A stretch of 64,000 nt of DNA, from assembly GCF_003173355.1 (NCBI RefSeq), contig NZ_QGMY01000006.1, positions 310,001 to 374,000 of the forward strand, read 5' to 3'. Source of the stretch: Methanospirillum lacunae. GTDB lineage: Archaea; Halobacteriota; Methanomicrobia; Methanomicrobiales; Methanospirillaceae. Every line of letters begins with the position of its first letter. The first letter of the stretch is position 1. The notes under the pieces were generated by a model. The model was given only the letters and a program-made list of their open reading frames with translations, ran no database searches and was not told the origin of the DNA. Below, in pieces: positions 1 to 64,000 of the stretch. Both the position numbers and the translations under genes were made by a program.

Positions 1-2
1 TC

Positions 3-530
3 TTTATGGGTTGGTTGTATAACTTTTCAGGGCTTAAAGAAGTTGCACATGAATTAGCGAAAATAATAGAGAAATATCCCAACCTGAAATTATTTATTGT
101 AGGGGATGGTGATGCGTATAATGATTTAATGATTATTAGAAAGAAGATGAATCTTCAAAAAAATTTAATATTAACAGGGAAACAACCTTTTGAAAAGATT
201 TCATCATTAATTGCATGTGCTGATATTTGCCTTCTTCCTGCACATGATAATGAAATTATGCACGATATTGTCCCAATTAAAATGTATGAATATCTAGCGA
301 TGGGTAAGCCAATAATTTCAACAAAATTGTATGGAATTATGAAAGAGTTTGGAGACGGTCATGGTGTTATCTATGCTGATACTCCAAAAGACGTTTTAAA
401 AGTTGTGCTCAACACCATTAATAATAGTAATTTAATAAAAGAAGGAAAAAATTCCAGAAAATTTGTAGAAAAGAGTAGTTGGACTGCAATCACTGACATT
501 TTTGATGCTAAAATTAAGGAAGTAATATGA
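3..530 (+). CDS. GT4-type glycosyltransferase, C-terminal part (5' end outside window)
   Basis: The frame is already open at the window edge, so only about 176 C-terminal residues are seen. They resemble the donor-binding half of a GT-B fold, GT4-family glycosyltransferase: FMGW at the start of the second Rossmann domain, LFIVGDGD after the first strands, ADICLLPA, and YEYLAMGKPIIST in the place of the EAMAxGxPV donor-site motif. The likely role is transfer of one sugar to a surface glycan at the cytoplasmic face of the membrane; donor and acceptor cannot be told. The stop overlaps the next start (ATGA), so the two are probably translationally coupled. Confidence 0.85.
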   Translation, partial: FMGWLYNFSGLKEVAHELAKIIEKYPNLKLFIVGDGDAYNDLMIIRKKMNLQKNLILTGKQPFEKISSLIACADICLLPAHDNEIMHDIVPIKMYEYLAMGKPIISTKLYGIMKEFGDGHGVIYADTPKDVLKVVLNTINNSNLIKEGKNSRKFVEKSSWTAITDIFDAKIKEVI

Positions 531-1684
531 ATATCCTTCAGGTAATTCCATATTTTAATCCAAAAAGGGGCGGAGATGTAAAGGTATGCTATGAAATATC
601 TAAATACTTAAAATATTATGGACATAATGTGACAATTATTACAACAGACCTTGAATATAATGTAGAATTTGTCAATTTAGTTCAAAGAATTGGTATAAAG
701 GTGATTAGTTTCCCAATTTTTTTAAATATAACCTTATTTTTATACACGCCATCTATAAAAAAATGGCTTTATGATAATATAAATACATTCGACTTAATTC
801 ATCTACATAATTATCGAACATATCAAAATGTAATTGTTTCTTCATACGCCAAAAAATATAAAGTTCCTTATTTAATACAAGCACATGGAGATTTACCATA
901 TTATACAAAGAAAATGCTAAAATTGATTTTCGATGTTAAATGGGGTCGAAATATATTAAAAAATGCCAATATGTCTATTGCACTTACAAATGATGAATTT
1001 AATTATTATATCAAAGAAGGAGTAGCCTCCTCTAAAATAATAATCGTCCCTAATGGATTAGAATTAAAAGATTATGAAAAATTACCAGTTAAAGGCACTT
1101 TTAGAAAAAAATTTAAACTAGTGAATGAGGATAAGGTTATTCTATATGTTGGAAGAATTCATCATAGTAAAGGATTAGATTTTCTAATTCGCTCATTTTC
1201 CATATTAGGAAAAAAAGACTCCACTTTTAAACTTGTATTAATAGGACCAGATTATGGATATCAGAAAAAACTAGTAAATTTAATAAATGAGTTGAATATT
1301 TCTAACTCAGTAAAAATAATAGGATATTTAAGTAATCTAGAAAAAATTCAAGCATTCATTGATTCGGATGTCTTTGTTACACCACGTTTTTATGGATTTC
1401 CGGTTACTTTTTTAGAAGCATGTATATGTAATATTCCCATTGTTACAACAAACTTTTTCGATCAACTTGAATGGATCAACAATTTTGTTGGTTATTCTGT
1501 AGATTATGATGAAAAAAAATTTGCTCTAGCAATTTCTAGTTTAATTGCTGACGAAAATAAGAGAATTGAATTCGGCCATAATGGCAAGAATCTGATTCTC
1601 AATAAGTTTAATTGGAAAACTATTGTTCAAGATCTATCAATAAAATACGAACAAATGATTACTAGATCGCCTAACCAATTGTGA
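527..1684 (+). CDS. GT4 family glycosyltransferase
   Basis: A 385-residue protein of normal GT4 length. The N-terminal Rossmann half begins MNILQVIPYFNPKRGGDVKV with the glycine-rich acceptor loop typical of the family; LIHLHN and QAHGD follow. The C-terminal half has VGRIHHSKGLDFLIRSF (the GRxxxxKG donor-phosphate site) and GFPVTFLEACICNIPIV (the E-x7-E type region). It overlaps the genes on both sides by 4 bases, so it sits in a tightly coupled glycan-assembly operon. It presumably adds one sugar to a lipid-linked or exported glycan; specificity cannot be predicted. Codon use is strongly A+T-biased like its neighbours. Confidence 0.92.
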   Translation: MNILQVIPYFNPKRGGDVKVCYEISKYLKYYGHNVTIITTDLEYNVEFVNLVQRIGIKVISFPIFLNITLFLYTPSIKKWLYDNINTFDLIHLHNYRTYQNVIVSSYAKKYKVPYLIQAHGDLPYYTKKMLKLIFDVKWGRNILKNANMSIALTNDEFNYYIKEGVASSKIIIVPNGLELKDYEKLPVKGTFRKKFKLVNEDKVILYVGRIHHSKGLDFLIRSFSILGKKDSTFKLVLIGPDYGYQKKLVNLINELNISNSVKIIGYLSNLEKIQAFIDSDVFVTPRFYGFPVTFLEACICNIPIVTTNFFDQLEWINNFVGYSVDYDEKKFALAISSLIADENKRIEFGHNGKNLILNKFNWKTIVQDLSIKYEQMITRSPNQL

Positions 1685-2586
1685 TTATAATGAATTTTTT
1701 TAAATTTAATATTGATCAGGCCATAAGAAATGTTCAGAATGATTTCCCATTTGGTCAAGAATATATGGATCCATTTAATCTAAAATATAAGTATATAATT
1801 TCAGAAATATTACAATTTGCACCTCCCCCATCTAATATATTATCTATTGGAGCGGGTCCTTGTGATCTTGAAGCAATATTAGCGGACATGTACTTCCAAG
1901 TCACTGCTATTGATGATTTAAACGATCATTGGCATTTATTAGGTAATAATCGGATAAGAATTAAAGAATTTGCTCAAAGACATAATGTAGATTTATTAGA
2001 ATCTTCGGTAAAAGGAATAAAAAATAAAGATGAACAATATGATGTTGTTTTATTACTTGACATAATCGAACATATTGTTGGGAGTCCTAGAGAGTTACTA
2101 AATTATGCTATTTCTTCATTGAAACCAAATGGATTATTAATAATTCAGACACCAAATACAGCATCATTAAATCATAGAATTAAGATTATTTTTGGAAAAT
2201 CAAACCAAGTTGACTTAAATTTCATTTTTTGGAACATTGGTGAATATCGAAGTCATTTTCGTGAATATACTCGCTTTGAAATGGAACAAATGTTATCTTT
2301 TGAAAATTTAATCAATATTAATTCGAAAATGAGAAATATATTACTATATCTAATTCCTCACAAAAGATTTTTGGAAAAAGTTGTGTTTATTACATATAGA
2401 TTAATATGTGATTTATGGCCAAATTTTAGGGATAGCATTTTAATTAGTGGAAGGAAACCTTCAAATTGGTCTTCGATTGAACCATCCCTAAGCAAATTTT
2501 CTATTAGCTATCCTCATATAATTAAATATAATTATGATAATGAAACCGATGAAGATTATTTAATAAAATTAGCGGATAAAATATGA
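1681..2586 (+). CDS. SAM-dependent methyltransferase (class I), glycan cluster
   Basis: A 301-residue class I methyltransferase. Motif I is ILSIGAGPCDLEAIL (SAM-binding glycine loop, about residues 54-68), an acidic residue follows the second strand (AIDDL), and YDVVLLLDIIEHI is the post-motif region usual in Methyltransf_11/23 proteins. LIIQTPN is motif III. The context suggests O-methylation of a sugar or a glycan terminus, an inference only. I take the GTG at 1681 because GTGA overlaps the previous stop; an ATG nine bases later (1690) is an equally good start. The stop overlaps the next ATG by 4 bases. Confidence 0.85.
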   Translation: MIIMNFFKFNIDQAIRNVQNDFPFGQEYMDPFNLKYKYIISEILQFAPPPSNILSIGAGPCDLEAILADMYFQVTAIDDLNDHWHLLGNNRIRIKEFAQRHNVDLLESSVKGIKNKDEQYDVVLLLDIIEHIVGSPRELLNYAISSLKPNGLLIIQTPNTASLNHRIKIIFGKSNQVDLNFIFWNIGEYRSHFREYTRFEMEQMLSFENLININSKMRNILLYLIPHKRFLEKVVFITYRLICDLWPNFRDSILISGRKPSNWSSIEPSLSKFSISYPHIIKYNYDNETDEDYLIKLADKI

Positions 2587-3737
2587 AAATTGTATTCATT
2601 TCAACTGGACTTATAGAACAAGATAATTACCCACATCCAAATCTTGGTGGACAAACTCAAATTTGGGGTTTGTCTAAAGAATTTGTCAAAAATGGACATG
2701 ATGTAATAATAATTATAGCTGATAAAACAGCAAACATAACTATAGTTGATGGAGTAAAATTAATTGCAATTAACACAGGGATAAAGGATGAATTTTTCTT
2801 TGGAATTGTATCTCAATTCATATTTTCATATAAAATTATCAAACACATCATTAAGTTAAATCCTCATGTGATCATTTCTAGATTTCGTTATAGTGGATTT
2901 TTTTCGTCTCAACTGGATATCCCTTGTTTATTTATATTGGCGTCACCCGATGCATTAGAATATACAAAAAAAGTTAATGTAAAAGGAGGTTTTTTTAAGA
3001 AGATTTTTTTTTACTTTAATCGATTTATCGAATCTAAGGTCATGGCAAATTCTGACCAAATTATCGTATTAAACATATTTTTAAAGGATTATTTATCAAA
3101 TTTTTACTCCTCAAATAAAGTTACATTTTTACCAAACGCAATAAATCCCAAAGAGTATTCTAATAAGGGTGATAACAACTTTATTCTTTTTGCTGGAAGA
3201 TTTGATTGGAACAAACGCCCAGAGGTTGTAATTAAGGCATATTCACAATTAAATCCTAAATTGAGGCATAAATTCAGATTATTGATAGTAGGCAGAGCAT
3301 GGGACAATTTTTACGAAAAAAAAATAAATTCACTAATTAATTCATTAAAACTTACAGAATCTGTTGAAATTATACCATGGCTCAAAAAACCAGAATTACA
3401 ACAATTAATGGAAAGGTGCTCTGTATTAGTTGTGCCTTCATTATATGAAGTCTTTCCAAACGTTATTTTAGAAGCTATGGCATCAGAGAAAGTAGTAATT
3501 GCAAGTAATATTCCAGGAACTCAAGATATTATTATTAATAAAGTTAATGGTTTCTTATTTTCAAAAGAAGATATATTCGAATTAAAAAAAATATTACATA
3601 TTGTATTATCAGACACCCTACTAAGAGAAAAAATTGGGAAAAATGCAAGATATTCAATTATCAATAAGTACTCTATCGACAAGATAGCATTGGAATATTT
3701 AGAAAATATAAAAAAAATTCCTAAGAAAACCATGTGA
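2583..3737 (+). CDS. GT4 family glycosyltransferase
   Basis: A 384-residue GT4-type enzyme. The N-terminal half starts MKIVFISTGL and contains LGGQTQIWGLSKEFVKNGHD, the usual glycine loop plus helix. The donor half has AGRFDWNKRPEVVIKAY (GRxxxxKR phosphate-binding site) and VPSLYEVFPNVILEAMASE, where the E-x7-E motif is clear. It overlaps the upstream methyltransferase by 4 bases, and a 60-base A+T-rich gap follows. It is probably one of the successive sugar transfers in assembly of the same surface glycan; the sugar is unknown. Confidence 0.92.
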   Translation: MKIVFISTGLIEQDNYPHPNLGGQTQIWGLSKEFVKNGHDVIIIIADKTANITIVDGVKLIAINTGIKDEFFFGIVSQFIFSYKIIKHIIKLNPHVIISRFRYSGFFSSQLDIPCLFILASPDALEYTKKVNVKGGFFKKIFFYFNRFIESKVMANSDQIIVLNIFLKDYLSNFYSSNKVTFLPNAINPKEYSNKGDNNFILFAGRFDWNKRPEVVIKAYSQLNPKLRHKFRLLIVGRAWDNFYEKKINSLINSLKLTESVEIIPWLKKPELQQLMERCSVLVVPSLYEVFPNVILEAMASEKVVIASNIPGTQDIIINKVNGFLFSKEDIFELKKILHIVLSDTLLREKIGKNARYSIINKYSIDKIALEYLENIKKIPKKTM

Positions 3738-3848
3738 ATTATTCCTCAAATCACTCCAAAACTACCAAAATGTAAATTTGGATAATTTTAATGGCAAATG
3801 ACAAGATTCGGGAAAATATTTATTGAAAATCTTAATTTAGGAAACTGT

Positions 3849-5009
3849 ATGAACTCAATTCAAATATGTTTAGTAATGTTTGGAGGTCCTTTCGACACCA
3901 TATGCCATCGTATTGAACAGAGAATCAGGATATTTCAACACATTTCAACAAAATTTTATCTATTAATAGATAAAATGCCAAATACATGTAAAAATCTTTT
4001 AAGTTGTAGTATTATCGATTTAAATGTTAATTATCCAAATAATACTATCCACATTATCTCCACTAAAAATAGATTCTTTTTATATATGCTTTACTTACTA
4101 TCACTGTTAAAAATGGTCAAATCTCTTTTTAAATATAAATCAGTAGATATTATCATTTTTTCTTCAGGAATTCCATTTATTCTACCTCTTATTATTCAAT
4201 CAAGAATATTAAGAAAGAAGGTCATTGTAATGGCAGGTGGTTCTATTTTTTATTCATCTCTAATGGATATCAAAAAGAATCTATTTTATTTAAAAATTTT
4301 GCGCTTTTTTGAATTGTTGTGTTATTACTCAGTTACAACGATTGCAGTGGAATCAGAGAAATCAGAAAGAAATTTGAATCTTTATAAATTTAAGAATAAA
4401 GTTAAAATATTTGGTTCTTTTGTTTATATCGATACTGATAAATTTTCTCCATCTATTGCTTATGAAAACCGAAAATTTATTGTTGGATTTATTGGAGGAT
4501 TTTTTAACAATAAAGGAATATTAAACTTTGTCAGATCAATTGATTATCTATCTAGTTCATCAAATAATATATCTTATTTAATCATAGGAGATGGCCCGAT
4601 AAAAGAATCCGTGAAAGCTACAATTAATTCACAAAATTCTTTTAATCGGATACATTTAATCAGTTGGGTTTCGCATAATGATATTCCAAGTTTTTTAAAT
4701 GAGATGCGTTTGTTAGTAGTTCCATCATATAGTGAAGGAATTCCAGCCATAATTCTTGAAGCAATGTCATGTGGAACACCGGTTCTATCCACATCTGTTG
4801 GAGGAATTTCTGATATTATTAAAGACGGCAAAAATGGATTCATTCTCGAATCCAATACTCCAGAATGTATTGCAAAAAAAATCGAAATTGCAATGAACTA
4901 TTATAATATCCAAAAAATATCAAAAAATGCACGAGATGTTATAAAAAAGGAGTATTCATATAAAGAAATTATCCAACGATACGATATAATTATTAATAAA
5001 AATGGATGA
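3849..5009 (+). CDS. GT4 family glycosyltransferase
   Basis: A GT4-like protein of about 386 residues. The donor half shows IGGFFNNKGILNFVRSI (GxxxxxKG site), LIIGDGP, and VPSYSEGIPAIILEAMSCG with the full E-x7-E motif, then TSVGGISDIIKDGKNG. The frame stays open upstream to an ATG at 3798. I choose 3849 because an AGGAAA ribosome-binding-like sequence lies five bases before it and the protein then begins with the expected first strand (QICLVMFGG). Its stop overlaps the next start by 4 bases. Substrate unknown. Confidence 0.88.
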   Translation: MNSIQICLVMFGGPFDTICHRIEQRIRIFQHISTKFYLLIDKMPNTCKNLLSCSIIDLNVNYPNNTIHIISTKNRFFLYMLYLLSLLKMVKSLFKYKSVDIIIFSSGIPFILPLIIQSRILRKKVIVMAGGSIFYSSLMDIKKNLFYLKILRFFELLCYYSVTTIAVESEKSERNLNLYKFKNKVKIFGSFVYIDTDKFSPSIAYENRKFIVGFIGGFFNNKGILNFVRSIDYLSSSSNNISYLIIGDGPIKESVKATINSQNSFNRIHLISWVSHNDIPSFLNEMRLLVVPSYSEGIPAIILEAMSCGTPVLSTSVGGISDIIKDGKNGFILESNTPECIAKKIEIAMNYYNIQKISKNARDVIKKEYSYKEIIQRYDIIINKNG

Positions 5010-7171
5010 ACACTATGAAAAAATTTATGTCAAATAACGGACTTGTTTTCTTCATAATAATTTTTCTAGCAATTACTGATTTTGTAGTTACCCAGAACTA
5101 TCTTTTTCTATGTCAAATTTTCGGCTTTGTGTTTTTAACGCTGATTCCTGGATATTTAATTTTAAAACTATTTAATATATCAAATATTGATACTACTAAA
5201 ATTTTCTTATTATCCGTCGGTTTATCGATCTCTATTTTAATTTTCATAGGGATTTTTTTAAACACTATTTTCTCTCTTTTCGGAATTAAATTTCCTCTCT
5301 CAACAGTTCCAATATTAATTTCTTTTAATATTCTAATACTATCACTTATAGTTTTAAATATAATTTTTATTAAAAACTGTGAAATTAAAAGAACCATGTT
5401 TTCTTTTAAAGTTATTGATAAAACGCTTTTAATTTTTTGTTTTTTCTTATTATCAATAAGTCTACTCGCAGTTCAATATTTAAATTTATACTCTAATAAT
5501 TTTTTATTAATTTTATTTTTTATATTAGTTTCAATTTTTATTATTATTTTTTCAATAATTAATAATAAAATAACAGAAGATTTTTACCCCATATATATAT
5601 ATATAATTAGTATATCGTTGATTTTAATTTATCCCTTAAGATCATCATATATTATTGGAATAGATTCTCACTCTGAATATTTTTTTTTCCAGACCACATT
5701 TATCAATCACTCCTGGGAAATTATTAATTATACTCTTTTAGATTCCTGTCTTTCAATAACTATTATTCCTACAATATTTGAATCAATTCTTCAAATAAAT
5801 TCCCAAATACTGTTTAAATTCCTATACCCAATTCTTTTTTCAATATCTCCTCTTATTGTTTATATTATATCAAACAATTTTATTTCACGTAATTATGCCT
5901 TTTTTGCATCATTTTTCTTTATGAGTCAAATGACTTTTCTAATATCTAGTGCACAGTCTAGAACAGTAATCGCAATATTATTTTTTGGTTTATCATTAAT
6001 GGTTTTGTGTTCAAAAGAGATTGAGTATTCTAAAATAAAATTACTAATTATAATATTTTCAATTATAATAATTTTTTCACATTATTCAACCTCATATATT
6101 CATTTAGTACTGTATGTTGGAGTAGCTTTACTCTCTTATTTTATAAAAAATAATCAAAAATATCATAGCCCAATTACCATAGCAACCATCCTTTTCTTAT
6201 TTACTTTTATGTATTTTTGGTTTTCCATTATAACTAAAGGAGCTTTCAATGGTGCGATATCAGTATTAAATAATGTTTTTATTATCGATACATTCTTAAG
6301 TGAAAATACGAGAGCTCCAGAACTTGTTCAATTACTCGGAAAAAATCTTCAAGATCCAATTATCAGTGGACTAAATTTAATTATTCAGTGGTTAGTCTTA
6401 ATATGTATCTATACAGGGATATTAATTTTATTTTTATTTTTAATAAAAAAGCAAATCGTACCAAAATTTTTTTTTGACAGACTACCTGATTTTAATTACT
6501 CTGCATTTTATCGAGAATTTATAATACTAGGTTTTTGTTGTGGGATCATTCTAGCGATTGTAGTGATTCTTCCAAATATTAGTAAATCATTCGATATTGC
6601 ACGAACATTTACAATCTTAAGTGTCATTACATCGTGTTTCTTTGTTATCGGTGCAATTTTTTATTCAAATTTGTTCAGAGAAATTCTTATTTATAATAAA
6701 ATTCTTACTCCAAAATATTTTGTTTCTGTAATTATTGTTTTCATTGTAACCTTAAATTTTTTGTTTAATGCAGGAATACCTCATCAACTTGTTGGACATC
6801 GCGATACCATCATATTTAATTCAGAAGGTGAATACTACAATCAAACGATTGTTCATGATCAAGATCATTATGGCTCAATTTGGTTAAAATCAAAAATGGA
6901 TAACAATAATGGAATTACTACTGATCAAATGGGGAAAATTATATTGATGAGCCAAGCACTAATTAATCAAACAACCCAATTTTCGGAATTACTAGTCAAT
7001 AGTAATCAACAAAATTATATTTTTTTTACACATTATATGACAAATAATAAAAAATTTTTAAATCAATGGAGAGAATCTTATCAAGATATTAAAACCTATG
7101 ACCGGATTATTGAAATGAATAATAAAATTTATTCAACTAAATCTACTGAAATTTGGTTTAAAACGATGTAA
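5006..7171 (+). CDS. Large polytopic membrane protein, DUF2206-like, of the glycan cluster
   Basis: A 721-residue protein made almost wholly of hydrophobic segments (about 14), with one extended hydrophilic region at the C-terminus after roughly residue 590. Acidic/histidine sequence GIDSHSEYFFF falls in a loop near residue 218, where polytopic glycosyltransferases and polymerases carry catalytic acidic residues. It resembles archaeal DUF2206-type membrane proteins and, by layout, Wzy polymerases or GT39-like enzymes. A role in polymerising or transferring lipid-linked glycan at the outer membrane face is inferred. Translation overlaps the preceding glycosyltransferase by 4 bases. The gene ends only 10 bases before the tip of an insertion sequence and looks complete. 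Confidence 0.7.
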   Translation: MNTMKKFMSNNGLVFFIIIFLAITDFVVTQNYLFLCQIFGFVFLTLIPGYLILKLFNISNIDTTKIFLLSVGLSISILIFIGIFLNTIFSLFGIKFPLSTVPILISFNILILSLIVLNIIFIKNCEIKRTMFSFKVIDKTLLIFCFFLLSISLLAVQYLNLYSNNFLLILFFILVSIFIIIFSIINNKITEDFYPIYIYIISISLILIYPLRSSYIIGIDSHSEYFFFQTTFINHSWEIINYTLLDSCLSITIIPTIFESILQINSQILFKFLYPILFSISPLIVYIISNNFISRNYAFFASFFFMSQMTFLISSAQSRTVIAILFFGLSLMVLCSKEIEYSKIKLLIIIFSIIIIFSHYSTSYIHLVLYVGVALLSYFIKNNQKYHSPITIATILFLFTFMYFWFSIITKGAFNGAISVLNNVFIIDTFLSENTRAPELVQLLGKNLQDPIISGLNLIIQWLVLICIYTGILILFLFLIKKQIVPKFFFDRLPDFNYSAFYREFIILGFCCGIILAIVVILPNISKSFDIARTFTILSVITSCFFVIGAIFYSNLFREILIYNKILTPKYFVSVIIVFIVTLNFLFNAGIPHQLVGHRDTIIFNSEGEYYNQTIVHDQDHYGSIWLKSKMDNNNGITTDQMGKIILMSQALINQTTQFSELLVNSNQQNYIFFTHYMTNNKKFLNQWRESYQDIKTYDRIIEMNNKIYSTKSTEIWFKTM

Positions 7172-7181
7172 CAATTCAGAC

Positions 7182-8137
7182 TGTATTTGCTCATTGAAAA
7201 TTGCTCAGGTCCGCTCATTTAATTTTGCTCAGCCCTAAGTGCAATATCATCTTCCCATTATATAAATTCACTCCGAAGACAAACACAGAAGGGAGGAGAC
7301 ATCGCCCCCTCCCTTCATCCCTCCCCTGATTACGATATGCTCGGTGGGATGGATAAACATCCCACCTTCGCGAGGAGAGGTTATCAGGTTAGGATTTGCT
7401 AGCCCTTCTTCGATAACTCGAACCATTCATATTAACAACTATTGCGCGATGGGTGATCCTATCAAGCAGAGCAGCAGTCAACGTTTTATCATGGAATACT
7501 TTTATCCACTCAGAAAAAGGTAAATTCGTTGTAATCACCGTACTCAGTATCTCATATCTTGCAGCAAGGATCTGAAACAACAACTCAGCACCCTCAAGAT
7601 CGAAGGTGATATAGCCAAGTTCATCCAGGATCAGAATATCAATCTTCTTTAACTGCTTCATCAAGAGGGTGAATCTCCCTGCTCGTTTGGCTTCAAGTAA
7701 TTCATTCACCAACCCTGCGGCGGTTTTAAAAATCACTTTATAGTTATTCTCACAAGCACAAACTCCTGTTGCAATAGCCATGTGTGTCTTTCCGGTTTCA
7801 GAATTACCAATTAACACGACATTCTTCGTTTCCTGAATAAAGTTGAGTAGTTTTAGATCCTGCAGAATCCTTTTCCCATCATCAGGTAATGCCTCTACTG
7901 ATAACTCCTCAAATCTCTTTTGAGTCGGAAATCCTGCAAGTTTCAGTGTTCGTATCTGACGGTTTGTCATCCTGATTTTCAGTTCGAACTGACAAGCGTT
8001 TGTCAGAATAGAAATTGTATCCGGATCAGAATCATGCTGATTCTGGATAAATTGGTAAACACCGGCAATATGGAGTTGTTTACATAGATTTTCGAGTTCC
8101 GGTGTCATGCTGTACACTCCAACACCTGATCATATAC
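7182..8137 (-). mobile_element. IS21-type element, right-hand part (istB side)
   Basis: This part runs from the outer tip TGTATTTGCTCA at 7182 through istB and ends abruptly where the 234-bp repeat begins at 8138. The tip matches the tip of the istA-bearing part at 9925 (TGTAAACGCTCA): both begin TGTA, then GCTCA, and carry TCAGG about 20 bases in. Several further GCTCA/TTGCTCA copies follow between 7188 and 7233, as expected of the repeated transposase-binding sites at IS21 ends. A perfect 9-bp stem (7343-7351 with 7358-7366, loop of 6) lies between istB and the tip. No istA lies on the istB side; it is 2 kb away in the opposite orientation. Confidence 0.75.
7389..8117 (-). CDS. istB: IS21 family helper ATPase IstB
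   Basis: A 242-residue AAA+ ATPase of full IstB length. Walker A is GNSETGKTH (usual GPSGTGKTH), Walker B is ILILDELGY, sensor ITTNLPFSEW follows, then LLDRITHRA near the C-terminus, all hallmarks of IstB/DnaC-like transposition helpers. IstB binds DNA with ATP and stimulates the IstA transposase and target choice. Here it is intact but separated from its istA, which lies inverted at 10052-11313 and is broken, so this copy could act only in trans. The 20 bases upstream of the start end at a 234-bp repeat. Base composition is closer to the right-hand part of the window than to the flanking A+T-rich glycan genes. Confidence 0.93.
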   Translation of the reverse strand: MYSMTPELENLCKQLHIAGVYQFIQNQHDSDPDTISILTNACQFELKIRMTNRQIRTLKLAGFPTQKRFEELSVEALPDDGKRILQDLKLLNFIQETKNVVLIGNSETGKTHMAIATGVCACENNYKVIFKTAAGLVNELLEAKRAGRFTLLMKQLKKIDILILDELGYITFDLEGAELLFQILAARYEILSTVITTNLPFSEWIKVFHDKTLTAALLDRITHRAIVVNMNGSSYRRRASKS

Positions 8138-8371
8138 CCTTGATTCCCGGGAACACATAACGATGGAAAAAGATCCGAGAGGGATACGAAGAAATTTATC
8201 TAAATGAAGATAATATTATAGAGATTAGAAAATTGCACCTAATCGTTATGTGTGCTAAAAATACATAACGAGGATAAAAATTTTAATCCCCTATAATCAA
8301 TCATTTTTTAATTCTGCAATCAATTTTAAGAATTTACTTCCTCACTCGTTACAGATTTCCGGGAATCCAGG
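8138..8371 (+). repeat. MITE-like 234-bp repeat, copy A
   Basis: This copy matches copy C (11314-11547) over its full 234 bases with three substitutions by eye. It begins CCTTGATTCCCGGGAA and ends TTTCCGGGAATCCAGG, so its ends form an imperfect 16-bp terminal inverted repeat with about three mismatches. Inside, CACATAACGAT near the left end recurs inverted as ATCGTTATGTG and again as ACATAACG, giving an 8-bp hairpin (CGTTATGT with ACATAACG). There is no coding capacity. Its left edge cuts off the IS21 sequence upstream of istB. The features fit a miniature inverted-repeat transposable element; no clear target duplication is visible. Confidence 0.75.
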
Positions 8372-8541
8372 AATTAAAGATAATATTATAGAGATTAAAA
8401 AATAGCATCTCATCGTTATGTGTGTTAAAAATACATAACGAGGTTAATAATTCAAATCCCCTATAATCAATCTGTTTTTAATTCTGCAATCAATTTTAGG
8501 ATTTTACCTCCTCACTCGTTACAGATTTCCGGGAATATAGG
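8372..8541 (+). repeat. MITE-like repeat, copy B (5'-truncated, tandem to A)
   Basis: It starts directly after copy A and matches the last 170 bases of the 234-bp repeat with scattered substitutions, so it is more diverged than A and C. It keeps the internal hairpin (CGTTATGT and ACATAACG) and the right end TTTCCGGGAATATAGG, but lacks the left terminal repeat. Either one element inserted into another or an older copy was truncated by recombination. Confidence 0.7.
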
Positions 8542-8542
8542 T

Positions 8543-8560
8543 TGCATGGCATATCTATAT
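8543..8560 (+). promoter_or_regulatory. Possible archaeal promoter
   Basis: TGCATGGCATAT followed by CTATATAA gives a good TATA box. The same 12-mer stands in the promoter region of the secreted-protein gene at 21055-21066. The nearest downstream start with a plausible ribosome site (AAGGATAAG) opens only a 28-codon frame at 8602-8688, so this may be an orphan promoter left by rearrangement. The remaining DNA up to 8915 shows nothing recognisable. Confidence 0.35.
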
Positions 8561-8915
8561 AATCTTAAGATGGGAAAGAAAAATTAGAGTAAGGATAAGA
8601 TATGACTCATATATTTCCCAATTCTCTAATTTTTATTATTAAAACCTTTGATTTTAAAACTTGTAAGGCATGGAATGAACATAAATAATTTCGATGATGG
8701 AGGATGATTCTTTGTCTTGAGTAATAGGATATAACTGATTCAATTCACATTTTATATCTTAAATTTTCGAGAATATTTACCGAATTAATTATGAGATAAA
8801 AAAACTATCTAAAAAGTAATCATTGGAAGGACCAAAATTGTTGACAATGATTCTAAAATTAGTTTATTTCACAATTTTTGGTAATTTTGGTTTCTACAAA
8901 GGAATGTATATTGTT

Positions 8916-9722
8916 ATGAAAATCAATGAAATGACTAATTGTTTAGAATTTAATCCAGATATATTCTACGCAAACTATCCAACAAAGGTAATATTACGTC
9001 CAGGATATCCGGCAAGAGCCCAATTTAAAAGTACTTTGATGTGGGATTTGTATAGCAATCAAATTATGAATTATTTAGATAATAATTGTGAACACTATGC
9101 GGATATCGGGGGATGTTTCGGTTTTGGAGCAAACTCTATGGCTTATCAAATATTTCGATCACAAGGAAGATATCCTAAAACAAAAGTATTTGAAATTCAT
9201 GAAGATTATATAAACATTGGAAAACAACTTTTCCCGTATATTGACTTTATTAAAGGGGATTTTAGGCATTATTATGAAGATCCCAAACAATTTGATCTGA
9301 TATCAATGTTTGATATCATTGAACATATATCTAACCCAGAGACCTTTTTATATAAGGTAGCAAAAAGAACTAAATTATTATTAGTAAAAACGCCTCTTGA
9401 AACAAATGGTGACTGGTTTGGGGGAAAACCTCCAAATATCCAAGGATATGAACATTCAGATGGACACATTAATTTTTTTACTCCATCAAAATATATTCAA
9501 TTATTAAATAAAAGTGGGTTCGAAATAATTAGTGGAAAATGTATAAAATCGATAATTCCTCCTAATGCTCATAATATCCTTAATCCAGAAACAGAACTCA
9601 AAACACAGACTTTTTTCACAAAGGGAATGCGTTTATTTGTAAACTATGCACCGTTCTATTTTACTCGCAAATTACTTGGAGGGGGAGATCATATCTGTTT
9701 AGCCAAATCTATTTATTTATAA
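8916..9722 (+). CDS. Class I SAM-dependent methyltransferase between the IS21 halves
   Basis: A methyltransferase-like protein of about 268 residues. YADIGGCFGFGANSMAYQIF is a motif-I-like glycine loop, KVFEIHEDY carries the acidic residue of motif II, and FDLISMFDIIEHISNPE is the standard motif before the substrate region; LLVKTPLE follows. The frame is open back to a TTG at 8823, but the first 31 residues look non-conserved and hydrophobic. I prefer ATG 8916, which has AAAGGA about 12 bases before it; ATG 8904 is possible. Its A+T-rich composition matches the glycan genes, so it is likely a glycan-modifying enzyme stranded by the rearrangement. Acceptor unknown. Confidence 0.78.
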   Translation: MKINEMTNCLEFNPDIFYANYPTKVILRPGYPARAQFKSTLMWDLYSNQIMNYLDNNCEHYADIGGCFGFGANSMAYQIFRSQGRYPKTKVFEIHEDYINIGKQLFPYIDFIKGDFRHYYEDPKQFDLISMFDIIEHISNPETFLYKVAKRTKLLLVKTPLETNGDWFGGKPPNIQGYEHSDGHINFFTPSKYIQLLNKSGFEIISGKCIKSIIPPNAHNILNPETELKTQTFFTKGMRLFVNYAPFYFTRKLLGGGDHICLAKSIYL

Positions 9723-9752
9723 TTCTAGTACGGCGATTTCAAATTAACATAA

Positions 9753-9924
9753 CTATGTCAAAATAACACCCGAGGGGTTAGGATCCATCTTGTATGACCA
9801 CTTGAATATTACAGGTTCTTGGTTTAAACTATCAATATAGTTAGATAACCGTAGGATGATTTCTTCCTTCGATTTCACTCTTATTCCCCTTAATACTGAT
9901 CGAGAGGTCTTACTAAAAAAGGAT
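9753..9924 (-). pseudogene. C-terminal remnant of an IS630-type transposase
   Basis: Reading the - strand leftwards from 9924 gives 56 open codons ending at a stop at 9753-9755. The product contains SFFSKTSRSVLRGIR, LSNYIDSLNQEPVIFKW and a short tail, the pattern of the C-terminus of IS630-family DDE transposases (the Phe-Ser/Arg helix, then N-x-x-P-x-x-F-x-W). The frame is cut exactly where the IS21 tip begins at 9925, so IS21 inserted into or next to this older element. The rest of the transposase gene is not in the window. Confidence 0.65.
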
Positions 9925-11313
9925 TGTAAACGCTCACCCGATCTTGATCAGGGGTTTATAAAGCCGCGCTCATTCGTTTTTGATCACCCTATTATAAAGT
10001 AAAACGAATAAATCCCCTCGGTATGTGAGGTGGATATTTGAGGTGAAAACGATGGCAGAGATCCAACAAATCGTTGCATCTTACAATAGATGCGGCCCAT
10101 ATAGCCAGGTTGCACGGGAGTTCCATATCTCTCGTAACACGGTAAAGAAGTATGTTCTCCGGGTAACTGAGGTTAGATCGGGTCTTCGGGATGAGATCCT
10201 TCCTTCAAATCGTGAAATATTTCAACCTCCCCGGGTTGTGACAGATGAAATCCTGCTCCTCATCCGCACTCTCCTCGAACAAAACCTGACCCATCCTAGA
10301 AAACAGAGGATGAATGCAAGGCAGATCTTTGACCAGGTTATTCAAAGTGGTTACTCGATCAGTTACACTACCGTCAAACGAATCATATCCTCATGGAATA
10401 AATCCCATTCTTCACGAGATGTGTATATTCTCCAGGAACCTGAACCCGGTTATCGAGCTGAATTTGACTGGTGTAAAGTCAGTCTTCAAATCAAAGGAGT
10501 CTGGACGAAAGTATCCATGGCAGTCATGGTCCTGACTTACTCGTTATTCCGATTCGCCCGACTCTATTACCATGAGACCCAGCAAGAGGTTATCGATGCC
10601 CATATTCAGTTCTTTACCGAGATTCAGTCAGTTCCCCGGTACATCTACTATGACAATCTTAAAGCAGTCTATGATTATTCACGGAAGAAGTTCCAGGATA
10701 CATACCTTCAATTTGCATCTCATTACGGCTATTCCTATGAAGTATGTAATCCTGTTTCTCCGCATGAAAAGGAACAGATGAAGAGAGCGTCAGTTATATC
10801 CGAAGGAATGCATTCGGAGAGAGAACCTCATTTGAATCATTCGAAGAAGCTCAACAATGGCTCATTGCAGCTCTTAAGCGAATAAATAGTAAAAATGTAT
10901 ATCGAAGGGACAAGACCCCAATTGAAGCTTTGAAGGATGAACAGAATACTATGTTTTCCCTTCCATCTCTTGAATATTCTAACGTACTGACCAAATTTTC
11001 CCGAATTTCAAAGTATTCATTTGTAACCTTTGACCGTAATTATTACTCAGTTCCTGATACCTATCGTCAAAAACACATTCTGTTAAAAATATCTCAGGAA
11101 CGGATTGACCTCCTATCTGGTCCTGAACTGATCGCATCACACCAGAGATTTTACGGGAAAGGGCAGTACTCTCTCAATATTTGCCATTTCCTAAAAACAT
11201 TTGGAAGAAAACCAGGAGCACTTGAACATTCAAAAGTCATTCACCAGGTTCCTCCTGTCCTCCTTAAACTTTTTGAATCCAGTTACCGGGAAAAGCCGTT
11301 GGAGTTCATTCAG
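9925..11313 (+). mobile_element. IS21-type element, left-hand part (istA side)
   Basis: The tip TGTAAACGCTCA at 9925 matches the tip at 7182 in TGTA, GCTCA and the TCAGG some 20 bases in; a second GCTCATTCG and TTGATCA lie at about 9967-9985, as in the repeated IstA-binding sites of IS21 ends. A frameshifted istA follows, and the element stops where repeat copy C starts at 11314. The 5-8 bases outside this tip (AAGGAT) do not match those outside the 7182 tip, so no target duplication links the two parts in their present arrangement. Confidence 0.75.
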
Positions 11314-11316
11314 CCT
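10052..11316 (+). pseudogene. istA: IstA transposase, frameshifted and 3'-truncated
   Basis: It begins MAEIQQIVASYNRCGPYSQV after a GAGGTGA ribosome site, with an N-terminal HTH (VAREFHISRNTVKKYV) and an rve-type DDE core (EFDWCKVSL, YYDNLKAVYDYSR). After HEK the frame breaks: adding one base to the A-run at 10767-10770 restores HEKGTDEESVSYIRRNAFGE and lets translation continue to EFIQP. There the 234-bp repeat begins and supplies a stop (TGA at 11317), removing the normal C-terminus. Two lesions make this an inactive transposase; IS21 istA genes are not known to need a frameshift at this place. Confidence 0.88.
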
Positions 11317-11547
11317 TGATTCCCGGGAACACATAACGATGGAAAAAGGTCCGAGAGGTATACGAAGAAATTTATCTAAATGAAGATAATATTATAGAGA
11401 TTAGAAAATTGCACCTAATCGTTATGTGTGCTAAAAATACATAACGAGGATAAAAATTTTAATCCCCTATAATCAATCATTTTTTAATTCTGCAATCAAT
11501 TTTAAGATTTTACTTCCTCACTCGTTACAGATTTCCGGGAATCCAGG
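11314..11547 (+). repeat. MITE-like 234-bp repeat, copy C
   Basis: It is identical to copy A except for about three substitutions and lies in the same orientation 3.2 kb away. Its left end abuts broken istA; its right end (TTCCGGGAATCCAGG) abuts an orphan open frame. Near identity with A shows recent spread or gene conversion. As direct repeats, A and C could recombine and delete everything between, including the methyltransferase and istA. Confidence 0.75.
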
Positions 11548-11548
11548 A

Positions 11549-11785
11549 TACAACTTATCAACAAGGAAAATAGTACCGATAGGAAATGATATATTTTCAT
11601 TCCGCTCAACTTCATTGGTTCTTAGTTTTGTTTGCATTTTAGGCGATTCAAACATCACTAAGAACACATTTATTTTTGTTAGTGGCAAAGTCAGGCTTCA
11701 GTTATCAAGTGGACCACTGCCGGTTTTTATCTATCCTCTCTACTTTTTAACCACTAAAACTGACGAAGAGCCAATTATATTTTAA
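11549..11785 (+). pseudogene. Orphan 3' gene fragment (unidentified)
   Basis: Immediately right of repeat copy C one frame stays open for 78 codons to a TAA at 11783, with no start codon of its own. In such A+T-rich DNA this is longer than chance usually allows. The deduced product includes SFRSTSLVLSFVCIL and SSGPLPVFIYPLYFL. I do not recognise a family. It may be the 3' end of a surface-glycan gene cut by the repeat insertion, or simply a chance frame. Confidence 0.3.
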
Positions 11786-11799
11786 CATTTGAATGAACT

Positions 11800-12879
11800 T
11801 TACGCGTACTTATTTCTCCAATTCTCCTCAATTTTTTGTATATAATATCCTATAACAAAGGTAATTGGAATAATAAAAATAATCATAATAATATCTTGGA
11901 ATAGTGGATTAAACCCAAGAAAATAAAATATTCCATACCAAATTGTAAAAAAAGGGCGATGAATTAGATAAACGACAAATGAAGAAGTTGATATAAATAA
12001 GAATAATTTATTTAAATTTGGAGAAATCTCTCCAATAAACGATTCTGCAAACCAAAGAGAAATTAAACAAAATGATATTACTATAATATTTAATGATATT
12101 GTTGAAACAATCGAAATAGAGAGGTATTGTCCTTGAAATAATGGTAAAATTTGGTCCATTCTTACATTCAAGATTAATCCAAATCCAAAAATAGTTGGAA
12201 TGATGAGTAAATATTTACGCCATTTCTGATTTTCAAATAAATTAATAAAGTTGGTTGCAATTCCACATACAAAAATAAAAAAATAATTAAAAAAGTAATC
12301 ATCAATTAAATGAAATAAAATTCTAATCATTAAACAACTAACAAAAATGGAAATAGTTACTATAATAAACGAGGGAAGTTTTTTAGAAAAATAAATTATC
12401 AACGGATATAATAAATAGAAAAATAATATCAATCCAACGAAATAAAGGGTAAATATTGGTTTTGCTAATGCAGGAGAGAGAATAATTTGTAGACCCAAAG
12501 CATTAATTATTAAATTATAAAAATTAAATAAATTTGAGATATTATAATCAATTCGTGTTGGGGCAAATATTGGCATTAATGTCGCATACACGAAAAAAAA
12601 TAAAGATATTCCAAAAATCCAATATAGCGGAAAAATCCGAATAATCCTCTTTTTGTAAAATTTTATAATTTGAGCTTTAGTTTTTATCAAATTAGTGGTA
12701 GTAAATAAAATATATCCACTAATAAATATAAATAACCCAAGACCGAATGACGCAAAATAAGGGCTAAATAATTTGATCCCCCCATTATTAATTATATACC
12801 CTCCCCCACAATGTGTAATTACAATAAAACAAATCGCAAGAGTTCGTAAAAAATCTATACTAATAATTCGATTATTCAT
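11800..12879 (-). CDS. Membrane acyltransferase, acyltransferase-3 (OafA-like) family
   Basis: A 359-residue polytopic protein with about 10 hydrophobic segments. The N-terminus MNNRIISIDFLRTLAICFIV followed by ITHCGG has the R/D and histidine features at the first two helices of acyltransferase-3 proteins (the catalytic His just after the first membrane segment). STSSFVVYLIHRPFF in the last quarter is also typical. Such enzymes O-acetylate sugars of exopolysaccharides or lipid-linked glycans using cytoplasmic acetyl-CoA. It lies 14 bases downstream of a GT2 gene and is probably co-transcribed. Confidence 0.82.
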   Translation of the reverse strand: MNNRIISIDFLRTLAICFIVITHCGGGYIINNGGIKLFSPYFASFGLGLFIFISGYILFTTTNLIKTKAQIIKFYKKRIIRIFPLYWIFGISLFFFVYATLMPIFAPTRIDYNISNLFNFYNLIINALGLQIILSPALAKPIFTLYFVGLILFFYLLYPLIIYFSKKLPSFIIVTISIFVSCLMIRILFHLIDDYFFNYFFIFVCGIATNFINLFENQKWRKYLLIIPTIFGFGLILNVRMDQILPLFQGQYLSISIVSTISLNIIVISFCLISLWFAESFIGEISPNLNKLFLFISTSSFVVYLIHRPFFTIWYGIFYFLGFNPLFQDIIMIIFIIPITFVIGYYIQKIEENWRNKYA

Positions 12880-12893
12880 GAAATATCACCCAT

Positions 12894-13862
12894 TTAATTG
12901 CATTCTTTATTCCAACACCAGAGAATTAACTTATTTATACCCCGAAAAATTTTGAAACTAATTATTGGTAATCTTGAAAATAAAAATAAAAGGTTTTTTT
13001 GAATTTTATATGTGTTAGTCTTACATTCCTTAAGTATTTTAGCAGCTGAATCGGAATCGTCTCTCAATAAAAAATGGTAAGCAATTCCCAATTGCAAATA
13101 TGAAATATATTCTGAAACCTCATTTATCATAGTTTCATGAACTTCTCCCCTTTCAATTGCTTTTTTTCCTGAATTTATAAATGGAAGATTAGGATTTAGA
13201 ACTTTTGTTAAACCAGAACGATTGACTGCATCCACATATACTTTTGATTCACCCCTCCAACTAAATGCGATTGAATATTTTATTGCAATTCTACCCCACA
13301 TGTCTAAATCCTCCCCCATCGGTTCACCTTCTAGAAACATTCCAATTTCAGAAAAAACATATTTCGGAATTCCCACAGAAGAAGAACAAACAGGAGGATC
13401 TTCTTCAGTAGCCGCTCTAAAGTAGTCAGGTATTATTCCTTCCCAAGGATATTTTTCAATATATTTATTATTCATCTTTCGAATTATTCCTTTTGAATTA
13501 CAACGGCTGTAGGATGTAACATAAGCTCCAGCTCCTGGATAAGTTTTTTGAAGGTTAAATAATATTTGCAAATGGTTTGGCGTCCACTCATCATCAGCAT
13601 CAAGAAATGTAATAAAATCGGTGTTAATATTTTGAATTCCTCTATTTCTTGCTACAGATACTCCTGAATTAATTTGCTGAATAAGTTTTATTCTTGAATC
13701 ATTTATTTTTTTAACCATTTCCGGACCATTATCAGTTGACCCATCATCAATGATAACAATTTCAAATTTTTGGAAAGTCTGTTTTAATACAGAATTTATA
13801 GATCTTAAAATATGAGGTTCTTTATTAAACAGTGGAATTATTACTGAAATTAGAGGATTCAT
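12894..13862 (-). CDS. GT2 family glycosyltransferase
   Basis: A 322-residue GT-A fold enzyme. ISVIIPLFNKEPHILRSINS is the classic start, IVIIDDGSTDN binds the nucleotide, and FLDADDEW carries the DxD metal site (about residue 90). GEDLDMWGRI supplies the acceptor-side ED motif. The C-terminal 90 residues are helical and non-membrane. It should transfer a sugar from a UDP- or TDP-donor in glycan synthesis; which one is unknown. About 115 A+T-rich bases separate it from the pyruvyl transferase gene upstream. Confidence 0.92.
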   Translation of the reverse strand: MNPLISVIIPLFNKEPHILRSINSVLKQTFQKFEIVIIDDGSTDNGPEMVKKINDSRIKLIQQINSGVSVARNRGIQNINTDFITFLDADDEWTPNHLQILFNLQKTYPGAGAYVTSYSRCNSKGIIRKMNNKYIEKYPWEGIIPDYFRAATEEDPPVCSSSVGIPKYVFSEIGMFLEGEPMGEDLDMWGRIAIKYSIAFSWRGESKVYVDAVNRSGLTKVLNPNLPFINSGKKAIERGEVHETMINEVSEYISYLQLGIAYHFLLRDDSDSAAKILKECKTNTYKIQKNLLFLFSRLPIISFKIFRGINKLILWCWNKECN

Positions 13863-13977
13863 AGATTTCTCATCAATTAGATAGTTTGTAGCAATATTAT
13901 GTTAACAATTCTATTCAACTGGTACAAGTGAGTTATTTTCTAGATCCATAATAACAATTATGAAAAGTCCAACGATT

Positions 13978-15231
13978 CTAATATTTGTCTAAAACATTTT
14001 TTAATATATCTCCTGCTGAAAGCGCTAACTCCTTTATAGTTGGGATTTTCAGATCCAATTCACGCCTAATTTCACTTTCCCTTTCTTGCATTGAAGAGAA
14101 CATATCAACAACTGTTTTCGAGTTTATTTTATCAGGCCCGAGAGAATAATTATTATGGCCGAAAATATCCTGATTAATACCTTTTGCTTTAAGACTATAA
14201 CCTAAGCTTAAAGTTGGAACACTTGTTGACAAGGCTGCGATCGTAGCGTGAGTTCGTGATCCAATAAAAAATGTCATTTGACTTATGATCCATTTCATTT
14301 CTGATGCTGTGTAAGAGGGAGGGATCAAAACACATTTATTTTTTTTACATGATATTCGGGAAAAAATTTCCTTCATAAAACGATAATCATCAGAATGTAA
14401 TGAAGTAACATGCGGAATGAGATAAATAGTAGAATCGCTTTTAGAACAGATTTCTTGAATTATTTCAGATGCCATTAAAACCCATGCTTCAATATCTCCA
14501 CCAGTTACATATTTTGCCATCATTGGACTCAAATTAATACCGATTGAATCCTTCTCTAATGAAATATAATCATCGATTCCTTTAGGCTTCTCATGCTCCA
14601 TGAGAAATGCTGGATCTGCAACCGTGGAAACATTTTTTCTTACCTCAATGCTATGTAAGTAATCTGTGGTTGCAGATTCCCTGGCAAATATTCCTGTGAC
14701 CTTGTTGAGATGTTGACTCATATATTTTTCATATTTTCCAATTTGATTAAAGGGACCAATTGATGCACCCCAGATAAATAGTGGTTTCTGGTGCTCAAGG
14801 ACAAGATCATCAAGTGTCGTAAAGAGTTTTGGGATCCCATAATCAAGAGAATAATTGTCACCGCCAATAGATAGGACCGCAGTGGAACTGTGGAGATATG
14901 GAAACATATTCTTATAGACACGACGATTAATACTTTCAGGTTTTAAAAAAAAATGATAAATGTCCCTCCAAGTATTTAGTTTCCAGAAATTTTTTAGAAC
15001 AATATTTCGATTAAAATTTGAAGAGGAAATATGAATAATATTTCGATCGATTTCATTTCTAGATTGATATTGGAATATTTTTTCAGATTGAAAATGTGAT
15101 AAACATATAAATTTCGGATCACAATAAAATTTCCGAAGAATTTTTGTCGTCCCTCGAATAATTGCCTCACATCCTCTATTTTCATACGAACCGTTCCCAG
15201 CTAATATAAAAAGAGGTTGTTCATGATTCAT
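13978..15231 (-). CDS. Polysaccharide pyruvyl transferase family protein
   Basis: A 417-residue protein opening with FILAGNGSYENRGCEAI, the glycine/asparagine-rich strand of the polysaccharide pyruvyl transferase (PF04230) family; LSIGGDNYSLDYG and FIGSRTHATIAALS are the two other family blocks (GGG-like loop and the GxRxHxxI-type phosphoenolpyruvate site). These enzymes attach ketal-linked pyruvate from PEP to exopolysaccharide sugars, adding negative charge. The start overlaps the end of the upstream FrhB-like gene by 11 bases. Pyruvyl transferases are often found beside FrhB-like proteins in glycan clusters, as here. Confidence 0.85.
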   Translation of the reverse strand: MNHEQPLFILAGNGSYENRGCEAIIRGTTKILRKFYCDPKFICLSHFQSEKIFQYQSRNEIDRNIIHISSSNFNRNIVLKNFWKLNTWRDIYHFFLKPESINRRVYKNMFPYLHSSTAVLSIGGDNYSLDYGIPKLFTTLDDLVLEHQKPLFIWGASIGPFNQIGKYEKYMSQHLNKVTGIFARESATTDYLHSIEVRKNVSTVADPAFLMEHEKPKGIDDYISLEKDSIGINLSPMMAKYVTGGDIEAWVLMASEIIQEICSKSDSTIYLIPHVTSLHSDDYRFMKEIFSRISCKKNKCVLIPPSYTASEMKWIISQMTFFIGSRTHATIAALSTSVPTLSLGYSLKAKGINQDIFGHNNYSLGPDKINSKTVVDMFSSMQERESEIRRELDLKIPTIKELALSAGDILKNVLDKY

Positions 15232-16609
15232 ATAAAAGACTCCTTATTTTTCGTTGAAAGAATTGAATAATATCAATAGGAAGCATAATAATTTTTAAAT
15301 ATGTTTCATTTTTTCTTAAAAGATGTAGAATAGGTTCCATATCATCACGAAAGATATCATTCTCTCCTTTTTTATAGGTTCTACTTATTATCCTCATTTG
15401 CTCTTTATAAATTACCTCATTTCGTAAGAATGGGTTTTTCATTCTAACTGGATTTACTCTTTTTTTAACTACCTTCTTTCCATTTTTTTTGTTTAGATAC
15501 AATCTAAATGCAAGGTATTTTCGCTTTATTGTTATCAATCCCTTTTGGCTTTGTATCACCATATCGATTGGAATTGTATCAAGATTGATATCTTTTAACA
15601 TAATGCCCTTTTCTAACAACCTTTTTACTTTAATAGACCTTATTAAAATAAGATTTGTCCCTTTACTATCTAAAGAATATTCCGGAAGCCATGCATCCAT
15701 AAGCGTTACATCTGCACATTCAGCAAAAATATCATCACAATAGTTACACGCATTTATTGTAAACCAACGATTTAGATATGCTTCTGCTACACCTTCATTC
15801 CAAAATAATTTTTTCTCTTTTCCTTTCTTATCCATCGCAGAGAAAAAAAAATTACTTGCAATTTTTTCTGAATCTTTTCCTCGATATTGTACTTGTATTG
15901 GCTTTTCTTCCAAACCTGCTAGTGTTGATAAATAAGTGGTATAATTTACACTTTTCAATTGACCACAAGTAAGACCTAATATAATCGTGATTCTCTTACG
16001 TAATTTTTTATTATACAACTGAGATAACCTAATTGCTTTAACAAAACACGGTAAGCCTATAATAGCATAATTACCTGGAATATCAACTATATATTTTAGT
16101 ACTTCAGATAGTTCTACTGGATGATATGTTGAACCTGAACTTTTTCGAATATCCTCTATTGAGGAAAAAACTGTATATTTAAAAAGTTTATTTGGATCTA
16201 AATTTTTTGTTACACAAATAACCGCATCCACTTCATGATCTTTTATGAGGTTTTCAAGTATCCACGTTGCCATACCACCCGATGCTCCTAAATTGCGATG
16301 CTCATTTACTTTTGAGTATCCTACATAAGTATTTAGAAAAAACCCAGTTTCTAACTTATGTTGAATTCCGGGAACATTACCAAATAATTGTTGTCCGATT
16401 ACATCTTCATCAGGATTCTTTTCTCCAAATGGACAAACATTTATACAGATACCACACTCGGTTTTACAATCATGATAGAGCACTGGATTATACTCACCAT
16501 ACGGATTAATAATCATTTTAAGGGAATTATCTGGACATAGAGCTACACAGACACCACAACCGATACATAAGTCAAGATTTTTGTCTTTTTTCGGAAATAA
16601 AGGCTTCAT
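15221..16609 (-). CDS. FrhB/FdhB-like (F420 hydrogenase/dehydrogenase beta family) iron-sulfur protein in glycan cluster
   Basis: A protein of about 462 residues. Near the N-terminus are two 4Fe-4S clusters: LCIGCGVCVALCPD and CGICINVCPFG. Then come the FrhB N and C domains with GASGGMATWIL, SSGSTYHPV, YAIIGLPCFVKAI and LGLTCGQLKSV, and NACNYCDDIFAECADVTLMD. Members bind FAD and F420 or reduce ferredoxin-linked flavin; in glycan clusters the partner and substrate are unknown. I choose ATG 16609, preceded by AGGAGAT at the right spacing, over an ATG at 16669 that would overlap the flippase by about 100 bases. The overlap with the flippase is then 38 bases. Confidence 0.85.
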   Translation of the reverse strand: MKPLFPKKDKNLDLCIGCGVCVALCPDNSLKMIINPYGEYNPVLYHDCKTECGICINVCPFGEKNPDEDVIGQQLFGNVPGIQHKLETGFFLNTYVGYSKVNEHRNLGASGGMATWILENLIKDHEVDAVICVTKNLDPNKLFKYTVFSSIEDIRKSSGSTYHPVELSEVLKYIVDIPGNYAIIGLPCFVKAIRLSQLYNKKLRKRITIILGLTCGQLKSVNYTTYLSTLAGLEEKPIQVQYRGKDSEKIASNFFFSAMDKKGKEKKLFWNEGVAEAYLNRWFTINACNYCDDIFAECADVTLMDAWLPEYSLDSKGTNLILIRSIKVKRLLEKGIMLKDINLDTIPIDMVIQSQKGLITIKRKYLAFRLYLNKKNGKKVVKKRVNPVRMKNPFLRNEVIYKEQMRIISRTYKKGENDIFRDDMEPILHLLRKNETYLKIIMLPIDIIQFFQRKIRSLLYES

Positions 16610-18146
16610 CAAAAAATCTCCTAAAACAAATGGGAATATATGCTGAAAACAGATTAAATTCGTATTCATTTAGACCAAACTTAATAATAAGTATTAAATA
16701 TATTATGCTGATGGCCCCACCAACAAATACAAGGTTGAAGAAAGTCCATACAGGTTCAAAAGTAATAAAAATCCTGGAAACCATAATAATTGAAATCGTG
16801 GATATAATACCAGGCAACATTGATTTTGTAAAAGTATATGATGGTACTTGTAGAACTCTAGTCGCATACCATGGAGTAAAAATTGCATTTTTTAATGTTA
16901 GAGTAATTGCCGCTGCTACAGCAACTCCATAGTAACCCAATCCGGAGTATAGAGATAGGAATATCGCAAGGAGGAGGTTTCCTATCCCCATAATAAATGT
17001 AATAATTCCTGGAACTTTTACCTTATTGTGTGCAATATTTATCGCAAACAGAGGTAATACTGCCAGATTAACCATGAGGTGAATGACTAATACTATCGTA
17101 AGAGGAGCAAGAAATACAAATTCACTACCAACCCAAATAAAAATTAACTGTGAAGCAAACCCACAGACCAATCCAATTGGAAGCGCCACAAAAAGGCCCA
17201 TCAACTTGACAGCACTCTTAGAAACCCGAATCAGAGATTCTATTTGCTCTTTTGCATAATACATCAACATCACAGGCGTTAACAGTCCTGCGACTGTTCC
17301 TGCAATCCCACGGAGAAGAATAACCCATTGTAATGCAATAGCATATTCCCCACCCATTTTCGCTCCAAAATATAAATTTATTACAATAAGATCGATGTTG
17401 AGAAAAAGTAATGATCCAACCTGATTAATGACAACCCACCAACTCATCCCCATAAAATCGTTTAATCGGCTTCGATCAAAATCATGGTAAGAAATTTTTA
17501 GATCAGGATTAATCAAATGGGATAAAAATATAGAAAAAGTAGTAGTAACAATTCCACTAATTAAGTAAGCTAATCCAACAAGAGCAAGAGAGGGTGAGAT
17601 AATCTTAAAAAAAATTATTATAAATAGTATTTGAAGAATAGTTCCAGTAATATTTATTAGATTGATCAGATCAAGGCGATTATATGCAAATAGAGAAACG
17701 GTAAAATTACCAGACCATGCACGGATAAGAAAAGTATTACATATACCGAAGAAGAGAAAGAACACTTCTCCTTTTTGACTATCTTGAATACTAAATAATA
17801 TAGGAGCATAAAGAGAAATAATGATGATAACCGGGAACAGGAGAAATATAAATGCAGTAATCCCAAAAAAGGCAGTATTGAACGTTATATTGGCAGATAA
17901 ATAATCTTCTCGTTGAATATTGACTGACAGAAATCGAGAAACAGATGAATTAAGTGAATCAGTTAATAAACCAATATATCCATTTATCGATGTGGCAAGA
18001 GGGATAATCCCATATGCTGCAATGCCCAGAGTCGAAATAAAAAATGGAACTAAAAATAGGCCTATTACAATGTTTAGTAAAAAATATAACATATTCCCTA
18101 AAAAATTCTTACCCATCTGTTTAGATGTAAAAAAAGAACTTGTCAT
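16572..18146 (-). CDS. Polysaccharide flippase (Wzx / MATE-like)
   Basis: A 524-residue protein with about 14 hydrophobic helices. MGKNFLGNMLYFLLNIVIGL followed by VPFFISTLGIAAYGIIPLA is the typical start of MOP-superfamily Wzx flippases. It would carry lipid-linked glycan units from the inner to the outer membrane face before polymerisation or transfer to protein. It is the first gene of the leftward run 18146-11800; a TATA-like element stands about 55 bases upstream. Its 3' end overlaps the FrhB-like gene, consistent with co-translation. Confidence 0.88.
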   Translation of the reverse strand: MTSSFFTSKQMGKNFLGNMLYFLLNIVIGLFLVPFFISTLGIAAYGIIPLATSINGYIGLLTDSLNSSVSRFLSVNIQREDYLSANITFNTAFFGITAFIFLLFPVIIIISLYAPILFSIQDSQKGEVFFLFFGICNTFLIRAWSGNFTVSLFAYNRLDLINLINITGTILQILFIIIFFKIISPSLALVGLAYLISGIVTTTFSIFLSHLINPDLKISYHDFDRSRLNDFMGMSWWVVINQVGSLLFLNIDLIVINLYFGAKMGGEYAIALQWVILLRGIAGTVAGLLTPVMLMYYAKEQIESLIRVSKSAVKLMGLFVALPIGLVCGFASQLIFIWVGSEFVFLAPLTIVLVIHLMVNLAVLPLFAINIAHNKVKVPGIITFIMGIGNLLLAIFLSLYSGLGYYGVAVAAAITLTLKNAIFTPWYATRVLQVPSYTFTKSMLPGIISTISIIMVSRIFITFEPVWTFFNLVFVGGAISIIYLILIIKFGLNEYEFNLFSAYIPICFRRFFDEAFISEKRQKS

Positions 18147-18199
18147 TTATTGTGTTCCTATAATTTATTTATTTTGCCTTTCCGCCTAATTTGTTCAGG

Positions 18200-18208
18200 T
18201 ATATAAAA
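18200..18208 (-). promoter_or_regulatory. TATA box for the flippase operon
   Basis: On the - strand TTTTATATA lies about 55 bases before the flippase start, giving a short leader. The remaining 18147-18440 gap, about 290 bases of A+T-rich DNA between the dehydrogenase stop and the flippase start, shows nothing else recognisable. Confidence 0.45.
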
Positions 18209-18440
18209 TAAAATTCTCATCTTGAATCGCTCTGTCATATAATTGAACCAGCCACACTAGGGGTTTCCTTATTCAAAATTCATAATTATTTCACAAAACA
18301 CAAACATCATGATTTTGGTATAGTATAAACTACTTGCCAATTCTCTAAATGTCATATTAAAATACTTTATTTTTATGTAGATTTGATTTGATCATTTACT
18401 GTGTGTTTTAATATTATCAAAACAATTTCACAAATAAAAA

Positions 18441-19688
18441 TTATAACTTAAGATAAAACATTCCAACTTTCTCCGCCTCATCACTGTTGACCATCCCTTG
18501 AACATCCACAAGAACTGGGTTAGTATTCATCAGATATCGAATATTTTGAATATTTTTTTTCTTAAATAGTGTATGAGCCACTGCAATAATTACCACATCC
18601 ACTTTCATATTGGGATCCTGCAAAGGGATCACCCCAAACTTTCTAATAACTTCATCTGGAAGTAGCGGATCATATCCATATACATCGATCTTGAATTCCT
18701 TGAGTTCATGGATAATCTCTTCAACCGAGGATTCTCGGGTGTCTGGAACATCTTCTTTGTAAGTGAGACCCATAATCAGGACTTTAGAATTCCTAATCAC
18801 TTTACCGGCTTCATTCAACCCTTTTATCGTCATTTGGGCAACATGACGGGGCATTGAATCATTGATTGCTCTCCCAGCTAGGATCACTTGTGGATGATAT
18901 CCTAATTCTTCTGCTTTATACACAAGGTAATAAGGATCAACCGGAATACAATGGCCACCAACCAAGCCTGGACGATATTTATGAAAATTCCATTTGGTTT
19001 CTGCTGCATTGAGTACTGCCTTAGTATCTATACTCATTTTTTGAAAAATAATTGAGAGTTCATTCATGAGGGCGATGTTGAGATCCCGCTGTATATTTTC
19101 GATCACTTTTGCAGCTTCCGCCGTTTTGATATTTGGTGCCCGGTATACTGTTGTAACTAACCCATAAAGATCACATAGAATATCTGTTGTATTTTCATCC
19201 ATTCCAGATACTATTTTCGTGATTTTTTCAAGCGTATGTTCATCATCATTTGGATTAATCCGTTCAGGTGAATACCCAACAAAAAAGTCTGTTCCACACT
19301 TCATCCCGGATTCTTTCTCAAGAATCGGAATCATAATATCTTCGGTTACTCCGGGATATACTGTCGATTCAAGAACAACAATTGTACCAGACTTTAAATT
19401 TTGGCCAATGGTGGTAGCGGCGGACCTAACCGCACCAAGATCGGGATCTTTGGCCTTTGTTACCGGAGTAGGGACACAAATCAAAACAAAATCTGCATTC
19501 TTAATGGATTGAGGATCAGATGTTACATCAAATCCGGGTTGACTTTTTTTAATTGATTCAATTTTTTGTTGATCAATATCAAATCCTATCGTTCGAATAT
19601 GTTGAGCAAACGCTTCTGCAAGCGGAAAACCTACATATCCTAACCCGACAACACACACTAGTTTATTTTTTATTGATTCTGATACCAT
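18441..19688 (-). CDS. Nucleotide-sugar dehydrogenase (UDP-GlcNAc/ManNAc 6-dehydrogenase type)
   Basis: A 415-residue NAD-dependent dehydrogenase. VCVVGLGYVGFPLAEAFA is the Rossmann NAD site, LESTVYPGVTED the linker of the family, and GLVGGHCIPVDPYYL holds the catalytic cysteine. The sequence type (FAQ near the start, then SPERINPNDDEHT) is that of WbpA/WbpO/TviB/WecC enzymes that oxidise UDP-HexNAc to the uronic acid in two steps, using two NAD+. It overlaps the epimerase gene by 19 bases; a TviB/TviC-like pair would give UDP-GalNAcA from UDP-GlcNAc. Composition begins to look like the main chromosome here. Confidence 0.9.
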   Translation of the reverse strand: MVSESIKNKLVCVVGLGYVGFPLAEAFAQHIRTIGFDIDQQKIESIKKSQPGFDVTSDPQSIKNADFVLICVPTPVTKAKDPDLGAVRSAATTIGQNLKSGTIVVLESTVYPGVTEDIMIPILEKESGMKCGTDFFVGYSPERINPNDDEHTLEKITKIVSGMDENTTDILCDLYGLVTTVYRAPNIKTAEAAKVIENIQRDLNIALMNELSIIFQKMSIDTKAVLNAAETKWNFHKYRPGLVGGHCIPVDPYYLVYKAEELGYHPQVILAGRAINDSMPRHVAQMTIKGLNEAGKVIRNSKVLIMGLTYKEDVPDTRESSVEEIIHELKEFKIDVYGYDPLLPDEVIRKFGVIPLQDPNMKVDVVIIAVAHTLFKKKNIQNIRYLMNTNPVLVDVQGMVNSDEAEKVGMFYLKL

Positions 19689-20584
19689 GCAATCGTCTCC
19701 ATAAGACCGGATTTAACTGAATAATGTGGAGTATAGCCAATTTGGTTCTGAATTCTACTAATGTCAGCAAGAGAGTCACGGATGTCACCCGGTCTCTCTC
19801 GTTCAAAAATAATCGGGGCCGTAATCCCCGTCAACTCCATAATCAACGAAGCTAACGAAATGAGAGAAATCTGCTGATTATACGCAACATTAAAAACTCC
19901 CTCAATGTTACTTTCCATTGCCTTGATGTTTGCCTGTACAACATCTTTCACGTACGTAAAATCCCGGGTCTGTTTCCCATCTCCATATATTACCGGTGAT
20001 TCATGTTTCAAAATCCGGGTAATAAATTTTGGAATAACTGCAGAATATTCAGATTTGGGATCCTGGCAGGGTCCAAATACATTAAAATATCTAAGTGAAA
20101 CAGTTTTTAGACCATATAATTCTGAAAAAACCCTACAATACTGCTCTCCAGCAAATTTTGAAATACCATACGGGGACATTGGATTTGGAGGCATATTTTC
20201 AGTCTTTGGAAGAACCGGAGTATCCCCATACACCGATGAAGAAGATGCAAAAACAACTTTTCGAACATTCATCTCTTTTGCAGCAAGTAAAACATTCAAT
20301 GTTCCTGTAATATTCGTTTCATTTGTTGGAAGAGGATCTTTCACTGAACGAGGGACAGATGTTATGGCTGCTTCATGAAAAATCCCATCTGAACCCTCAA
20401 AAACCTGTTTTAATAGCAAAAAATCAGTGACACTTCCTTGTATAAACTTGACAGGAGTATGGACAATATGTTCCATTTTCCCGCTAAACAAATTATCAAT
20501 GACAACGACTTCGTGATCCATCGCCAAAGCTTTAGCAAGATGAGAACCAATAAATCCGGCTCCTCCGGTAATGACATATTTCAT
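19670..20584 (-). CDS. NAD-dependent UDP-sugar 4-epimerase (SDR family)
   Basis: A 304-residue extended SDR enzyme. MKYVITGGAGFIGSHLAKAL binds NAD; ASSSSVYGDTP carries the catalytic Ser and MSPYGISKFAGEQY the Tyr-x3-Lys pair; GDGKQTRDFTYVKDVV is the substrate-side block. It resembles WbpP/TviC UDP-GlcNAc(A) C4 epimerases. The frame is open to 20620 but the protein family starts at MKYVITGG, so ATG 20584 is chosen. The downstream dehydrogenase overlaps it, and together they likely supply a UDP-HexNAcA donor to the glycan genes, possibly including the archaellin N-glycan. Confidence 0.92.
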   Translation of the reverse strand: MKYVITGGAGFIGSHLAKALAMDHEVVVIDNLFSGKMEHIVHTPVKFIQGSVTDFLLLKQVFEGSDGIFHEAAITSVPRSVKDPLPTNETNITGTLNVLLAAKEMNVRKVVFASSSSVYGDTPVLPKTENMPPNPMSPYGISKFAGEQYCRVFSELYGLKTVSLRYFNVFGPCQDPKSEYSAVIPKFITRILKHESPVIYGDGKQTRDFTYVKDVVQANIKAMESNIEGVFNVAYNQQISLISLASLIMELTGITAPIIFERERPGDIRDSLADISRIQNQIGYTPHYSVKSGLMETIAWYQNQ

Positions 20585-20650
20585 GATAATGTATGTCCAG
20601 GCTAGAATATCCCGGAACAAGACTCAATATTACGCTTTTCAGAATTAGGG

Positions 20651-20662
20651 TATTTATTTATT
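20651..20662 (-). promoter_or_regulatory. TATA-like promoter of the epimerase-dehydrogenase pair
   Basis: On the - strand TAAATAAATA lies about 67 bases upstream of the epimerase ATG (20584), a normal position for a promoter with a leader of roughly 40 bases. Between here and the next promoter at 21055 are about 390 bases with no gene I can support. Confidence 0.4.
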
Positions 20663-21054
20663 TGCCATGCAATAGATCAATGTCATATGATTAACTTTGT
20701 ATATGATTATTAGAATCTAAAAATACCTTGTAAATGGACATTATTATTGTAGTATTATGAATACCCGGAATCAGATCTAATAGAAGGGGGCCATCATAAT
20801 GCCGATATACATAGTGAACTCCTTTTCTTAATTAAAGCCCAAATGGCAGATTTTTCTAAACCCAATCTAAGGGTTTCTCTAAATATACCGGAAATCGTCT
20901 ATTTTTAAAATTCCCCAAAGGAAACCGAACATATATCCGGCCACTATTTATACTTTGATCAAAAGACACCATATACTATGGATATACCCTGGACAGGCTA
21001 ATAGCACCCCCGTGTAAAAACGATATTTGGGCTCCTTTTCTCCCCGGACTGTAA

Positions 21055-21071
21055 TGCATGGCATATATTTA
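21055..21071 (+). promoter_or_regulatory. Promoter of the secreted-protein gene
   Basis: TGCATGGCATATATTTA contains a clear TATA box ending about 27 bases before the ATG at 21098, with no Shine-Dalgarno in between. This spacing suggests a leaderless or nearly leaderless mRNA. The first 12 bases recur exactly at 8543-8554. Confidence 0.5.
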
Positions 21072-21097
21072 TTAACTCAACTCAAAAAAGAAAACAC

Positions 21098-21748
21098 ATG
21101 GCTTTTAGATATGAATTTCGTACTTTCGTAATATTATCCCTTTTCATATGTCTCATAATTACAATAATTCCCCCGGGATCGGCAGAATATTCAATCGAAA
21201 TCTCTCCTCAAACCATTGCCCCGGATCAGGAAGTCACGGTGACACTCAATAATATTCCACAGAATTCTCTCATTAACATGTCCTTAAACGCTTCAGTAAA
21301 AACCACTCCGGGTGAAGAGATGGATTATACAGTCAACAACTTTCTGTTTCCTTATGAATCCGGGGTATCAGTATTCCAGGCAAAAATGTTTGATCTTGAA
21401 CCAGGAACTCCTGCAACTGTGAGTATATTACGGGAAGATGGAACTGAAGCAACCCGTACTGACAATGTTTCACCTGCAGGAGAATTTAATGCATCTATTC
21501 AGAAAGAACTGAACAGGGGAATGTACAATGTTTCATTTATTGGAATCCCGGCATCCGGCAATGTAACATCAACAATAGACTTTGGTGGTGTCACTAATAC
21601 AACGACAGGTAACGTCACTGCCGAATCTGCCAGTACTGAATCCTATTTCTCTCCTGGAGGAATTACTGACGGAACGGTCGATGTAAATATCTATATTGAT
21701 AAACAACTTCAGAAATCAAATACCATCACAATATCTTCAAATGCATAA
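21098..21748 (+). CDS. Secreted beta-rich protein of unknown function
   Basis: A 216-residue protein. Residues about 8-30 are a signal peptide (basic MAFRYEFR, hydrophobic LSLFICLIITIIPP, cleavage likely after GSA). The mature part is Thr/Asn/Ser-rich with short strands, many N-x-S/T sequons and no cysteine, as in archaeal surface Ig-like or S-layer-associated proteins. I do not recognise a family. It has its own promoter and precedes the MoxR-type membrane module by 112 bases, so it may be a partner or substrate of that system; this is inference. Confidence 0.7.
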   Translation: MAFRYEFRTFVILSLFICLIITIIPPGSAEYSIEISPQTIAPDQEVTVTLNNIPQNSLINMSLNASVKTTPGEEMDYTVNNFLFPYESGVSVFQAKMFDLEPGTPATVSILREDGTEATRTDNVSPAGEFNASIQKELNRGMYNVSFIGIPASGNVTSTIDFGGVTNTTTGNVTAESASTESYFSPGGITDGTVDVNIYIDKQLQKSNTITISSNA

Positions 21749-21860
21749 AATTGAAAATCATTGACAGAATCTTCAATATATTTTTCATAGTGATCTATGG
21801 TACTACATTCATTTTTTATCAAATACAATTCATCAACCAAAGGAGCGTATTGCTAGCATA

Positions 21861-22121
21861 ATGCGACCCAGGCATATTGCCATCCTGACTCTGTGTGGAT
21901 GGCTTCTCATTATTACTCTGTTCATGATGGCTGCAAGAAGATTTGATCTTGAAGTCTTCTTTGTGCTCTGGTTGATCGGTCTTCTGATTGTTGTTGAACT
22001 GACGGATTACAGATATTTTCAAACAACTCATCTTAAAAAAATTAAATATATTATCGGAATTGGTATCCTGATATTCGGATACATTGTCATTGAAAAAATA
22101 CTGGTAATTCTCCATTCATGA
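21861..22121 (+). CDS. Small three-helix membrane protein
   Basis: An 86-residue protein with hydrophobic stretches at about residues 7-24, 31-46 and 62-82, and basic residues between (KKIKY). No family recognised. An AAAGGAG site lies about 20 bases upstream of the ATG, a wide spacing. Its stop overlaps the next ATG by 4 bases (ATGA), tying its synthesis to the large membrane protein that follows. Confidence 0.7.
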   Translation: MRPRHIAILTLCGWLLIITLFMMAARRFDLEVFFVLWLIGLLIVVELTDYRYFQTTHLKKIKYIIGIGILIFGYIVIEKILVILHS

Positions 22122-23932
22122 AATCATTACGTATTAGTACAGCATTTCTTCTGCTGGCAATCAGCACTCTTGTCCTGGTATGTATGATTTCAGTTCCACC
22201 GGTTTTTTACTCCCTGGATCAGGATATTGCAAAATCAGGATTTCATAATAACATTGATACAGAAAAACGAGTCGTCATCAATAGTTCAACAGATATGCTT
22301 TCAGTAATGCAGGATATTCTTGACTACTCAGGACCGATTGCTCTCAACATACGAATGCAGGATCTTGAATCTTCAAGAAATGATCTCGATCAATACGCTA
22401 AGAAATACCGGAACCTGAACAGCCTGGTTATTAATCTTGAGATGAATGATAGTGAAGTTCAGGATTTTGTCAACAATACAAAACTCCAGGATGATCTATA
22501 CCGGGAACTCATGAATTCATCATATTCACTTGATGAATTAAAGAGACTTGAATTCAGATACCGGGATAAGAAAGATAGTGTCGGCCTCACAACTATTGCG
22601 TACCAGGGTCAGGCATTAAAAAAGAAGATTCAGTCGATCAGAGACAGATATCATACAGTTAATCAGAACATCATAAATCAGAGTATCTCGTATGAACTGG
22701 ACCCAACAAAAACTCAGAAAGCACGAGAAGATATTGATCGATTTGTTGACGAAATAACAAAGGACATTAAGGAGGAGAAACCGGAAGTTGTACCAAACCT
22801 GAATATCGCAAGAAAAATATCACTCATCATTTCTCCGGATCATGGAGTATACCGGGATCTGATTATGTACTCAGGGTTTGCTTCAGGAAATGGGGCTAAT
22901 AATGCCAATGTAAGCATATGGCTTGATAATAAAACCTATTTTAATACTACGACGAATGATATTGGAGAATATCGCCAAAAAATAGAAATCGGAAGGATTC
23001 AAGAAGGAACCCATAATGTTTCAGCCCATTGGGGCTCTATGAATTCTGAAGAAATGAACCTTACCGTAACTTCGGTAAACTCTTCACTTACCCTGAATAT
23101 TACCGGTGAGTTATTTCAGCCGGTAATACACACATCCGGACTTCTCATGACAAACCGGAGCGTACAATCAGCTCCCATTCGGTTTATCGTCAATAATCAA
23201 ACATGGAATGAAACCAGAACAGATAATTATGGAAATTATAGTTTAAACCTTACTTTGCCTGAAGGAAAATACCTTATTCACACTCTCTTTTCAGATCGAT
23301 CTTTTCCGATCAATCCATCAGTAAGCCCGACATATGAAGTCATCTCTTCTGGAACAGGTATCATTTCTATCCGGCTCCTTGGAAACTCCGTCAATAATTA
23401 TGATGATTCAACAGAACAGTTGCTGAAAATCAGCATCGGATTCATTGTCCTTTTCAGCCTGGGTATATTATTTTGGCATTTGAAAAGGAAAAGCCAATCC
23501 CGGACTCATATACAAGAAGTTCCGTTACCAGATAAGAAGGATTCTGTCATCATTCCTGATGATATCGATGTACAGGAATTTTTCAATGGAAATATTGAGG
23601 ATACCATAACGCAAAAAGAAGAACTATTATTATCCGGCTACACAGAAAAACTCAAGGTTTCCGGATTATCAGAAGCAGCACGATATGTATACATTTATTT
23701 TATTGAGAAAATTGCCGGTGATTTACAAAACCCGCCACCACCTCTTACTCTGACCCCGCGTGAAGTTATCCAAAAAATCCGGAGATATCACTATTCAGGG
23801 ATCTTTACTTTGTTTGTATCGCAATACGAACGGATCAGATATGGCGGTAAGAATGATAAGAAAGAACAGACAGCCTTTGAAACTCTGATGAATGAAACCG
23901 ATTCCAATTTGAGTGAGAAACATGAAGACTGA
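22118..23932 (+). CDS. Membrane protein with carboxypeptidase-regulatory-like repeats and a DUF4129-like cytoplasmic tail
   Basis: A 604-residue protein. An N-terminal hydrophobic helix (about 7-30) is followed by a helical, possibly coiled-coil external region to about 235 (many E/D/K, RDRYHTVNQN), then two beta-sandwich repeats marked by NDIGEYRQKIEI and TDNYGNYSLNLTLPEGKY, a second membrane helix near 437-453 and a 150-residue cytoplasmic tail. The tail (LSEAARYVYIYFIEKIAG, LTPREVIQKI) resembles DUF4129, which accompanies MoxR/DUF58 modules. It overlaps neighbours on both sides (4 and 11-20 bases). It may sense or anchor surface structures; function unknown. Confidence 0.72.
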   Translation: MKSLRISTAFLLLAISTLVLVCMISVPPVFYSLDQDIAKSGFHNNIDTEKRVVINSSTDMLSVMQDILDYSGPIALNIRMQDLESSRNDLDQYAKKYRNLNSLVINLEMNDSEVQDFVNNTKLQDDLYRELMNSSYSLDELKRLEFRYRDKKDSVGLTTIAYQGQALKKKIQSIRDRYHTVNQNIINQSISYELDPTKTQKAREDIDRFVDEITKDIKEEKPEVVPNLNIARKISLIISPDHGVYRDLIMYSGFASGNGANNANVSIWLDNKTYFNTTTNDIGEYRQKIEIGRIQEGTHNVSAHWGSMNSEEMNLTVTSVNSSLTLNITGELFQPVIHTSGLLMTNRSVQSAPIRFIVNNQTWNETRTDNYGNYSLNLTLPEGKYLIHTLFSDRSFPINPSVSPTYEVISSGTGIISIRLLGNSVNNYDDSTEQLLKISIGFIVLFSLGILFWHLKRKSQSRTHIQEVPLPDKKDSVIIPDDIDVQEFFNGNIEDTITQKEELLLSGYTEKLKVSGLSEAARYVYIYFIEKIAGDLQNPPPPLTLTPREVIQKIRRYHYSGIFTLFVSQYERIRYGGKNDKKEQTAFETLMNETDSNLSEKHED

Positions 23933-24800
23933 AAACGGTATTGCATTACTTCTGATCATTGCCGCAGTTTTTCTCCTCATATCTCACCTTTCAACAAACA
24001 ATCTCGAATTCAGCAGATATAATGCCGGGTGGAATGGAACATCAGATTTTTTTGATCTTCAAAACCGTCATACAACAGAAGATATTACAAATACATCTTC
24101 ATTATCAGGTAAACAAAACTCGACTCTTCTGATAATTGCACCAAAAAAGCCATACTCTGCTTATGAGTTATCAGATTACCGATCTTATATCCAGAGAGGA
24201 AACATAATCATTCTCGCCGATGATTTTGGGACTGGCAATGACTTTTTGAGAGGGATCGGTTCTTCCATTCGGATTTTACCAGGAATAGTAGCCAGTGTCG
24301 ATCGGGCATATAATGATTCATACGCTATTGTTTCTTATCCGGTTTTTAATCATTCATTAACCAGAAACGTCTCTTCCATCGTATTAGATAAGGGGGCTGC
24401 ACTTGAAGGAGGAGAACCCTTGATAAAAACAACCCTCATGAGTTGGATAGATGCAGATAATAATGCAAGAATTACAAAAAAGGAGATGCTTGGTAAGTAT
24501 ACTGTTGTAACTCGTGAGCATATCGGGAAAGGAGAATTAATAGTCCTCTCTGATCCGAGCATTTTTATAAACACAATGAATAGTCTCGATGATAAATGGG
24601 ATAATAGAAAATTTATTGAAAATATTCTTGCTCTCTCGAATCATCTTATAATTGATCAGGCAAATTCGAGAACATCAGATACGGATGGGTATAGCACCAT
24701 AATGCAGGATCTCAAAAGTTCCTCTCTTTCCATGCTTGCATTTATTGGCCTACTCCTTTTCATTTTGATCATCCTGTTTATAAAAAAGCGTTACATATGA
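23922..24800 (+). CDS. DUF4350-like membrane-anchored protein
   Basis: A protein of about 292 residues, with an N-terminal membrane helix (7-25), an extracytoplasmic GATase-like alpha/beta domain and a C-terminal membrane helix (about 268-287). STLLIIAPKKPYSAYELSDY then IQRGNIIILADDFGTGN is the pattern of DUF4350 proteins, which sit beside MoxR and DUF58 genes in many bacteria and archaea. DADNNARITKKEM resembles a calcium-binding loop (D-x-D-x-N). ATG 23922 is preferred; GTG 23913 is possible. It overlaps the preceding gene by 11 bases. Confidence 0.72.
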   Translation: MKTENGIALLLIIAAVFLLISHLSTNNLEFSRYNAGWNGTSDFFDLQNRHTTEDITNTSSLSGKQNSTLLIIAPKKPYSAYELSDYRSYIQRGNIIILADDFGTGNDFLRGIGSSIRILPGIVASVDRAYNDSYAIVSYPVFNHSLTRNVSSIVLDKGAALEGGEPLIKTTLMSWIDADNNARITKKEMLGKYTVVTREHIGKGELIVLSDPSIFINTMNSLDDKWDNRKFIENILALSNHLIIDQANSRTSDTDGYSTIMQDLKSSSLSMLAFIGLLLFILIILFIKKRYI

Positions 24801-24963
24801 TTTTTCATAAACGATTTAAAGGACCCTGTATCTGTCTTTCAATTCAAGGACAACAAAAATATGACACAAAAACATGAAACCAAACAAAGAACTATAATAT
24901 TCCAATCAAATAATCTGATACTGACTGATTATATCATATCCCTCTGGGTTACAGGAGTCTGCG

Positions 24964-25959
24964 ATGAATAAAACCAATAATCAATCTTCCCATAAAACTG
25001 ATGATGCAACCGTTACAACCCTTGAAACTTTGAACAGGGAGGCCATTAAAAAAATACAGGAGTATATTGTTGGAAATCAGGATCTTATCCAGTTAATCCT
25101 CGTTGCCCTTTTAGCTAATGGTCATATCCTTATTGAGGGAGTACCAGGCACTGCAAAAACTACAATCGCAAAATCCATTGCACTCATTACCGGCTGTGAA
25201 TTTAGAAGGATTCAGGGTGCAGTAGATATACAGCCGGCAGATATCATCGGTATCAGGACCTATGACTTAGTATCGAGAGACTTTGTTCTTAAGCCAGGTC
25301 CGGTTTTTACTAATATACTACTCGCTGATGAACTCAATCGGATGAATCCAAAAGCACAGAGTGCTTTTATTGAATCCATGAGTGAAAGACAGGCAACAAT
25401 TGATGGAGATACAATACCACTCCCTGACCCGTTTATCGTCATTGCGACCCAAAACCCATACGAGATGGAAGGGACTTTTCCCATGATTGAGGTCCAGCGT
25501 GATCGGTTTATGTTTAGTATGGATACCTCACATCTGGATTCTGAAGAAGAACTTATGATCATCAGAAGAGCTTCAGATGGTAAACTCAACTGGAAAAATT
25601 ATGCTGACAGCATTACTCCACTTATTGAGAAGGAAACCCTCATACAATTGATAAGAAAAATATCTGATATTCACGTTGAAGATCCTATTCTTCATTACAT
25701 CAGAGATATTATAATCAAAACCAGGAATCACCCTGATATTGCACTGGGTGCTTCTTCACGTGCCTCAATCTCATTTATATCAGGAGTTAAATCTTTTGCT
25801 GCATTACAAGGACGCGAATATGTAATTCCGGATGATGTCAAATGGATTGCACAGAAAGTGTTGAAACACCGGATCTATCTCACAAGAGAAGCCGAAATTG
25901 AAGGCATCACCTCTTCAGAAATAATACAGGAAATATTGGAGTCGGTAGAGGTGCAATAA
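24964..25959 (+). CDS. MoxR-family AAA+ ATPase
   Basis: A 331-residue AAA+ ATPase of the MoxR/RavA type. Walker A is GVPGTAKTTIAKSIA, Walker B is ILLADELNRMNPKAQSAF, sensor 1 is VIATQNPYEMEGTFP, and SSRASISFISGVK is the C-terminal lid with sensor 2. MoxR ATPases act as chaperone-like activators of von Willebrand or membrane partners encoded nearby. An AGGAG site lies 7 bases before the ATG. It follows the DUF4350-like gene after 163 bases, so a separate promoter is possible (A+T-rich tracts at about 24889-24940), and it is 2 bases from the DUF58 gene. Confidence 0.93.
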   Translation: MNKTNNQSSHKTDDATVTTLETLNREAIKKIQEYIVGNQDLIQLILVALLANGHILIEGVPGTAKTTIAKSIALITGCEFRRIQGAVDIQPADIIGIRTYDLVSRDFVLKPGPVFTNILLADELNRMNPKAQSAFIESMSERQATIDGDTIPLPDPFIVIATQNPYEMEGTFPMIEVQRDRFMFSMDTSHLDSEEELMIIRRASDGKLNWKNYADSITPLIEKETLIQLIRKISDIHVEDPILHYIRDIIIKTRNHPDIALGASSRASISFISGVKSFAALQGREYVIPDDVKWIAQKVLKHRIYLTREAEIEGITSSEIIQEILESVEVQ

Positions 25960-25961
25960 CA

Positions 25962-27278
25962 GTGAAAGTGAAACGCTGTACCCGGATTATTATTGCAGCG
26001 TTTCTTCTTTTCTTAATTTTAACTTTTTTTTTAGATAAACCAGATCTTTTAGCAGTTTCCCTGTCTCTGTGGGTACTCATAATCTGGCGTTACATCATTT
26101 TCTTTAAGCGACTAAAATTAGTTGTAAAATCAGTGGATGTCAAGAGAATTATCGATAAATCCCTGGTAAGACAAGGGATGATTTGCATGGTGACAACCAA
26201 AATATCCTTGACAATAGAAGAGGGAATGACAGCCATCTATTCAGAGATGGTACCAGTCGGTGTGCAAATCGAAGATGGAACGAATCAGACAGATCCACTT
26301 TTTTCAGGTGCTCATAAATTGACACTTACATACAGTATTTCTCCTATCTCCCACGGAAGCATTACATTTCCAGGAGGAAGTGTGACCGTGCAGGATCCAT
26401 TCTTTGAAACAACAATTCGATTATCCACATCATCTTATAACGGTCCGGTTCTTCTTGTGCAGCCAGCTCCATTCTTTGAAAAAAAGAGATCAGATCGTCA
26501 GTCTCAGGGAGTTGAAACAAATACAATTCAGGTACAGCGTGGGAGCACCATAAAGACATACCGGAAATATTTCCAGGATGATGATTCACGGCTCATCGAT
26601 TGGAAATTGTCTGCAAAACGTGATACGTTATATGTACGGGAATTTACCAGCCTGGAATCAAATCCTCCATTACTCATTATTGATCTTCCTGATGTGGATC
26701 AGGATTATGATGAAAAGCACTTTTCAAAACTTGTCATGGCAATTTCTGCACAAATAGAAAATGTGGCACGAGAAGGAACTATCCTTTCTCTTCTTATCAT
26801 TTCAGGACCCAATATCATCACCTTCCTCTCCCATGAATATTATCCTGGCAGTTGGATGACTGTTATAAGAGAACAGTTCCACCCCCGTATCAGGTTGCAT
26901 CATCTCTACCGTACAAAACAAAGGATAGAACTCAGAAAAATCGTGAAAGATTTTCAGAACCTGAATAAGAATAGAGTAAATAATTCAATAATCAGATACT
27001 ATTCTCTCTTAAATTCTGTATTTAAGAACCATCTCCTTGATAATGGAAAAAACCGATTTTCATCTCAAATCTCACGAATTTTTTTATCAGTCAGACCAGG
27101 GTTTATCACTTTGTACTCACTTTGTGATGGCGATGTAAGCCACATTAAGGAGATTGCACATCAGGCACGATTTGATAAAATCCAATTCGTTATTCAAACA
27201 ACGCAAAAGATCAGTTCTCATAAATTATGTGCTCAGTACAGTGCACTTCGTAAAGAAACAATTGAGGAGATACCATGA
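25962..27278 (+). CDS. DUF58 domain protein
   Basis: A 438-residue protein starting at GTG. Two membrane helices fill about residues 8-48, as in nearly all DUF58 proteins. The signature YFQDDDSRLIDWKLSAKRDTL, with the D-x-R-x-IDWK-x-x-A core, lies near residues 204-224, and VREFTSLESNPPLLIIDLPD leads into a vWA-like fold. DUF58 proteins are the standard partners of MoxR ATPases. It starts 2 bases after moxR ends and overlaps the next gene by 4 bases, so these are co-translated. The biochemical role is unknown in archaea. Confidence 0.9.
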   Translation: MKVKRCTRIIIAAFLLFLILTFFLDKPDLLAVSLSLWVLIIWRYIIFFKRLKLVVKSVDVKRIIDKSLVRQGMICMVTTKISLTIEEGMTAIYSEMVPVGVQIEDGTNQTDPLFSGAHKLTLTYSISPISHGSITFPGGSVTVQDPFFETTIRLSTSSYNGPVLLVQPAPFFEKKRSDRQSQGVETNTIQVQRGSTIKTYRKYFQDDDSRLIDWKLSAKRDTLYVREFTSLESNPPLLIIDLPDVDQDYDEKHFSKLVMAISAQIENVAREGTILSLLIISGPNIITFLSHEYYPGSWMTVIREQFHPRIRLHHLYRTKQRIELRKIVKDFQNLNKNRVNNSIIRYYSLLNSVFKNHLLDNGKNRFSSQISRIFLSVRPGFITLYSLCDGDVSHIKEIAHQARFDKIQFVIQTTQKISSHKLCAQYSALRKETIEEIP

Positions 27279-27742
27279 TTATTTCACTCTTAGAGAAACT
27301 CTATCTATGCCTCTTTATTGCCTGTATGTTTGCTCTCGCATATTTTTCTCCGATTTGGTATGTATATCCCCTGATAATGTGTATTTTCCTTTGTATCTGG
27401 TTTTTTTACACACATAAAAGCGAGAAAGGAATCGTGTTGTTATTATGGGGTGAATTTTCCTGTGTTGCTGCATGGTACGCTTCTCCCTTTCTTGCATGGG
27501 TAATTCAAATACCGGTTATCGGTTTATTTCTCTTAAATCTGGATATTCCCCATACGAAACAGGAACAACTCTATTCAATTATATTATTTGGATTACTTGG
27601 AGTGATAACAGTACTTAGCGATCAGATAAACCATACTATGATTCCGGTGATACTGATACTCGTTGTATCAGTGGTGGTAATTCTGGGAATGATGATAACA
27701 GAATTTCGATTTAAAAAAGAGTTCAGAGTTGAGAAAGTATGA
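27275..27742 (+). CDS. Multi-pass membrane protein of the MoxR module
   Basis: A 155-residue protein with about five hydrophobic helices and a short basic tail (FRFKKEFRVEKV). No recognisable motif. Four-base overlaps on both sides place it firmly in the operon. It may serve as a membrane platform for the DUF58 protein; function not known. Confidence 0.75.
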   Translation: MIISLLEKLYLCLFIACMFALAYFSPIWYVYPLIMCIFLCIWFFYTHKSEKGIVLLLWGEFSCVAAWYASPFLAWVIQIPVIGLFLLNLDIPHTKQEQLYSIILFGLLGVITVLSDQINHTMIPVILILVVSVVVILGMMITEFRFKKEFRVEKV

Positions 27743-28509
27743 AAAAATCCTATATAAATAGAGATTTTCTTAGTTCATATATCCTGATAACTGTCGCCGC
27801 ATTACTTCTACTGGTAGTGGCAATTACTGATCGGAGAGACATTACATCTGCATCAGTCGTAATCTCGGCCATGATCCTGTTTCTCTGTGGAATTTTTCTC
27901 TTCACGTTCTCAAAGCAGGATTCTATCGATGATCACATCTCATCACTCATTCCAGTCCAGAATCATATCAATTTCTGCACAATCATATCAGAATTAGGAA
28001 TCATGGGTAATTCCTGGATTCTTCCACCACATAAAACAGGGAAAGAATGTATCATGCAATTCATACCAGTATCAACATATTCTGGTGGAACACTACAAGG
28101 AGATATTTTTGTTTCAGGAGAAGAAGGAACTGGCGTTCTTGTGCAGCCAACCGGACAAACCCTGAGATCAGATCTTAGGAAAAATGCCAGGTTAGTAATC
28201 CCCGACTCTGAAGAGGAGGTACTCCAGCTCATAAAGGAGACAGGAGAAGAACTTCTGGAAATTGCAGAGACAGTAAATGTCCAAAAAACAGGTGAGGGTT
28301 TTTCAATTATTCTAGACAATTATCTGCTTGTTGACGGATGCCGAAGAATAACAACTGAGTCACCTGCATGTTGTACGTTGAATCCATGTGCAATATGTAG
28401 TCTTTTTGGGATGATACTCACAGAAGGATTAAACCAGGCAGTAATGGTGGAGCGGTGTAGACCAGATAAAAAGAAAAATCGTGTCGAGATTCTCTTCACG
28501 ATATCGTAA
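27739..28509 (+). CDS. Two-helix membrane protein with cysteine-rich C-terminal domain
   Basis: A 256-residue protein with two membrane helices at about 13-30 and 38-57, then a soluble domain. The C-terminal part holds SPACCTLNPCAICSLFGMIL and VERCRPDK, five closely placed cysteines that could bind a metal or form disulfides. Similar cysteine-rich tails occur in uncharacterised proteins beside archaeal MoxR/DUF58 genes; I cannot name the family with certainty. It is the last gene of the run and converges on argG with 20 bases between stops. Confidence 0.65.
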   Translation: MKKSYINRDFLSSYILITVAALLLLVVAITDRRDITSASVVISAMILFLCGIFLFTFSKQDSIDDHISSLIPVQNHINFCTIISELGIMGNSWILPPHKTGKECIMQFIPVSTYSGGTLQGDIFVSGEEGTGVLVQPTGQTLRSDLRKNARLVIPDSEEEVLQLIKETGEELLEIAETVNVQKTGEGFSIILDNYLLVDGCRRITTESPACCTLNPCAICSLFGMILTEGLNQAVMVERCRPDKKKNRVEILFTIS

Positions 28510-28529
28510 AAAACCTTCTTCTAAAGAAA

Positions 28530-29720
28530 TTAATTCTTTTTCCCTTTCGCTTTTACCAGCCGTGCCTGAAGACCATAGTAATGTGAGAAACCAATAGCAT
28601 CTGTCTGATCAATCAATTTTGAATCAAAGGAAGCCACGTCGACCGAGTAGAATGAATCCGGAGATGAACGGCCGAGCACAGTAACGGTTCCTTTGTAAAG
28701 CCGGAGATCCACAGTTCCGTTCACCCGCTGCTGTGTCGTGTCAATAAAGGCATTGAGGGCATCCCAGAGTGGTTCATAGATTAGACCGTAATAAGCAAGT
28801 TGCGCCCATTTTGCATCAACCGACTGCTTAAAAGCGTACTCTTCCCGTGTGAGAACAAGTCTCTCAAGGTCAGCATGTGCAGTGAGCAGAACTGTTGCTG
28901 CAGGGTGTTCATAGATCTCCCTTGCTTTGATACCCAAAACCCGGTTTTCCATCATATCGTTTCTGCCAATTCCGTGACTCCCTGCAATCCGGTTGATCTC
29001 ACGGATGAGATCATACCCCGACATCTTCTTCCCGTTCAGTGCAACAGGGAGTCCCTTCTCAAAGGTCAGGGTTATCTCAAGGGGAGTATCTGGAGCACTC
29101 ATTGCTGAAACAGTCCAGGCATAGATCTCTTCAGGTGGGTGGAAATCAGGCTCTTCAAGATGACCCCCTTCAACACTTCTCGACCACAGGTTCTCATCAA
29201 CAGACCACGGTTTTTCCTTGTTGACCGGAACAGGGACACCATGCTGCTCTGCATATTCAATCTCCCATTCACGAGTCATGTTGTTCTCACGAATGGGCGC
29301 AACTACCTCCAGACCAGCAGATCTGAAGACGACGTCAAACCTGAGTTGATCGTTTCCTTTCCCTGTGCATCCATGTGCAACAGCGGTTGCTCCTTCTTTC
29401 TTTGCAATCTCAACAACCGCTTCGGCAATAATAGGCCTTGCAAGAGAAGTTCCCATGGGATACCCTTCATACAAGCCATTTGCACGAATAGAGGGGAACA
29501 GACACCGGTCAACAAACTCCTGTTTAAGGTCGACTGTATAGTGACGGTCAGCCAGTTTTTTGCCTTTCTCTTCTGCGACCGCAATCTCATCATCCCGCTG
29601 ACCCACATTTGCTGCAACTGTGACAACGCGATCGTATCCGTACTGCTCCTTTAGAAGTGGAATGCAGATTGAGGTATCAAGTCCACCAGAATATGCAAGA
29701 ACTACAGTGCCTTTGCCCAT
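28530..29720 (-). CDS. argG: Argininosuccinate synthase
   Basis: A 396-residue protein of full length. [18 protein letters not shown] is the PP-loop ATP site; [13 protein letters not shown] and [17 protein letters not shown] are family blocks that bind citrulline and aspartate. It joins citrulline and aspartate with ATP in the penultimate step of arginine synthesis. A TATA box lies about 33 bases upstream and GGAG is positioned 9 bases before the ATG. It sits downstream of carB, behind that gene's terminator-like hairpin, so it appears to be a separate transcript within an arginine/pyrimidine neighbourhood. Confidence 0.97.
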
Positions 29721-29752
29721 ATAAATATCTCCAGAAAATGTGAATTATCCTC

Positions 29753-29760
29753 ATATATAT
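29753..29760 (-). promoter_or_regulatory. TATA box of argG
   Basis: The - strand reads ATATATAT (within CCCATATATATGAGG) about 33 bases before the argG ATG. This predicts a transcript start near 29733 with a very short leader holding the GGAG site. Confidence 0.5.
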
Positions 29761-29766
29761 GGGTAT

Positions 29767-29810
29767 GAAGAAAAGAAAAAACTCCCGCAGGTTTTCTTTC
29801 TACCGCGGGA
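29767..29810 (-). terminator. Terminator-like hairpin after carB
   Basis: Reading the - strand downstream of the carB stop, a 6-bp stem TCCCGC / GCGGGA (29805-29810 with 29783-29788, loop about 16 bases) is followed by the pyrimidine tract GTTTTTTCTTTTCTTC at 29782-29767. T-tracts suffice for archaeal termination; the hairpin may add stability. It separates carB from argG. Confidence 0.5.
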
Positions 29811-29819
29811 TGGGAAAAA

Positions 29820-32800
29820 TCAGCAGATGTAGTGCTGCAGCGGTTCAATAGTCAGGTTTTCAGCCCTGACCGTGTTGATAGCTTCAGCAGCTGCAAGAGC
29901 TGCCTGTATGGTTGTGATGTAGGGTACTCCGTAATCAACAGCTGTCCGCATAATCTGAATATGATCCTGACGAGCTCTCCTGTCTGCAAAGACATTGATG
30001 ATGAGACTGATCTCTCCACACCTGAGCATATCTACAACATTTGGCGAACCTTCCTGGATCTTGCGGACAAGATTTGAAGGAATGCCCTGGCTATTAAGAT
30101 AATCCACAGTGCCGCTCGTTCCATATATTTTGAGACCATTCTCATGAAATGCTCTGGCAACTGGGAGGATATGATCTTTGAGATCCTGGGTTATTGAGAT
30201 AAACACATTGCCTGATCGTGGAAGACGATTATGTGCTGCGATGCTGGCTTTATAATACGCACGTCCAAAGTCGTAATCAATCCCCATCACCTCACCTGTG
30301 CTTTTCATCTCAGGACCAAGAACTGTATCAACACCCGGGAGCTTGTTGAAGGGCAGAAGCACTTCTTTTACTGCAACGTGCTTGATCTGACGTTCCTGAT
30401 AGGGCATATCAGAAAGCCTCATACCCATCATCACCCGTGCTGCAATTTTAGCAAGGGGAATTCCTGTCGCTTTTGCTACAAAGGGAACAGTCCTGCTGGC
30501 CCGGGGATTAGCCTCAAGCACATAGACCACCGAACCCTGGACCGCAAACTGAATATTTACTAGTCCGACTACCCCTAAACCAAGGGCCAGTCTCCGGGTA
30601 TAGTCACGTACTGTCTCCAAAATTTCTGGTGAAAGTGACTGGGTAGGGATAACACATGCCGAATCACCACTATGAACCCCGGCAGCCTCGATATGCTCCA
30701 TGATTCCACCGATGAGAACATCGGTGCCGTCACAGACTGCATCAACATCAAGTTCAATAGCATTCTGCAAAAATCGATCGATCAGAACCGGATGGCTGCG
30801 TGAGACTTTTACTGCCTCACGCATATACGCTGTCAATTCTGCAGTATCATGGACGATCTCCATCGCCCTTCCACCAAGGACATAGGAAGGTCTGACCAGT
30901 GCAGGATACCCAATCTTATCAGCAGTTGCAAGGGCTTCATCTTCAGAAGTTGCTGACCCGTTGGGAGGGGAAGGTATGCGGAGATCATCAAGGAGAACAC
31001 TGAACCGATCCCTATCCTCTGCCATATCCATGGCATCAGGAGTTGAGCCAAGGATTCGGGTCCTGAGTCCAACGCGAGCCATCTCATCACGAAGTGGAAC
31101 AGCAAGGTTCACGGCATTCTGTCCTCCGAACTGAACCATTACTCCATCATATTCATCCTTTTTGAGGATATTCATCACATCCTCAAGAGTCATTGGCTCA
31201 AAGAAAAGGCGATCAGATGTATCAAAATCGGTTGAAACTGTTTCTGGATTATTATTGACAACATGTACCTCAATACCCATCTCACGAAGGGCAGTGACTG
31301 CATGAACGGTACAGTAATCAAACTCAATCCCCTGGCCGATCCGAATCGGTCCTGATCCAAGGATCATAACCTTCTTCTTGCCAGATGGCTCCATCTCGCA
31401 CCTGGAATCTCCCCAGGTTGAATAGAAGTATGGGGTCTGGGCAGGAAATTCGGCTGCACAGGTATCCACCATCTTATACGAGGGTGAACCACAAAGGGTA
31501 TTGATCTCCTCTTCTGTCCGTTTGGTCAGGGTGATGATCTCACTTGTAGAAAAACCATACTTCTTTGCCAGCCTTACCTGTTCGTCTGTACCACCAGTCG
31601 TTAGAACCTGTTCAAGATCAACAATATTTCGGACCTTTTCAAGCCAGAAAGGTGTTATTTTTGTAAGATCTGCAACCTCATCCAGTCCGAAATCCTCCCT
31701 GAAAGCATCAAAGAGTGTTGCAAATCTTTCATCTGTGGGTCTTGAGAGGATCATGCGGATTTCGCCATGATTGGTGTGACGATCTACATCGTTGTCAAGG
31801 GAACGAAGAGCCTTCTTGAATGCTTCCTCAACACATCTACCAATTGCCATAACCTCACCGGTAGATTTCATGGCAGTTGTGAGAGTCCGGTCTGCGGTCT
31901 TGAACTTGTCAAACGGCCAACGAGGAACCTTGACAACAACATAATCTATTGATGGTTCAAACGATGCCGGAGTCTTTCCCGTCACCGTGTTGAGAATTTC
32001 ATCAAGTCTGAGACCGATTGCTATCTTGGCAGCTACACGTGCAATAGGATATCCGGTTGCTTTTGAAGCGAGGGCTGAAGAGCGTGAGACCCGGGGATTT
32101 ACTTCAATGACCCTGTACTCTTTGTCTTTTTTGAACCCGAACTGGATATTACACCCACCCTGTACATCTAGAGCACGGATGATCTTGAGCGCAGCATCAC
32201 GAAGAACATTGAATTCATCATCACGGAGGGTCAGAATGGGAGCAACCACCACACTTTCACCGGTGTGAACACCCATTGGATCCACATTCTCCATACCGCA
32301 GATGGTGATACAGGTATCATTTGCATCCCTCATCACCTCAAACTCTACCTCTTTCCACCCGGCCACACTTTCTTCAACAAGTACCTGGTGAATTCTGGAT
32401 TTTCCAAGGCCAAGTTCGGTGATTCGCCTGAGATCATCTGCGTTGTATGCAATTCCTCCGCCGGCCCCGCCAAGAGTATATGCAGGCCTGATAATTGCAG
32501 GGAAACCCACAATTTTGGCGGCCTCATCGAGCTGTGAGAGAGAACTGACAATCATAGATTTGGGGACGGGCTCGCCTATCCGTTGCATTAAATCCCTGAA
32601 CTTCTCACGATCTTCTCCTTCATAGATCGCTTTAAGTGGAGTCCCAAGGATTCTAACACCCTCCAGTGCACCCATCTCGGCAAGTTCTGCAGTGAGGTTA
32701 AGACCGGTCTGACCACCCATCCCGGATAATATTCCATCAGGCTTTTCTTTCGCAATAATCTTCGCGATTACGTCAGCCTGAAGTGGTTCAACATAAATGA

Positions 32801-32987
32801 TGTCTGCAGTATCAGGATCGGTCTGAATGGTTGCAGGGTTACTATTGACAAGAACAACCTCAACGCCCTCCTCACGAAGGGCGCGGCAGGCCTGCGATCC
32901 TGAGAAATCAAACTCAGCAGCCTGACCAATCTGAATCGGCCCTGACCCGATGAGGATCACTTTCTTGATTGATGGGTCTTTTGGCAT
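29820..32987 (-). CDS. carB: Carbamoyl-phosphate synthase, large subunit
   Basis: A 1055-residue protein with the standard duplicated ATP-grasp layout. The first half starts KKVILIGSGPIQIGQAAEFD and the second (about residue 540) KKVMILGSGPIRIGQGIEFD. Each half has its ATP-grasp lid and EVNPRVSRSSALASKATGYP or EANPRASRTVPFVAKATGIP blocks, followed by a C-terminal MGS-like allosteric domain (about 930-1055). It makes carbamoyl phosphate from bicarbonate, ATP and glutamine-derived ammonia for arginine and pyrimidines. Its ATG directly abuts the carA stop, so the pair is co-translated. Confidence 0.98.
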   Translation of the reverse strand: MPKDPSIKKVILIGSGPIQIGQAAEFDFSGSQACRALREEGVEVVLVNSNPATIQTDPDTADIIYVEPLQADVIAKIIAKEKPDGILSGMGGQTGLNLTAELAEMGALEGVRILGTPLKAIYEGEDREKFRDLMQRIGEPVPKSMIVSSLSQLDEAAKIVGFPAIIRPAYTLGGAGGGIAYNADDLRRITELGLGKSRIHQVLVEESVAGWKEVEFEVMRDANDTCITICGMENVDPMGVHTGESVVVAPILTLRDDEFNVLRDAALKIIRALDVQGGCNIQFGFKKDKEYRVIEVNPRVSRSSALASKATGYPIARVAAKIAIGLRLDEILNTVTGKTPASFEPSIDYVVVKVPRWPFDKFKTADRTLTTAMKSTGEVMAIGRCVEEAFKKALRSLDNDVDRHTNHGEIRMILSRPTDERFATLFDAFREDFGLDEVADLTKITPFWLEKVRNIVDLEQVLTTGGTDEQVRLAKKYGFSTSEIITLTKRTEEEINTLCGSPSYKMVDTCAAEFPAQTPYFYSTWGDSRCEMEPSGKKKVMILGSGPIRIGQGIEFDYCTVHAVTALREMGIEVHVVNNNPETVSTDFDTSDRLFFEPMTLEDVMNILKKDEYDGVMVQFGGQNAVNLAVPLRDEMARVGLRTRILGSTPDAMDMAEDRDRFSVLLDDLRIPSPPNGSATSEDEALATADKIGYPALVRPSYVLGGRAMEIVHDTAELTAYMREAVKVSRSHPVLIDRFLQNAIELDVDAVCDGTDVLIGGIMEHIEAAGVHSGDSACVIPTQSLSPEILETVRDYTRRLALGLGVVGLVNIQFAVQGSVVYVLEANPRASRTVPFVAKATGIPLAKIAARVMMGMRLSDMPYQERQIKHVAVKEVLLPFNKLPGVDTVLGPEMKSTGEVMGIDYDFGRAYYKASIAAHNRLPRSGNVFISITQDLKDHILPVARAFHENGLKIYGTSGTVDYLNSQGIPSNLVRKIQEGSPNVVDMLRCGEISLIINVFADRRARQDHIQIMRTAVDYGVPYITTIQAALAAAEAINTVRAENLTIEPLQHYIC

Positions 32988-34042
32988 TAAATCAGCCTCC
33001 GCATCATCATATCAAAGTACATCTTCTCTGTATCATGCGGTCCGGCATGAGCCTCCGGGTGGAACTGAACACAGAAGAGTTCAAGATACTCATCCTCAAA
33101 TCCTTCAAGTGTTCCATCGTTACAGTTGGTGAACGTGACCTGACAACCCTCAGGGAGTGAATCTCCCATAACGACGAACCCGTGGTTCTGGGATGAGATT
33201 GCTATCCGGCCATCCTTGTAACGGACCGGCTGATTTGCACCCCGGTGACCAAACTTCATCTTTTGTGTTTCTCCACCCAGAGCCAGTCCGCATATCTGAT
33301 TGCCCATACAGATCCCAAAAACAGGTAACTGGCCGGCAAGGTTTTTCACAGCATGAATAGCCCCTGTAGCCTGGACCGGATCACCAGGACCATTACTGAT
33401 AAAGAGTGCATCTGGTTTGCATGCAAGTATCTCATCAGGTTTTGCATCGTGGGGGAAGATATACAGGTCTGCATTCCTGTGGCTTAAACTTTGAAGAATA
33501 TTCTTCTTGACTCCGAGATCAATCACAGCCACTCTAGGTCCGCTTCCTTTCATATTCCAGGGCTCTTTGCATGAAACTTCAGGAATCAGTGCCTGGGTTG
33601 TGATATCAGGTGCTGATCTGGCCAGTTGAACTGCCTCTTCTCCATCATCACTGCCCACGATGATTCCAGCCCTGACAGTTCCTTTCTCTCTGATACTGAT
33701 TGTCAGGTGGCGTGTATCAACGCCGGTTATTCCGAAGAGACCCTCTTCTTCAAAAAACTGGGAGAGTGTAGATCTGCCTGCCGGCTGCGTGCAGAGCTCG
33801 TGAACCACACACCCAGATGCCCATACTCGGGAGTTCTGAAAATTTTCCCGATCAACTCCATAATTTCCAATAAGAGGGTACGTGAAGAGGAGGAGTTGGC
33901 CGTGATAACTGGGGTCGGTCAGCGCTTCCATATACCCAGTCATCTGCGTGCTGAAGACCAGCTCGCCGGTTGTCTCTCCCTCAACCCCGAATCCCTCGCC
34001 GATAAAATATCGTCCATCCTCTAATCCGAGCGCAGCCTTCAT
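32987..34042 (-). CDS. carA: Carbamoyl-phosphate synthase, small (glutaminase) subunit
   Basis: A 351-residue protein. The N-terminal CPSase_sm domain begins KAALGLEDGRYFIGEGFGVE; the C-terminal class I glutamine amidotransferase has PVFGICMGNQICGLALGG with the nucleophile Cys, and VQFHPEAHAGPHDTE with the catalytic His and Glu. It supplies ammonia through a tunnel to CarB. carA and carB form a two-gene unit divergent from pdaD, with 173 bases between starts. I see no clear operator except the tandem repeat near pdaD. Confidence 0.98.
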   Translation of the reverse strand: MKAALGLEDGRYFIGEGFGVEGETTGELVFSTQMTGYMEALTDPSYHGQLLLFTYPLIGNYGVDRENFQNSRVWASGCVVHELCTQPAGRSTLSQFFEEEGLFGITGVDTRHLTISIREKGTVRAGIIVGSDDGEEAVQLARSAPDITTQALIPEVSCKEPWNMKGSGPRVAVIDLGVKKNILQSLSHRNADLYIFPHDAKPDEILACKPDALFISNGPGDPVQATGAIHAVKNLAGQLPVFGICMGNQICGLALGGETQKMKFGHRGANQPVRYKDGRIAISSQNHGFVVMGDSLPEGCQVTFTNCNDGTLEGFEDEYLELFCVQFHPEAHAGPHDTEKMYFDMMMRRLI

Positions 34043-34172
34043 GGTGTAAGTCCCATATCAGTGAGCCTGAAAACGTAATAACGATACCTTCTAGAAAATT
34101 TCAAAATAATTTCCCGAAGCATTGTGTACATTAAGTTTTCAGAATTATCTGGTGTCATCGAGTCTTGCGCAC

Positions 34173-34196
34173 AATCTTAAGAACAATCTTAAGAAC
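34173..34196 (+). repeat. Tandem 12-bp repeat upstream of pdaD
   Basis: AATCTTAAGAAC occurs twice without a gap (34173-34184, 34185-34196). Each unit contains the palindrome CTTAAG. The pair ends 20 bases before the likely pdaD start. It lies where a regulator of arginine decarboxylase could bind, but may be a chance slippage product. Confidence 0.45.
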
Positions 34197-34215
34197 ACCG
34201 CGGTTGAATGATGAG

Positions 34216-34767
34216 ATGATGAGTGTTCCAAGAAAAGTCTTTTTTACCCGGGGCGTCGGTATTCACAAAGATAGGCTGGCTTCTTTTGAAGCAGCACTCC
34301 GAGCCGCAGGAATTGAGATGTTCAACCTCGTCTATGTATCATCAATATTTCCCCCAAAATGCATAGAGGTTACCAGACTTGAGGGACTTCGCAACTTGAG
34401 TCCCGGTGAGATCGTCTATGCAGTTATGGCACGTGCTGATACTAATGAACCAAATCGCCTTGTCAGTGCAGCAGTAGGACTTGCCCTGCCAAAAGAACAG
34501 GATCATTACGGATATCTTTCTGAACACCATACTTACGGGGAGACAGAAACCCAGTCTGGTGAGTATGCAGAAGATCTCGCAGCAACAATGCTGGCTACCA
34601 CGCTAGGAATCGAGTTTGATCCTGATACCGCCTGGCAGGAAAGGGAACAGATCTATAAGGCAAGCGGCAAGATCATTGAGACATCACACATTTGTCAATC
34701 TGCGAAGGGTGATGTTTCAGGAAAGTGGACGACAGTAATAGCAGCAGCAGTATTTATAATGGAATAA
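34216..34767 (+). CDS. pdaD: Pyruvoyl-dependent arginine decarboxylase
   Basis: A 183-residue protein of the archaeal PdaD family. [11 protein letters not shown] contains the Ser-Ser self-cleavage site (residues 42-43) that yields the beta chain and an alpha chain with an N-terminal pyruvoyl group. It decarboxylates arginine to agmatine, the first step of archaeal polyamine synthesis. The frame is open to 34165, but the extra N-terminal residues are encoded by a tandem 12-bp repeat and are not family-like, so I take ATG 34216 (34219 also possible). It is divergent from carAB and near argG, so arginine-making and arginine-using genes are neighbours. Confidence 0.93.
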
Positions 34768-34808
34768 CCCGGATGTGACGGTTATCCACAAAATGAAGGT
34801 AATTACGC

Positions 34809-34820
34809 AATATATTTAAT
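34809..34820 (+). promoter_or_regulatory. TATA box of the TPR-CheC gene
   Basis: AATATATTTAAT lies about 90 bases before the ATG at 34907. The expected start of transcription, about 25 bases on, falls at the edge of an 11-bp inverted repeat at 34843. Confidence 0.5.
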
Positions 34821-34842
34821 CTATACACCAGATAGTTCTATT

Positions 34843-34874
34843 ATCAGGGTTCCAGAGTACCAGGGAACCCTGAT
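34843..34874 (+). promoter_or_regulatory. Perfect 11-bp inverted repeat at the predicted transcript start
   Basis: ATCAGGGTTCC and GGAACCCTGAT pair perfectly across a 10-base spacer. The site lies just after the TATA box and before the TPR-CheC start. It could be an operator for a dimeric repressor or a 5'-leader hairpin; sequence alone does not decide. Confidence 0.6.
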
Positions 34875-34906
34875 TAATGTAGACAGGGATGGGGTATTGA
34901 GCGATT

Positions 34907-36865
34907 ATGGACACCGCTAATAGGCGTGAACTTAAAAATCTTCTCAGGCGGGGGGAGGATGCTCTTCTTCGACATGACTACGAGCGGGCGTCAACATATT
35001 TCAGGCGGGCATACACCACAGATCCGGGAAATATTACAGCCATTACAAACCTGGGATATGTATATGCAAGAATGGGCCGATTCTCCCACGCACAGAAGTG
35101 TTTTATCACAGCATTGGATATTGATCCCGACAACCAGGTAGCAAGAAAGAACTTAAGCCTCCTGATGAGTCCGGAGAAAGAGAGACGACCGCCATCTTCA
35201 CCACAGGTGCGGGGACGGCCGGCAGAGGAGATTTTTCTCAGGTACCTCGAGTGGGGAAACCTGCAGATGAAACAAGGTAACTATTACGCTGCAATCCAGT
35301 ATTTTAAACAAGCGAGTAGAATTCATCCTGATTTTATCGAACCACATCTGAAGATCGGACTTAGTTATGAAGAACTTCAGGAATGGGCAGCTGCTGCAGG
35401 AGCTTTTACTGATGCCCTGGATATTTTTCCAAAAGACCCCATCGCACTTGAGCACTTAGATAAATGTAGGGGAATGAATAATGATGATTCTCAAAGAAAT
35501 TCAGAGAATGAAGCATCAATAGAATCATCTACCAAGGCAATGGATGAAGTCAGGCAGAAATCTGAAGAATATAATCAGCCACCAGATTTATTACAGAAGA
35601 TGGAGATGCCAACTACTTCTGACAAAACTCCATCCAAAACTGAAGATCTGGCACCGGAAAAACCTAAATCAGAAGATGATGTAATCCGGGCAATTCTTAA
35701 TCAGTACAGTGATCTTATTAGTTCGGGAAAATCTTCAGACAAAGGGCAAAAAGACCAAACCGGCGAACATATACCTGAAGAGGAAAAACCTGGAACATCA
35801 GAACCACCGGTTACGCCAGTTGTATCAAAAAAACAGCCACCGGTCAGTAGTGATGACATGGTCAGCAGTATATTGATGCAGTACCAGGATGATATTGCTG
35901 ATGAGAGTCAGTCTACATCCCCCGCTTCTGAACCTGAGTCTTCAGACAAAGGGCAAAAAAATCAGACTGGCGAACATATACCTGAAGAGGAAAAACCTGA
36001 AACGTCAGAACCACCGGTTACGCCAGTTGTGTCAAAAAAACAGCCACCGGTCAGTAGCGATGACATGGTCAGCAGTATATTGATGCAGTACCAGGATGAT
36101 ATTGCTGATGAGAGTCAGCCTACACCCCCTGCTTCTGAAACTGCGTCTTCAGAGAAGGATCAGGTACCATATACCGGCGATGCACCTTTGAGTGGAGAGA
36201 AGATGGACATAAATCAGGCACAATCCAGTGGAATCAGGGTCGATCTAAATGATAATCAGAAAGATGCTCTGCGTGAACTTGGAAACATCGGAGCATCCCA
36301 TGCAGCAACTACCCTCTCCACGATGCTGAATACCCCTATTATGCTTAATGTTCCAGAGATCAACATCACTGACTTTGAGCATATTAATACTGAAATTGCC
36401 CAGGAAAATTCTGCTATGGCCATATTTACCATGGAAGGGCAGATGGCCAAGGCAGGATATGTAATCCTGCACGTTCCCCGGGAATCAGTTGTGTTGATGA
36501 CTGGTATCATGCTGGGTATGCCTGACGATCCAGGGCGCGAACTCAACGAGATGGACGAGAGTGCTATCACTGAAATCGGAAATATCATGGTGTCAGCATT
36601 TCTGGACGGGACAGCAGAATTACTGGGAATCATTATGCTTCCCTCTCCCCCAAGAACAATATTTGACCTTCCTAAAAAAGTCTTTGACCTGATTATTGCA
36701 GAAAGTAATATTCGATATGATAATGTTGTCTTTTTCAGAACCGAACTAATCTGTGATGAACATGAACTTAATCTCAACATCTTCATGCTTCCAAACCCTC
36801 CGGTTCTTCAGGAGATCGTAAGAATGCTTGAGAAAATTATTGAAGACTCTGCACAAGGAAAATAA
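34907..36865 (+). CDS. TPR - linker - CheC fusion protein
   Basis: A 652-residue soluble protein with three parts. Residues about 5-185 form four TPR units (NITAITNLGYVYARMGRFSH, QGNYYAAIQYFKQASRIHPD and others). Residues 190-430 are a charged, Pro/Ser/Glu-rich linker with a 69-residue tandem repeat. Residues about 440-650 are a CheC-like domain with both phosphatase motifs: ELGNIGASHAATTL and EIGNIMVSAFLDG. CheC dephosphorylates CheY-P and binds CheD. The TPR part suggests docking to another protein. It is convergent with the che operon (37 bases between stops) and has its own promoter with an inverted repeat. Confidence 0.88.
   Translation: MDTANRRELKNLLRRGEDALLRHDYERASTYFRRAYTTDPGNITAITNLGYVYARMGRFSHAQKCFITALDIDPDNQVARKNLSLLMSPEKERRPPSSPQVRGRPAEEIFLRYLEWGNLQMKQGNYYAAIQYFKQASRIHPDFIEPHLKIGLSYEELQEWAAAAGAFTDALDIFPKDPIALEHLDKCRGMNNDDSQRNSENEASIESSTKAMDEVRQKSEEYNQPPDLLQKMEMPTTSDKTPSKTEDLAPEKPKSEDDVIRAILNQYSDLISSGKSSDKGQKDQTGEHIPEEEKPGTSEPPVTPVVSKKQPPVSSDDMVSSILMQYQDDIADESQSTSPASEPESSDKGQKNQTGEHIPEEEKPETSEPPVTPVVSKKQPPVSSDDMVSSILMQYQDDIADESQPTPPASETASSEKDQVPYTGDAPLSGEKMDINQAQSSGIRVDLNDNQKDALRELGNIGASHAATTLSTMLNTPIMLNVPEINITDFEHINTEIAQENSAMAIFTMEGQMAKAGYVILHVPRESVVLMTGIMLGMPDDPGRELNEMDESAITEIGNIMVSAFLDGTAELLGIIMLPSPPRTIFDLPKKVFDLIIAESNIRYDNVVFFRTELICDEHELNLNIFMLPNPPVLQEIVRMLEKIIEDSAQGK
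35732..36145 (+). repeat. Two tandem 207-bp units inside the TPR-CheC gene
   Basis: Unit 1 (35732-35938) and unit 2 (35939-36145) are nearly identical in DNA, differing at scattered positions, with a period of exactly 69 codons. Each begins SSDKGQK and ends with a helix-like segment SSDDMVSSILMQYQDDIAD. A weaker third relative, DDVIRAILNQYSDLISSG, precedes unit 1. This is recent in-frame amplification of a linker plus a short helical, possibly protein-binding, motif. Confidence 0.9.
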
Positions 36866-36902
36866 AATTAAAACTTTTGTTAAGAAGAGAGATTAGGAAG
36901 TA

Positions 36903-37406
36903 TTAAATTTCCCGGGTTGCTCCATCAGCCTGCCGAATAACAAGACGGCCACCCTCTCTTGGAAAATAGGTAATCGTGCGACCTACTGTCCCACCAATAT
37001 CCTCCTTTATAATTGGTATCGAATTTGCTTTGAGAAGATCACGAAGGGCATCTACATTTCGCTCGCCAATGTTAAGATTACCTGAAAAATTCTGAAACAT
37101 CGATGCACCTCCTGCAAGTTTTGCCTTTAAGGAAGAACTTTTGCACCCCTTCCCTGCAAGATTCTGTAGAAGGATAGTAACCGCAGTATCAGCATACTTT
37201 CCCTCACGCTCACCAGGTTTACCACTTGACTTAGGGAGCATAACATGGGCAAGTCCACCAATCTTTTTCTCTTCATCATGAAGGATCAACCCTACGCATG
37301 ACCCAAGACCAATAGAAGTCATCACAGTATTACCTACCGACCACTCACCAATGCCTATGATGACCAGATCTTTCTGATCCCGTGTAAATACCGGCGGCGT
37401 TGTCAT
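36903..37406 (-). CDS. cheD: Chemoreceptor glutamine deamidase CheD
   Basis: A 167-residue Che[13 protein letters not shown] holds the catalytic Cys, [11 protein letters not shown] the His, and AGGASMF and [10 protein letters not shown] are further family blocks. CheD deamidates receptor glutamines and is regulated by CheC binding. It is the last gene of the leftward che operon, 18 bases after cheA. Two CheC domains are available nearby as partners (in CheA and in the TPR fusion). Confidence 0.95.
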
Positions 37407-37424
37407 GCTACAATCCTAGATGAC

Positions 37425-40400
37425 TTATCCAGAGGTGGAAATCACACTATCCATTCGTGCAAATAACTCATTGAGAAGCCCTTTACTGGGAAGCAGGATT
37501 ATATTTGCACTAATGTTATACTCAGCACACTGAAGTTCAGTCTTGAATAAAACCACTTCGTCCACATTTTCATCAATCTCCTGGGTTGCAATAATTGACT
37601 GAAGTGCTGCATGAGGCATGTCAATAACCATCGATGGAGGTGACGGGATCATGATAATTGAGAGCAGGGTTGCACAAGCATCAAGGAACGAGGAGGTCAT
37701 GATATTACCTATCTCATGCAGGGCACTCTTATCCATATCATCGATTTCCCTGTCAGAGGCACTCTGACCAAGCATGATGCTTGTCAGCCTGATAATTGAT
37801 TCCTTGGGAATATGTATGATAATATAACCGTTCCCAACTAGTTGCCCCTGAATCTGAAATACCACCATCGCTGCTTCGGTGTCATCCAGGTAATAGCGGA
37901 GGTTCTGAAGTTGTACCAGTATAATTTCAGGTACATGAATCGAAATGAGGGTGTTCAGTATAGTTGAGAGTGTGGTAGCTGCATGAGAAGCACCGATATT
38001 GCCTAGTTCACGCAGTTCATCAGCCTGAATATCAGTTATAAGATGCTCTCCATCAGCAATCACATTGTTCTTCATAACCTTCTTCACCCTTTTACCTGAA
38101 TTCTTCTTCGCAGATTTCTGACCAGAACCTTCCCGGAGTATCGCTTTTACATCAAGAACAGGTACAACTTCCCCGTCTCCGGGAATAGTAACCCCGCTCA
38201 CACCATCGCAGGTACCTACAAATTTCGAGAGGGGCTTAATGACAACTTCCTGCTGTCCCTCTATCAGATCAGCGATGACGGCTCCCTTCCGGTTCTGGTT
38301 CTGCAGAACCACGATGACTTCTTCGCTCTTTGACCTGCCAAACATATCATCAAGCCTGTAAAGAACGATGATCTCATCGCGCATCAGTATGCCTTCTCCA
38401 TGACCAATGTTCTGGATAGGGAAGGCAGCAAGACTTGCCACTTCTGCCACATTAGTGATGGGGATCGCACACCTGCGGTTGTTGATCCTGATCATCATCA
38501 CCATGACGATTGCCATAGTCGGTGGAAGGACAAGTTCAAACCGACTTCCCTGGCCAAATACCGACTCCAGTTTGATTGTCCCCTGGAGAGAGGCAATGGT
38601 TGTTCTGACTACATCTAGTCCGACTCCCCTGCCACTGATATCAGTGATCTTATCAGCTGTAGAGAAACCAGGAAGGAAGAGGAGATCGTTGATCTCCGAT
38701 TCAGACATGGCTGCGAGTGCCTCTTCAGTGGCTAAACCACGCTCAAGTGCTTTCTTTTTAATCTTTTCCTGGTTGATACCCGCACCATCATCCTCAATGA
38801 CGATGACCACGTTATCCTTATCACGGGAGGCAGAGAGTTTCAGAGTCCCTTTAGGATTTTTCCCATTTCGAATACGAACATCAGGAGGCTCTATCCCATG
38901 ATCGAGCCCATTTCTGATAAGGTGAAGGAGGGGATCATTGAGACCATCCATTACGCTGCGGTCAAGTTCAGTTTCACCACCTTCGACGATGAAATCAACC
39001 TCTTTCCCCTCCTTGGTAGCAATATCACGAACGGTTCGTGGAAACCTGTTGAAAATATGGTTGAGTGGAATCATCCTGATGTCCATCATCATAACCTGAA
39101 GGTCAGCCACCGACCTCCCGACCATGTTGAGAGTCTCATCCAGTTCCTTTATCTTGTATTCCTGGGCTATCTGTTCAAGTCTGCCACGGTTGATCACCAG
39201 ATCCTCAACCAGGTTCATCATGTGATCGAGACGATCAATATCAACCCTGATATTCTTGACTTCACGCTTCTTCTCAACCTTTTCTCCTGCAGAAATACGT
39301 GAAGGAGCAAGGGTTCCATTCTGGTGCTCCTCAATTCCTGATCCAGAAAGAATGGGATCTGATACATCCTGTATCAGGGAGACAGAAGAACTTTTGATAT
39401 CAGACCCTTTCAAAAATGATTTGATCCCCTCTTCAGAAAAGTCTGAACTGGTTAATTCAAAATCGAAAATTCCAGAAAAGGTACCGCTATCTTCAATGAC
39501 TTCACGCCTCGGAGAGATATTTGTAAGGGCACCGTGTGACTCAAGATTCTGCAAAAGAAGCATGGCCCTCAGATTTTTTGAGTCTACACTCGGAGAGAGC
39601 TCAACATGTATCGCATACCTGCTTGCATGTTCAAAGTCGGGTACTGGTTCCACACTTTCTTTTTTCTGTGGAGAAACCTCCTCTGACAGTGAAGATGATC
39701 TGATATCTGAAATTGCAAGGATTGTTTCTACTGCCGCTTTTCCTGCATTAGTAACAAAGGTAAGATCAATAATGCCATTAAATGAGGGATCATCTTCAAC
39801 AACAGTTCTTGATGGAGAAATTGCTGATATACTTCCAATACTCTCCAGGTTCTGAAGGATCAACATTGAGCGCAGGTTTATACTGTCCACTTCAGATGAG
39901 AGTTCAATATGAAGTTTGTACTCCGCGTTTCCTGCCTGATCATATGATTCGTATGCCGGATTTTCATACATATCCCCGGCAGGTTCAACTTCAGTTCCAG
40001 AATCAGGTATTACTGGTTCCTTCTTCTCCACTGTTGAAGGAGATGACCCGGACAACCATGCTTTTAACGCAGAGACACGCGCATCCCGATGCTCTAAAAG
40101 CCCCTCCCCACCAGCTTCGATGTCATCGATCATTGACTCGATATCATCAACACCAGCAAGCAGATCATCCATGAGAGCCTGACTCACATGCAGATTGCCA
40201 CTACGGATCTGGGAGAATACATCTTCAAGTGCATGACAGATCTCCTCCATGTGCATAAATCCCATAGAAGCAGACATACCCTTGAGTGAGTGCGCAGACC
40301 GGAAGATCTCATCAATGGCGTGAGAGTCGGTCCCCTGTTCAAGAATCAGGAGATTACTAACAATACTTTCATGATTCTCCCGCGATTCAGCAACATACAG

Positions 40401-40427
40401 ACTCCGGTATGCATCAAGATCTGACAT
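37425..40427 (-). CDS. cheA: CheA histidine kinase with duplicated N-terminal regulatory domain and C-terminal CheC domain
   Basis: A 1000-residue fusion. Residues 1-110 are an HPt domain (phospho-His 46 in FRSAHSLKGMSA). Residues about 171-248 and 272-349 are two similar copies of a ferredoxin-like, P2-type domain (ELSSEVDSINLRSMLILQNLE against ELSPSVDSKNLRAMLLLQNLE). Residues 390-460 dimerise; 460-635 are the ATPase (HLIRNGLDHG, EDDGAGIN, GRGVGLDVV); 640-767 are CheW-like. After a lysine-rich linker, residues 803-1000 are a CheC phosphatase (ELGNIGASHAATTL, EIGNIMTSSFLDA). Kinase and CheY-P phosphatase thus share one chain. It starts 4 bases after cheB. Confidence 0.95.
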   Translation of the reverse strand: MSDLDAYRSLYVAESRENHESIVSNLLILEQGTDSHAIDEIFRSAHSLKGMSASMGFMHMEEICHALEDVFSQIRSGNLHVSQALMDDLLAGVDDIESMIDDIEAGGEGLLEHRDARVSALKAWLSGSSPSTVEKKEPVIPDSGTEVEPAGDMYENPAYESYDQAGNAEYKLHIELSSEVDSINLRSMLILQNLESIGSISAISPSRTVVEDDPSFNGIIDLTFVTNAGKAAVETILAISDIRSSSLSEEVSPQKKESVEPVPDFEHASRYAIHVELSPSVDSKNLRAMLLLQNLESHGALTNISPRREVIEDSGTFSGIFDFELTSSDFSEEGIKSFLKGSDIKSSSVSLIQDVSDPILSGSGIEEHQNGTLAPSRISAGEKVEKKREVKNIRVDIDRLDHMMNLVEDLVINRGRLEQIAQEYKIKELDETLNMVGRSVADLQVMMMDIRMIPLNHIFNRFPRTVRDIATKEGKEVDFIVEGGETELDRSVMDGLNDPLLHLIRNGLDHGIEPPDVRIRNGKNPKGTLKLSASRDKDNVVIVIEDDGAGINQEKIKKKALERGLATEEALAAMSESEINDLLFLPGFSTADKITDISGRGVGLDVVRTTIASLQGTIKLESVFGQGSRFELVLPPTMAIVMVMMIRINNRRCAIPITNVAEVASLAAFPIQNIGHGEGILMRDEIIVLYRLDDMFGRSKSEEVIVVLQNQNRKGAVIADLIEGQQEVVIKPLSKFVGTCDGVSGVTIPGDGEVVPVLDVKAILREGSGQKSAKKNSGKRVKKVMKNNVIADGEHLITDIQADELRELGNIGASHAATTLSTILNTLISIHVPEIILVQLQNLRYYLDDTEAAMVVFQIQGQLVGNGYIIIHIPKESIIRLTSIMLGQSASDREIDDMDKSALHEIGNIMTSSFLDACATLLSIIMIPSPPSMVIDMPHAALQSIIATQEIDENVDEVVLFKTELQCAEYNISANIILLPSKGLLNELFARMDSVISTSG

Positions 40428-40430
40428 TCA

Positions 40431-41459
40431 TCACCCTGAGATGCTTTTAACAAAATCTTCGATCTTTCCGGGAATGTTTTTCAGAGGTAGAACATGATCA
40501 ACAGCCTCACGCTGAAGTGCAGACCTTGCCATTCCATATACCAGACAATCCTCTTGTCTGCATACAATGGTTACTCCTCCTGCTTTCTTGATGGCTTCAG
40601 TCCCTTCTCCACCATCATTACCCATCCCAGATAAGATTGCAGAGACACTCCGCCCGCCAAATACCTGTGCAGCAGAAACAAAGGTCTTGTCAACTGCCGG
40701 TTTCACGTTATGAACAGGAGGTGAATCAGCATGAACGATCTTTCCTCCCTGTATCCCACCCTTATCAAGGTATGAAGAGACAATTGTATGATATCCGGCT
40801 TTAGAGATGAAGACCATACCACGTTTGAGAATATCACCATTTTCTGTCTCTTTTATACGAAGCGGGGATATTCTATCAAGCCTGGCTGCCAGTGCTGCAG
40901 TAAATCCGCCCTTTGGCATATGCTGAGTAATAATAACCGCAGCATTTAGGTCTGCAGGCAGGTTGGAGACAACCACATCAAGCATTGGAGGCCCTCCTGC
41001 TGAAGACCCAATAAGAACGATATTTTTTGCTATCTCATCTCTCGATGCTGGTTTTGATGTTACATAGGCGATGGTGCAGATGTTTTTAATTTTTGATTTC
41101 AGTTCAGCGCCAATCTCCCGGATATTTTTAATTCCCCGGGGTTTTAGCATGAAATCATCAGCACCTAGAGACATCGCCTTCTTGGTCATTTCAGCACCTT
41201 CAGAGGTGAGAGAACTCAACATGAGAGTGCGGGGAAATGGTGAAAATTCACGTTTTCTCTCCAGCACACCGATCCCATCAAGCTTGGGCATCTCAATATC
41301 AAGCGTGATGAGATCTGGTTTTAACTCACGAATCTTCTCAAGGGCCTCTATACCATCTGAAGCAACCCCGACGACCTGAATTTCAGTGTCGTCAGCCAGC
41401 ATATCCTGTACCACTGTTCTGATGAAGAGAGAGTCGTCGATGATGAGAACCCGAATCAT
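40431..41459 (-). CDS. cheB: Chemotaxis methylesterase CheB
   Basis: A 342-residue response-regulator methylesterase. The receiver domain begins MIRVLIIDDSLFIRTVVQDM with phospho-Asp in LITLDIEMPKLDG; the esterase has IGSSAGGPPML (Ser), ITQHMPKGFTAAL-like ITQHMPKGG (His) and LSGMGNDGGEG (Asp). It demethylates and deamidates receptors when phosphorylated by CheA. ATG 41459 lies one base after the cheY stop; the frame is open to 41495 but that would overlap cheY. Confidence 0.96.
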   Translation of the reverse strand: MIRVLIIDDSLFIRTVVQDMLADDTEIQVVGVASDGIEALEKIRELKPDLITLDIEMPKLDGIGVLERKREFSPFPRTLMLSSLTSEGAEMTKKAMSLGADDFMLKPRGIKNIREIGAELKSKIKNICTIAYVTSKPASRDEIAKNIVLIGSSAGGPPMLDVVVSNLPADLNAAVIITQHMPKGGFTAALAARLDRISPLRIKETENGDILKRGMVFISKAGYHTIVSSYLDKGGIQGGKIVHADSPPVHNVKPAVDKTFVSAAQVFGGRSVSAILSGMGNDGGEGTEAIKKAGGVTIVCRQEDCLVYGMARSALQREAVDHVLPLKNIPGKIEDFVKSISG

Positions 41460-41460
41460 A

Positions 41461-41826
41461 TTAGGATGCACCAAGAACGTTGGCGATCTCCTCAAGGACT
41501 TTGGGAGCCTGGAATGGCTTTACAATGTATCCTCTGGCGCCACTTTTGATCGCCAGTTTTACCATCTGTTCCTGACCAACTGCCGTACACATAATGACTT
41601 TGGCGTTGGTATCGAGAGTCTTGATTGCTTTCAAGGCCTCAATTCCATTCATTTTTGGCATGACTACATCCATGGTAACGAGATCTGGTTTAAGATCCCG
41701 GTACTTGTTCACACCAATATCTCCATCCTCTGCCTCTCCCACAATCTCGTGTCCACCGGCAGAGAGGATATTCTTTAATAATGTCCGCATAAAGAGGGTA
41801 TCATCGACAATGAGGATTCTTCCCAT
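41461..41826 (-). CDS. cheY: Chemotaxis response regulator CheY
   Basis: A 121-residue single receiver domain. The acidic pocket is Asp8-Asp9, phospho-acceptor Asp53 (VTMDVVMPKMNG), Thr81 and Lys103 (YIVKPF). In archaea CheY-P passes the signal to the archaellum through CheF. It lies between cheF (68 bases upstream) and cheB (1 base), in the expected operon order. Confidence 0.96.
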   Translation of the reverse strand: MGRILIVDDTLFMRTLLKNILSAGGHEIVGEAEDGDIGVNKYRDLKPDLVTMDVVMPKMNGIEALKAIKTLDTNAKVIMCTAVGQEQMVKLAIKSGARGYIVKPFQAPKVLEEIANVLGAS

Positions 41827-41894
41827 AGGTGAACGCTTCCTCCTATGATTAAGAAGCTGCGTACTGGTAAAAGTATTTTGTATTGAGACCAGAC

Positions 41895-42716
41895 TTATGC
41901 TGGTGGTTTCAATGCATCAGTTATGTATCTGACACCTTTTGGGGTGAGTTGAACTTCTTTACGGATCATCACCACATCAACAAGTTTCAGCTTCAGAAGA
42001 GTATCGTAGATTACATCCAGTTCTTTGGCAGAAAGACTCAACATATTTTCAATGGATTTTGTGTCCATCCCACTATAGATAAGCATAGCAACCTGGGCAG
42101 TCTGGGCATCAAGTTGATCCAGTTCTGAACCCTTCATGTCCATATCTTTGGTTGCATCACGAAGGAAATTATACAGCACCTGAAGTGTTGATAGTGGGCA
42201 AAGAACAAATGAAGTCACCACCTCACTGTTTTCGAGGTGATCAACCTTTACGACATCAAGTTTCTTATGCTGCAGTTCCCGCTTGGTCAACTCAAGGCTT
42301 GCGACCTCTTTAAGAGGAACACAGATCATCTTCTCCTGGCTCACAAACCAGATTCCAGTCTTGAGAACTGCAATAGCTCCTTTTTCCCACTTTGCATTCG
42401 TGACCAGAACCCCACCTCTGATTGCGGGCGACATAAAGTGTGCCATCAGTCGGTAAGCATTGCAGGCCATAATGATCTTTTTATTCAGAACCTGCAGAAC
42501 TTTCTCGACCGAGGCGATCTTGTATGTTTTTTCAGATTTATCTGCACCTGTTACTATCAGGATGTCTACCTGACCACGTAATTGGAGATCAACGATACTC
42601 CGGAAGGAGATCTCAAGATTATAAGGATCCTTGAGGATTAGACTATCCTTGGCTATCTCGATCTTTGATGTAACCCAGGAACCCCCTTTCTCCAATTTTA
42701 CCGGAACTTCTGCCAT
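41895..42716 (-). CDS. cheF: Archaeal taxis adaptor CheF
   Basis: A 273-residue protein of the archaeal CheF (DUF439) family: N-terminal PH-like region (KDPYNLEISFRSIVDLQLRG), a basic middle part, and a C-terminal winged-helix-like end (LSAKELDVIYDTLLKLKLVD, KEVQLTPKGVRYI). CheF links CheY-P to the archaellum motor and is specific to motile archaea. It starts 32 bases after the acidic membrane protein gene and leads the che half of the cluster. Confidence 0.9.
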   Translation of the reverse strand: MAEVPVKLEKGGSWVTSKIEIAKDSLILKDPYNLEISFRSIVDLQLRGQVDILIVTGADKSEKTYKIASVEKVLQVLNKKIIMACNAYRLMAHFMSPAIRGGVLVTNAKWEKGAIAVLKTGIWFVSQEKMICVPLKEVASLELTKRELQHKKLDVVKVDHLENSEVVTSFVLCPLSTLQVLYNFLRDATKDMDMKGSELDQLDAQTAQVAMLIYSGMDTKSIENMLSLSAKELDVIYDTLLKLKLVDVVMIRKEVQLTPKGVRYITDALKPPA

Positions 42717-42748
42717 TGAACCCTTGTACTGAAATATCTATGCCGCTA

Positions 42749-43825
42749 TTATTTGTTCTTTGCTTTTTTAGTAATGATTTTCATGATATCTTCAAGTTCT
42801 TCTGCCAGTTCTTCGGCAGTAACATGGACATCCTTGAGATCTCTGAGGAGAACATCATCATCACGTTTCTTTAGATCACTAATATCTGCCTTGAGCGACG
42901 CAATTAGATCGTCATCACCCAGACCACCTTTACCCTGGGAGAGTTCAAACTGCTCCTCGCCACCTCCCGAGTCATCATCTCCCCCATACATATAAGGAGT
43001 CTCTTCAGACGAACTGTAAGAGGCGAGGTCACTCCCACTGATCGAATCGCCACCCTCCATGGTTGAAATGATCTCACCACCAGAGTCTGATCCGATCTCA
43101 ATAGTGCTCGAGTATATCTCATCAACCTCATCAGATGGTTCATCAGTATCAATCACCACATCCTCTTCTTCGTCACTCGTGGTGATATCCATCCTTCGAA
43201 CCTGTTCTTCAGAGGGGAGTTCCTGCATAACATCAGTATCGCCATAGGGAGTACGTACTGAATCAAATTCAGGGTTTACTGATTCCAGTTCTGCATCGAT
43301 ATCAAGACTATCATCAAGATCAAGACCATCAAGGAGATCATCTCCCAGATTATCATCATCTTTCTGAGATATGCCCGAAGATGACTCCCCGGAGTCAGAA
43401 GAATCTCCTGCTTCTTTTACAGAATCATCCTTTTTTACCTTTTTGGTAGGTTTTTCTTTCTTTTCAGTTTTTCCTCCGGTTTTTGGTAGAGAAAGATTTA
43501 CAGAAGGAAGTGACGGCATCTTTGGGAGTTTCTGAAGCAACCCTGATATGAGACCACCACCGGAACCTTTTGATGCTGTATTCTTCTCCACCTTCGATTT
43601 TGGCTTCTTTGGTTTTGGTTTTCGGTTTTTTAGTTTTATCCGTAGTTCCTTGATCAGTTCAGAGAGAATGAGCATACCGGTTGCAACCATCAGACCTAAT
43701 GCAAGCCCAATTACAACCATCATCAGGTATAGAACCGGGATATCAAATATCAGGAGAATTGAACCGCCAAGCACTATCGTAATAAAGATGAGGAGACGGC
43801 GGGTCGAATCGGTTAGTTGCATCAT
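42749..43825 (-). CDS. Acidic two-helix membrane protein between arlJ and cheF
   Basis: A 358-residue protein. Two membrane helices (about 10-28 and 32-55) are followed by a very basic segment (KNRKPKPKKPKSK), a Lys/Pro/Gly linker and some 200 highly acidic residues rich in D, E and S. The C-terminus DLKDVHVTAEELAEELEDI resembles the short conserved tail of some ArlC/D/E-type proteins. Position and C-terminus suggest an archaellum motor-complex accessory, perhaps the membrane-bound scaffold role that ArlX or ArlC/D/E has elsewhere; this is inference. It begins 2 bases before the arlJ stop region ends. Confidence 0.65.
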   Translation of the reverse strand: MMQLTDSTRRLLIFITIVLGGSILLIFDIPVLYLMMVVIGLALGLMVATGMLILSELIKELRIKLKNRKPKPKKPKSKVEKNTASKGSGGGLISGLLQKLPKMPSLPSVNLSLPKTGGKTEKKEKPTKKVKKDDSVKEAGDSSDSGESSSGISQKDDDNLGDDLLDGLDLDDSLDIDAELESVNPEFDSVRTPYGDTDVMQELPSEEQVRRMDITTSDEEEDVVIDTDEPSDEVDEIYSSTIEIGSDSGGEIISTMEGGDSISGSDLASYSSSEETPYMYGGDDDSGGGEEQFELSQGKGGLGDDDLIASLKADISDLKKRDDDVLLRDLKDVHVTAEELAEELEDIMKIITKKAKNK

Positions 43826-43827
43826 CT

Positions 43828-45453
43828 TTATACTCCTTCAAAGGTGGGAATCTTGAAGAAGATTCCGATCATGATCGGGGCGATTATATAGATTATTCCA
43901 GTTGTTGCACAAAGAAGACTGGCGAAAAAGTAAATTAGAGACCTATCTCCCCCGTATACTACTTTTCCGGCAAATATATTGGCTATTGTTAACATGGTTA
44001 TGGTAATTACCACATATGTTCCGATTACTTTAGCATCAAAATTTGCAAATACAAAAAGACTTCCTGAAACTGCTGAGGCTATCGACGCTCCCTGACCAGC
44101 AGTTAACGCTGCACTAGTTTCTCCAAGCGTAGCCATTTTTGCTGTAATTGCATCAGACATTGTTACGAGGATATGAAAGAGAAAGAGAAAGATCCCAACC
44201 ATCATTGCATGCATAGGAACCAGAAGAACAATAAAACCCATAGACAATGTATGCCGGTGTTCACGCAGTAGAACCTGATCAAGCATGGAAGAACTGACAA
44301 TTTCACCAATTTTATCAGCTTTCCCTCCAATCTGGATAGAATCACGATAGATATTCAGATATTTATAGATCAGATAACTCCCGCTATCATTGATAAAGCG
44401 CTGCCAACTCTGTTTATCACTGAGACCAAGATTTAACTTAGTATAAACACCGTTGACTAATGGTTCCAGGTATTTCAGGGACTTTTTATCAATATCTGCC
44501 AAGGCTGGCGCCATTGTTGTCCCTTTTCCACCCTGGATTGCACCGACACTGCGAATAAAAGTAGGAAACTCTGCATCTCTGAGGGTAATATTACCATCAT
44601 CAATGAACCCGATAACACCAAGCGGAAAGAGTAACATCCCGATGAGCATGAGAATAAGTCCGTAGTTCATCCCAAGCAACAGGAGAAGGAGAACAATAAC
44701 AGCAAGTATCGGTACAACCTTGCGTTCCATTCGATGAATCATATTCTGTTCAGGAGAGCCTTGAGAGAGACCATGAGTTTTAGGATCACCAGGAACTGCT
44801 TTATACATCGTGGTGATTCCAAGCACCGATATTGAAAATATGATGAGATATGAGACTGACAAAGTTCCCTGAACATTTTCAGGAGCATAGATAGCTATTG
44901 AGACCATGATAATGATCCCAACTAAAGAACCTGAAAAGAGCATTGAAACATAAGCATCACCCCACTTCTTTAGCATTTCAAGCCCCTGCTCATACGTTGA
45001 ACGGTACACATTCCGAATGGTATCAAGTTCCCGGGTCAGGAAATCTTCATCAGGAACACCGGACTCAATTGCATTTGCATACCGATTTACCATTGAGAAG
45101 AGCATCTCATTCTCGATCTTTTTTGCTACGTTAACCAATGCTTCAACATAACTGTACCCCCACCGTTTGACAAGGATATCTGCACGATGAATATATTTTG
45201 TTGAAACATACTCACGACGTGCCCCAGTATATGCAAAGATCTCAGGGCGGGACGCATTTGCGGTTATAATCGCAGCCATGTAGGTGAGCATGAAGAGCAG
45301 ATCAGAGCCCATCATCTTGTCTTCAACAAAAAACTTGAACAATTTGGCCCTAAACGCAAGCACTGTCCCTTCGAACGGGATAGTACCGTTATTTGACTGC
45401 CGTATCCGATCTAAAAGACTCTCAAACACGATATTCAAATCCTTATATTTCAA
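43828..45453 (-). CDS. arlJ: Archaellum membrane platform protein ArlJ (FlaJ)
   Basis: A 541-residue polytopic protein with about nine membrane helices and two cytoplasmic T2SF-like (GspF) domains. Family features include FPTFIRSVGAIQGGKGTTMA in the second domain and an N-terminal domain with FMLTYMAAIITANASR. ArlJ anchors the ArlI ATPase and is the membrane core for archaellum assembly and rotation. It overlaps arlI by 11 bases. Confidence 0.95.
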   Translation of the reverse strand: MKYKDLNIVFESLLDRIRQSNNGTIPFEGTVLAFRAKLFKFFVEDKMMGSDLLFMLTYMAAIITANASRPEIFAYTGARREYVSTKYIHRADILVKRWGYSYVEALVNVAKKIENEMLFSMVNRYANAIESGVPDEDFLTRELDTIRNVYRSTYEQGLEMLKKWGDAYVSMLFSGSLVGIIIMVSIAIYAPENVQGTLSVSYLIIFSISVLGITTMYKAVPGDPKTHGLSQGSPEQNMIHRMERKVVPILAVIVLLLLLLGMNYGLILMLIGMLLFPLGVIGFIDDGNITLRDAEFPTFIRSVGAIQGGKGTTMAPALADIDKKSLKYLEPLVNGVYTKLNLGLSDKQSWQRFINDSGSYLIYKYLNIYRDSIQIGGKADKIGEIVSSSMLDQVLLREHRHTLSMGFIVLLVPMHAMMVGIFLFLFHILVTMSDAITAKMATLGETSAALTAGQGASIASAVSGSLFVFANFDAKVIGTYVVITITMLTIANIFAGKVVYGGDRSLIYFFASLLCATTGIIYIIAPIMIGIFFKIPTFEGV

Positions 45454-47305
45454 TGTTGAGAAGACCCTGCTTCTTAAGTTTTGTCAACATATTATGAAGT
45501 TCGATAAAGTCGGTGTACCCTGCCTTATGAAGTCGCTCAAGAATTTTAGCGCGCTTTTCGACTTCCATGTATATTTGTGCTTTTTTATGTTCAGGGATAC
45601 CTAGCATCGTTGCAATCTTGCTCTCCAGAAGATAACTCGAACCTTTTCCTGTGAATTCATGGGTATCTGTAACCGGGTCCCAGGTAAATACCTGAACAAA
45701 TGAAAAACCACCGCTCTCCGGATCATATCCCACCAGTTCACTTACGGCCAGCTGACGACGCACCATACTTCCATCAGGTCTTCTTACCGCACTCTGGATA
45801 ACCACCAGATTCAGATTATCAATGAAAGTTTTTGGAATACTGATAGGGTCACCAGTAAGACGCTGGATTAGTTTTTCCACCGACGCAGCGTGGAAAGTCG
45901 ACATTACCGGGTGACCCGTCTGCATGGCACCAAACGCGACTGCTCCTTCAACTCCTCGTATTTCTCCGACAATGATCATATTTGGACGCTGACGGAGTGC
46001 TGCACGAAGAAGATCGAACATGGTAACATCTCCACCCTCACCTTCACCCTTCCCTTTACCCTTGGAAACCTCACGCGACCAGTTCCTGTGAGGAATGATA
46101 ACTTCAGGGGTATCTTCAATGCTTACTATCTTTCCTTCAGGTGAGATGAAGGTTGTAAGTGCATTCATACTGGTTGTTTTACCACTGGCCGTCTCACCGG
46201 ACATGAACATAGACATGCCATTTTCTATGCATATCCAGAGATATGCCGCAAGTGAATAACTACAGGTCCCAAATTCAACAAGTTTGGTGATAGAGATGAC
46301 ATCATCCATCGCCTTACGTATTGTGAAATTACTCCCTCTCCTGCTGATTTCTGATGAATACACAATATTGATACGTGATCCATCAGGGAGTGTTGCATCA
46401 ACAATTGGATTTCTATATGTAATCGGGCGCCTTGACTTTTCTGCTAGTTTGATACAGAAATCATCGAGGACGGGTTCAGAATCAAAACCAACCACAGACT
46501 TCAGACCTTTGAAGATCTTGTGCTCGATAAAGATCGGACCAAGACCATCACAAGTGATATCTTCAATAAAATTATCAGAGATAAAGGGGAAAAGAACTCC
46601 GACATCGATCTTATCCCTAATCATCTGGTATTCGATAGCTTCAAATTCTTGAGGGCTTACAATGATTCTTCCATCTGCCAGATGAGGAACATCAGTAAAG
46701 ATATGACTCTCTTCAGGTTCTTCTTTTGCAGTCAAATCGGTAGCTAGAAATGATTTTACTTTGTCAGAAAATGATTGCGGGCCCTCTATCTTGAGAAGTG
46801 AGGGATCGATTGCCTGACCAGGTTTTTTGATATAGAGAACCTGTCTAAGGAGCCTTTTTAGAACAACGGTCCTTTCTTCTGCAGTTACCGGGTCCTCATC
46901 AAGAGCATCAAGAAGATCCACCAGCCTGTACTCAATTGCAGGAAGAAGATTGCCAATATTGTGAAGAAACGACGGTTCAATTGGGATATAATAATTCCTC
47001 ACATCAGTCGGATCAAAGAAGATGTGAATAAAGATTGGTGGTTTTGCAGGGTATATGAGGTTTGGATCCTTGATTCCTTTAAGATCACGTTTTAATTCTG
47101 AGAAGAAGAGAGGTATTCCAAACTCGTCCACCGGAAATATGTGGAGATACTCCAGCAGATGCGGATAGTTTTTGGCATACTCTTTTGCATTCGCCGGAAG
47201 CATCCGATAGAGTGCGCACGAGTCAGGGTTGATAAGACACTCTTCAGTGTCATGACTCTCCGCTTCCTGGAAGGGGGCCTTCCCCTGGATAATCAGTCGT
47301 GCCAT
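45443..47305 (-). CDS. arlI: Archaellum motor ATPase ArlI (FlaI)
   Basis: A 620-residue T2SE-type secretion ATPase. A long N-terminal region (to about residue 250) is followed by the ATPase: MSGETASGKTTSMNAL (Walker A), IVSIEDTPEVIIPHRNW (Asp box), MIIVGEIRGVEGAVAFGAMQ (Walker B) and GHPVMSTFHAASVEKLIQRL (His box). It powers both filament assembly and rotation as a hexamer together with ArlH and ArlJ. It lies 2 bases after arlH. Confidence 0.97.
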   Translation of the reverse strand: MARLIIQGKAPFQEAESHDTEECLINPDSCALYRMLPANAKEYAKNYPHLLEYLHIFPVDEFGIPLFFSELKRDLKGIKDPNLIYPAKPPIFIHIFFDPTDVRNYYIPIEPSFLHNIGNLLPAIEYRLVDLLDALDEDPVTAEERTVVLKRLLRQVLYIKKPGQAIDPSLLKIEGPQSFSDKVKSFLATDLTAKEEPEESHIFTDVPHLADGRIIVSPQEFEAIEYQMIRDKIDVGVLFPFISDNFIEDITCDGLGPIFIEHKIFKGLKSVVGFDSEPVLDDFCIKLAEKSRRPITYRNPIVDATLPDGSRINIVYSSEISRRGSNFTIRKAMDDVISITKLVEFGTCSYSLAAYLWICIENGMSMFMSGETASGKTTSMNALTTFISPEGKIVSIEDTPEVIIPHRNWSREVSKGKGKGEGEGGDVTMFDLLRAALRQRPNMIIVGEIRGVEGAVAFGAMQTGHPVMSTFHAASVEKLIQRLTGDPISIPKTFIDNLNLVVIQSAVRRPDGSMVRRQLAVSELVGYDPESGGFSFVQVFTWDPVTDTHEFTGKGSSYLLESKIATMLGIPEHKKAQIYMEVEKRAKILERLHKAGYTDFIELHNMLTKLKKQGLLNIEI

Positions 47306-47307
47306 GA

Positions 47308-48078
47308 TCAGACTTTTGCCAGGGAGACCGGGATGATCTTCATCCCATAACCGGGGTGTACCTCAAAACTGACCAGATTACCAGTCGTCTTTCGAGCACC
47401 TCTGACCTTCACAACCTCAAGCACCATGACATACTTATCACCCATCAACTTGCGCATCATCAGAAGATGAGCATCACAGATGGATCTCACACGGGTGAGT
47501 GTCTCATCTGAAAATGCATAACTGTGCATTGTAATAAGGATGGTCTTTCCCTGGTCACAGATATTTTTGGCCTGGGTTAGGAACGAGAGTACCGCTTCCT
47601 GACTCGTATATTCAGTAAATATTGTAAGTGAATCAATGATTGCGACATCAGCATTACTAAACTTGACGTGCATGATGATTCGCTCAAGGATGTCATTCAT
47701 CGCATCAGGAGTCCATTTGAACTCAACTAAATGACAGTGAAAAAGTCGAATATATCCCCAGGCAAAGAAGTCTGAAATGTCAAGGGACATCGACTCCATC
47801 TGGGTGAGAAAACTTTTCGTCGTTAGTTCTGTTGAAAAGAGATCCACACGCAGATTATTACGCATACTTCCGGAGATAATCTGTTGAGTGAAAACGCTTT
47901 TCCCTGTGTCATTCTCACCCTCAATGAGAATCAGGGAACCGAGCGGCAGTCCATCTGCGATCTTTTTATCGATCTCAGCATTTCCTGTTGTTAGAATCCG
48001 CTTTTCTTCTTTTCCAAGAAGTTCAGAAATATCTGCCGACTGACCCTCAGAGCCGGCTGAGAGATCGAGTTCTGCCAT
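47308..48078 (-). CDS. arlH: Archaellum regulatory ATPase-like protein ArlH (FlaH)
   Basis: A 256-residue RecA/KaiC-like protein. Walker A is IEGENDTGKSVFTQQI; Walker B is DVAIIDSLTIF; TMHSYAFSD follows. ArlH binds ATP and forms a ring with ArlI that controls the switch between assembly and rotation. It is followed after 2 bases by arlI. Confidence 0.95.
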   Translation of the reverse strand: MAELDLSAGSEGQSADISELLGKEEKRILTTGNAEIDKKIADGLPLGSLILIEGENDTGKSVFTQQIISGSMRNNLRVDLFSTELTTKSFLTQMESMSLDISDFFAWGYIRLFHCHLVEFKWTPDAMNDILERIIMHVKFSNADVAIIDSLTIFTEYTSQEAVLSFLTQAKNICDQGKTILITMHSYAFSDETLTRVRSICDAHLLMMRKLMGDKYVMVLEVVKVRGARKTTGNLVSFEVHPGYGMKIIPVSLAKV

Positions 48079-48136
48079 CTATGAAAACCCCAATATTACT
48101 ACTCTGCAGCGAGGTTAATAGATATTCCTAAAGATA

Positions 48137-48619
48137 TCAGAGATTAGTAGAAGCAGTGATCCCATTAGGTGTAGAAATCTTGGTCCAGTCTGGATTAATT
48201 GACCCATTGATCCTGATTTCCAAAGTCTCACTTGGATCCCACATATCTTTATTCATCAAATCATTTGGAATAACATATGAAAAATGGGGAGTAACAAGAG
48301 TATTAGAAGTATAACGTCTCAAGGTGTTTGATCCCTTATCATACACATAAAGATCTGTTCTAGCAACATCACTTGGGGTATATGTGATACTTCCAGTGTT
48401 ATTGAGATCTACTACTAACCAATAATCAGAACCATCTGGACCTTTTGTAGTAGAATCAATTCTGAATAGTGACTGTCGAATCCCATCTTGAATATTCCCC
48501 ATTTCAATTTGAGAATTCATTGTAGATTCAGCAATCGTCAGAATTCCAGCAGCAATTACATAGCCCCCTGTGAGTATGAGTACGAGTGCGACTGCCCCAG
48601 TTACAAGAGATGATACCAT
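48137..48619 (-). CDS. arlF: Archaellum stator protein ArlF (FlaF)
   Basis: A 160-residue protein with an N-terminal membrane helix (about 8-30: GAVALVLILTGGYVIAAGIL) and an extracellular beta-sandwich. DLNNTGSITYTPSD, HFSYVIPND and MWDPSETLEIRING are ArlF blocks (NTGS, DVF-like, W-DP-GE-L). ArlF with ArlG forms the stator that binds the S-layer or sheath. It starts 3 bases after arlG. Confidence 0.85.
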   Translation of the reverse strand: MVSSLVTGAVALVLILTGGYVIAAGILTIAESTMNSQIEMGNIQDGIRQSLFRIDSTTKGPDGSDYWLVVDLNNTGSITYTPSDVARTDLYVYDKGSNTLRRYTSNTLVTPHFSYVIPNDLMNKDMWDPSETLEIRINGSINPDWTKISTPNGITASTNL

Positions 48620-48622
48620 ATA

Positions 48623-49114
48623 TCAAGTTGGCCGTGAGAAGGAGACAGAACGTCTAATACTATTAGGAGTTGCAAATGTAAATGACAATGTATCAGTTGT
48701 AGCAATTGTTAAGCCAGTTATCGTTATCTCCAGAGTTTCCCCAATATCCCAATAACCATTATCTACGGCATCACCAAGAGCATAATTAAAATTTTTCGCC
48801 GCAGCTCCACCAAGTCCATAAGAATATCGTTCTATCGAAGTAATGGTTCCATAATAGACATCAGATTTCTGAATATCATAGATGGATACTCGTGTTGCCC
48901 CAACATTCTTCATCCATACCTTGATACTAGTGTCGCTAGCAAAAGTGTTCACAATCCTAAAGTCGGTTTTCATCTTCTCGTCAGCAGAATGGGCAACTGT
49001 CCCAAAGGTATCACCTGCCGAAAATATGGCGGGCAATATCGCAGCGATGAGGAAAGCAGCCCCCACTGCCGCCCCAATAAGGAGAATTGATGACGATATT
49101 GCTTCTCCAGCCAT
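48623..49114 (-). CDS. arlG: Archaellum stator protein ArlG (FlaG)
   Basis: A 163-residue protein with an N-terminal helix (ISSSILLIGAAVGAAFLIAA), then a beta-sandwich: IKVWMKNVGATRVSIYD, KSDVYYGTI and YWDIGETLEITI. These match ArlG, the filament-forming stator partner of ArlF. The order G-F-H-I-J is that of Methanomicrobia. It starts 8 bases after the arlCDE-like gene. Confidence 0.85.
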   Translation of the reverse strand: MAGEAISSSILLIGAAVGAAFLIAAILPAIFSAGDTFGTVAHSADEKMKTDFRIVNTFASDTSIKVWMKNVGATRVSIYDIQKSDVYYGTITSIERYSYGLGGAAAKNFNYALGDAVDNGYWDIGETLEITITGLTIATTDTLSFTFATPNSIRRSVSFSRPT

Positions 49115-49122
49115 TACAAAGA

Positions 49123-50022
49123 TTACTCACGTGTTGGGATGTATTCAAATTCTGAGTCGTCTTCACTAAGGTTCTCTGCATCTTCAAGCCTACCGGCTGG
49201 AGTGGAGATCTTTCGCTTCTCAATCAGGACATCTAACATGTCACGATCAAGACCAGGATCATCAGGCTGCAGAATACGGTTCAGTTCGTATAATGCAAGA
49301 ACAAACTCATCTGCCTTCATTTCATGAACTTCCCCAATTGAGGGAGCCATCAAACGCGCAATATCCTTAACCTGTTTACAATGATCATCAGAGATGTGAC
49401 CCATCTCCTTGTATGATTCAAGCATGAGATCAACACGATCGTGGCCATATCGCTTGACGTTGCTTGATGTCCATTCAAACAGGCTAAATACCTTCTGGAT
49501 TTTCACCTTTTCACGCGGCTTTTTAGGTTTGATCTGATCACGCTGGGCAGGTTCTGAAAATAACTGGTTCCGTAATGACTCAAGCATTCCCTTTTCTGCA
49601 GCCAGTGATGAGAGAGCAGAAGATACCCCCGCCATCTGATTTCCACCGCCACCCACAGACAGTCCCCCACTGTCAACGGGTCCTGCTCCTCCTGCTGATT
49701 CCATTATATCAGGTTCGTCACTCATTGCACCGCTCTCCGATATCGTTTCAACCGCTGGTTCCTCGTCATAATCATCAATGTACCCTTCCATTGGAGTTGG
49801 CGAGGAAGCATGCTGCCCCACAAACTCCACAGGGTTACCCTTGAGGGCCTGAACAAGCGGATTTTCCGCATCGTTCATTCGTTCACGAATGTCTATGAGC
49901 AGGCGCTTGATCGAGGTCTTGAGCAATTCAACTTCATCTCTCAGTTTTAGAAGTTGGATCTCCGGATCTTCCGAAGATGCCGATGAGATGATGCTGTCGA
50001 CCTGCGCCTGGTTGACTGCCAT
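49123..50022 (-). CDS. Archaellum cytoplasmic adaptor, ArlC/D/E-like
   Basis: A 299-residue soluble protein. An N-terminal coiled coil (about 18-55: LLKLRDEVELLKTSIKRLL) is followed by a flexible Gly/Ser/acidic linker and a C-terminal helical domain with FSLFEWTSSNVKRYGHDRVD and ESYKEMGHIS, which fits the Arch_fla_DE (PF04659) pattern. ArlC/D/E proteins form a cytoplasmic ring that receives the CheF/CheY-P signal. It is the first gene of the leftward arl-che run, about 55 bases after a TATA box. No archaellin precedes it. Confidence 0.78.
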   Translation of the reverse strand: MAVNQAQVDSIISSASSEDPEIQLLKLRDEVELLKTSIKRLLIDIRERMNDAENPLVQALKGNPVEFVGQHASSPTPMEGYIDDYDEEPAVETISESGAMSDEPDIMESAGGAGPVDSGGLSVGGGGNQMAGVSSALSSLAAEKGMLESLRNQLFSEPAQRDQIKPKKPREKVKIQKVFSLFEWTSSNVKRYGHDRVDLMLESYKEMGHISDDHCKQVKDIARLMAPSIGEVHEMKADEFVLALYELNRILQPDDPGLDRDMLDVLIEKRKISTPAGRLEDAENLSEDDSEFEYIPTRE

Positions 50023-50079
50023 AGTGATCTATCTGTTACTATCTGAGATATTTAATAGTTAGGACCTGAAACGCACGAG

Positions 50080-50089
50080 TTTTATAAAA
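50080..50089. promoter_or_regulatory. Palindromic TATA box between arl operon and adenine deaminase
   Basis: TTTTATAAAA reads the same on both strands. It lies 58 bases before the arlCDE-like start (-) and about 60 bases before the leftmost start of the adenine deaminase gene (+). One TBP site could serve either direction; the flanking BRE side would decide. Confidence 0.5.
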
Positions 50090-50147
50090 GTATTCAATTA
50101 AAAGTGCCAGGTATTTTCCCGGATCTAATTATTCATGCTGGCATGAT

Positions 50148-51935
50148 TTGTCAGATTCACGACGCCAAATTGTCCCCTTCGTAAACTGGATCTTGAATGA
50201 TACAATGTTAAATCCCATAATGAACAGAACTCTCCCAATAGTGAATACCATAACCAACACCGACAAGATGAAATTGTTTATTGATGTTGCACGAGGAGTC
50301 AGACCTGCTGATCTGGTAATAACCAATGCTCAAATATACAATCCATTTATCAGGGAATGGGAGATAGGTTCACTGGCTATTCAGGATGGCAGAATTGCCG
50401 GAGTCGGAAATTATCATGGCATGCATGAACTGAATCTCAAAGGATTGTCAATAGTCCCAGGATTAATTGATGCTCATGTTCATATTGAAAGTTCACTGCT
50501 CACTCCAGCTGAATATGCCAGAGTTGTACTCTTGCATGGAACAACAACAGTAATCGCAGACCCACATGAGATCGCAAATGTCTGCGGTAAAGATGGGATC
50601 AAATACATGTTGAAATCTCAAGATGTTACACCTCTAGACCTGTTCTTTACCCTCCCCTCCTGTGTTCCTGCCACTCCCCTTGATGAGTCAGCAGAAATTT
50701 TGAGTGCTGAAGATCTGACTATGTTCATACATCATAGTGGAGTTGTGGGACTGGGTGAGATGATGAACGTACCAGGGACACTAAACCAGGACCCTGATGT
50801 GATGAAAAAACTTGCTCTTTCTGATATCAAAGAAGGGCATGCTCCATTTCTCAGAGGTCCCGATCTTCAGGCATATATAGCAACAGGGGTCCAGTCAGAT
50901 CACGAAACAATCTCATTGGAAGAAGCCCGGGAAAAAATAAAGTCCGGGATGTATCTGTATGTCAGGGAGGGTTCAACAGAAAAAAACCTTAATGTTCTTC
51001 TTCCTGCCATTACTTCAGCAACCGCAGATCGATGCTCATTTTGTACCGACGACCGCCATGTAGATATGCTTGTAGAATCAGGTCACATCGATGATTGTAT
51101 AAGAAAAGCAATCGAATCAGGCCTTGAACCTGAACTCGCCTATCGCTTGGCAACCCTCTCACCTGCTGAACGGTTTGGATTGCATGATCGTGGGGCCCTA
51201 AACCCTGGACGGCTCGCGGACTTCTGTGTTATAGACGACGTGAATACCTGCAACGTAATAAGAACCTTCAAGCATGGTAAGGAAATTCTGAACATTTCCT
51301 ATCATGCCACACCAACCTGTTCATACCAATTCAGATCGCATGTTCCCTCACCTGAAGATATCAGGATTACAGGTAATGGAAGGGCTCGTGTTGTGGGGAT
51401 TATTCCAGAACAGATAGCAACCGATTCTCTCATCTATGAAATATCAGGAGAGACACCTTATGACATCGATCAAGATATCATCAAAGTCGTGGTAGCATCC
51501 CGTTATTATGAGGATCGGGTGGGAATAGGGCTGGTTCACGGGCTCAAGATGAAAGAAGGTGCAATTGCCAGTAGTGTAGCACATGATTCACACCATGTCA
51601 TCGCAGCAGGAACATCCGATGATGAGATCCTTCATGCCTGTCGTGAAGTAATCAGGAATCGGGGGGGAATGGTTTGTGTTCATGATGGGTTCTCCACAGT
51701 CCTGCCCTTATCCTGTGCAGGCCTGATGGCCGATGAACCATACACGCAGGTTTACAACCAATTATCAAAACTCAACAAACTGACGGAAAAAACCGGAGCC
51801 ATCGAAAACCCATTTATGTATCTCTCATTCCTCTCCCTTACAGTGATTCCCTCTCTGCGGATTACTCCTGGAGGAGTATTTGACTGTTCATTATTTGCGC
51901 AGGTTCCCCTGTTTATAGATGAAATGGGATCGTAA
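50148..51935 (+). CDS. ade: Adenine deaminase
   Basis: A metal-dependent amidohydrolase of the AdeC type, 595 residues from the leftmost TTG. PGLIDAHVHIESSLLTPAEY holds the first His-x-His metal site, TTVIADPHEIANVCG the next ligands, and CSFCTDDRHVDMLVESGHID the Asp. It converts adenine to hypoxanthine in purine salvage. The start is uncertain: the family usually begins near MKLFIDVARGVRPADLVI (ATG 50268), and ATG 50205 and 50220 are also in frame. It is divergent from the archaellum operon. Confidence 0.93.
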   Translation: MSDSRRQIVPFVNWILNDTMLNPIMNRTLPIVNTITNTDKMKLFIDVARGVRPADLVITNAQIYNPFIREWEIGSLAIQDGRIAGVGNYHGMHELNLKGLSIVPGLIDAHVHIESSLLTPAEYARVVLLHGTTTVIADPHEIANVCGKDGIKYMLKSQDVTPLDLFFTLPSCVPATPLDESAEILSAEDLTMFIHHSGVVGLGEMMNVPGTLNQDPDVMKKLALSDIKEGHAPFLRGPDLQAYIATGVQSDHETISLEEAREKIKSGMYLYVREGSTEKNLNVLLPAITSATADRCSFCTDDRHVDMLVESGHIDDCIRKAIESGLEPELAYRLATLSPAERFGLHDRGALNPGRLADFCVIDDVNTCNVIRTFKHGKEILNISYHATPTCSYQFRSHVPSPEDIRITGNGRARVVGIIPEQIATDSLIYEISGETPYDIDQDIIKVVVASRYYEDRVGIGLVHGLKMKEGAIASSVAHDSHHVIAAGTSDDEILHACREVIRNRGGMVCVHDGFSTVLPLSCAGLMADEPYTQVYNQLSKLNKLTEKTGAIENPFMYLSFLSLTVIPSLRITPGGVFDCSLFAQVPLFIDEMGS

Positions 51936-52002
51936 AAGAGGCTGGATTACAATAACCCGGCATCCTTATCCTCATCCACTTCAATTTTTGTACAGATAAA
52001 TC

Positions 52003-52773
52003 ATGAAAAAAATGATCCTGTTGTTTTTGATCAGCATGTCTGTCCTATGGTTAACCGGTCAGGTGTGGGCAGATACCAATACCAGTCTGAAAACGGCTCA
52101 AGATCATTACACGATGGGTAATGCATTCTATAGTTATGGCATTGTAGAGAATGCAACCCGTGAATATCAGATAGCAGTCAGTATGGATCCCAATTTATCT
52201 GATGCCTGGAACAATCTGGGTCTGAGCCTGACAGCACAGAAACGGTACTCAGAGGCAAAGGATGCATTAGAGAATGCAACCCGCCTTAATTCCACAGACC
52301 CAGAAGGTTGGTACAACTTGGGCTATACACTTGGAATGCTTGGCAACAAGTCAGAAGAGGTATCTGCATATGAGAAGGCTATCAGTATCAACCCGAATAT
52401 GACAATTGCCTGGCGAAATATTGGTGTTGTCAGATACGAGGAGCAGAACTATACCGGAGCGGCAGAGGCATTCGAAAAGGCAACGAAGTTTGATCCAAGT
52501 TCGGCTCTTGGATGGTATTACCTTGGAACTGTGTATGAAAAGACCGGAAACCTGACTGGTGCTGCAGATGTCCTAAAACGAGCAGTTGATATGGATAAAA
52601 ATCTCACTATGGCAAAAGACCGGCTTAAAGCAGTAGAGAAAAATCTCTCCGACAGTTCTTCAAGTTCATCAGTCACTCCTTCTCAAGCAACAGGCAAAAA
52701 AACTCCCCTTCCAGCGGTAGTTGTTATCTTCTCACTGGTTGTTGCCGCGACTGTAATGTTCTTTAGAAGATAA
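52003..52773 (+). CDS. Secreted TPR protein with C-terminal anchor
   Basis: A 256-residue protein: signal peptide (residues 1-23, ending VWA), five TPR units (for example DAWNNLGLSLTAQKRYSEAK and IAWRNIGVVRYEEQNYTGAA), a serine-rich linker (SDSSSSSSV) and a C-terminal helix preceded by KKTPLPAV and followed by FFRR. The short motif, hydrophobic helix and Arg tail copy the layout of archaeosortase (PGF/PEF-CTERM-like) signals, though TPLP is not a motif I can assign. It has many N-x-S/T sites. Likely a cell-surface scaffold; partner unknown. Confidence 0.78.
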   Translation: MKKMILLFLISMSVLWLTGQVWADTNTSLKTAQDHYTMGNAFYSYGIVENATREYQIAVSMDPNLSDAWNNLGLSLTAQKRYSEAKDALENATRLNSTDPEGWYNLGYTLGMLGNKSEEVSAYEKAISINPNMTIAWRNIGVVRYEEQNYTGAAEAFEKATKFDPSSALGWYYLGTVYEKTGNLTGAADVLKRAVDMDKNLTMAKDRLKAVEKNLSDSSSSSSVTPSQATGKKTPLPAVVVIFSLVVAATVMFFRR

Positions 52774-52788
52774 CCTTTTTTTCCAGAA

Positions 52789-53550
52789 CTACCATAACCC
52801 GGGTATTTTTCCGTATACCACTGTTAAGATGAATAACAGGATCGGCTGGTGTACCAGATATATAATCAGGGAATGTTTTCCAGGAAGGGATGGGATGTAG
52901 AGCATTCGATCAGCCCAGGAAGGAACCCTGAATGATCTCCTACCAAGTGGATATAACCAGAACCCGGCAGCCATACCTATAAGAAATACCCCAAACCAGG
53001 GAATGAGCGGAGTATAATCCACAGAGATATAATCTGCCGGATGCACTCCAGTCCATAATAGCCAGATCGGGCCGGTTGGAAGTGTAATCACCCATCCGGT
53101 GAGGATTATTATGACACCGGGAATAGCTGCTTTCCTGCCAAATCTAAAGAAGAGGGGTGCGAGAATCGTTGAGGTTCCAATGAGTTGCAGGATTCCAAAG
53201 AGCACATATCCTTCCCCACGCAGAAATACAAATGTTCCGAGTGTAACAAGAAATCCGACTCCTATGAGAAAGACACCTCGTCTAATAAAAGGAATAACAG
53301 GAGTGGACTTAGTTACAGGTGTAGCAGCCCGCTCTGCACGAAGAGTTACTGCTACACCGGCAATGGATACAAAGAGAGCTGCTGTCGTATATCCAAATAA
53401 TCGCCAAAAGCCGTGTGAGGTTTCAACCGGATAAAGTGAGAAGAACGAAAGATCAAAGACGAGATGAAAGATCACCATCATACTAATGGCGATTCCCCGG
53501 GCCGCATCCAGTTCAACGTACCTTGTATGGACCGGGGTTTCAGTCATCAA
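52789..53550 (-). CDS. DUF1624 / HGSNAT-like membrane protein
   Basis: A 253-residue polytopic protein with about seven helices. RYVELDAARGIAISMMVIFH is the conserved start of the DUF1624 / heparan-alpha-glucosaminide N-acetyltransferase-like family, with the catalytic-type histidine at the end of helix 1; LIIYLVHQPILLF near the end is also typical. It may acylate sugars at the membrane. It directly follows the zinc-ribbon gene (stop and start touching), so it is the tail of the leftward operon, although its link to the TCA genes is unclear. Confidence 0.8.
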   Translation of the reverse strand: MMTETPVHTRYVELDAARGIAISMMVIFHLVFDLSFFSLYPVETSHGFWRLFGYTTAALFVSIAGVAVTLRAERAATPVTKSTPVIPFIRRGVFLIGVGFLVTLGTFVFLRGEGYVLFGILQLIGTSTILAPLFFRFGRKAAIPGVIIILTGWVITLPTGPIWLLWTGVHPADYISVDYTPLIPWFGVFLIGMAAGFWLYPLGRRSFRVPSWADRMLYIPSLPGKHSLIIYLVHQPILLFILTVVYGKIPGLW

Positions 53551-54531
53551 TCAGGTTTGCTGACTTCCGCATGACTGGCAGAATCGTGATTGTGAAGGTA
53601 TACGCGAGCCACACTGGATACAATACTTCCATGATGTACTTCCCTTCTGCTGTTTCTCTCCTATCGGCTCTGCACGTATCCTGATTGGTGAGATATCCGG
53701 CTTTTCGATAAGGATCCGAACAGAACCTTCCTGAACCGGAATGGAAGGGGCAACCCTTTTTGCTGCAGATGGAATAGCAGATGCTTTTGGAACAACATGT
53801 ACTGGTTCAGCCCGGAGAGCCGGCTTTATAGGCTCCTGTTGGTGAGACGGTATATACACGGGCGTTGGAGGCTGAACCGGTTCATGGGTTCTGATCTCAT
53901 CTTCTATGGGAGTATATGTGACCGGAGCTGGTTGTGGGATCGGCTGTTTTATTTCTGGAGCAAGTGTCGGAGCAGGAGGAATAGGAGATACAGGCGGGGG
54001 ATTATAACTAACCGGAGGGGGGACAGACACAGGTTGCTGCTCTACTGCAGTAGGGTAAGGACGTTGCTCTGGTACTGGAGGGGTAGCTGGCTCGTCCAGT
54101 CTGAGTTCCTGCTTTTCGATTCGTTCAGGTGGATATCCATTAATCGCTGTAAACCATTCCCTGCATTCAGTTTCAGGCTCATTAATAAGGCCGGTGAAGA
54201 CAAGCCGCATTACACGATGCTGCCCTCCTACTTCCATGGAGATTGCTAGGGTCGGGCGATCCCGCTCATCACGCTCAAGTTCTGCCAGTTTAATTACTGA
54301 GAAAGGGATTTCTTTTGCAATCTGCCCAGAACCCTGTTTTGTACTGTCGATGAGAATGAGACGCTCACTGGTTAGAACTGAAAGAAACACGAAGTCCTTG
54401 ATCTTGATCCCGTCAGTGTACCTGACCATGATCTCTCCGATATCAAGAAGCTTGAACGGATTGAACTTTCCACCGTTTGGATCACCATCATCACCACTTC
54501 GGGGTCCTTTGATGTTATCAAGAATTGACAT
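53551..54531 (-). CDS. Protein with PH-like N-terminus, proline-rich linker and zinc ribbon
   Basis: A 326-residue protein. Residues about 20-140 form a beta-rich domain (EIMVRYTDGIKIKDFVFLSV, SERLILID) like archaeal PH-like proteins; 150-270 are a proline-rich linker (QRPYPTAVEQQPVSVPPPVS); the last 30 residues are a double-CxxC zinc ribbon, YCIQCGSRIP and FCQSCGSQQ. No catalytic motif is visible. It follows sucD by 6 bases, so it is probably co-transcribed with the TCA operon. Function unknown. Confidence 0.75.
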   Translation of the reverse strand: MSILDNIKGPRSGDDGDPNGGKFNPFKLLDIGEIMVRYTDGIKIKDFVFLSVLTSERLILIDSTKQGSGQIAKEIPFSVIKLAELERDERDRPTLAISMEVGGQHRVMRLVFTGLINEPETECREWFTAINGYPPERIEKQELRLDEPATPPVPEQRPYPTAVEQQPVSVPPPVSYNPPPVSPIPPAPTLAPEIKQPIPQPAPVTYTPIEDEIRTHEPVQPPTPVYIPSHQQEPIKPALRAEPVHVVPKASAIPSAAKRVAPSIPVQEGSVRILIEKPDISPIRIRAEPIGEKQQKGSTSWKYCIQCGSRIPSQSRFCQSCGSQQT

Positions 54532-54537
54532 ATCTTT

Positions 54538-55404
54538 TTACACCATCTCTTTGATCAGACCAGGTATTTCAGATAGCCGTGAAGCAACAGGAATACCGAG
54601 AGACTTCAGGCGTTTTATTTTGGAGTTTGCATCTCCTTCACCACCAGAAACTATGGCTCCAGCATGACCCATCCTCTTTTCGGGGGGAGCAGTTGTTCCG
54701 GCTATGAAAACAACTACAGGTAGGTCAGCCATTCGTGCTCCTTCCTCTTCAAGGTTCCCTCCAAGTTCACCAAGGAGAACCACTGCTTTTGTCTGTGAAT
54801 CTTCGGAAAACTGTTCCAGGACATCTGCAAAAGTTTGCCCGATTACGGGATCACCACCAATTCCAACAACGCTGCTCTGTCCAATTCCAGCCCTGGTAAG
54901 TTCATGAACAACCTCGTAGGTAAGGGTTCCACTCCTGGAGATAACCCCAACAGGGCCCCTGGTATACAGATGTGAGGGCATGATTCCCATGCTTATCTCA
55001 CCCGGACAGAGAAGCCCAGGACAGTTAGGACCGATGACCGTGCAGTCACGCATCGCTGCATAGGAACATGCCTTCATCACATCATGAACAGGAATGTGTT
55101 CGGTGATAGCAACAACCAGTTCGAGTCCGGCATCTGCTGCTTCCATGATCGAATCACCAGCCGCAACACCGGGCACGAACATAACGCTTGCAGATACATC
55201 ATGGGCATCAACTGCCTCCTGAACACTGTTATAAACAGGGACCCCGGCAGACTCTTGCCCACCTTTTCCTGGAGTGACCCCTGCGACCACCCCACATCCT
55301 CCTACAGACTGTGCATATTGATTCATCCTGCCGATGTGAAACGAACCCTGGTTACCGGTGGCACCCTGAACGATGACCCGGGTATTTTTATCCGCATAGA
55401 TCAT
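54538..55404 (-). CDS. sucD: Succinyl-CoA synthetase, alpha subunit
   Basis: A 288-residue protein. VIVQGATGNQGSFHIGRMNQ is the CoA-binding Rossmann start (GxTGxxG), IGPNCPGLLCPGE a family block, and KRMGHAGAIVSGGEGDANSK carries the phospho-histidine. With SucC it interconverts succinate and succinyl-CoA with a nucleotide triphosphate. It abuts sucC and feeds the 2-oxoglutarate oxidoreductase encoded upstream. Confidence 0.96.
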   Translation of the reverse strand: MIYADKNTRVIVQGATGNQGSFHIGRMNQYAQSVGGCGVVAGVTPGKGGQESAGVPVYNSVQEAVDAHDVSASVMFVPGVAAGDSIMEAADAGLELVVAITEHIPVHDVMKACSYAAMRDCTVIGPNCPGLLCPGEISMGIMPSHLYTRGPVGVISRSGTLTYEVVHELTRAGIGQSSVVGIGGDPVIGQTFADVLEQFSEDSQTKAVVLLGELGGNLEEEGARMADLPVVVFIAGTTAPPEKRMGHAGAIVSGGEGDANSKIKRLKSLGIPVASRLSEIPGLIKEMV

Positions 55405-56486
55405 TATGCCACCTCGACAGCAGCGGAAACTGCCTCTTCCATGGTATCTAACATCCGGTACCCATGTTTATTCAGCATTTCCCTTCCTTGTTCTTCATTG
55501 GTGCCCGCCAGCCTGACAATCACCTGCTGGCTAACTCCGGCGTCAATAATTCCGGCAGCCACTTCATCACACCGGGTTATCCCACCAAGAAGATTGACAA
55601 TGATGACCGAAACACCGGGCATGGATCCAAGCAGTTGCACTGCATGGGCCACCCTCACGCGGTCAGCACCGCCACCAACATCAAGGAAGTTGGCAGGTTT
55701 ACCTCCCAGAACCGTAATCAGATCCACTGTAGCCATAGTGAGTCCGGCACCATTTCCTATCACGCCAATTGAACCATCCAGTTCAACAAACGAAAACCCA
55801 AACTCTTCAGCTTTTCGTTCCCGATCTGTTAGATCACGATTTTCAGAGATGCCCTGTCTTGCGAGAGCATTATCATCAATGATGATCTTGCCATCTGCTG
55901 CATACACACCGGAAGGAGTTGTAACCAGTGGGTTGATTTCAGCCAGAAGTGCGTCACGTGATCTGAAAACGTGGTAGAGTTTATTGATGACCGGACCTAG
56001 TTCTCTCGGTGCTCCGTCGAGAAGATAACGTATCGTATAACCAGGAACATCAGTCAGAAGAGGATGAATAACAGCCCTTCGTATGGCATCAGGATTGGTT
56101 CGTGCTACCTCCTCAATCTCAACTCCACCACTGGAGGTGAAGAGGATGAGAGGAGATCCTGAAGACCGGTCGATGGAGATGGAGAGATAATATTCATGCT
56201 CGATTGAGATCCGCTCCTCGACAAGCACAGCATGTACCGGAACATCTTTGATTCGTGATCCAAGCAGACGATCTGCAACCTCCTGAACTGTTGCAGAGTC
56301 AGCCATCAGGATTCCTCCAGCCTTTCCACGCCCGCCGACATCAATCTGAGCTTTTACTACAACCAACTCTCCAATCTGCGCAGCCCCGGCACCTGCATCA
56401 TCTCCGGCGCGAATAAGTATCCCCTTAGGAACGGGGACCCCTGCATCTTTCAGAATCTCTTTTGCTTCATATTCCAGTAACTTCAT
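55404..56486 (-). CDS. sucC: Succinyl-CoA synthetase, beta subunit
   Basis: A 360-residue ATP-grasp protein. MKLLEYEAKEILKDAGVPVP is the standard start; VVVKAQIDVGGRGKAGGI is the ATP-grasp loop, DALLAEINPLV the metal site, and FLDVGGGADRV and VNLLGGITRCDEVA bind CoA and succinate. It lies 12 bases after korC. In methanogens without a full TCA cycle it works in the reductive direction, succinate to succinyl-CoA. Confidence 0.96.
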   Translation of the reverse strand: MKLLEYEAKEILKDAGVPVPKGILIRAGDDAGAGAAQIGELVVVKAQIDVGGRGKAGGILMADSATVQEVADRLLGSRIKDVPVHAVLVEERISIEHEYYLSISIDRSSGSPLILFTSSGGVEIEEVARTNPDAIRRAVIHPLLTDVPGYTIRYLLDGAPRELGPVINKLYHVFRSRDALLAEINPLVTTPSGVYAADGKIIIDDNALARQGISENRDLTDRERKAEEFGFSFVELDGSIGVIGNGAGLTMATVDLITVLGGKPANFLDVGGGADRVRVAHAVQLLGSMPGVSVIIVNLLGGITRCDEVAAGIIDAGVSQQVIVRLAGTNEEQGREMLNKHGYRMLDTMEEAVSAAVEVA

Positions 56487-56498
56487 CCAGGTTTCTCC

Positions 56499-57032
56499 TT
56501 ACTGATCAGGGGAGGCTAATGCAAATCCAAGACGCATTGCCTTCAGATTTAATTCCTCAGTGCCCTTAGGGACACTTGCAAGGATTGCTTTTTCAAGTGC
56601 TTCTTTTGAGACAACAGCAGTGGCCCCCGTCAGACTGCCGAGCATAATTATATTGGCAACGATATCACGGCCAAGCTTTTCTTTAGCTTCCCGTGTTGCC
56701 GGGATCTCAATACATCTGCAGGATGGCCGGTCATGAACCAGACCGGAGTCGATAAGCATCGTTGCATCTGCATGAGCATTTTTACCATACTTCTCAAATC
56801 CTTCCTGGCTCATGATAACGAAGAGATTTGGGGTCTTTACCTTTGGGAAGAGAATCGGTTCGTCATCAATGACGACTTGGCTCATGGATGCACCACCCCT
56901 TGCTTCAGGCCCGTATACCTGCGTCTGAACAGCATACCGGTTGTCATAGAGTGCTGCGGCCCTGCCAAGGATAACAGCACTTAAAATGATTCCCTGACCA
57001 CCAAATCCTGAAAACCTGACCTCATGCCTCAT
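56499..57032 (-). CDS. korC: 2-oxoglutarate:ferredoxin oxidoreductase, gamma subunit
   Basis: A 177-residue protein with VRFSGFGGQGIILSAVILGR at the start and YGPEARGGASMSQVVID, both signatures of the gamma (POR/KOR catalytic gamma) domain. It overlaps korB by 11 bases. KorC completes the four-subunit enzyme that reductively carboxylates succinyl-CoA to 2-oxoglutarate with ferredoxin. Confidence 0.94.
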   Translation of the reverse strand: MRHEVRFSGFGGQGIILSAVILGRAAALYDNRYAVQTQVYGPEARGGASMSQVVIDDEPILFPKVKTPNLFVIMSQEGFEKYGKNAHADATMLIDSGLVHDRPSCRCIEIPATREAKEKLGRDIVANIIMLGSLTGATAVVSKEALEKAILASVPKGTEELNLKAMRLGFALASPDQ

Positions 57033-57810
57033 GGGGGACCCCCATTACCGGCCGGCTCCTTCGGACAAACTCACCAACTAGAAACTTATCTTGAGGGGGT
57101 TCATCCAGATGAGAAGTTCTGTCCCATTGCTCTTTCAGGATGGCACTATCACGCAGATACGATACGAAATCCCCAGGTTGTCTGTATTTATTACGCCGTC
57201 CATACGAGGTCGGACACTGACATCTCACCTCGATAAAGGAGAATCCCGGAGTATTCATACCGTCGATGACAGCCTGCGTCAATCTTTTGACATGATAGGA
57301 TGTCCATCGTGCCACGTAGTTTGCACCAGCGGCAACCGCAAGTTCTGCCAGATCAAAGGGGGTTTCTTCTGCACCGTACGGTGTGGTGGTTGAAGTTTTA
57401 CCTATTGGAGTTGTAGGACTTCCCTGACCACCAGTCATTCCATAAATGTAGTTGTTCATACAGACAACAGTCAGATCAATATTTCTCCTACAGGCATGGA
57501 TGAAATGATTACCACCTATTGCTGAAAGATCCCCATCACCGGTGAAAACTACCACATGGAGAGACGGTTTGGCCATTTTTACACCTGTGGCAAATGCCAG
57601 TGCTCTTCCGTGGGTAGTATGAAGTGAGTCGGTCAGGATGTAGCCTGGTGCACGGGATGAGCATCCGATACCTGAAACAAAGACCGTATCATCCATCTCC
57701 CACCCAATCTGGTCAACCGCCTCAAGTACACAGTTGATGATGGTCCCGTTTCCGCACCCTGCACAATATATATGGGGCAGCCTGTCAGATCTCAACCATT
57801 CGTCTCTCAT
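57022..57810 (-). CDS. korB: 2-oxoglutarate:ferredoxin oxidoreductase, beta subunit
   Basis: A 262-residue TPP-binding subunit. IYCAGCGNGTIINCVLEAVD, GIGCSSRAPGY, THGRALAFATGVK and FTGDGDLSAIGGNHFIHACR (GDG-x-NN-type TPP motif) are visible. Overlaps korA by 4 bases. It binds thiamine pyrophosphate and, with KorA, forms the catalytic core. Confidence 0.95.
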   Translation of the reverse strand: MRDEWLRSDRLPHIYCAGCGNGTIINCVLEAVDQIGWEMDDTVFVSGIGCSSRAPGYILTDSLHTTHGRALAFATGVKMAKPSLHVVVFTGDGDLSAIGGNHFIHACRRNIDLTVVCMNNYIYGMTGGQGSPTTPIGKTSTTTPYGAEETPFDLAELAVAAGANYVARWTSYHVKRLTQAVIDGMNTPGFSFIEVRCQCPTSYGRRNKYRQPGDFVSYLRDSAILKEQWDRTSHLDEPPQDKFLVGEFVRRSRPVMGVPHEA

Positions 57811-58922
57811 ATACCGCCTCCTCCTCGAAGCTTTTCCACGATTGCGATGAGTTCATCTGGCGTATGAAGATCCCCACCAATTTTACCTGCTGAAATAACA
57901 GGGACACAGACATGACGTTCGATCTCACGTGAGATCATGCCGAGGTTGAGTTCAGGAACGATGAAGGCTTTTACATTCGGAAACCGGGCCAGAAGATCTT
58001 CAGGAAACGGCCATACTATTTTGAGCTTGAGATATCCGGTTCCAGGAGTCTTTGCACGCTGAACTACCTCCTGCACGGTTCTTACCGGAGAACCATAACA
58101 GACAAAGACATATTCAGCATCTTGATTGACGATCTCATAGTCTGCTATTGAATGACGGGCATTCTCTATTTTATTTACCAGTCTTCTGACAAGGGAATCA
58201 TGACGGGCAGGATGTGTAGAGTCAGGATATCCTTTCTCATTATGGGTCAGACCAGTAACCGGAATCTTTCTTCCAGTTCCGAACGCGGCAAACCCGGGGA
58301 TGAGATCTTCTTCAGGTGCAAAGGGGAGCATGTCATCTTTTAGGGGTTTTGCTCTCACAACCGGTACACTGTCCGGGATTGTGATCCTCTCACGCATGTG
58401 GCCGATAACCTCATCAGCCATGACAAAGACAGGGCATCTGAATTGATCTGCCAGGTTGAACGCCTTTGCCGTCAGTTCAAAACACTCCTGCACTGTTGAC
58501 GGGGAGAGAGCAATGATGCTGAAATCTCCGTGAGAGCCAAACCGAACCTGCATCATGTCACCCTGAGCTGCCATGGTCGGCTGACCGGTTGACGGTCCTC
58601 CACGTTGTACGTTGACGAGCACACAGGGTGTTTCTGACATTACCGCATACCCGATATTCTCCATCATGAGTGAAAAACCGGGGCCTGAAGTTGCAGTCAT
58701 GGCCCTGACACCGGTCCATGCAGCACCAATGATTGCAGCCATGCTTGCAATCTCATCCTCCATCTGAATGAAGCATCCGTTTCTTTTTGGCAACTTTGCT
58801 GCCATATGCTCTGCTACTTCAGTGGAAGGGGTGATAGGATAACCGGCAAAGAATGTGCAGTCAGCAGCCAGGGCTCCTTCTGCACAGGCAATGTTTCCCT
58901 GCATAAATTCAAGCCGGGTCAA
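57807..58922 (-). CDS. korA: 2-oxoglutarate:ferredoxin oxidoreductase, alpha subunit
   Basis: A 371-residue protein. FFAGYPITPSTEVAEHMA and AGWTG-like AAWTGVRAMTATSGPGFSLM are the pyrimidine-binding blocks of TPP oxidoreductases, and VNVQRGGPSTGQPT is characteristic of KorA. It overlaps korD by 4 bases. It supplies the second half of the TPP site in the 2-oxoglutarate synthase complex. Confidence 0.95.
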   Translation of the reverse strand: MTRLEFMQGNIACAEGALAADCTFFAGYPITPSTEVAEHMAAKLPKRNGCFIQMEDEIASMAAIIGAAWTGVRAMTATSGPGFSLMMENIGYAVMSETPCVLVNVQRGGPSTGQPTMAAQGDMMQVRFGSHGDFSIIALSPSTVQECFELTAKAFNLADQFRCPVFVMADEVIGHMRERITIPDSVPVVRAKPLKDDMLPFAPEEDLIPGFAAFGTGRKIPVTGLTHNEKGYPDSTHPARHDSLVRRLVNKIENARHSIADYEIVNQDAEYVFVCYGSPVRTVQEVVQRAKTPGTGYLKLKIVWPFPEDLLARFPNVKAFIVPELNLGMISREIERHVCVPVISAGKIGGDLHTPDELIAIVEKLRGGGGI

Positions 58923-59191
58923 TACTCAATCACCACTTTTTGAGGTTCATACGGTTTTTCTTTCACCCACCGAATCGCCTGATCCGGACACATCAATGCG
59001 CAGACACCGCAGAGTCTTCTTCCATATAATTGCTGAAGGCGACAGTTCGGACATCGCTCCGGCCGATCCAGATGAGGGACATAAATCCCCCGGCGGTTCG
59101 GTACTTTTCCCGGCTGATAGATCCGGTACGGACAGACCATCGTGCAAAGATTGCACCCCTTGCACCGGGACTCGTCAATCTCGAGTTTCAT
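58919..59191 (-). CDS. korD: 2-oxoglutarate:ferredoxin oxidoreductase, delta (ferredoxin) subunit
   Basis: A 90-residue protein with two 4Fe-4S motifs: CKGCNLCTMVCP and CGVCALMCPD, plus a separate NCRLQQLYGRRLC region. ATG 59191 overlaps the fumB stop (ATGA) and starts MKLEIDESRCKGC; the frame is open to 59209 but that would overlap fumB further. It passes electrons from ferredoxin to the catalytic subunits. Confidence 0.93.
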   Translation of the reverse strand: MKLEIDESRCKGCNLCTMVCPYRIYQPGKVPNRRGIYVPHLDRPERCPNCRLQQLYGRRLCGVCALMCPDQAIRWVKEKPYEPQKVVIEY

Positions 59192-59763
59192 CGTCGGGTT
59201 CCCGTACAAGTTGGGTACGCACGCTGAAATACTTCATGTGCGGACTTCTCAACGGCAGCAAACAGATCTCCTCCGTGTGCATCCATTGCCACCACGAGTG
59301 GGAGATGATCCAGTCTGATCTGCCAGATCGCTTCTGCCATCCCGAGATCTTCAAAAAAGACTCCCTGAAGATCCATCCTGGCTGCCGCAAGATTTGCACA
59401 TCCACCAGTAAAAGCGAAATACACAGCCCGGTCCTTCAACTGATCCCTGACCTCAGGTGACATCCCACCTTTTCCAATGAGCCCTTTGACACCGGCATCA
59501 AGGACAAACCCGGTCAGAGGATTCATCCTGGCTGATGTCGTCGGGCCGGCAACCACAATCTTGTTGTTCTGCACAACCGGACCACAGTGATAAATGACTG
59601 CCCCTTTAGGATCAAATGGAATTCCATCTGTTTTCATTCGCAGATGGGCTTCATCACGGGCAGTGTAGACATTCCCGGTGAGTGTGACGAGGTCACCAGC
59701 ATGAAGAGAAAGAACTTCATCGCCAAGCGGAGTCTTCAGATCTATCGAATCAGGAGAAGTCAT
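59188..59763 (-). CDS. fumB: Class I fumarate hydratase, beta subunit
   Basis: A 191-residue protein of the two-subunit iron-sulfur fumarase. LKTPLGDEVLSLHAGDLVTL is the usual start, GPTTSARMNP the substrate-binding block, and GLIGKGGMSPEV follows. ATG 59763 overlaps the fumA stop by 4 bases; the frame is open to 59931 but that lies inside fumA. With the alpha subunit it interconverts malate and fumarate. Confidence 0.94.
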   Translation of the reverse strand: MTSPDSIDLKTPLGDEVLSLHAGDLVTLTGNVYTARDEAHLRMKTDGIPFDPKGAVIYHCGPVVQNNKIVVAGPTTSARMNPLTGFVLDAGVKGLIGKGGMSPEVRDQLKDRAVYFAFTGGCANLAAARMDLQGVFFEDLGMAEAIWQIRLDHLPLVVAMDAHGGDLFAAVEKSAHEVFQRAYPTCTGTRR

Positions 59764-60599
59764 GAAAGGGGCACCTCCACCGTGGCACGCCTGGCAGCCC
59801 AGCACTGTATGTTTACTGCAACCGGTAGTGAGGCAGTATGACAGCCGGCTGACTTTATTTTTACTCCAAGACAAGTGGTCTTCCCGCCAAGGCCCATTGG
59901 ACCAATACCGAGATCGTTCACTTTCTGACAAATTTCCATTTCTTCAGGAGTCATCTGATCTAGTGGCTCCAGTAATGCTTCTTTGGCAAGAGATGCTGCA
60001 CCATCAAAGGTGCCCCCTATGCCTACTCCCAATATGATCGGGGGGCAGGGTCTTCCACCTGCAAGGAGAGCGGTTTCAACAATAAACTCTGGAATCCGAT
60101 CTTTCTCTGTAGGAGTGAACATCTTAAGGCGTGAGACATTTTCTGAACCTGCTCCTTTAGGAAGTACGGTCACCTGCATCCGGTCACCGGGAAGAATATG
60201 AACTGCAGGCATGTCTGCACTGGTATTGGTTCCAGTGTTGTGTCGGGTAATGGGATCGACGAGGTTAGGTCTGAGGGGAATTGTTACTGTTGCTTCCCTG
60301 ACACCTTTGCGTACAGCATCAACGATTTCAGAACTAAAAGGAATCTGGGGAGGGAGAGTAAGATAAATGACAGGTATTCCGGTATCCTGACAGATAGGTG
60401 CCTGCCTCTCATCTGCAAGCCTGATATTTTCTAGAATATGCATGAGTTCCCTTCTGGCAACAGGACTTGTCTCATCCTCTGATGCTGCGACTATCCGTTC
60501 AAGAACATCAGGTGGCAGAGTGATCTCAGCGATTCGGATCGCGTTGGCTGTTGCCGCCGCAATTCGGTCAGAAAGATCAGGAGGAACCGGCGATGACAT
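59760..60599 (-). CDS. fumA: Class I fumarate hydratase, alpha subunit
   Basis: A 279-residue protein. APICQDTGIPVIYL and GAGSENVSRLKMFTP are iron-sulfur fumarase blocks; PPIILGVGIGGTFDGAASLA and GPMGLGGKTTCLGVKI complete the family pattern, with cysteines for the 4Fe-4S cluster (C in ICQDTG and later GCHTASLPVAVN). First gene of the operon fumA-fumB-korDABC-sucCD; AGGAGGA lies 9 bases before its ATG. Confidence 0.95.
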   Translation of the reverse strand: MSSPVPPDLSDRIAAATANAIRIAEITLPPDVLERIVAASEDETSPVARRELMHILENIRLADERQAPICQDTGIPVIYLTLPPQIPFSSEIVDAVRKGVREATVTIPLRPNLVDPITRHNTGTNTSADMPAVHILPGDRMQVTVLPKGAGSENVSRLKMFTPTEKDRIPEFIVETALLAGGRPCPPIILGVGIGGTFDGAASLAKEALLEPLDQMTPEEMEICQKVNDLGIGPMGLGGKTTCLGVKIKSAGCHTASLPVAVNIQCWAARRATVEVPLS

Positions 60600-60620
60600 G
60601 AGTACGAGTCCTCCTGAACA

Positions 60621-60642
60621 CTATATAACAATTATAGTAAAA
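60621..60642 (-). promoter_or_regulatory. Promoter region of the fum-kor-suc operon
   Basis: On the - strand two TATA-like elements lie before fumA: TTTTACTATAAT (60642-60631) and TTATATAG (60628-60621). The farther one gives the better spacing to the AGGAGGA ribosome site. The rest of the 177-base gap up to the rpl10e stop shows only short stem-forming sequences (for example CATACG / CGTATG). Confidence 0.4.
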
Positions 60643-60775
60643 TCCACAAAACTATGAAAACCAGATCCTGAATTACTCAGGAGAAATACAAACCGCATAC
60701 GCTGTTCGTATGTAATTAAAAGAACAAAGAGAAAGAAGCCGATCAAAAAGATCAGCTCATGTATGGATAAATTAT

Positions 60776-61288
60776 TCAGGCTTCGTCCTTGATATCGATC
60801 TCAAGGTGAGTCGGGGACGGGAGCTTGTGGCCACCATGACGGAGGGCATCCTTTACTTTTTCAATGTTCTGCGGATTTGCGTAACAGGTGTAGATCTTCT
60901 GGCCTGGAATCACACGTGCTGCAGTTCCGACAGCCTTTCCAAAAGCTAAGCGCATACCCTGTGAAACACGGTCTGCACCTGCCCCGGTTGCCTGCTTGTT
61001 CTCACGCAGGACATGGTGTGGATAGGTGCGCAGCTTCAGATGATAGTTGCTCCTTCCAAGGTCCTTGTTCAACTTCCTGTTTATGCTCATACGTGCTGCT
61101 TCAAGAGCAGAGTGGCGTATCTGGCAACTCTCATCCACGATTAGGTGGACAGACATCGGAAACTCGGCGGTAAGGTTGCCCATATCGAATTGAACAACCT
61201 TGATACCAGGGATACCACCCATGTATTCCTTACGGGTGTACGCCTTCTTTGCGAGTTTCCTGTACATGCAGTTTGGCTTTCTGACCAT
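60776..61288 (-). CDS. rpl10e: Large-subunit ribosomal protein L10e (uL16)
   Basis: A 170-residue archaeal/eukaryotic-type L10e (uL16). [20 protein letters not shown], the [20 protein letters not shown] block and [22 protein letters not shown] are conserved around the tRNA-binding surface of the 50S subunit. A GAGGAGAT ribosome site lies just before the ATG. It appears to be a single-gene unit between the transporter and the fum-kor-suc operon. Confidence 0.97.
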
Positions 61289-61341
61289 CGGACGTATCTC
61301 CTCAGTGGTATATGTGCTTTAGTAAATGGACAAAATTCCTA

Positions 61342-62109
61342 TTAATCATTTGCCTGACGAGACTGTTCCTCGATAAGGCCAAGGACATCACGCCTCAGGT
61401 TCCCAAACTCCGGTGCAGTCCGATCCCTTGGGCGTGGGATTGTTACCTTGACGACTGAACGAATCTTCCCCGGTCTTGGACTCATTACTACAATCCTGTC
61501 AGAGAGGAAGACAGCTTCATCCACACTATGTGTGACAAAGAGGATCGTCTTCTTTGATCTTCCCCAGATATCCAGGAGTTCAGACTGCATCTTATTTCGG
61601 GTCTGTGCATCTAGTGCTCCAAACGGTTCATCCATAAGGAGCAGATCAGGATCATTTGCAAGTGCACGGGCAATAGCAACACGTTGGCGCATTCCTCCTG
61701 AGAGTTCATAGGGGTAACTCTTCTCAAACTGGTTGAGGCCAACAAGTGATATGTACTTGCGCGCAAGTTCATACCGTTTAACCTTTGAGAGTCCACGCAT
61801 CTCCGGCCCAAATGCCACATTATCAAGAATATTTCGCCAGGGGAAGAGCGAGTACTCCTGAAACACCATCCCGACCCTGGGACTCGGACCAGAAATCTGG
61901 TTGCCATCAACCAGTACAGAACCAGAAGTGGCCTGATCCAGCCCCGCAATGATTCTCAAAAGGGTGGTCTTCCCACAACCCGAAGGACCTACAAACGAGA
62001 CAAATTCATCATCAGCGATTGAAAGGCTGACACCACCGATAGCCTGGACAGAGAGTCCGTCATCACGGGTGAACTGCCTTGTTATCTCTGATATCTCGAC
62101 GTTTCCCAT
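61342..62109 (-). CDS. ABC importer ATPase, nitrate/sulfonate/taurine type
   Basis: A 255-residue ABC ATPase. Walker A GPSGCGKTTLLRIIAG, Q-loop MVFQEYSLFPW, signature LSGGMRQRVAIARAL, Walker B LLLMDEPFGALD and switch FVTHSVDEAVFLSD are all intact. The subfamily is that of SsuB, TauB and NrtD. Its start abuts the permease stop, in the usual order binding protein, permease, ATPase. Confidence 0.93.
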   Translation of the reverse strand: MGNVEISEITRQFTRDDGLSVQAIGGVSLSIADDEFVSFVGPSGCGKTTLLRIIAGLDQATSGSVLVDGNQISGPSPRVGMVFQEYSLFPWRNILDNVAFGPEMRGLSKVKRYELARKYISLVGLNQFEKSYPYELSGGMRQRVAIARALANDPDLLLMDEPFGALDAQTRNKMQSELLDIWGRSKKTILFVTHSVDEAVFLSDRIVVMSPRPGKIRSVVKVTIPRPRDRTAPEFGNLRRDVLGLIEEQSRQAND

Positions 62110-62897
62110 TAGTTTACCTCCCCGACACGCCAGCGTAGAAGACTGTGGTCAATCCCATATCTGAAGAGATAATCGATAAAGAGACCAATGAACCCGAGAA
62201 GTAACATGTATACAAGAACACTGTCCATCTGGTGAAGATTGTAATACCACCAGATCTTCTGACCAAGCCCAAACCGGGATACTCCAAACATCTCTGCTGC
62301 TACTAGGCACATCCATGCTACACCAGATGCTATTCTGAAACCCGCAGCAAGATGAGGCAGTGCGGCTGGGAGAGCTATGTACCTGATAAGAGAGAGGCTA
62401 CTGGTGCAGCCAAGCATTCTTCCAGCTTCTACAAAGACTCTTGGAACACTTCTGAATCCCTCATATGTATTGATAAGAATTGGAAAAACGGACCCGATAA
62501 ATATGACAAAACCCGCGGAGAAATCAGTGAGCCCGAACCATACAATAGCAAACGGGATCCAGGCAAGAGGTGGAATCGGACGGATGATTTCAATAAGGGG
62601 ATCAAGCAACCGGTTGACCTTCTCAAACCACCCGATACAAATACCGATCGGAACCCCGATTGCAAGGGCAAGAAAAAGACCAATGGCAAAATGCATCAGG
62701 CTGGTCCAGATATCCACCCATATTGTTCCACCTGCCCAAAGCTGGAGAAAAGCCGCAAAAGTGTCAGTAGCAGAAGGCAGTATGAACTTGTTCCTGACGA
62801 CATAATCTGCAACTACCTGCCAGAAGATGATTGCAGCTGCGAGCGAGATCACCAGCCAGACTGGTGAACGTTTCCCTGGCGATGTGTTTGTACCCAT
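62109..62897 (-). CDS. ABC importer permease, nitrate/sulfonate/taurine type
   Basis: A 262-residue protein with about six membrane helices. VEAGRMLGCTSSLSLIRYIALPAA (EAA-loop) matches SsuC/TauC/NrtB permeases. It forms the channel that docks the ATPase encoded next. The N-terminal helix begins at about residue 12 (VWLVISLAAAIIFWQ). Confidence 0.93.
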   Translation of the reverse strand: MGTNTSPGKRSPVWLVISLAAAIIFWQVVADYVVRNKFILPSATDTFAAFLQLWAGGTIWVDIWTSLMHFAIGLFLALAIGVPIGICIGWFEKVNRLLDPLIEIIRPIPPLAWIPFAIVWFGLTDFSAGFVIFIGSVFPILINTYEGFRSVPRVFVEAGRMLGCTSSLSLIRYIALPAALPHLAAGFRIASGVAWMCLVAAEMFGVSRFGLGQKIWWYYNLHQMDSVLVYMLLLGFIGLFIDYLFRYGIDHSLLRWRVGEVN

Positions 62898-63041
62898 ACC
62901 AATATCTCAATTATTCTGATGATGACACGACCTGAAGTCAGGTCATGAGATCTTTGATTATATGTTACAGAAAAGAGCAGGAAAAAGTATGGGTAAAGAC
63001 CTAAATGTCATTTGACTTTAGTGCCCTTAACCCGGTCCTCA

Positions 63042-64000
63042 TTACTGGGTGATCTTTTTCCAGAAACTGGTGTCAAAGAGATCCTGTTCGGTTACATTTT
63101 TCTTGATGTATCCGAGAGCCTGCTGCTCAGTTGCATACCCTGCAACAGACTTGGTGATGATTTCTGGATCAGAAACCCACTCCCCATCCCACTCCTTAAG
63201 TGAGCGTGTGATGGTTGAGGCATTCATACCGGTCATTGATGCCATGTACCCGGCTGCTTCTGCACTGTTCTTCTTGTTGAATTCTGTTGCATTCTGGTGA
63301 ACAGAGAGTACTGCCTGGACAATATCCGGGTGATTTCGAATCATGTCACCGCTTGCCACAAGGACACAGCATGCATGACCTGGAGCCATCTGTCCAGAGT
63401 GAACAATGATCTTGCCCGCTCCTGCATCCTCAACAGTTGTCGGGGAAGGTGCCGGAAGGAACGCAGCATCAACTTTACCAGCGATGATTGCGGTAGTTGC
63501 ATCTCCTGGCCCCATTGCTACGATCTCGACATCCTTGGTGTCATCAAGACCCTGTTCTTTCAGCCAGGTCCGAAGGATGGTATCCTGAATGGTTCCTGCG
63601 GGGAATGTTGCGATCTTGAGGCCTTTCAGGTCAGACGGCTTTGTATAGTTCAGACCGTTACGCAGTACCAGATCAGATCCCTGGGTCTGTACGGCTCCAA
63701 TAATCTTAGCATCCAGACCGGTGGCAACAGCAGTCACGAACGGAGCTGAACCGGTATAGGCGAAATCAAGATCACCAGCGAGCATTGCCTGCATCTCCGG
63801 GGCACCAGTCGGGAAGTTGAATGGTTTTACTTCTTTGATGCCTGCTGCAGATAGGGACTCATTGTACATGCCTTTACTGTAGGCTGTCATGAATGCCATC
63901 TGGTGAGTACTTGGCTGGTACCCGATATTCAGGACCGTCTTCGGTCCTGACTGTGCTGCCTTTGCAGGTGCCTGGGTGGTATCAGCCTTTACCGGAGCGG
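63042..64000 (-). CDS. ABC importer substrate-binding protein (SsuA/TauA-like), 5' end outside window
   Basis: The frame is open from 63042 to the right edge, giving at least 319 residues. TVLNIGYQPSTHQMAFMTAY is the start of the mature binding fold, EMQAMLAGDLDFAYTGSAPF and KIATFPAGTIQDTILRTWLK are SBP_bac/NMT1-like blocks of SsuA/TauA proteins. The Ala/Lys/Thr-rich tract before it (APAKAAQSG) looks like a lipoprotein linker. The internal ATG at 63899 is not the true start. The ligand (sulfonate, taurine or other) cannot be assigned from sequence. Confidence 0.9.
   Translation of the reverse strand, partial: APVKADTTQAPAKAAQSGPKTVLNIGYQPSTHQMAFMTAYSKGMYNESLSAAGIKEVKPFNFPTGAPEMQAMLAGDLDFAYTGSAPFVTAVATGLDAKIIGAVQTQGSDLVLRNGLNYTKPSDLKGLKIATFPAGTIQDTILRTWLKEQGLDDTKDVEIVAMGPGDATTAIIAGKVDAAFLPAPSPTTVEDAGAGKIIVHSGQMAPGHACCVLVASGDMIRNHPDIVQAVLSVHQNATEFNKKNSAEAAGYMASMTGMNASTITRSLKEWDGEWVSDPEIITKSVAGYATEQQALGYIKKNVTEQDLFDTSFWKKITQ

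Follow-up and report, generated by a model that had tools for sequence, protein, structure and literature searches.

Gene and domain architecture of TPR-CheC

We analysed a 64,000-nt stretch of the Methanospirillum lacunae genome (the window), in which one open reading frame joins four TPRs to a CheC domain (TPR-CheC) and converges on cheD and a cluster of chemotaxis (che) and archaellum (arl) genes. The features of the locus are listed in Table 1.

Table 1. Features of the TPR-CheC locus (positions in the window)
Feature	Position	Strand	Remarks
TATA-like promoter box CAATATATTTAATCTATACAC	34808..34828	+	upstream-region alignment
11-bp inverted repeat, possible operator	34843..34874	.	not conserved
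TPR-CheC fusion gene	34907..36865	+	652 aa ORF
TPR 1-2 and capping helix	34907..35170	+	residues 1-88; Pfam, AlphaFold2
TPR 3-4 and capping helix	35216..35506	+	residues about 104-200; Pfam, AlphaFold2
Disordered acidic linker	35507..36247	+	residues 201-447, net charge -28; low pLDDT, composition
Linker motif copy M1 SEDDVIRAILNQYSDLI	35669..35719	+	alignment, profile; AlphaFold2 weak helix 256-271
207-nt tandem duplication, two units	35732..35938 / 35939..36145	+	94% identical, in-frame
Linker motif copy M2a SSDDMVSSILMQYQDDI	35846..35896	+	alignment, profile
Linker motif copy M2b	36053..36103	+	third copy, product of tandem duplication
Pre-CheC linker motif M3, [IV]PxTGxAPL	36161..36193	+	conserved, 12 genus members aligned
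CheC domain	36239..36853	+	residues 445-649, with E457/N460 and E556/N559
cheD, convergent neighbour of TPR-CheC	36903..37406	-	PF03975 E 4.8e-31
cheA with C-terminal CheC domain	37425..40427	-	1000 aa
CheC domain of CheA-CheC	37452..38039	-	residues 797-992

Pfam searches of TPR-CheC return TPR_2 (E 7e-21), with four stretches that each pass alone, and CheC (PF04509; E 6.5e-18, 64.8 bits against a cut-off of 22) over two stretches; a SpoA/FliN domain was not matched up to E 0.1. Tandem 34-residue helix-turn-helix repeats are thus present according to TPR_2, and they appear as TPR folds in AlphaFold2 and as TPR matches in Foldseek. Using an alignment of 63 rows, AlphaFold2 predicts both TPR blocks and the CheC domain with confidence and the linker, about residues 201-447, with low confidence; the CheC domain folded well at this depth and poorly in a 13-row run. 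Together, these analyses bear out the architecture of four TPRs, a linker and a CheC domain proposed in a preliminary description of the window. The linker, given there as 240 residues, is about 247 residues long here, but this length is partly local, as 69 residues come from a duplication that is missing in all 12 other relatives. The TPR module has no close paralogue, its best other match in the M. lacunae genome being 29% identical (E 7e-10).

The CheC domain retains both active-site signatures

The top Foldseek match to TPR-CheC is Thermotoga maritima CheC (2F9Z/1XKR; for 2F9Z_B, E 1.6e-12 and TMt 0.83); Haloarcula CheC comes next together with T. maritima FliY, and further down are designed TPR arrays and FliM. 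In phmmer alignments, E457/N460 and E556/N559 line up with the E/N pairs that we take to be the catalytic residues of T. maritima CheC. Both E-x2-N signatures are intact in all 13 TPR-CheC proteins, and an inactive enzyme, one half of the refuting condition set in the preliminary description, is rejected on this ground; the invariance of the E/N pairs in the 57 other CheC rows, and in part that in the 63-row alignment, is biased, these rows having been selected by a motif filter. D587, a candidate counterpart of B. subtilis D149, is invariant throughout the 63-row alignment. In sister genera, the cheA-linked CheC shares 43-56% identity with the domain. Judged from its fold and both active-site signatures, TPR-CheC is probably a lineage-specific CheY-P phosphatase of the CheC family.

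The linker carries a conserved and repeated motif

The linker contains one to three copies of a short motif, D-D-x-V-x-S-I-L-x-Q-Y: two in genus members, three in the window and one in G047, a genome of a sister genus. The third copy in the window arose through the 207-nt tandem duplication, which looks recent. Motif M3, close to the CheC domain, is weaker in G047. Among six-frame stretches of at least 80 residues in the window, three of the four matches to [ILVM]L.Q[YF] are the linker motif copies. A 24-position profile of the motif found TPR-CheC as the sole protein in each of the four genus genomes scanned, other matches having E values of at least 0.6. Searched with the same profile, the PDB gave matches no better than E 0.78, none of them to FliM, and Pfam gave no match. 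In the motif windows, which were picked after the alignment was seen, 18 of 42 columns are invariant, against 1 of 74; because of this choice the p-value of the contrast is disregarded.

The N-terminal CheY-P-binding peptide of FliY is of the LSQ-x-EIDALL type. Five CheY-binding peptides were scored against the motif profile: the E. coli FliM peptide was equalled or exceeded by 1.1% of random 20-mers and the remaining four by 3.6-12.5%. Homology of the motif to the CheY-binding peptides of FliM, FliY and CheZ is rejected, as these scores are not significant, and survives only as speculation.

We estimated Nei-Gojobori dN/dS in five pairs, with several dS values saturated or undefined; the ranges that follow are for pairs with estimable dS. 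Values are 0.01-0.03 for the CheC domain, 0.02-0.04 for TPR 1-2, 0.02-0.06 for TPR 3-4 and 0-0.09 for motif M2, compared with 0.27-0.46 for the linker outside the motifs. For M1, the three pairs involving the window give 0.19-0.34 and a further pair gives 0.02; conservation is less clear for M1 than for M2. Strong purifying selection thus acts on the TPRs, the CheC domain and one linker motif, but not on the rest of the linker. Together with conservation across the genus, this selection shows that the fusion matters.

A conserved promoter core, but no conserved operator

A TATA-like box, CAATRTATWTAATCTATACAC, lies about 80-100 bp upstream of the TPR-CheC start. It agrees fully with the consensus in 9 of the 12 Methanospirillum upstream regions, with variants in L039, L040 and L043, and is not recognisable upstream of TPR-CheC in G047. 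In the M. lacunae genome it occurs at a single site at up to three mismatches, and it was not found in the rest of the window, including the arl/che operon; a shared promoter therefore gives no support for co-expression. Of the 13 upstream regions, only that of M. lacunae has the inverted repeat downstream of the box; the short repeats in L039 and L043 are unrelated to it. The conserved core box supports the earlier proposal that the gene has its own promoter, but the suggestion that this promoter is regulated finds no support: it is rejected, as the repeat is private to M. lacunae, and only the core box is retained.

The neighbouring CheA carries its own CheC domain

TPR-CheC is convergent with cheD and the che-arl cluster, and so does face the che operon, as had been described. 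Past cheD the order is cheA, cheB, cheY, cheF and archaellum genes, several of whose names in the window are our presumptive assignments from order and size. The product of cheA (CheA-CheC) matches, in Pfam, Hpt, two P2 stretches, H-kinase_dim, HATPase_c, CheW and CheC. It is the sole H-kinase_dim match in the M. lacunae genome, which has 46 MCP-signal matches (45 of them over the cut-off) and three CheC proteins, namely TPR-CheC, CheA-CheC and a lone one. The lone protein (217 aa; contig C18, 1162-1815) sits on a long branch and groups with the CheA-CheC clade, not with TPR-CheC. Passages of the M. hungatei JF1 genome paper give 3 CheA and 4 CheC by annotation, so the numbers may vary with the species or with how the genes are counted.

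Distribution and gene order

The preliminary description had proposed a search for the same architecture. We found TPR-CheC at full length in all 12 Methanospirillum genomes, M. lacunae included, and in G047, which amounts to 13 of the 108 genomes of the family. A full-length profile search of the class returned the same 13 of 232 genomes over the whole length, and the other matches listed cover the CheC end only. In a scan of genome contigs, 9 of 51 loci match at full length, and their titles name Methanospirillum or Methanospirillaceae (seven) and Methanomicrobiales archaeon (two); named records with this protein are those of M. stamsii, M. hungatei, Methanospirillum sp. and related archaea. 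Long CheC frames of six haloarchaea (523-621 aa) gave CheC/CheX matches and none to TPR. Bacteria are covered solely by the 51 genome-contig loci, where matches outside Methanospirillaceae are to the CheC end only, and independent bacterial fusions are possible. Among the papers listed in full-text searches of open-licence literature, none was on a TPR-CheC protein.

The 3' end of an arginine decarboxylase gene aligns upstream of TPR-CheC in 13/13 loci. CheA-CheC lies on the opposite strand in 11 of them, and the other two have CheC fragments at contig edges. The sister genera examined have the order cheF-cheY-cheB-cheA-cheC-cheD, followed, where it falls within the stretch, by an opposite-strand arginine decarboxylase gene; in most related genera examined, CheC is a separate gene directly after cheA. 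In Methanospirillum and G047, the cheC that adjoins cheA is joined to it in one gene, and the place between cheD and the decarboxylase gene is taken by TPR-CheC; both points were confirmed for G047, G167, G182 and the window. G077 has a fused CheA-CheC yet no TPR-CheC in the gap between cheD and the decarboxylase gene. G201 also has the CheA-CheC fusion, and its contig ends at cheD. G200 was rejected as a fusion, its cheA and cheC lying in different, overlapping frames.

In a tree of 70 CheC domains, from which one spurious and one truncated row were left out, all 13 TPR-CheC proteins form one clade (100/100) that is not nested in CheA-CheC, and their sister group is left unresolved. The CheA-CheC proteins of Methanospirillum, G047 and G077 form one clade with the lone CheC (96/88), and G201 CheA-CheC falls outside it; the tree group labelled CheA-CheC holds 13 rows, including the mislabelled G200.

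Proposed function

It is plausible that TPR-CheC localises CheY-P dephosphorylation, the more so because the other CheC of the locus is fused to CheA. Our main reading, to which we give a probability of roughly 45%, is that TPR-CheC is a CheY-P phosphatase with TPR docking and a second attachment through its linker, and that it forms a sink separate from CheA-CheC, for example at the archaellum switch. The TPR array would dock the protein onto a partner, and the long flexible linker, with its one to three short conserved peptides, could provide reach and the second attachment. With the housekeeping CheC now part of CheA, a phosphatase would be built into the kinase, removing phosphate where it is made, at receptor arrays. 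TPR-CheC would remove phosphate at the site of its TPR partner, most likely a spatially separate sink, and the switch (CheF/ArlC-E) is a candidate site. TPRs by themselves do not reveal their ligand; the motor side is our leading guess because passages of PMC2666748 and PMC3579733 describe binding of Halobacterium CheC2 to CheF and CheD and propose a FliY-like role for CheC at the archaellum. Such a division of labour would resemble that between CheC and FliY in B. subtilis, and CheD may share or compete for TPR-CheC.

The main rival to this motor-side reading, which we consider unlikely, is that TPR-CheC acts above all by regulating CheD in response to CheY-P, in the mode of B. subtilis CheC. 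The TPR arm would then put the CheC-CheD pair, its binding strengthened by CheY-P, at the receptors, and hydrolysis would be secondary. It is in keeping with the convergent cheD next door, with the CheC-CheD complex (2F9Z) as source of the nearest solved structure, and with passages of PMC3513319 in which CheD binding outweighs phosphatase activity for B. subtilis CheC, a result that counts against our main reading. However, CheA-CheC would also be available for CheD at the array, and pure binding would not need the two E-x2-N sites that TPR-CheC fully retains.

According to passages of PMC5847659, M. hungatei JF-1 has 133 two-component proteins (histidine kinases and response regulators), which leaves room for substrates other than CheY. 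TPR-CheC could instead be a phosphatase or scaffold for non-CheY response regulators, recruited by its TPRs to a non-chemotaxis two-component pathway. A promoter box found nowhere else in the M. lacunae genome would suit this idea, but we think it rather improbable, as the gene remains adjacent to the che/arl cluster in all 13 loci and its CheC domain stays close in sequence to the cheA-linked CheC of sister genera.

A bolder form of the motor-side reading, which we regard as quite improbable, takes D-D-x-V-x-S-I-L-x-Q-Y-x-D as a peptide that, in Archaea, docks onto CheY-P, CheF or some other partner at the switch, with TPR-CheC as a motor-tethered phosphatase and the receptor-side one in CheA. 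As of 2009, passages of PMC2666748 state, an archaeal equivalent of the CheY-P-binding peptide had not been identified. If this form is true, Archaea would have built a motor-tethered phosphatase anew by joining a CheC to a TPR module. TPRs bind short peptides and the motif was found solely in TPR-CheC in the four genus genomes scanned, but we think it very unlikely that TPR-CheC binds its linker motifs with its own TPRs, in self-assembly or autoinhibition. AlphaFold2 predicts no more than a weak helix for the motif (pLDDT about 60), and its low pTM lends no support to a fixed domain arrangement; coming from a single-chain prediction, this is weak evidence.

Comparison with known systems

TPR-CheC shares its fold, both E-x2-N sites and a CheD neighbour with the CheC family (T. 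maritima CheC 1XKR/2F9Z; PF04509), and adds four TPRs and a long disordered linker with conserved short motifs. Like FliY (T. maritima 4HYN; B. subtilis), it has a CheC-type domain and an extra N-terminal binding region, and may serve CheY-P located at the motor. Unlike FliY, it has no SpoA/FliN match and its N-terminal part consists of TPRs; in contrast to both FliY and FliM, it has no significant match to a CheY-binding peptide. Halobacterium likewise has archaeal CheC paralogues with divided roles, namely CheC2, a binder of CheF1/2 and CheD, and the two-domain CheC3; according to passages of PMC3579733, however, these have the CheC domain on its own (CheC2) or doubled (CheC3). Like M. lacunae CheA-CheC, the CheA-CheC/CheX fusions of Leptospirae unite a kinase and a phosphatase in a single polypeptide; they are spirochete F1 CheAs in passages of PMC10542144, whereas the fusion described here is an archaeal CheA paired with a separate TPR-CheC. 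The passages on CheC in that paper do not mention an archaeal CheA-CheC fusion. What appears to be new here, as read from the genomes, is the motif repeated in the linker of TPR-CheC and the fact that the only CheA detected carries its own CheC, neither of which the preliminary description mentions.

The site and the speed of CheY-P removal shape the chemotaxis signal. Passages of PMC2666748 present phosphatase placement as a conserved principle in bacteria and call the role of archaeal CheCs unknown. A lineage with one CheC in CheA and another on a TPR arm therefore makes the placement question testable by tagging two proteins, and the short peptides that stay conserved while the rest of the linker evolves freely offer a defined bait for a partner search.

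Other genes in the window

Between the archaellum and cheF genes, positions 42749-43825 (minus strand) encode an acidic protein of 358 aa that is low in complexity and has membrane-like stretches near its N-terminus; it has no Pfam match over the cut-off, and relatives occur in several sister genera. A second TPR protein, encoded at 52003-52773 (plus strand), begins with a signal-like segment and has a hydrophobic stretch at its C-terminus.

Follow-up and report, generated by a model that had tools for sequence, protein, structure and literature searches.

A cheA-cheC fusion gene in Methanospirillum and three related genera, with a likely internal start for free CheC

We analysed a window of 64,000 nucleotides from Methanospirillum lacunae that carries an archaellum/chemotaxis operon in the order arlIJ-type genes, cheF, cheY, cheB, cheA-cheC and cheD. 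Coordinates given below are positions in the window, on the reverse strand unless stated otherwise. The operon includes cheF (41895-42716; Pfam PF04283), which encodes the archaeal adaptor to the archaellum, cheY (41461-41826; PF00072) and cheB (40431-41495; PF01339 and PF00072), and between cheF and an arlJ-like gene lies a gene for a protein of 358 amino acids without Pfam match (42749-43825). Next to the fusion gene in the operon is cheD (36903-37406; PF03975), which has a GGASMF motif and encodes the expected partner of CheC. The cheA-cheC gene itself (37425-40427) is an uninterrupted frame of 1000 codons. The first-pass annotation had proposed a CheC phosphatase fused to the C-terminus of the CheA kinase at 37425-38021, and our analysis agrees: these positions are codons 803-1000 plus the stop, the CheC domain of the CheA fusion, and the single frame is upheld. 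The whole genome contains one H-kinase_dim match, which is in the fusion gene, one CheD and 45 receptors above the Pfam cut-off, so that 45 receptors feed one CheA. All kinase at the receptor array would therefore have a CheC attached, at any rate in so far as the long chain is produced.

The Pfam domain order of the fusion protein is Hpt, two P2 domains, H-kinase_dim, HATPase_c, CheW and CheC, the last in two stretches, and all matches exceed the curated cut-offs. The Hpt domain (P1, residues 7-101, 40125-40409; PF01627) has the phospho-histidine motif AHSLKG at residue 45. It is followed by two P2 domains for response regulator binding at about residues 166-260 and 271-349 (39381-39932; PF07194 in two stretches), a repeat also seen in orthologues. 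The number of P2 copies varies among the fused CheAs, with two in Methanospirillum, three in G006 and one each in G009 and G017, these being genomes of three other genera. The dimerisation domain (P3, residues 393-450, 39078-39251; PF02895) is the only match of its kind in the genome, the HATPase domain (P4, residues 498-636, 38520-38936; PF02518) contains the ATP-binding motifs, and the CheW-like domain (P5, residues 643-766, 38130-38501; PF01584) completes the kinase. The features by which a CheA is recognised, a phospho-histidine Hpt, a dimerisation domain, a HATPase and a CheW-like domain, are all found in this order, and by its sequence the kinase half is a complete CheA. Between P5 and CheC lies a basic linker at about residues 767-801 (38025-38129), delimited by the junction span and the charge count. 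It had been described as rich in lysine, which fits our count of nine Lys or Arg and three Asp or Glu among 32 residues (about 767-798).

The CheC domain covers residues 802-1000 (37428-38024) and matches PF04509 twice. A phmmer search relates it to the Thermotoga maritima CheC structures 1XKR and 2F9Z with an E-value of about 9e-23. Both motifs of the form (D/S)-x3-E-x2-N-x22-P are present, with the active-site residues E807/N810 (P833) and E905/N908 (P931). The predicted model of the domain, built with 33 homologues, has a pLDDT of 81.8, and its best structure matches are 1XKR (E-value 1.9e-18) and 2F9Z, then FliY, with FliM and CheX lower. The predicted fold is thus of the CheC type, not of the CheX or FliM subtype. 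An earlier model of P5, linker and CheC from seven sequences was poor (pLDDT 49) and was set aside.

The genome encodes three CheC proteins: the fused one, one linked to TPR repeats and one that is free. The TPR-CheC gene (34907-36865, forward strand; Pfam TPR and PF04509) is convergent with cheD, and its product keeps both catalytic sites. Of the loci read, only those of Methanospirillum and G006 have this gene, with cheD on one side and on the other a gene that we take to be pyruvoyl-dependent-decarboxylase-like. The free CheC is encoded outside the operon, on contig 18 of the same assembly (L105:5016-5669). The first-pass annotation had noted that the CheC motif of the fusion is almost the same as that of the TPR protein. 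The likeness is real, but it is the consensus of the whole CheC family and is therefore no sign of special kinship. Recent copying between the two was also considered and can be ruled out, since the TPR proteins form their own clade in the CheC tree (support 100) and the fused CheC has 57% identity with the third CheC against 47% with TPR-CheC. Among the fused proteins that have the residue in question, the catalytic Glu, Asn and Pro never vary at either half-site, and separate CheCs show the same. The Asp of the V-I-D-M helix, which may correspond to D149 of Bacillus, is also invariant. In some species the orthologue of the third CheC lacks parts of its first active site (Asn replaced by Asp in G024, Pro by Gln in several), and its second site is intact. 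The invariance of the fused motifs against these first-site losses suggests that the fused CheC is under selection for catalysis.

For the distribution of the fusion we searched its CheC region across 232 genomes of the order and read the junction between cheA and cheC in more than 70 loci. No Methanospirillum locus covering the junction has a stop codon in it, independent assemblies and single-contig genomes included, and it is also open in G006, G009 and G017, single genomes from three further genera of the same family. A stop codon or frameshift between the domains in other strains, which the first-pass annotation had named as evidence that would speak against the fusion, was found at none of the junctions read in the genus. 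At all other junctions read across the order, cheA has its own stop and the start of cheC lies no more than a few codons away, frequently in frame with cheA. The search had listed open frames >850 in many further genomes, but these can be ruled out as fusions because the junctions read carry stops. Outside the order, a phylum-wide search limited to strong full-length matches (E-value 1e-60), which a very diverged fusion could escape, gave no fusion.

The fused lineages make up one side of a single branch with support 98/98 in a tree of the CheA core, CheB, CheY, CheF and CheD from 35 genomes, from which CheC was left out. On this phylogeny the fusion has a single origin and has been kept since, and several independent fusions are unneeded. 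In a tree of the CheC domain alone the fused set is not one group; this tree is short, has long branches such as that of G006, and includes paralogues. The span from the last P5 strand to the first CheC catalytic helix, measured with the same script, is 49-53 codons in fused genes versus 26-34 in unfused ones, and 46 codons by eye in G017. From this longer span it follows that the fusion brought an added basic linker of about 20 residues, whose length within the genus varies only by whole codons. In many relatives of one genus (g5; L081, L087, L140-L144 and others) the stop of cheA is exactly in frame with cheC, and where it was read the TAG runs into the Shine-Dalgarno sequence of cheC (TAGGAG or TAGGTG). 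With the genes arranged in this way, one substitution could fuse them.

The linker of the fusion also contains a putative internal translation start (38073-38090), identified by duplex energy and conservation. It consists of the ATG of codon 785 (38073-38075) and a Shine-Dalgarno-like AGGGTGA (38084-38090). Pairing with the 16S tail is predicted at -8.5 kcal/mol, stronger than at any other of the gene's 32 internal ATGs; real gene starts in the window span energies that include this value, and of 267 internal ATGs about 95% pair less strongly. In all eight Methanospirillum orthologues this place, give or take one codon, has a start codon with a Shine-Dalgarno energy of -6 or lower, and there is no other such place in the gene. 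Of 37 conserved Arg columns, R780 alone has an identical codon throughout, AGG in eight of eight, and V781 is GTG in seven of eight, while the mean synonymous difference of shared codons among the orthologues is 52%. Two further species keep the Shine-Dalgarno sequence despite residue changes (Lys for Arg in L117, a shifted Gly-Val in L116), and with these the start and its Shine-Dalgarno sequence are kept in ten of ten distinct Methanospirillum sequences. When the linkers were randomly recoded with synonymous codons, following the genes' own codon use, an equally strong Shine-Dalgarno sequence arose in 3-26% of draws per species. Part of the signal therefore stems from the R-V-K-K residues, and the case for the internal start rests on its conservation rather than on its strength.

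The other three genera differ in this respect. In G017 the ancestral cheC start still has its ATG, with a Shine-Dalgarno energy of -8.5, G009 has only a weak Shine-Dalgarno sequence, and the linker of G006 contains no ATG, GTG or TTG, so that the fusion alone can suffice there. A second product is thus likely in Methanospirillum and not universal in the fused clade. Internal initiation around codon 785 had already been raised in the first-pass annotation. The Shine-Dalgarno sequence and its conservation lend strong support to a possible second product of this kind; a cheC product from internal initiation only is very unlikely. The most likely output in Methanospirillum, judged from the gene and its orthologues, is the fused CheA-CheC plus a free CheC started internally, and the earlier statement that one chain carries both kinase and phosphatase may therefore be incomplete as an account of the gene's products. 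In archaea, Cas11b is a known example of an internal in-frame start through which two proteins come from one gene (PMC11899642).

These observations can be brought together in the following explanation, which as a whole we think is rather probable. Adjacent cheA and cheC genes would have undergone a single fusion, in the ancestor that Methanospirillum shares with the three other genera, by loss of a stop codon and gain of about 20 residues of flexible basic linker. The product would be a complete CheA with CheC attached C-terminal to the receptor-coupling P5 domain, which would place CheC beside the receptors and CheW. Each kinase dimer at the array would then bring two CheC domains and with them four phosphatase sites. 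We infer that the tethered CheC could strip phosphate from CheY-P at its source, and that it could bind CheD in a CheY-P-dependent manner, as in Bacillus, beside the receptors on which CheD acts. This binding at the array would close a fast feedback on kinase activity, with a stoichiometry fixed by the tether. The start at codon 785 would additionally let the same message yield a free CheC some 216 residues long and would so create two pools of CheC in Methanospirillum, one bound to the array and one mobile, the latter with the cytoplasm or the archaellum as its site of action. Such a gene might set the ratio of array-bound to mobile phosphatase, with kinase, local phosphatase and CheD feedback, and global phosphatase balanced by translation of a single message, an idea to which we give slightly less than an even chance.

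What the tethered domain does for signalling can be considered in two ways. The first-pass annotation expected kinase-phosphatase coupling to sharpen the local CheY-P signal at receptor arrays. This may be one outcome; according to modelling of E. coli, where the phosphatase is placed has different effects in different regimes (PMC2673030). By analogy with Bacillus subtilis, CheD feedback is at least as likely, because in that species CheC catalysis matters little for taxis and CheD binding matters much. CheY-P raises the affinity of CheC for CheD more than seven-fold, the CheC-D149K mutant fails in taxis despite normal dephosphorylation, and it is binding, not catalysis, that carries the phenotype (PMC3513319). 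The same study ties a Met-Phe pair in CheD to CheC binding and describes it as a mark of species that contain CheC (PMC3513319). All CheDs of fused lineages that were read have GGASMF or GGAAMF and thus keep this pair.

Other explanations have to be weighed against this one. An assembly or sequencing error that joined two genes would need to be only one error, as cheA and cheC lie one in-frame stop apart in related genera. The open junction, however, occurs in ten distinct Methanospirillum sequences and in three more genera, in independent isolate and metagenome assemblies, and the open junctions differ in codons and linker lengths and form a clade. The idea of an artefact is refuted by these comparative data and can practically be dismissed. 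It is also very unlikely that function resides in internally started free CheC, with the long chain a tolerated read-through of little importance. In favour of this reading are the ancestral state, which is separate proteins, and the strong, conserved internal Shine-Dalgarno sequence and start. But the stop codon is missing in all four genera across deep divergence, the linker grew by about 20 residues instead of decaying and within the genus shifts by whole codons only, and G006 has no standard start from which a free CheC could be made.

The opposite possibility, that the fusion chain is the only product, that the start signal is a by-product of a linker rich in Arg, Val and Lys, and that CheC acts only when tethered, seems unlikely to us for Methanospirillum. 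G006 shows that the fusion alone must serve in at least one lineage, the recoding shows that an equally strong Shine-Dalgarno sequence can arise from the residues, and the two further CheC proteins in genomes with the fusion could supply a mobile pool. Against it are the position of the start signal, the sole conserved place of its kind in 1000 codons, and its persistence through amino-acid replacements around it. A further question is what the tethered CheC does, whether one or two products are made. It might mainly be a switch that reads CheY-P and draws CheD away from the receptors, with catalysis incidental, or it might act on CheB-P instead of CheY-P. The Bacillus results above are in line with the switch, and the binding of CheB by CheC1 in Halobacterium, where CheC and CheD have no agreed role (PMC3579733), with the action on CheB-P; the fusion gene is flanked by both cheD and cheB. 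The catalytic motifs, which are invariant in the fused set and partly lost at the first site in the third CheC, are more difficult to explain in this way, and we regard it as somewhat unlikely. We prefer the tethered phosphatase with a CheD loop, together with free CheC from codon 785.

In E. coli, CheA-short is the product of an internal start within cheA. The gene thus gives a long and a short CheA, and the phosphatase CheZ binds CheA-short (PMC2673030). As in the fusion proposed here, a phosphatase is placed beside the kinase and one cheA gene has two products, but CheZ is unrelated to CheC and is bound non-covalently, and the short product is a CheA where here it would be the phosphatase. 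A bifunctional kinase-phosphatase is also known from Rhodobacter (Cereibacter) sphaeroides, where CheA3 is described as one array CheA chain engaged in both phosphorylation and dephosphorylation of its response regulator (PMC2924250, PMC6829392). According to these descriptions it differs in having no recognised CheC domain and another phosphatase region, and in being phosphorylated only with CheA4 (PMC6829392, PMC10782961).

The closest known case is bacterial. The main text of Berry, Andrianova and Zhulin (2023; PMC10782961) describes CheA-CheC/CheX fusions in the F1 class CheAs of Leptospirae, suggests a dual role for them and names Leptospirae only. Like the archaeal fusion, these join a CheC/CheX phosphatase domain and a CheA kinase in one chain. 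The fusion of the Methanospirillum clade is found in methanogenic archaea and can be traced to adjacent cheA and cheC genes of its own order, which argues for an origin independent of the Leptospirae fusion. Its direct ancestor state is the cheF-cheY-cheB-cheA-cheC-cheD operon of other Methanomicrobiales, which has the same gene order but separate cheA and cheC, with a stop and an own start of cheC. Separate CheCs of the archaeal and Bacillus type, such as that of T. maritima (1XKR, 2F9Z), likewise share the fold, the two E-x-x-N sites and an adjoining cheD, but are free where this one is joined to CheA. In the literature we found no description of an archaeal CheA-CheC fusion or of its conserved internal start; the main text of PMC10782961 has no archaeal case, and the JF1 genome paper gives chemotaxis gene counts only. 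The kind of protein, a CheA-CheC/CheX fusion, is known, and the archaeal variant with its own origin and internal start is new.

Chemotaxis research has long asked where the CheY-P phosphatase sits with respect to the kinase. Here one CheC per CheA is hard-wired in a genome whose only CheA serves 45 receptors, and the arrangement has been kept across four genera. It offers a natural test of an array-tethered phosphatase and CheD feedback, for which close relatives with separate genes could be used as controls. The conserved internal start would also be a way for a gene fusion to retain a free protein.

In the neighbouring cheB, the longest frame (40431-41495) opens with a TTG that lies within cheY. 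The true start is probably an in-frame ATG about 11 codons downstream, at MIRVLIIDDS, as in most relatives.
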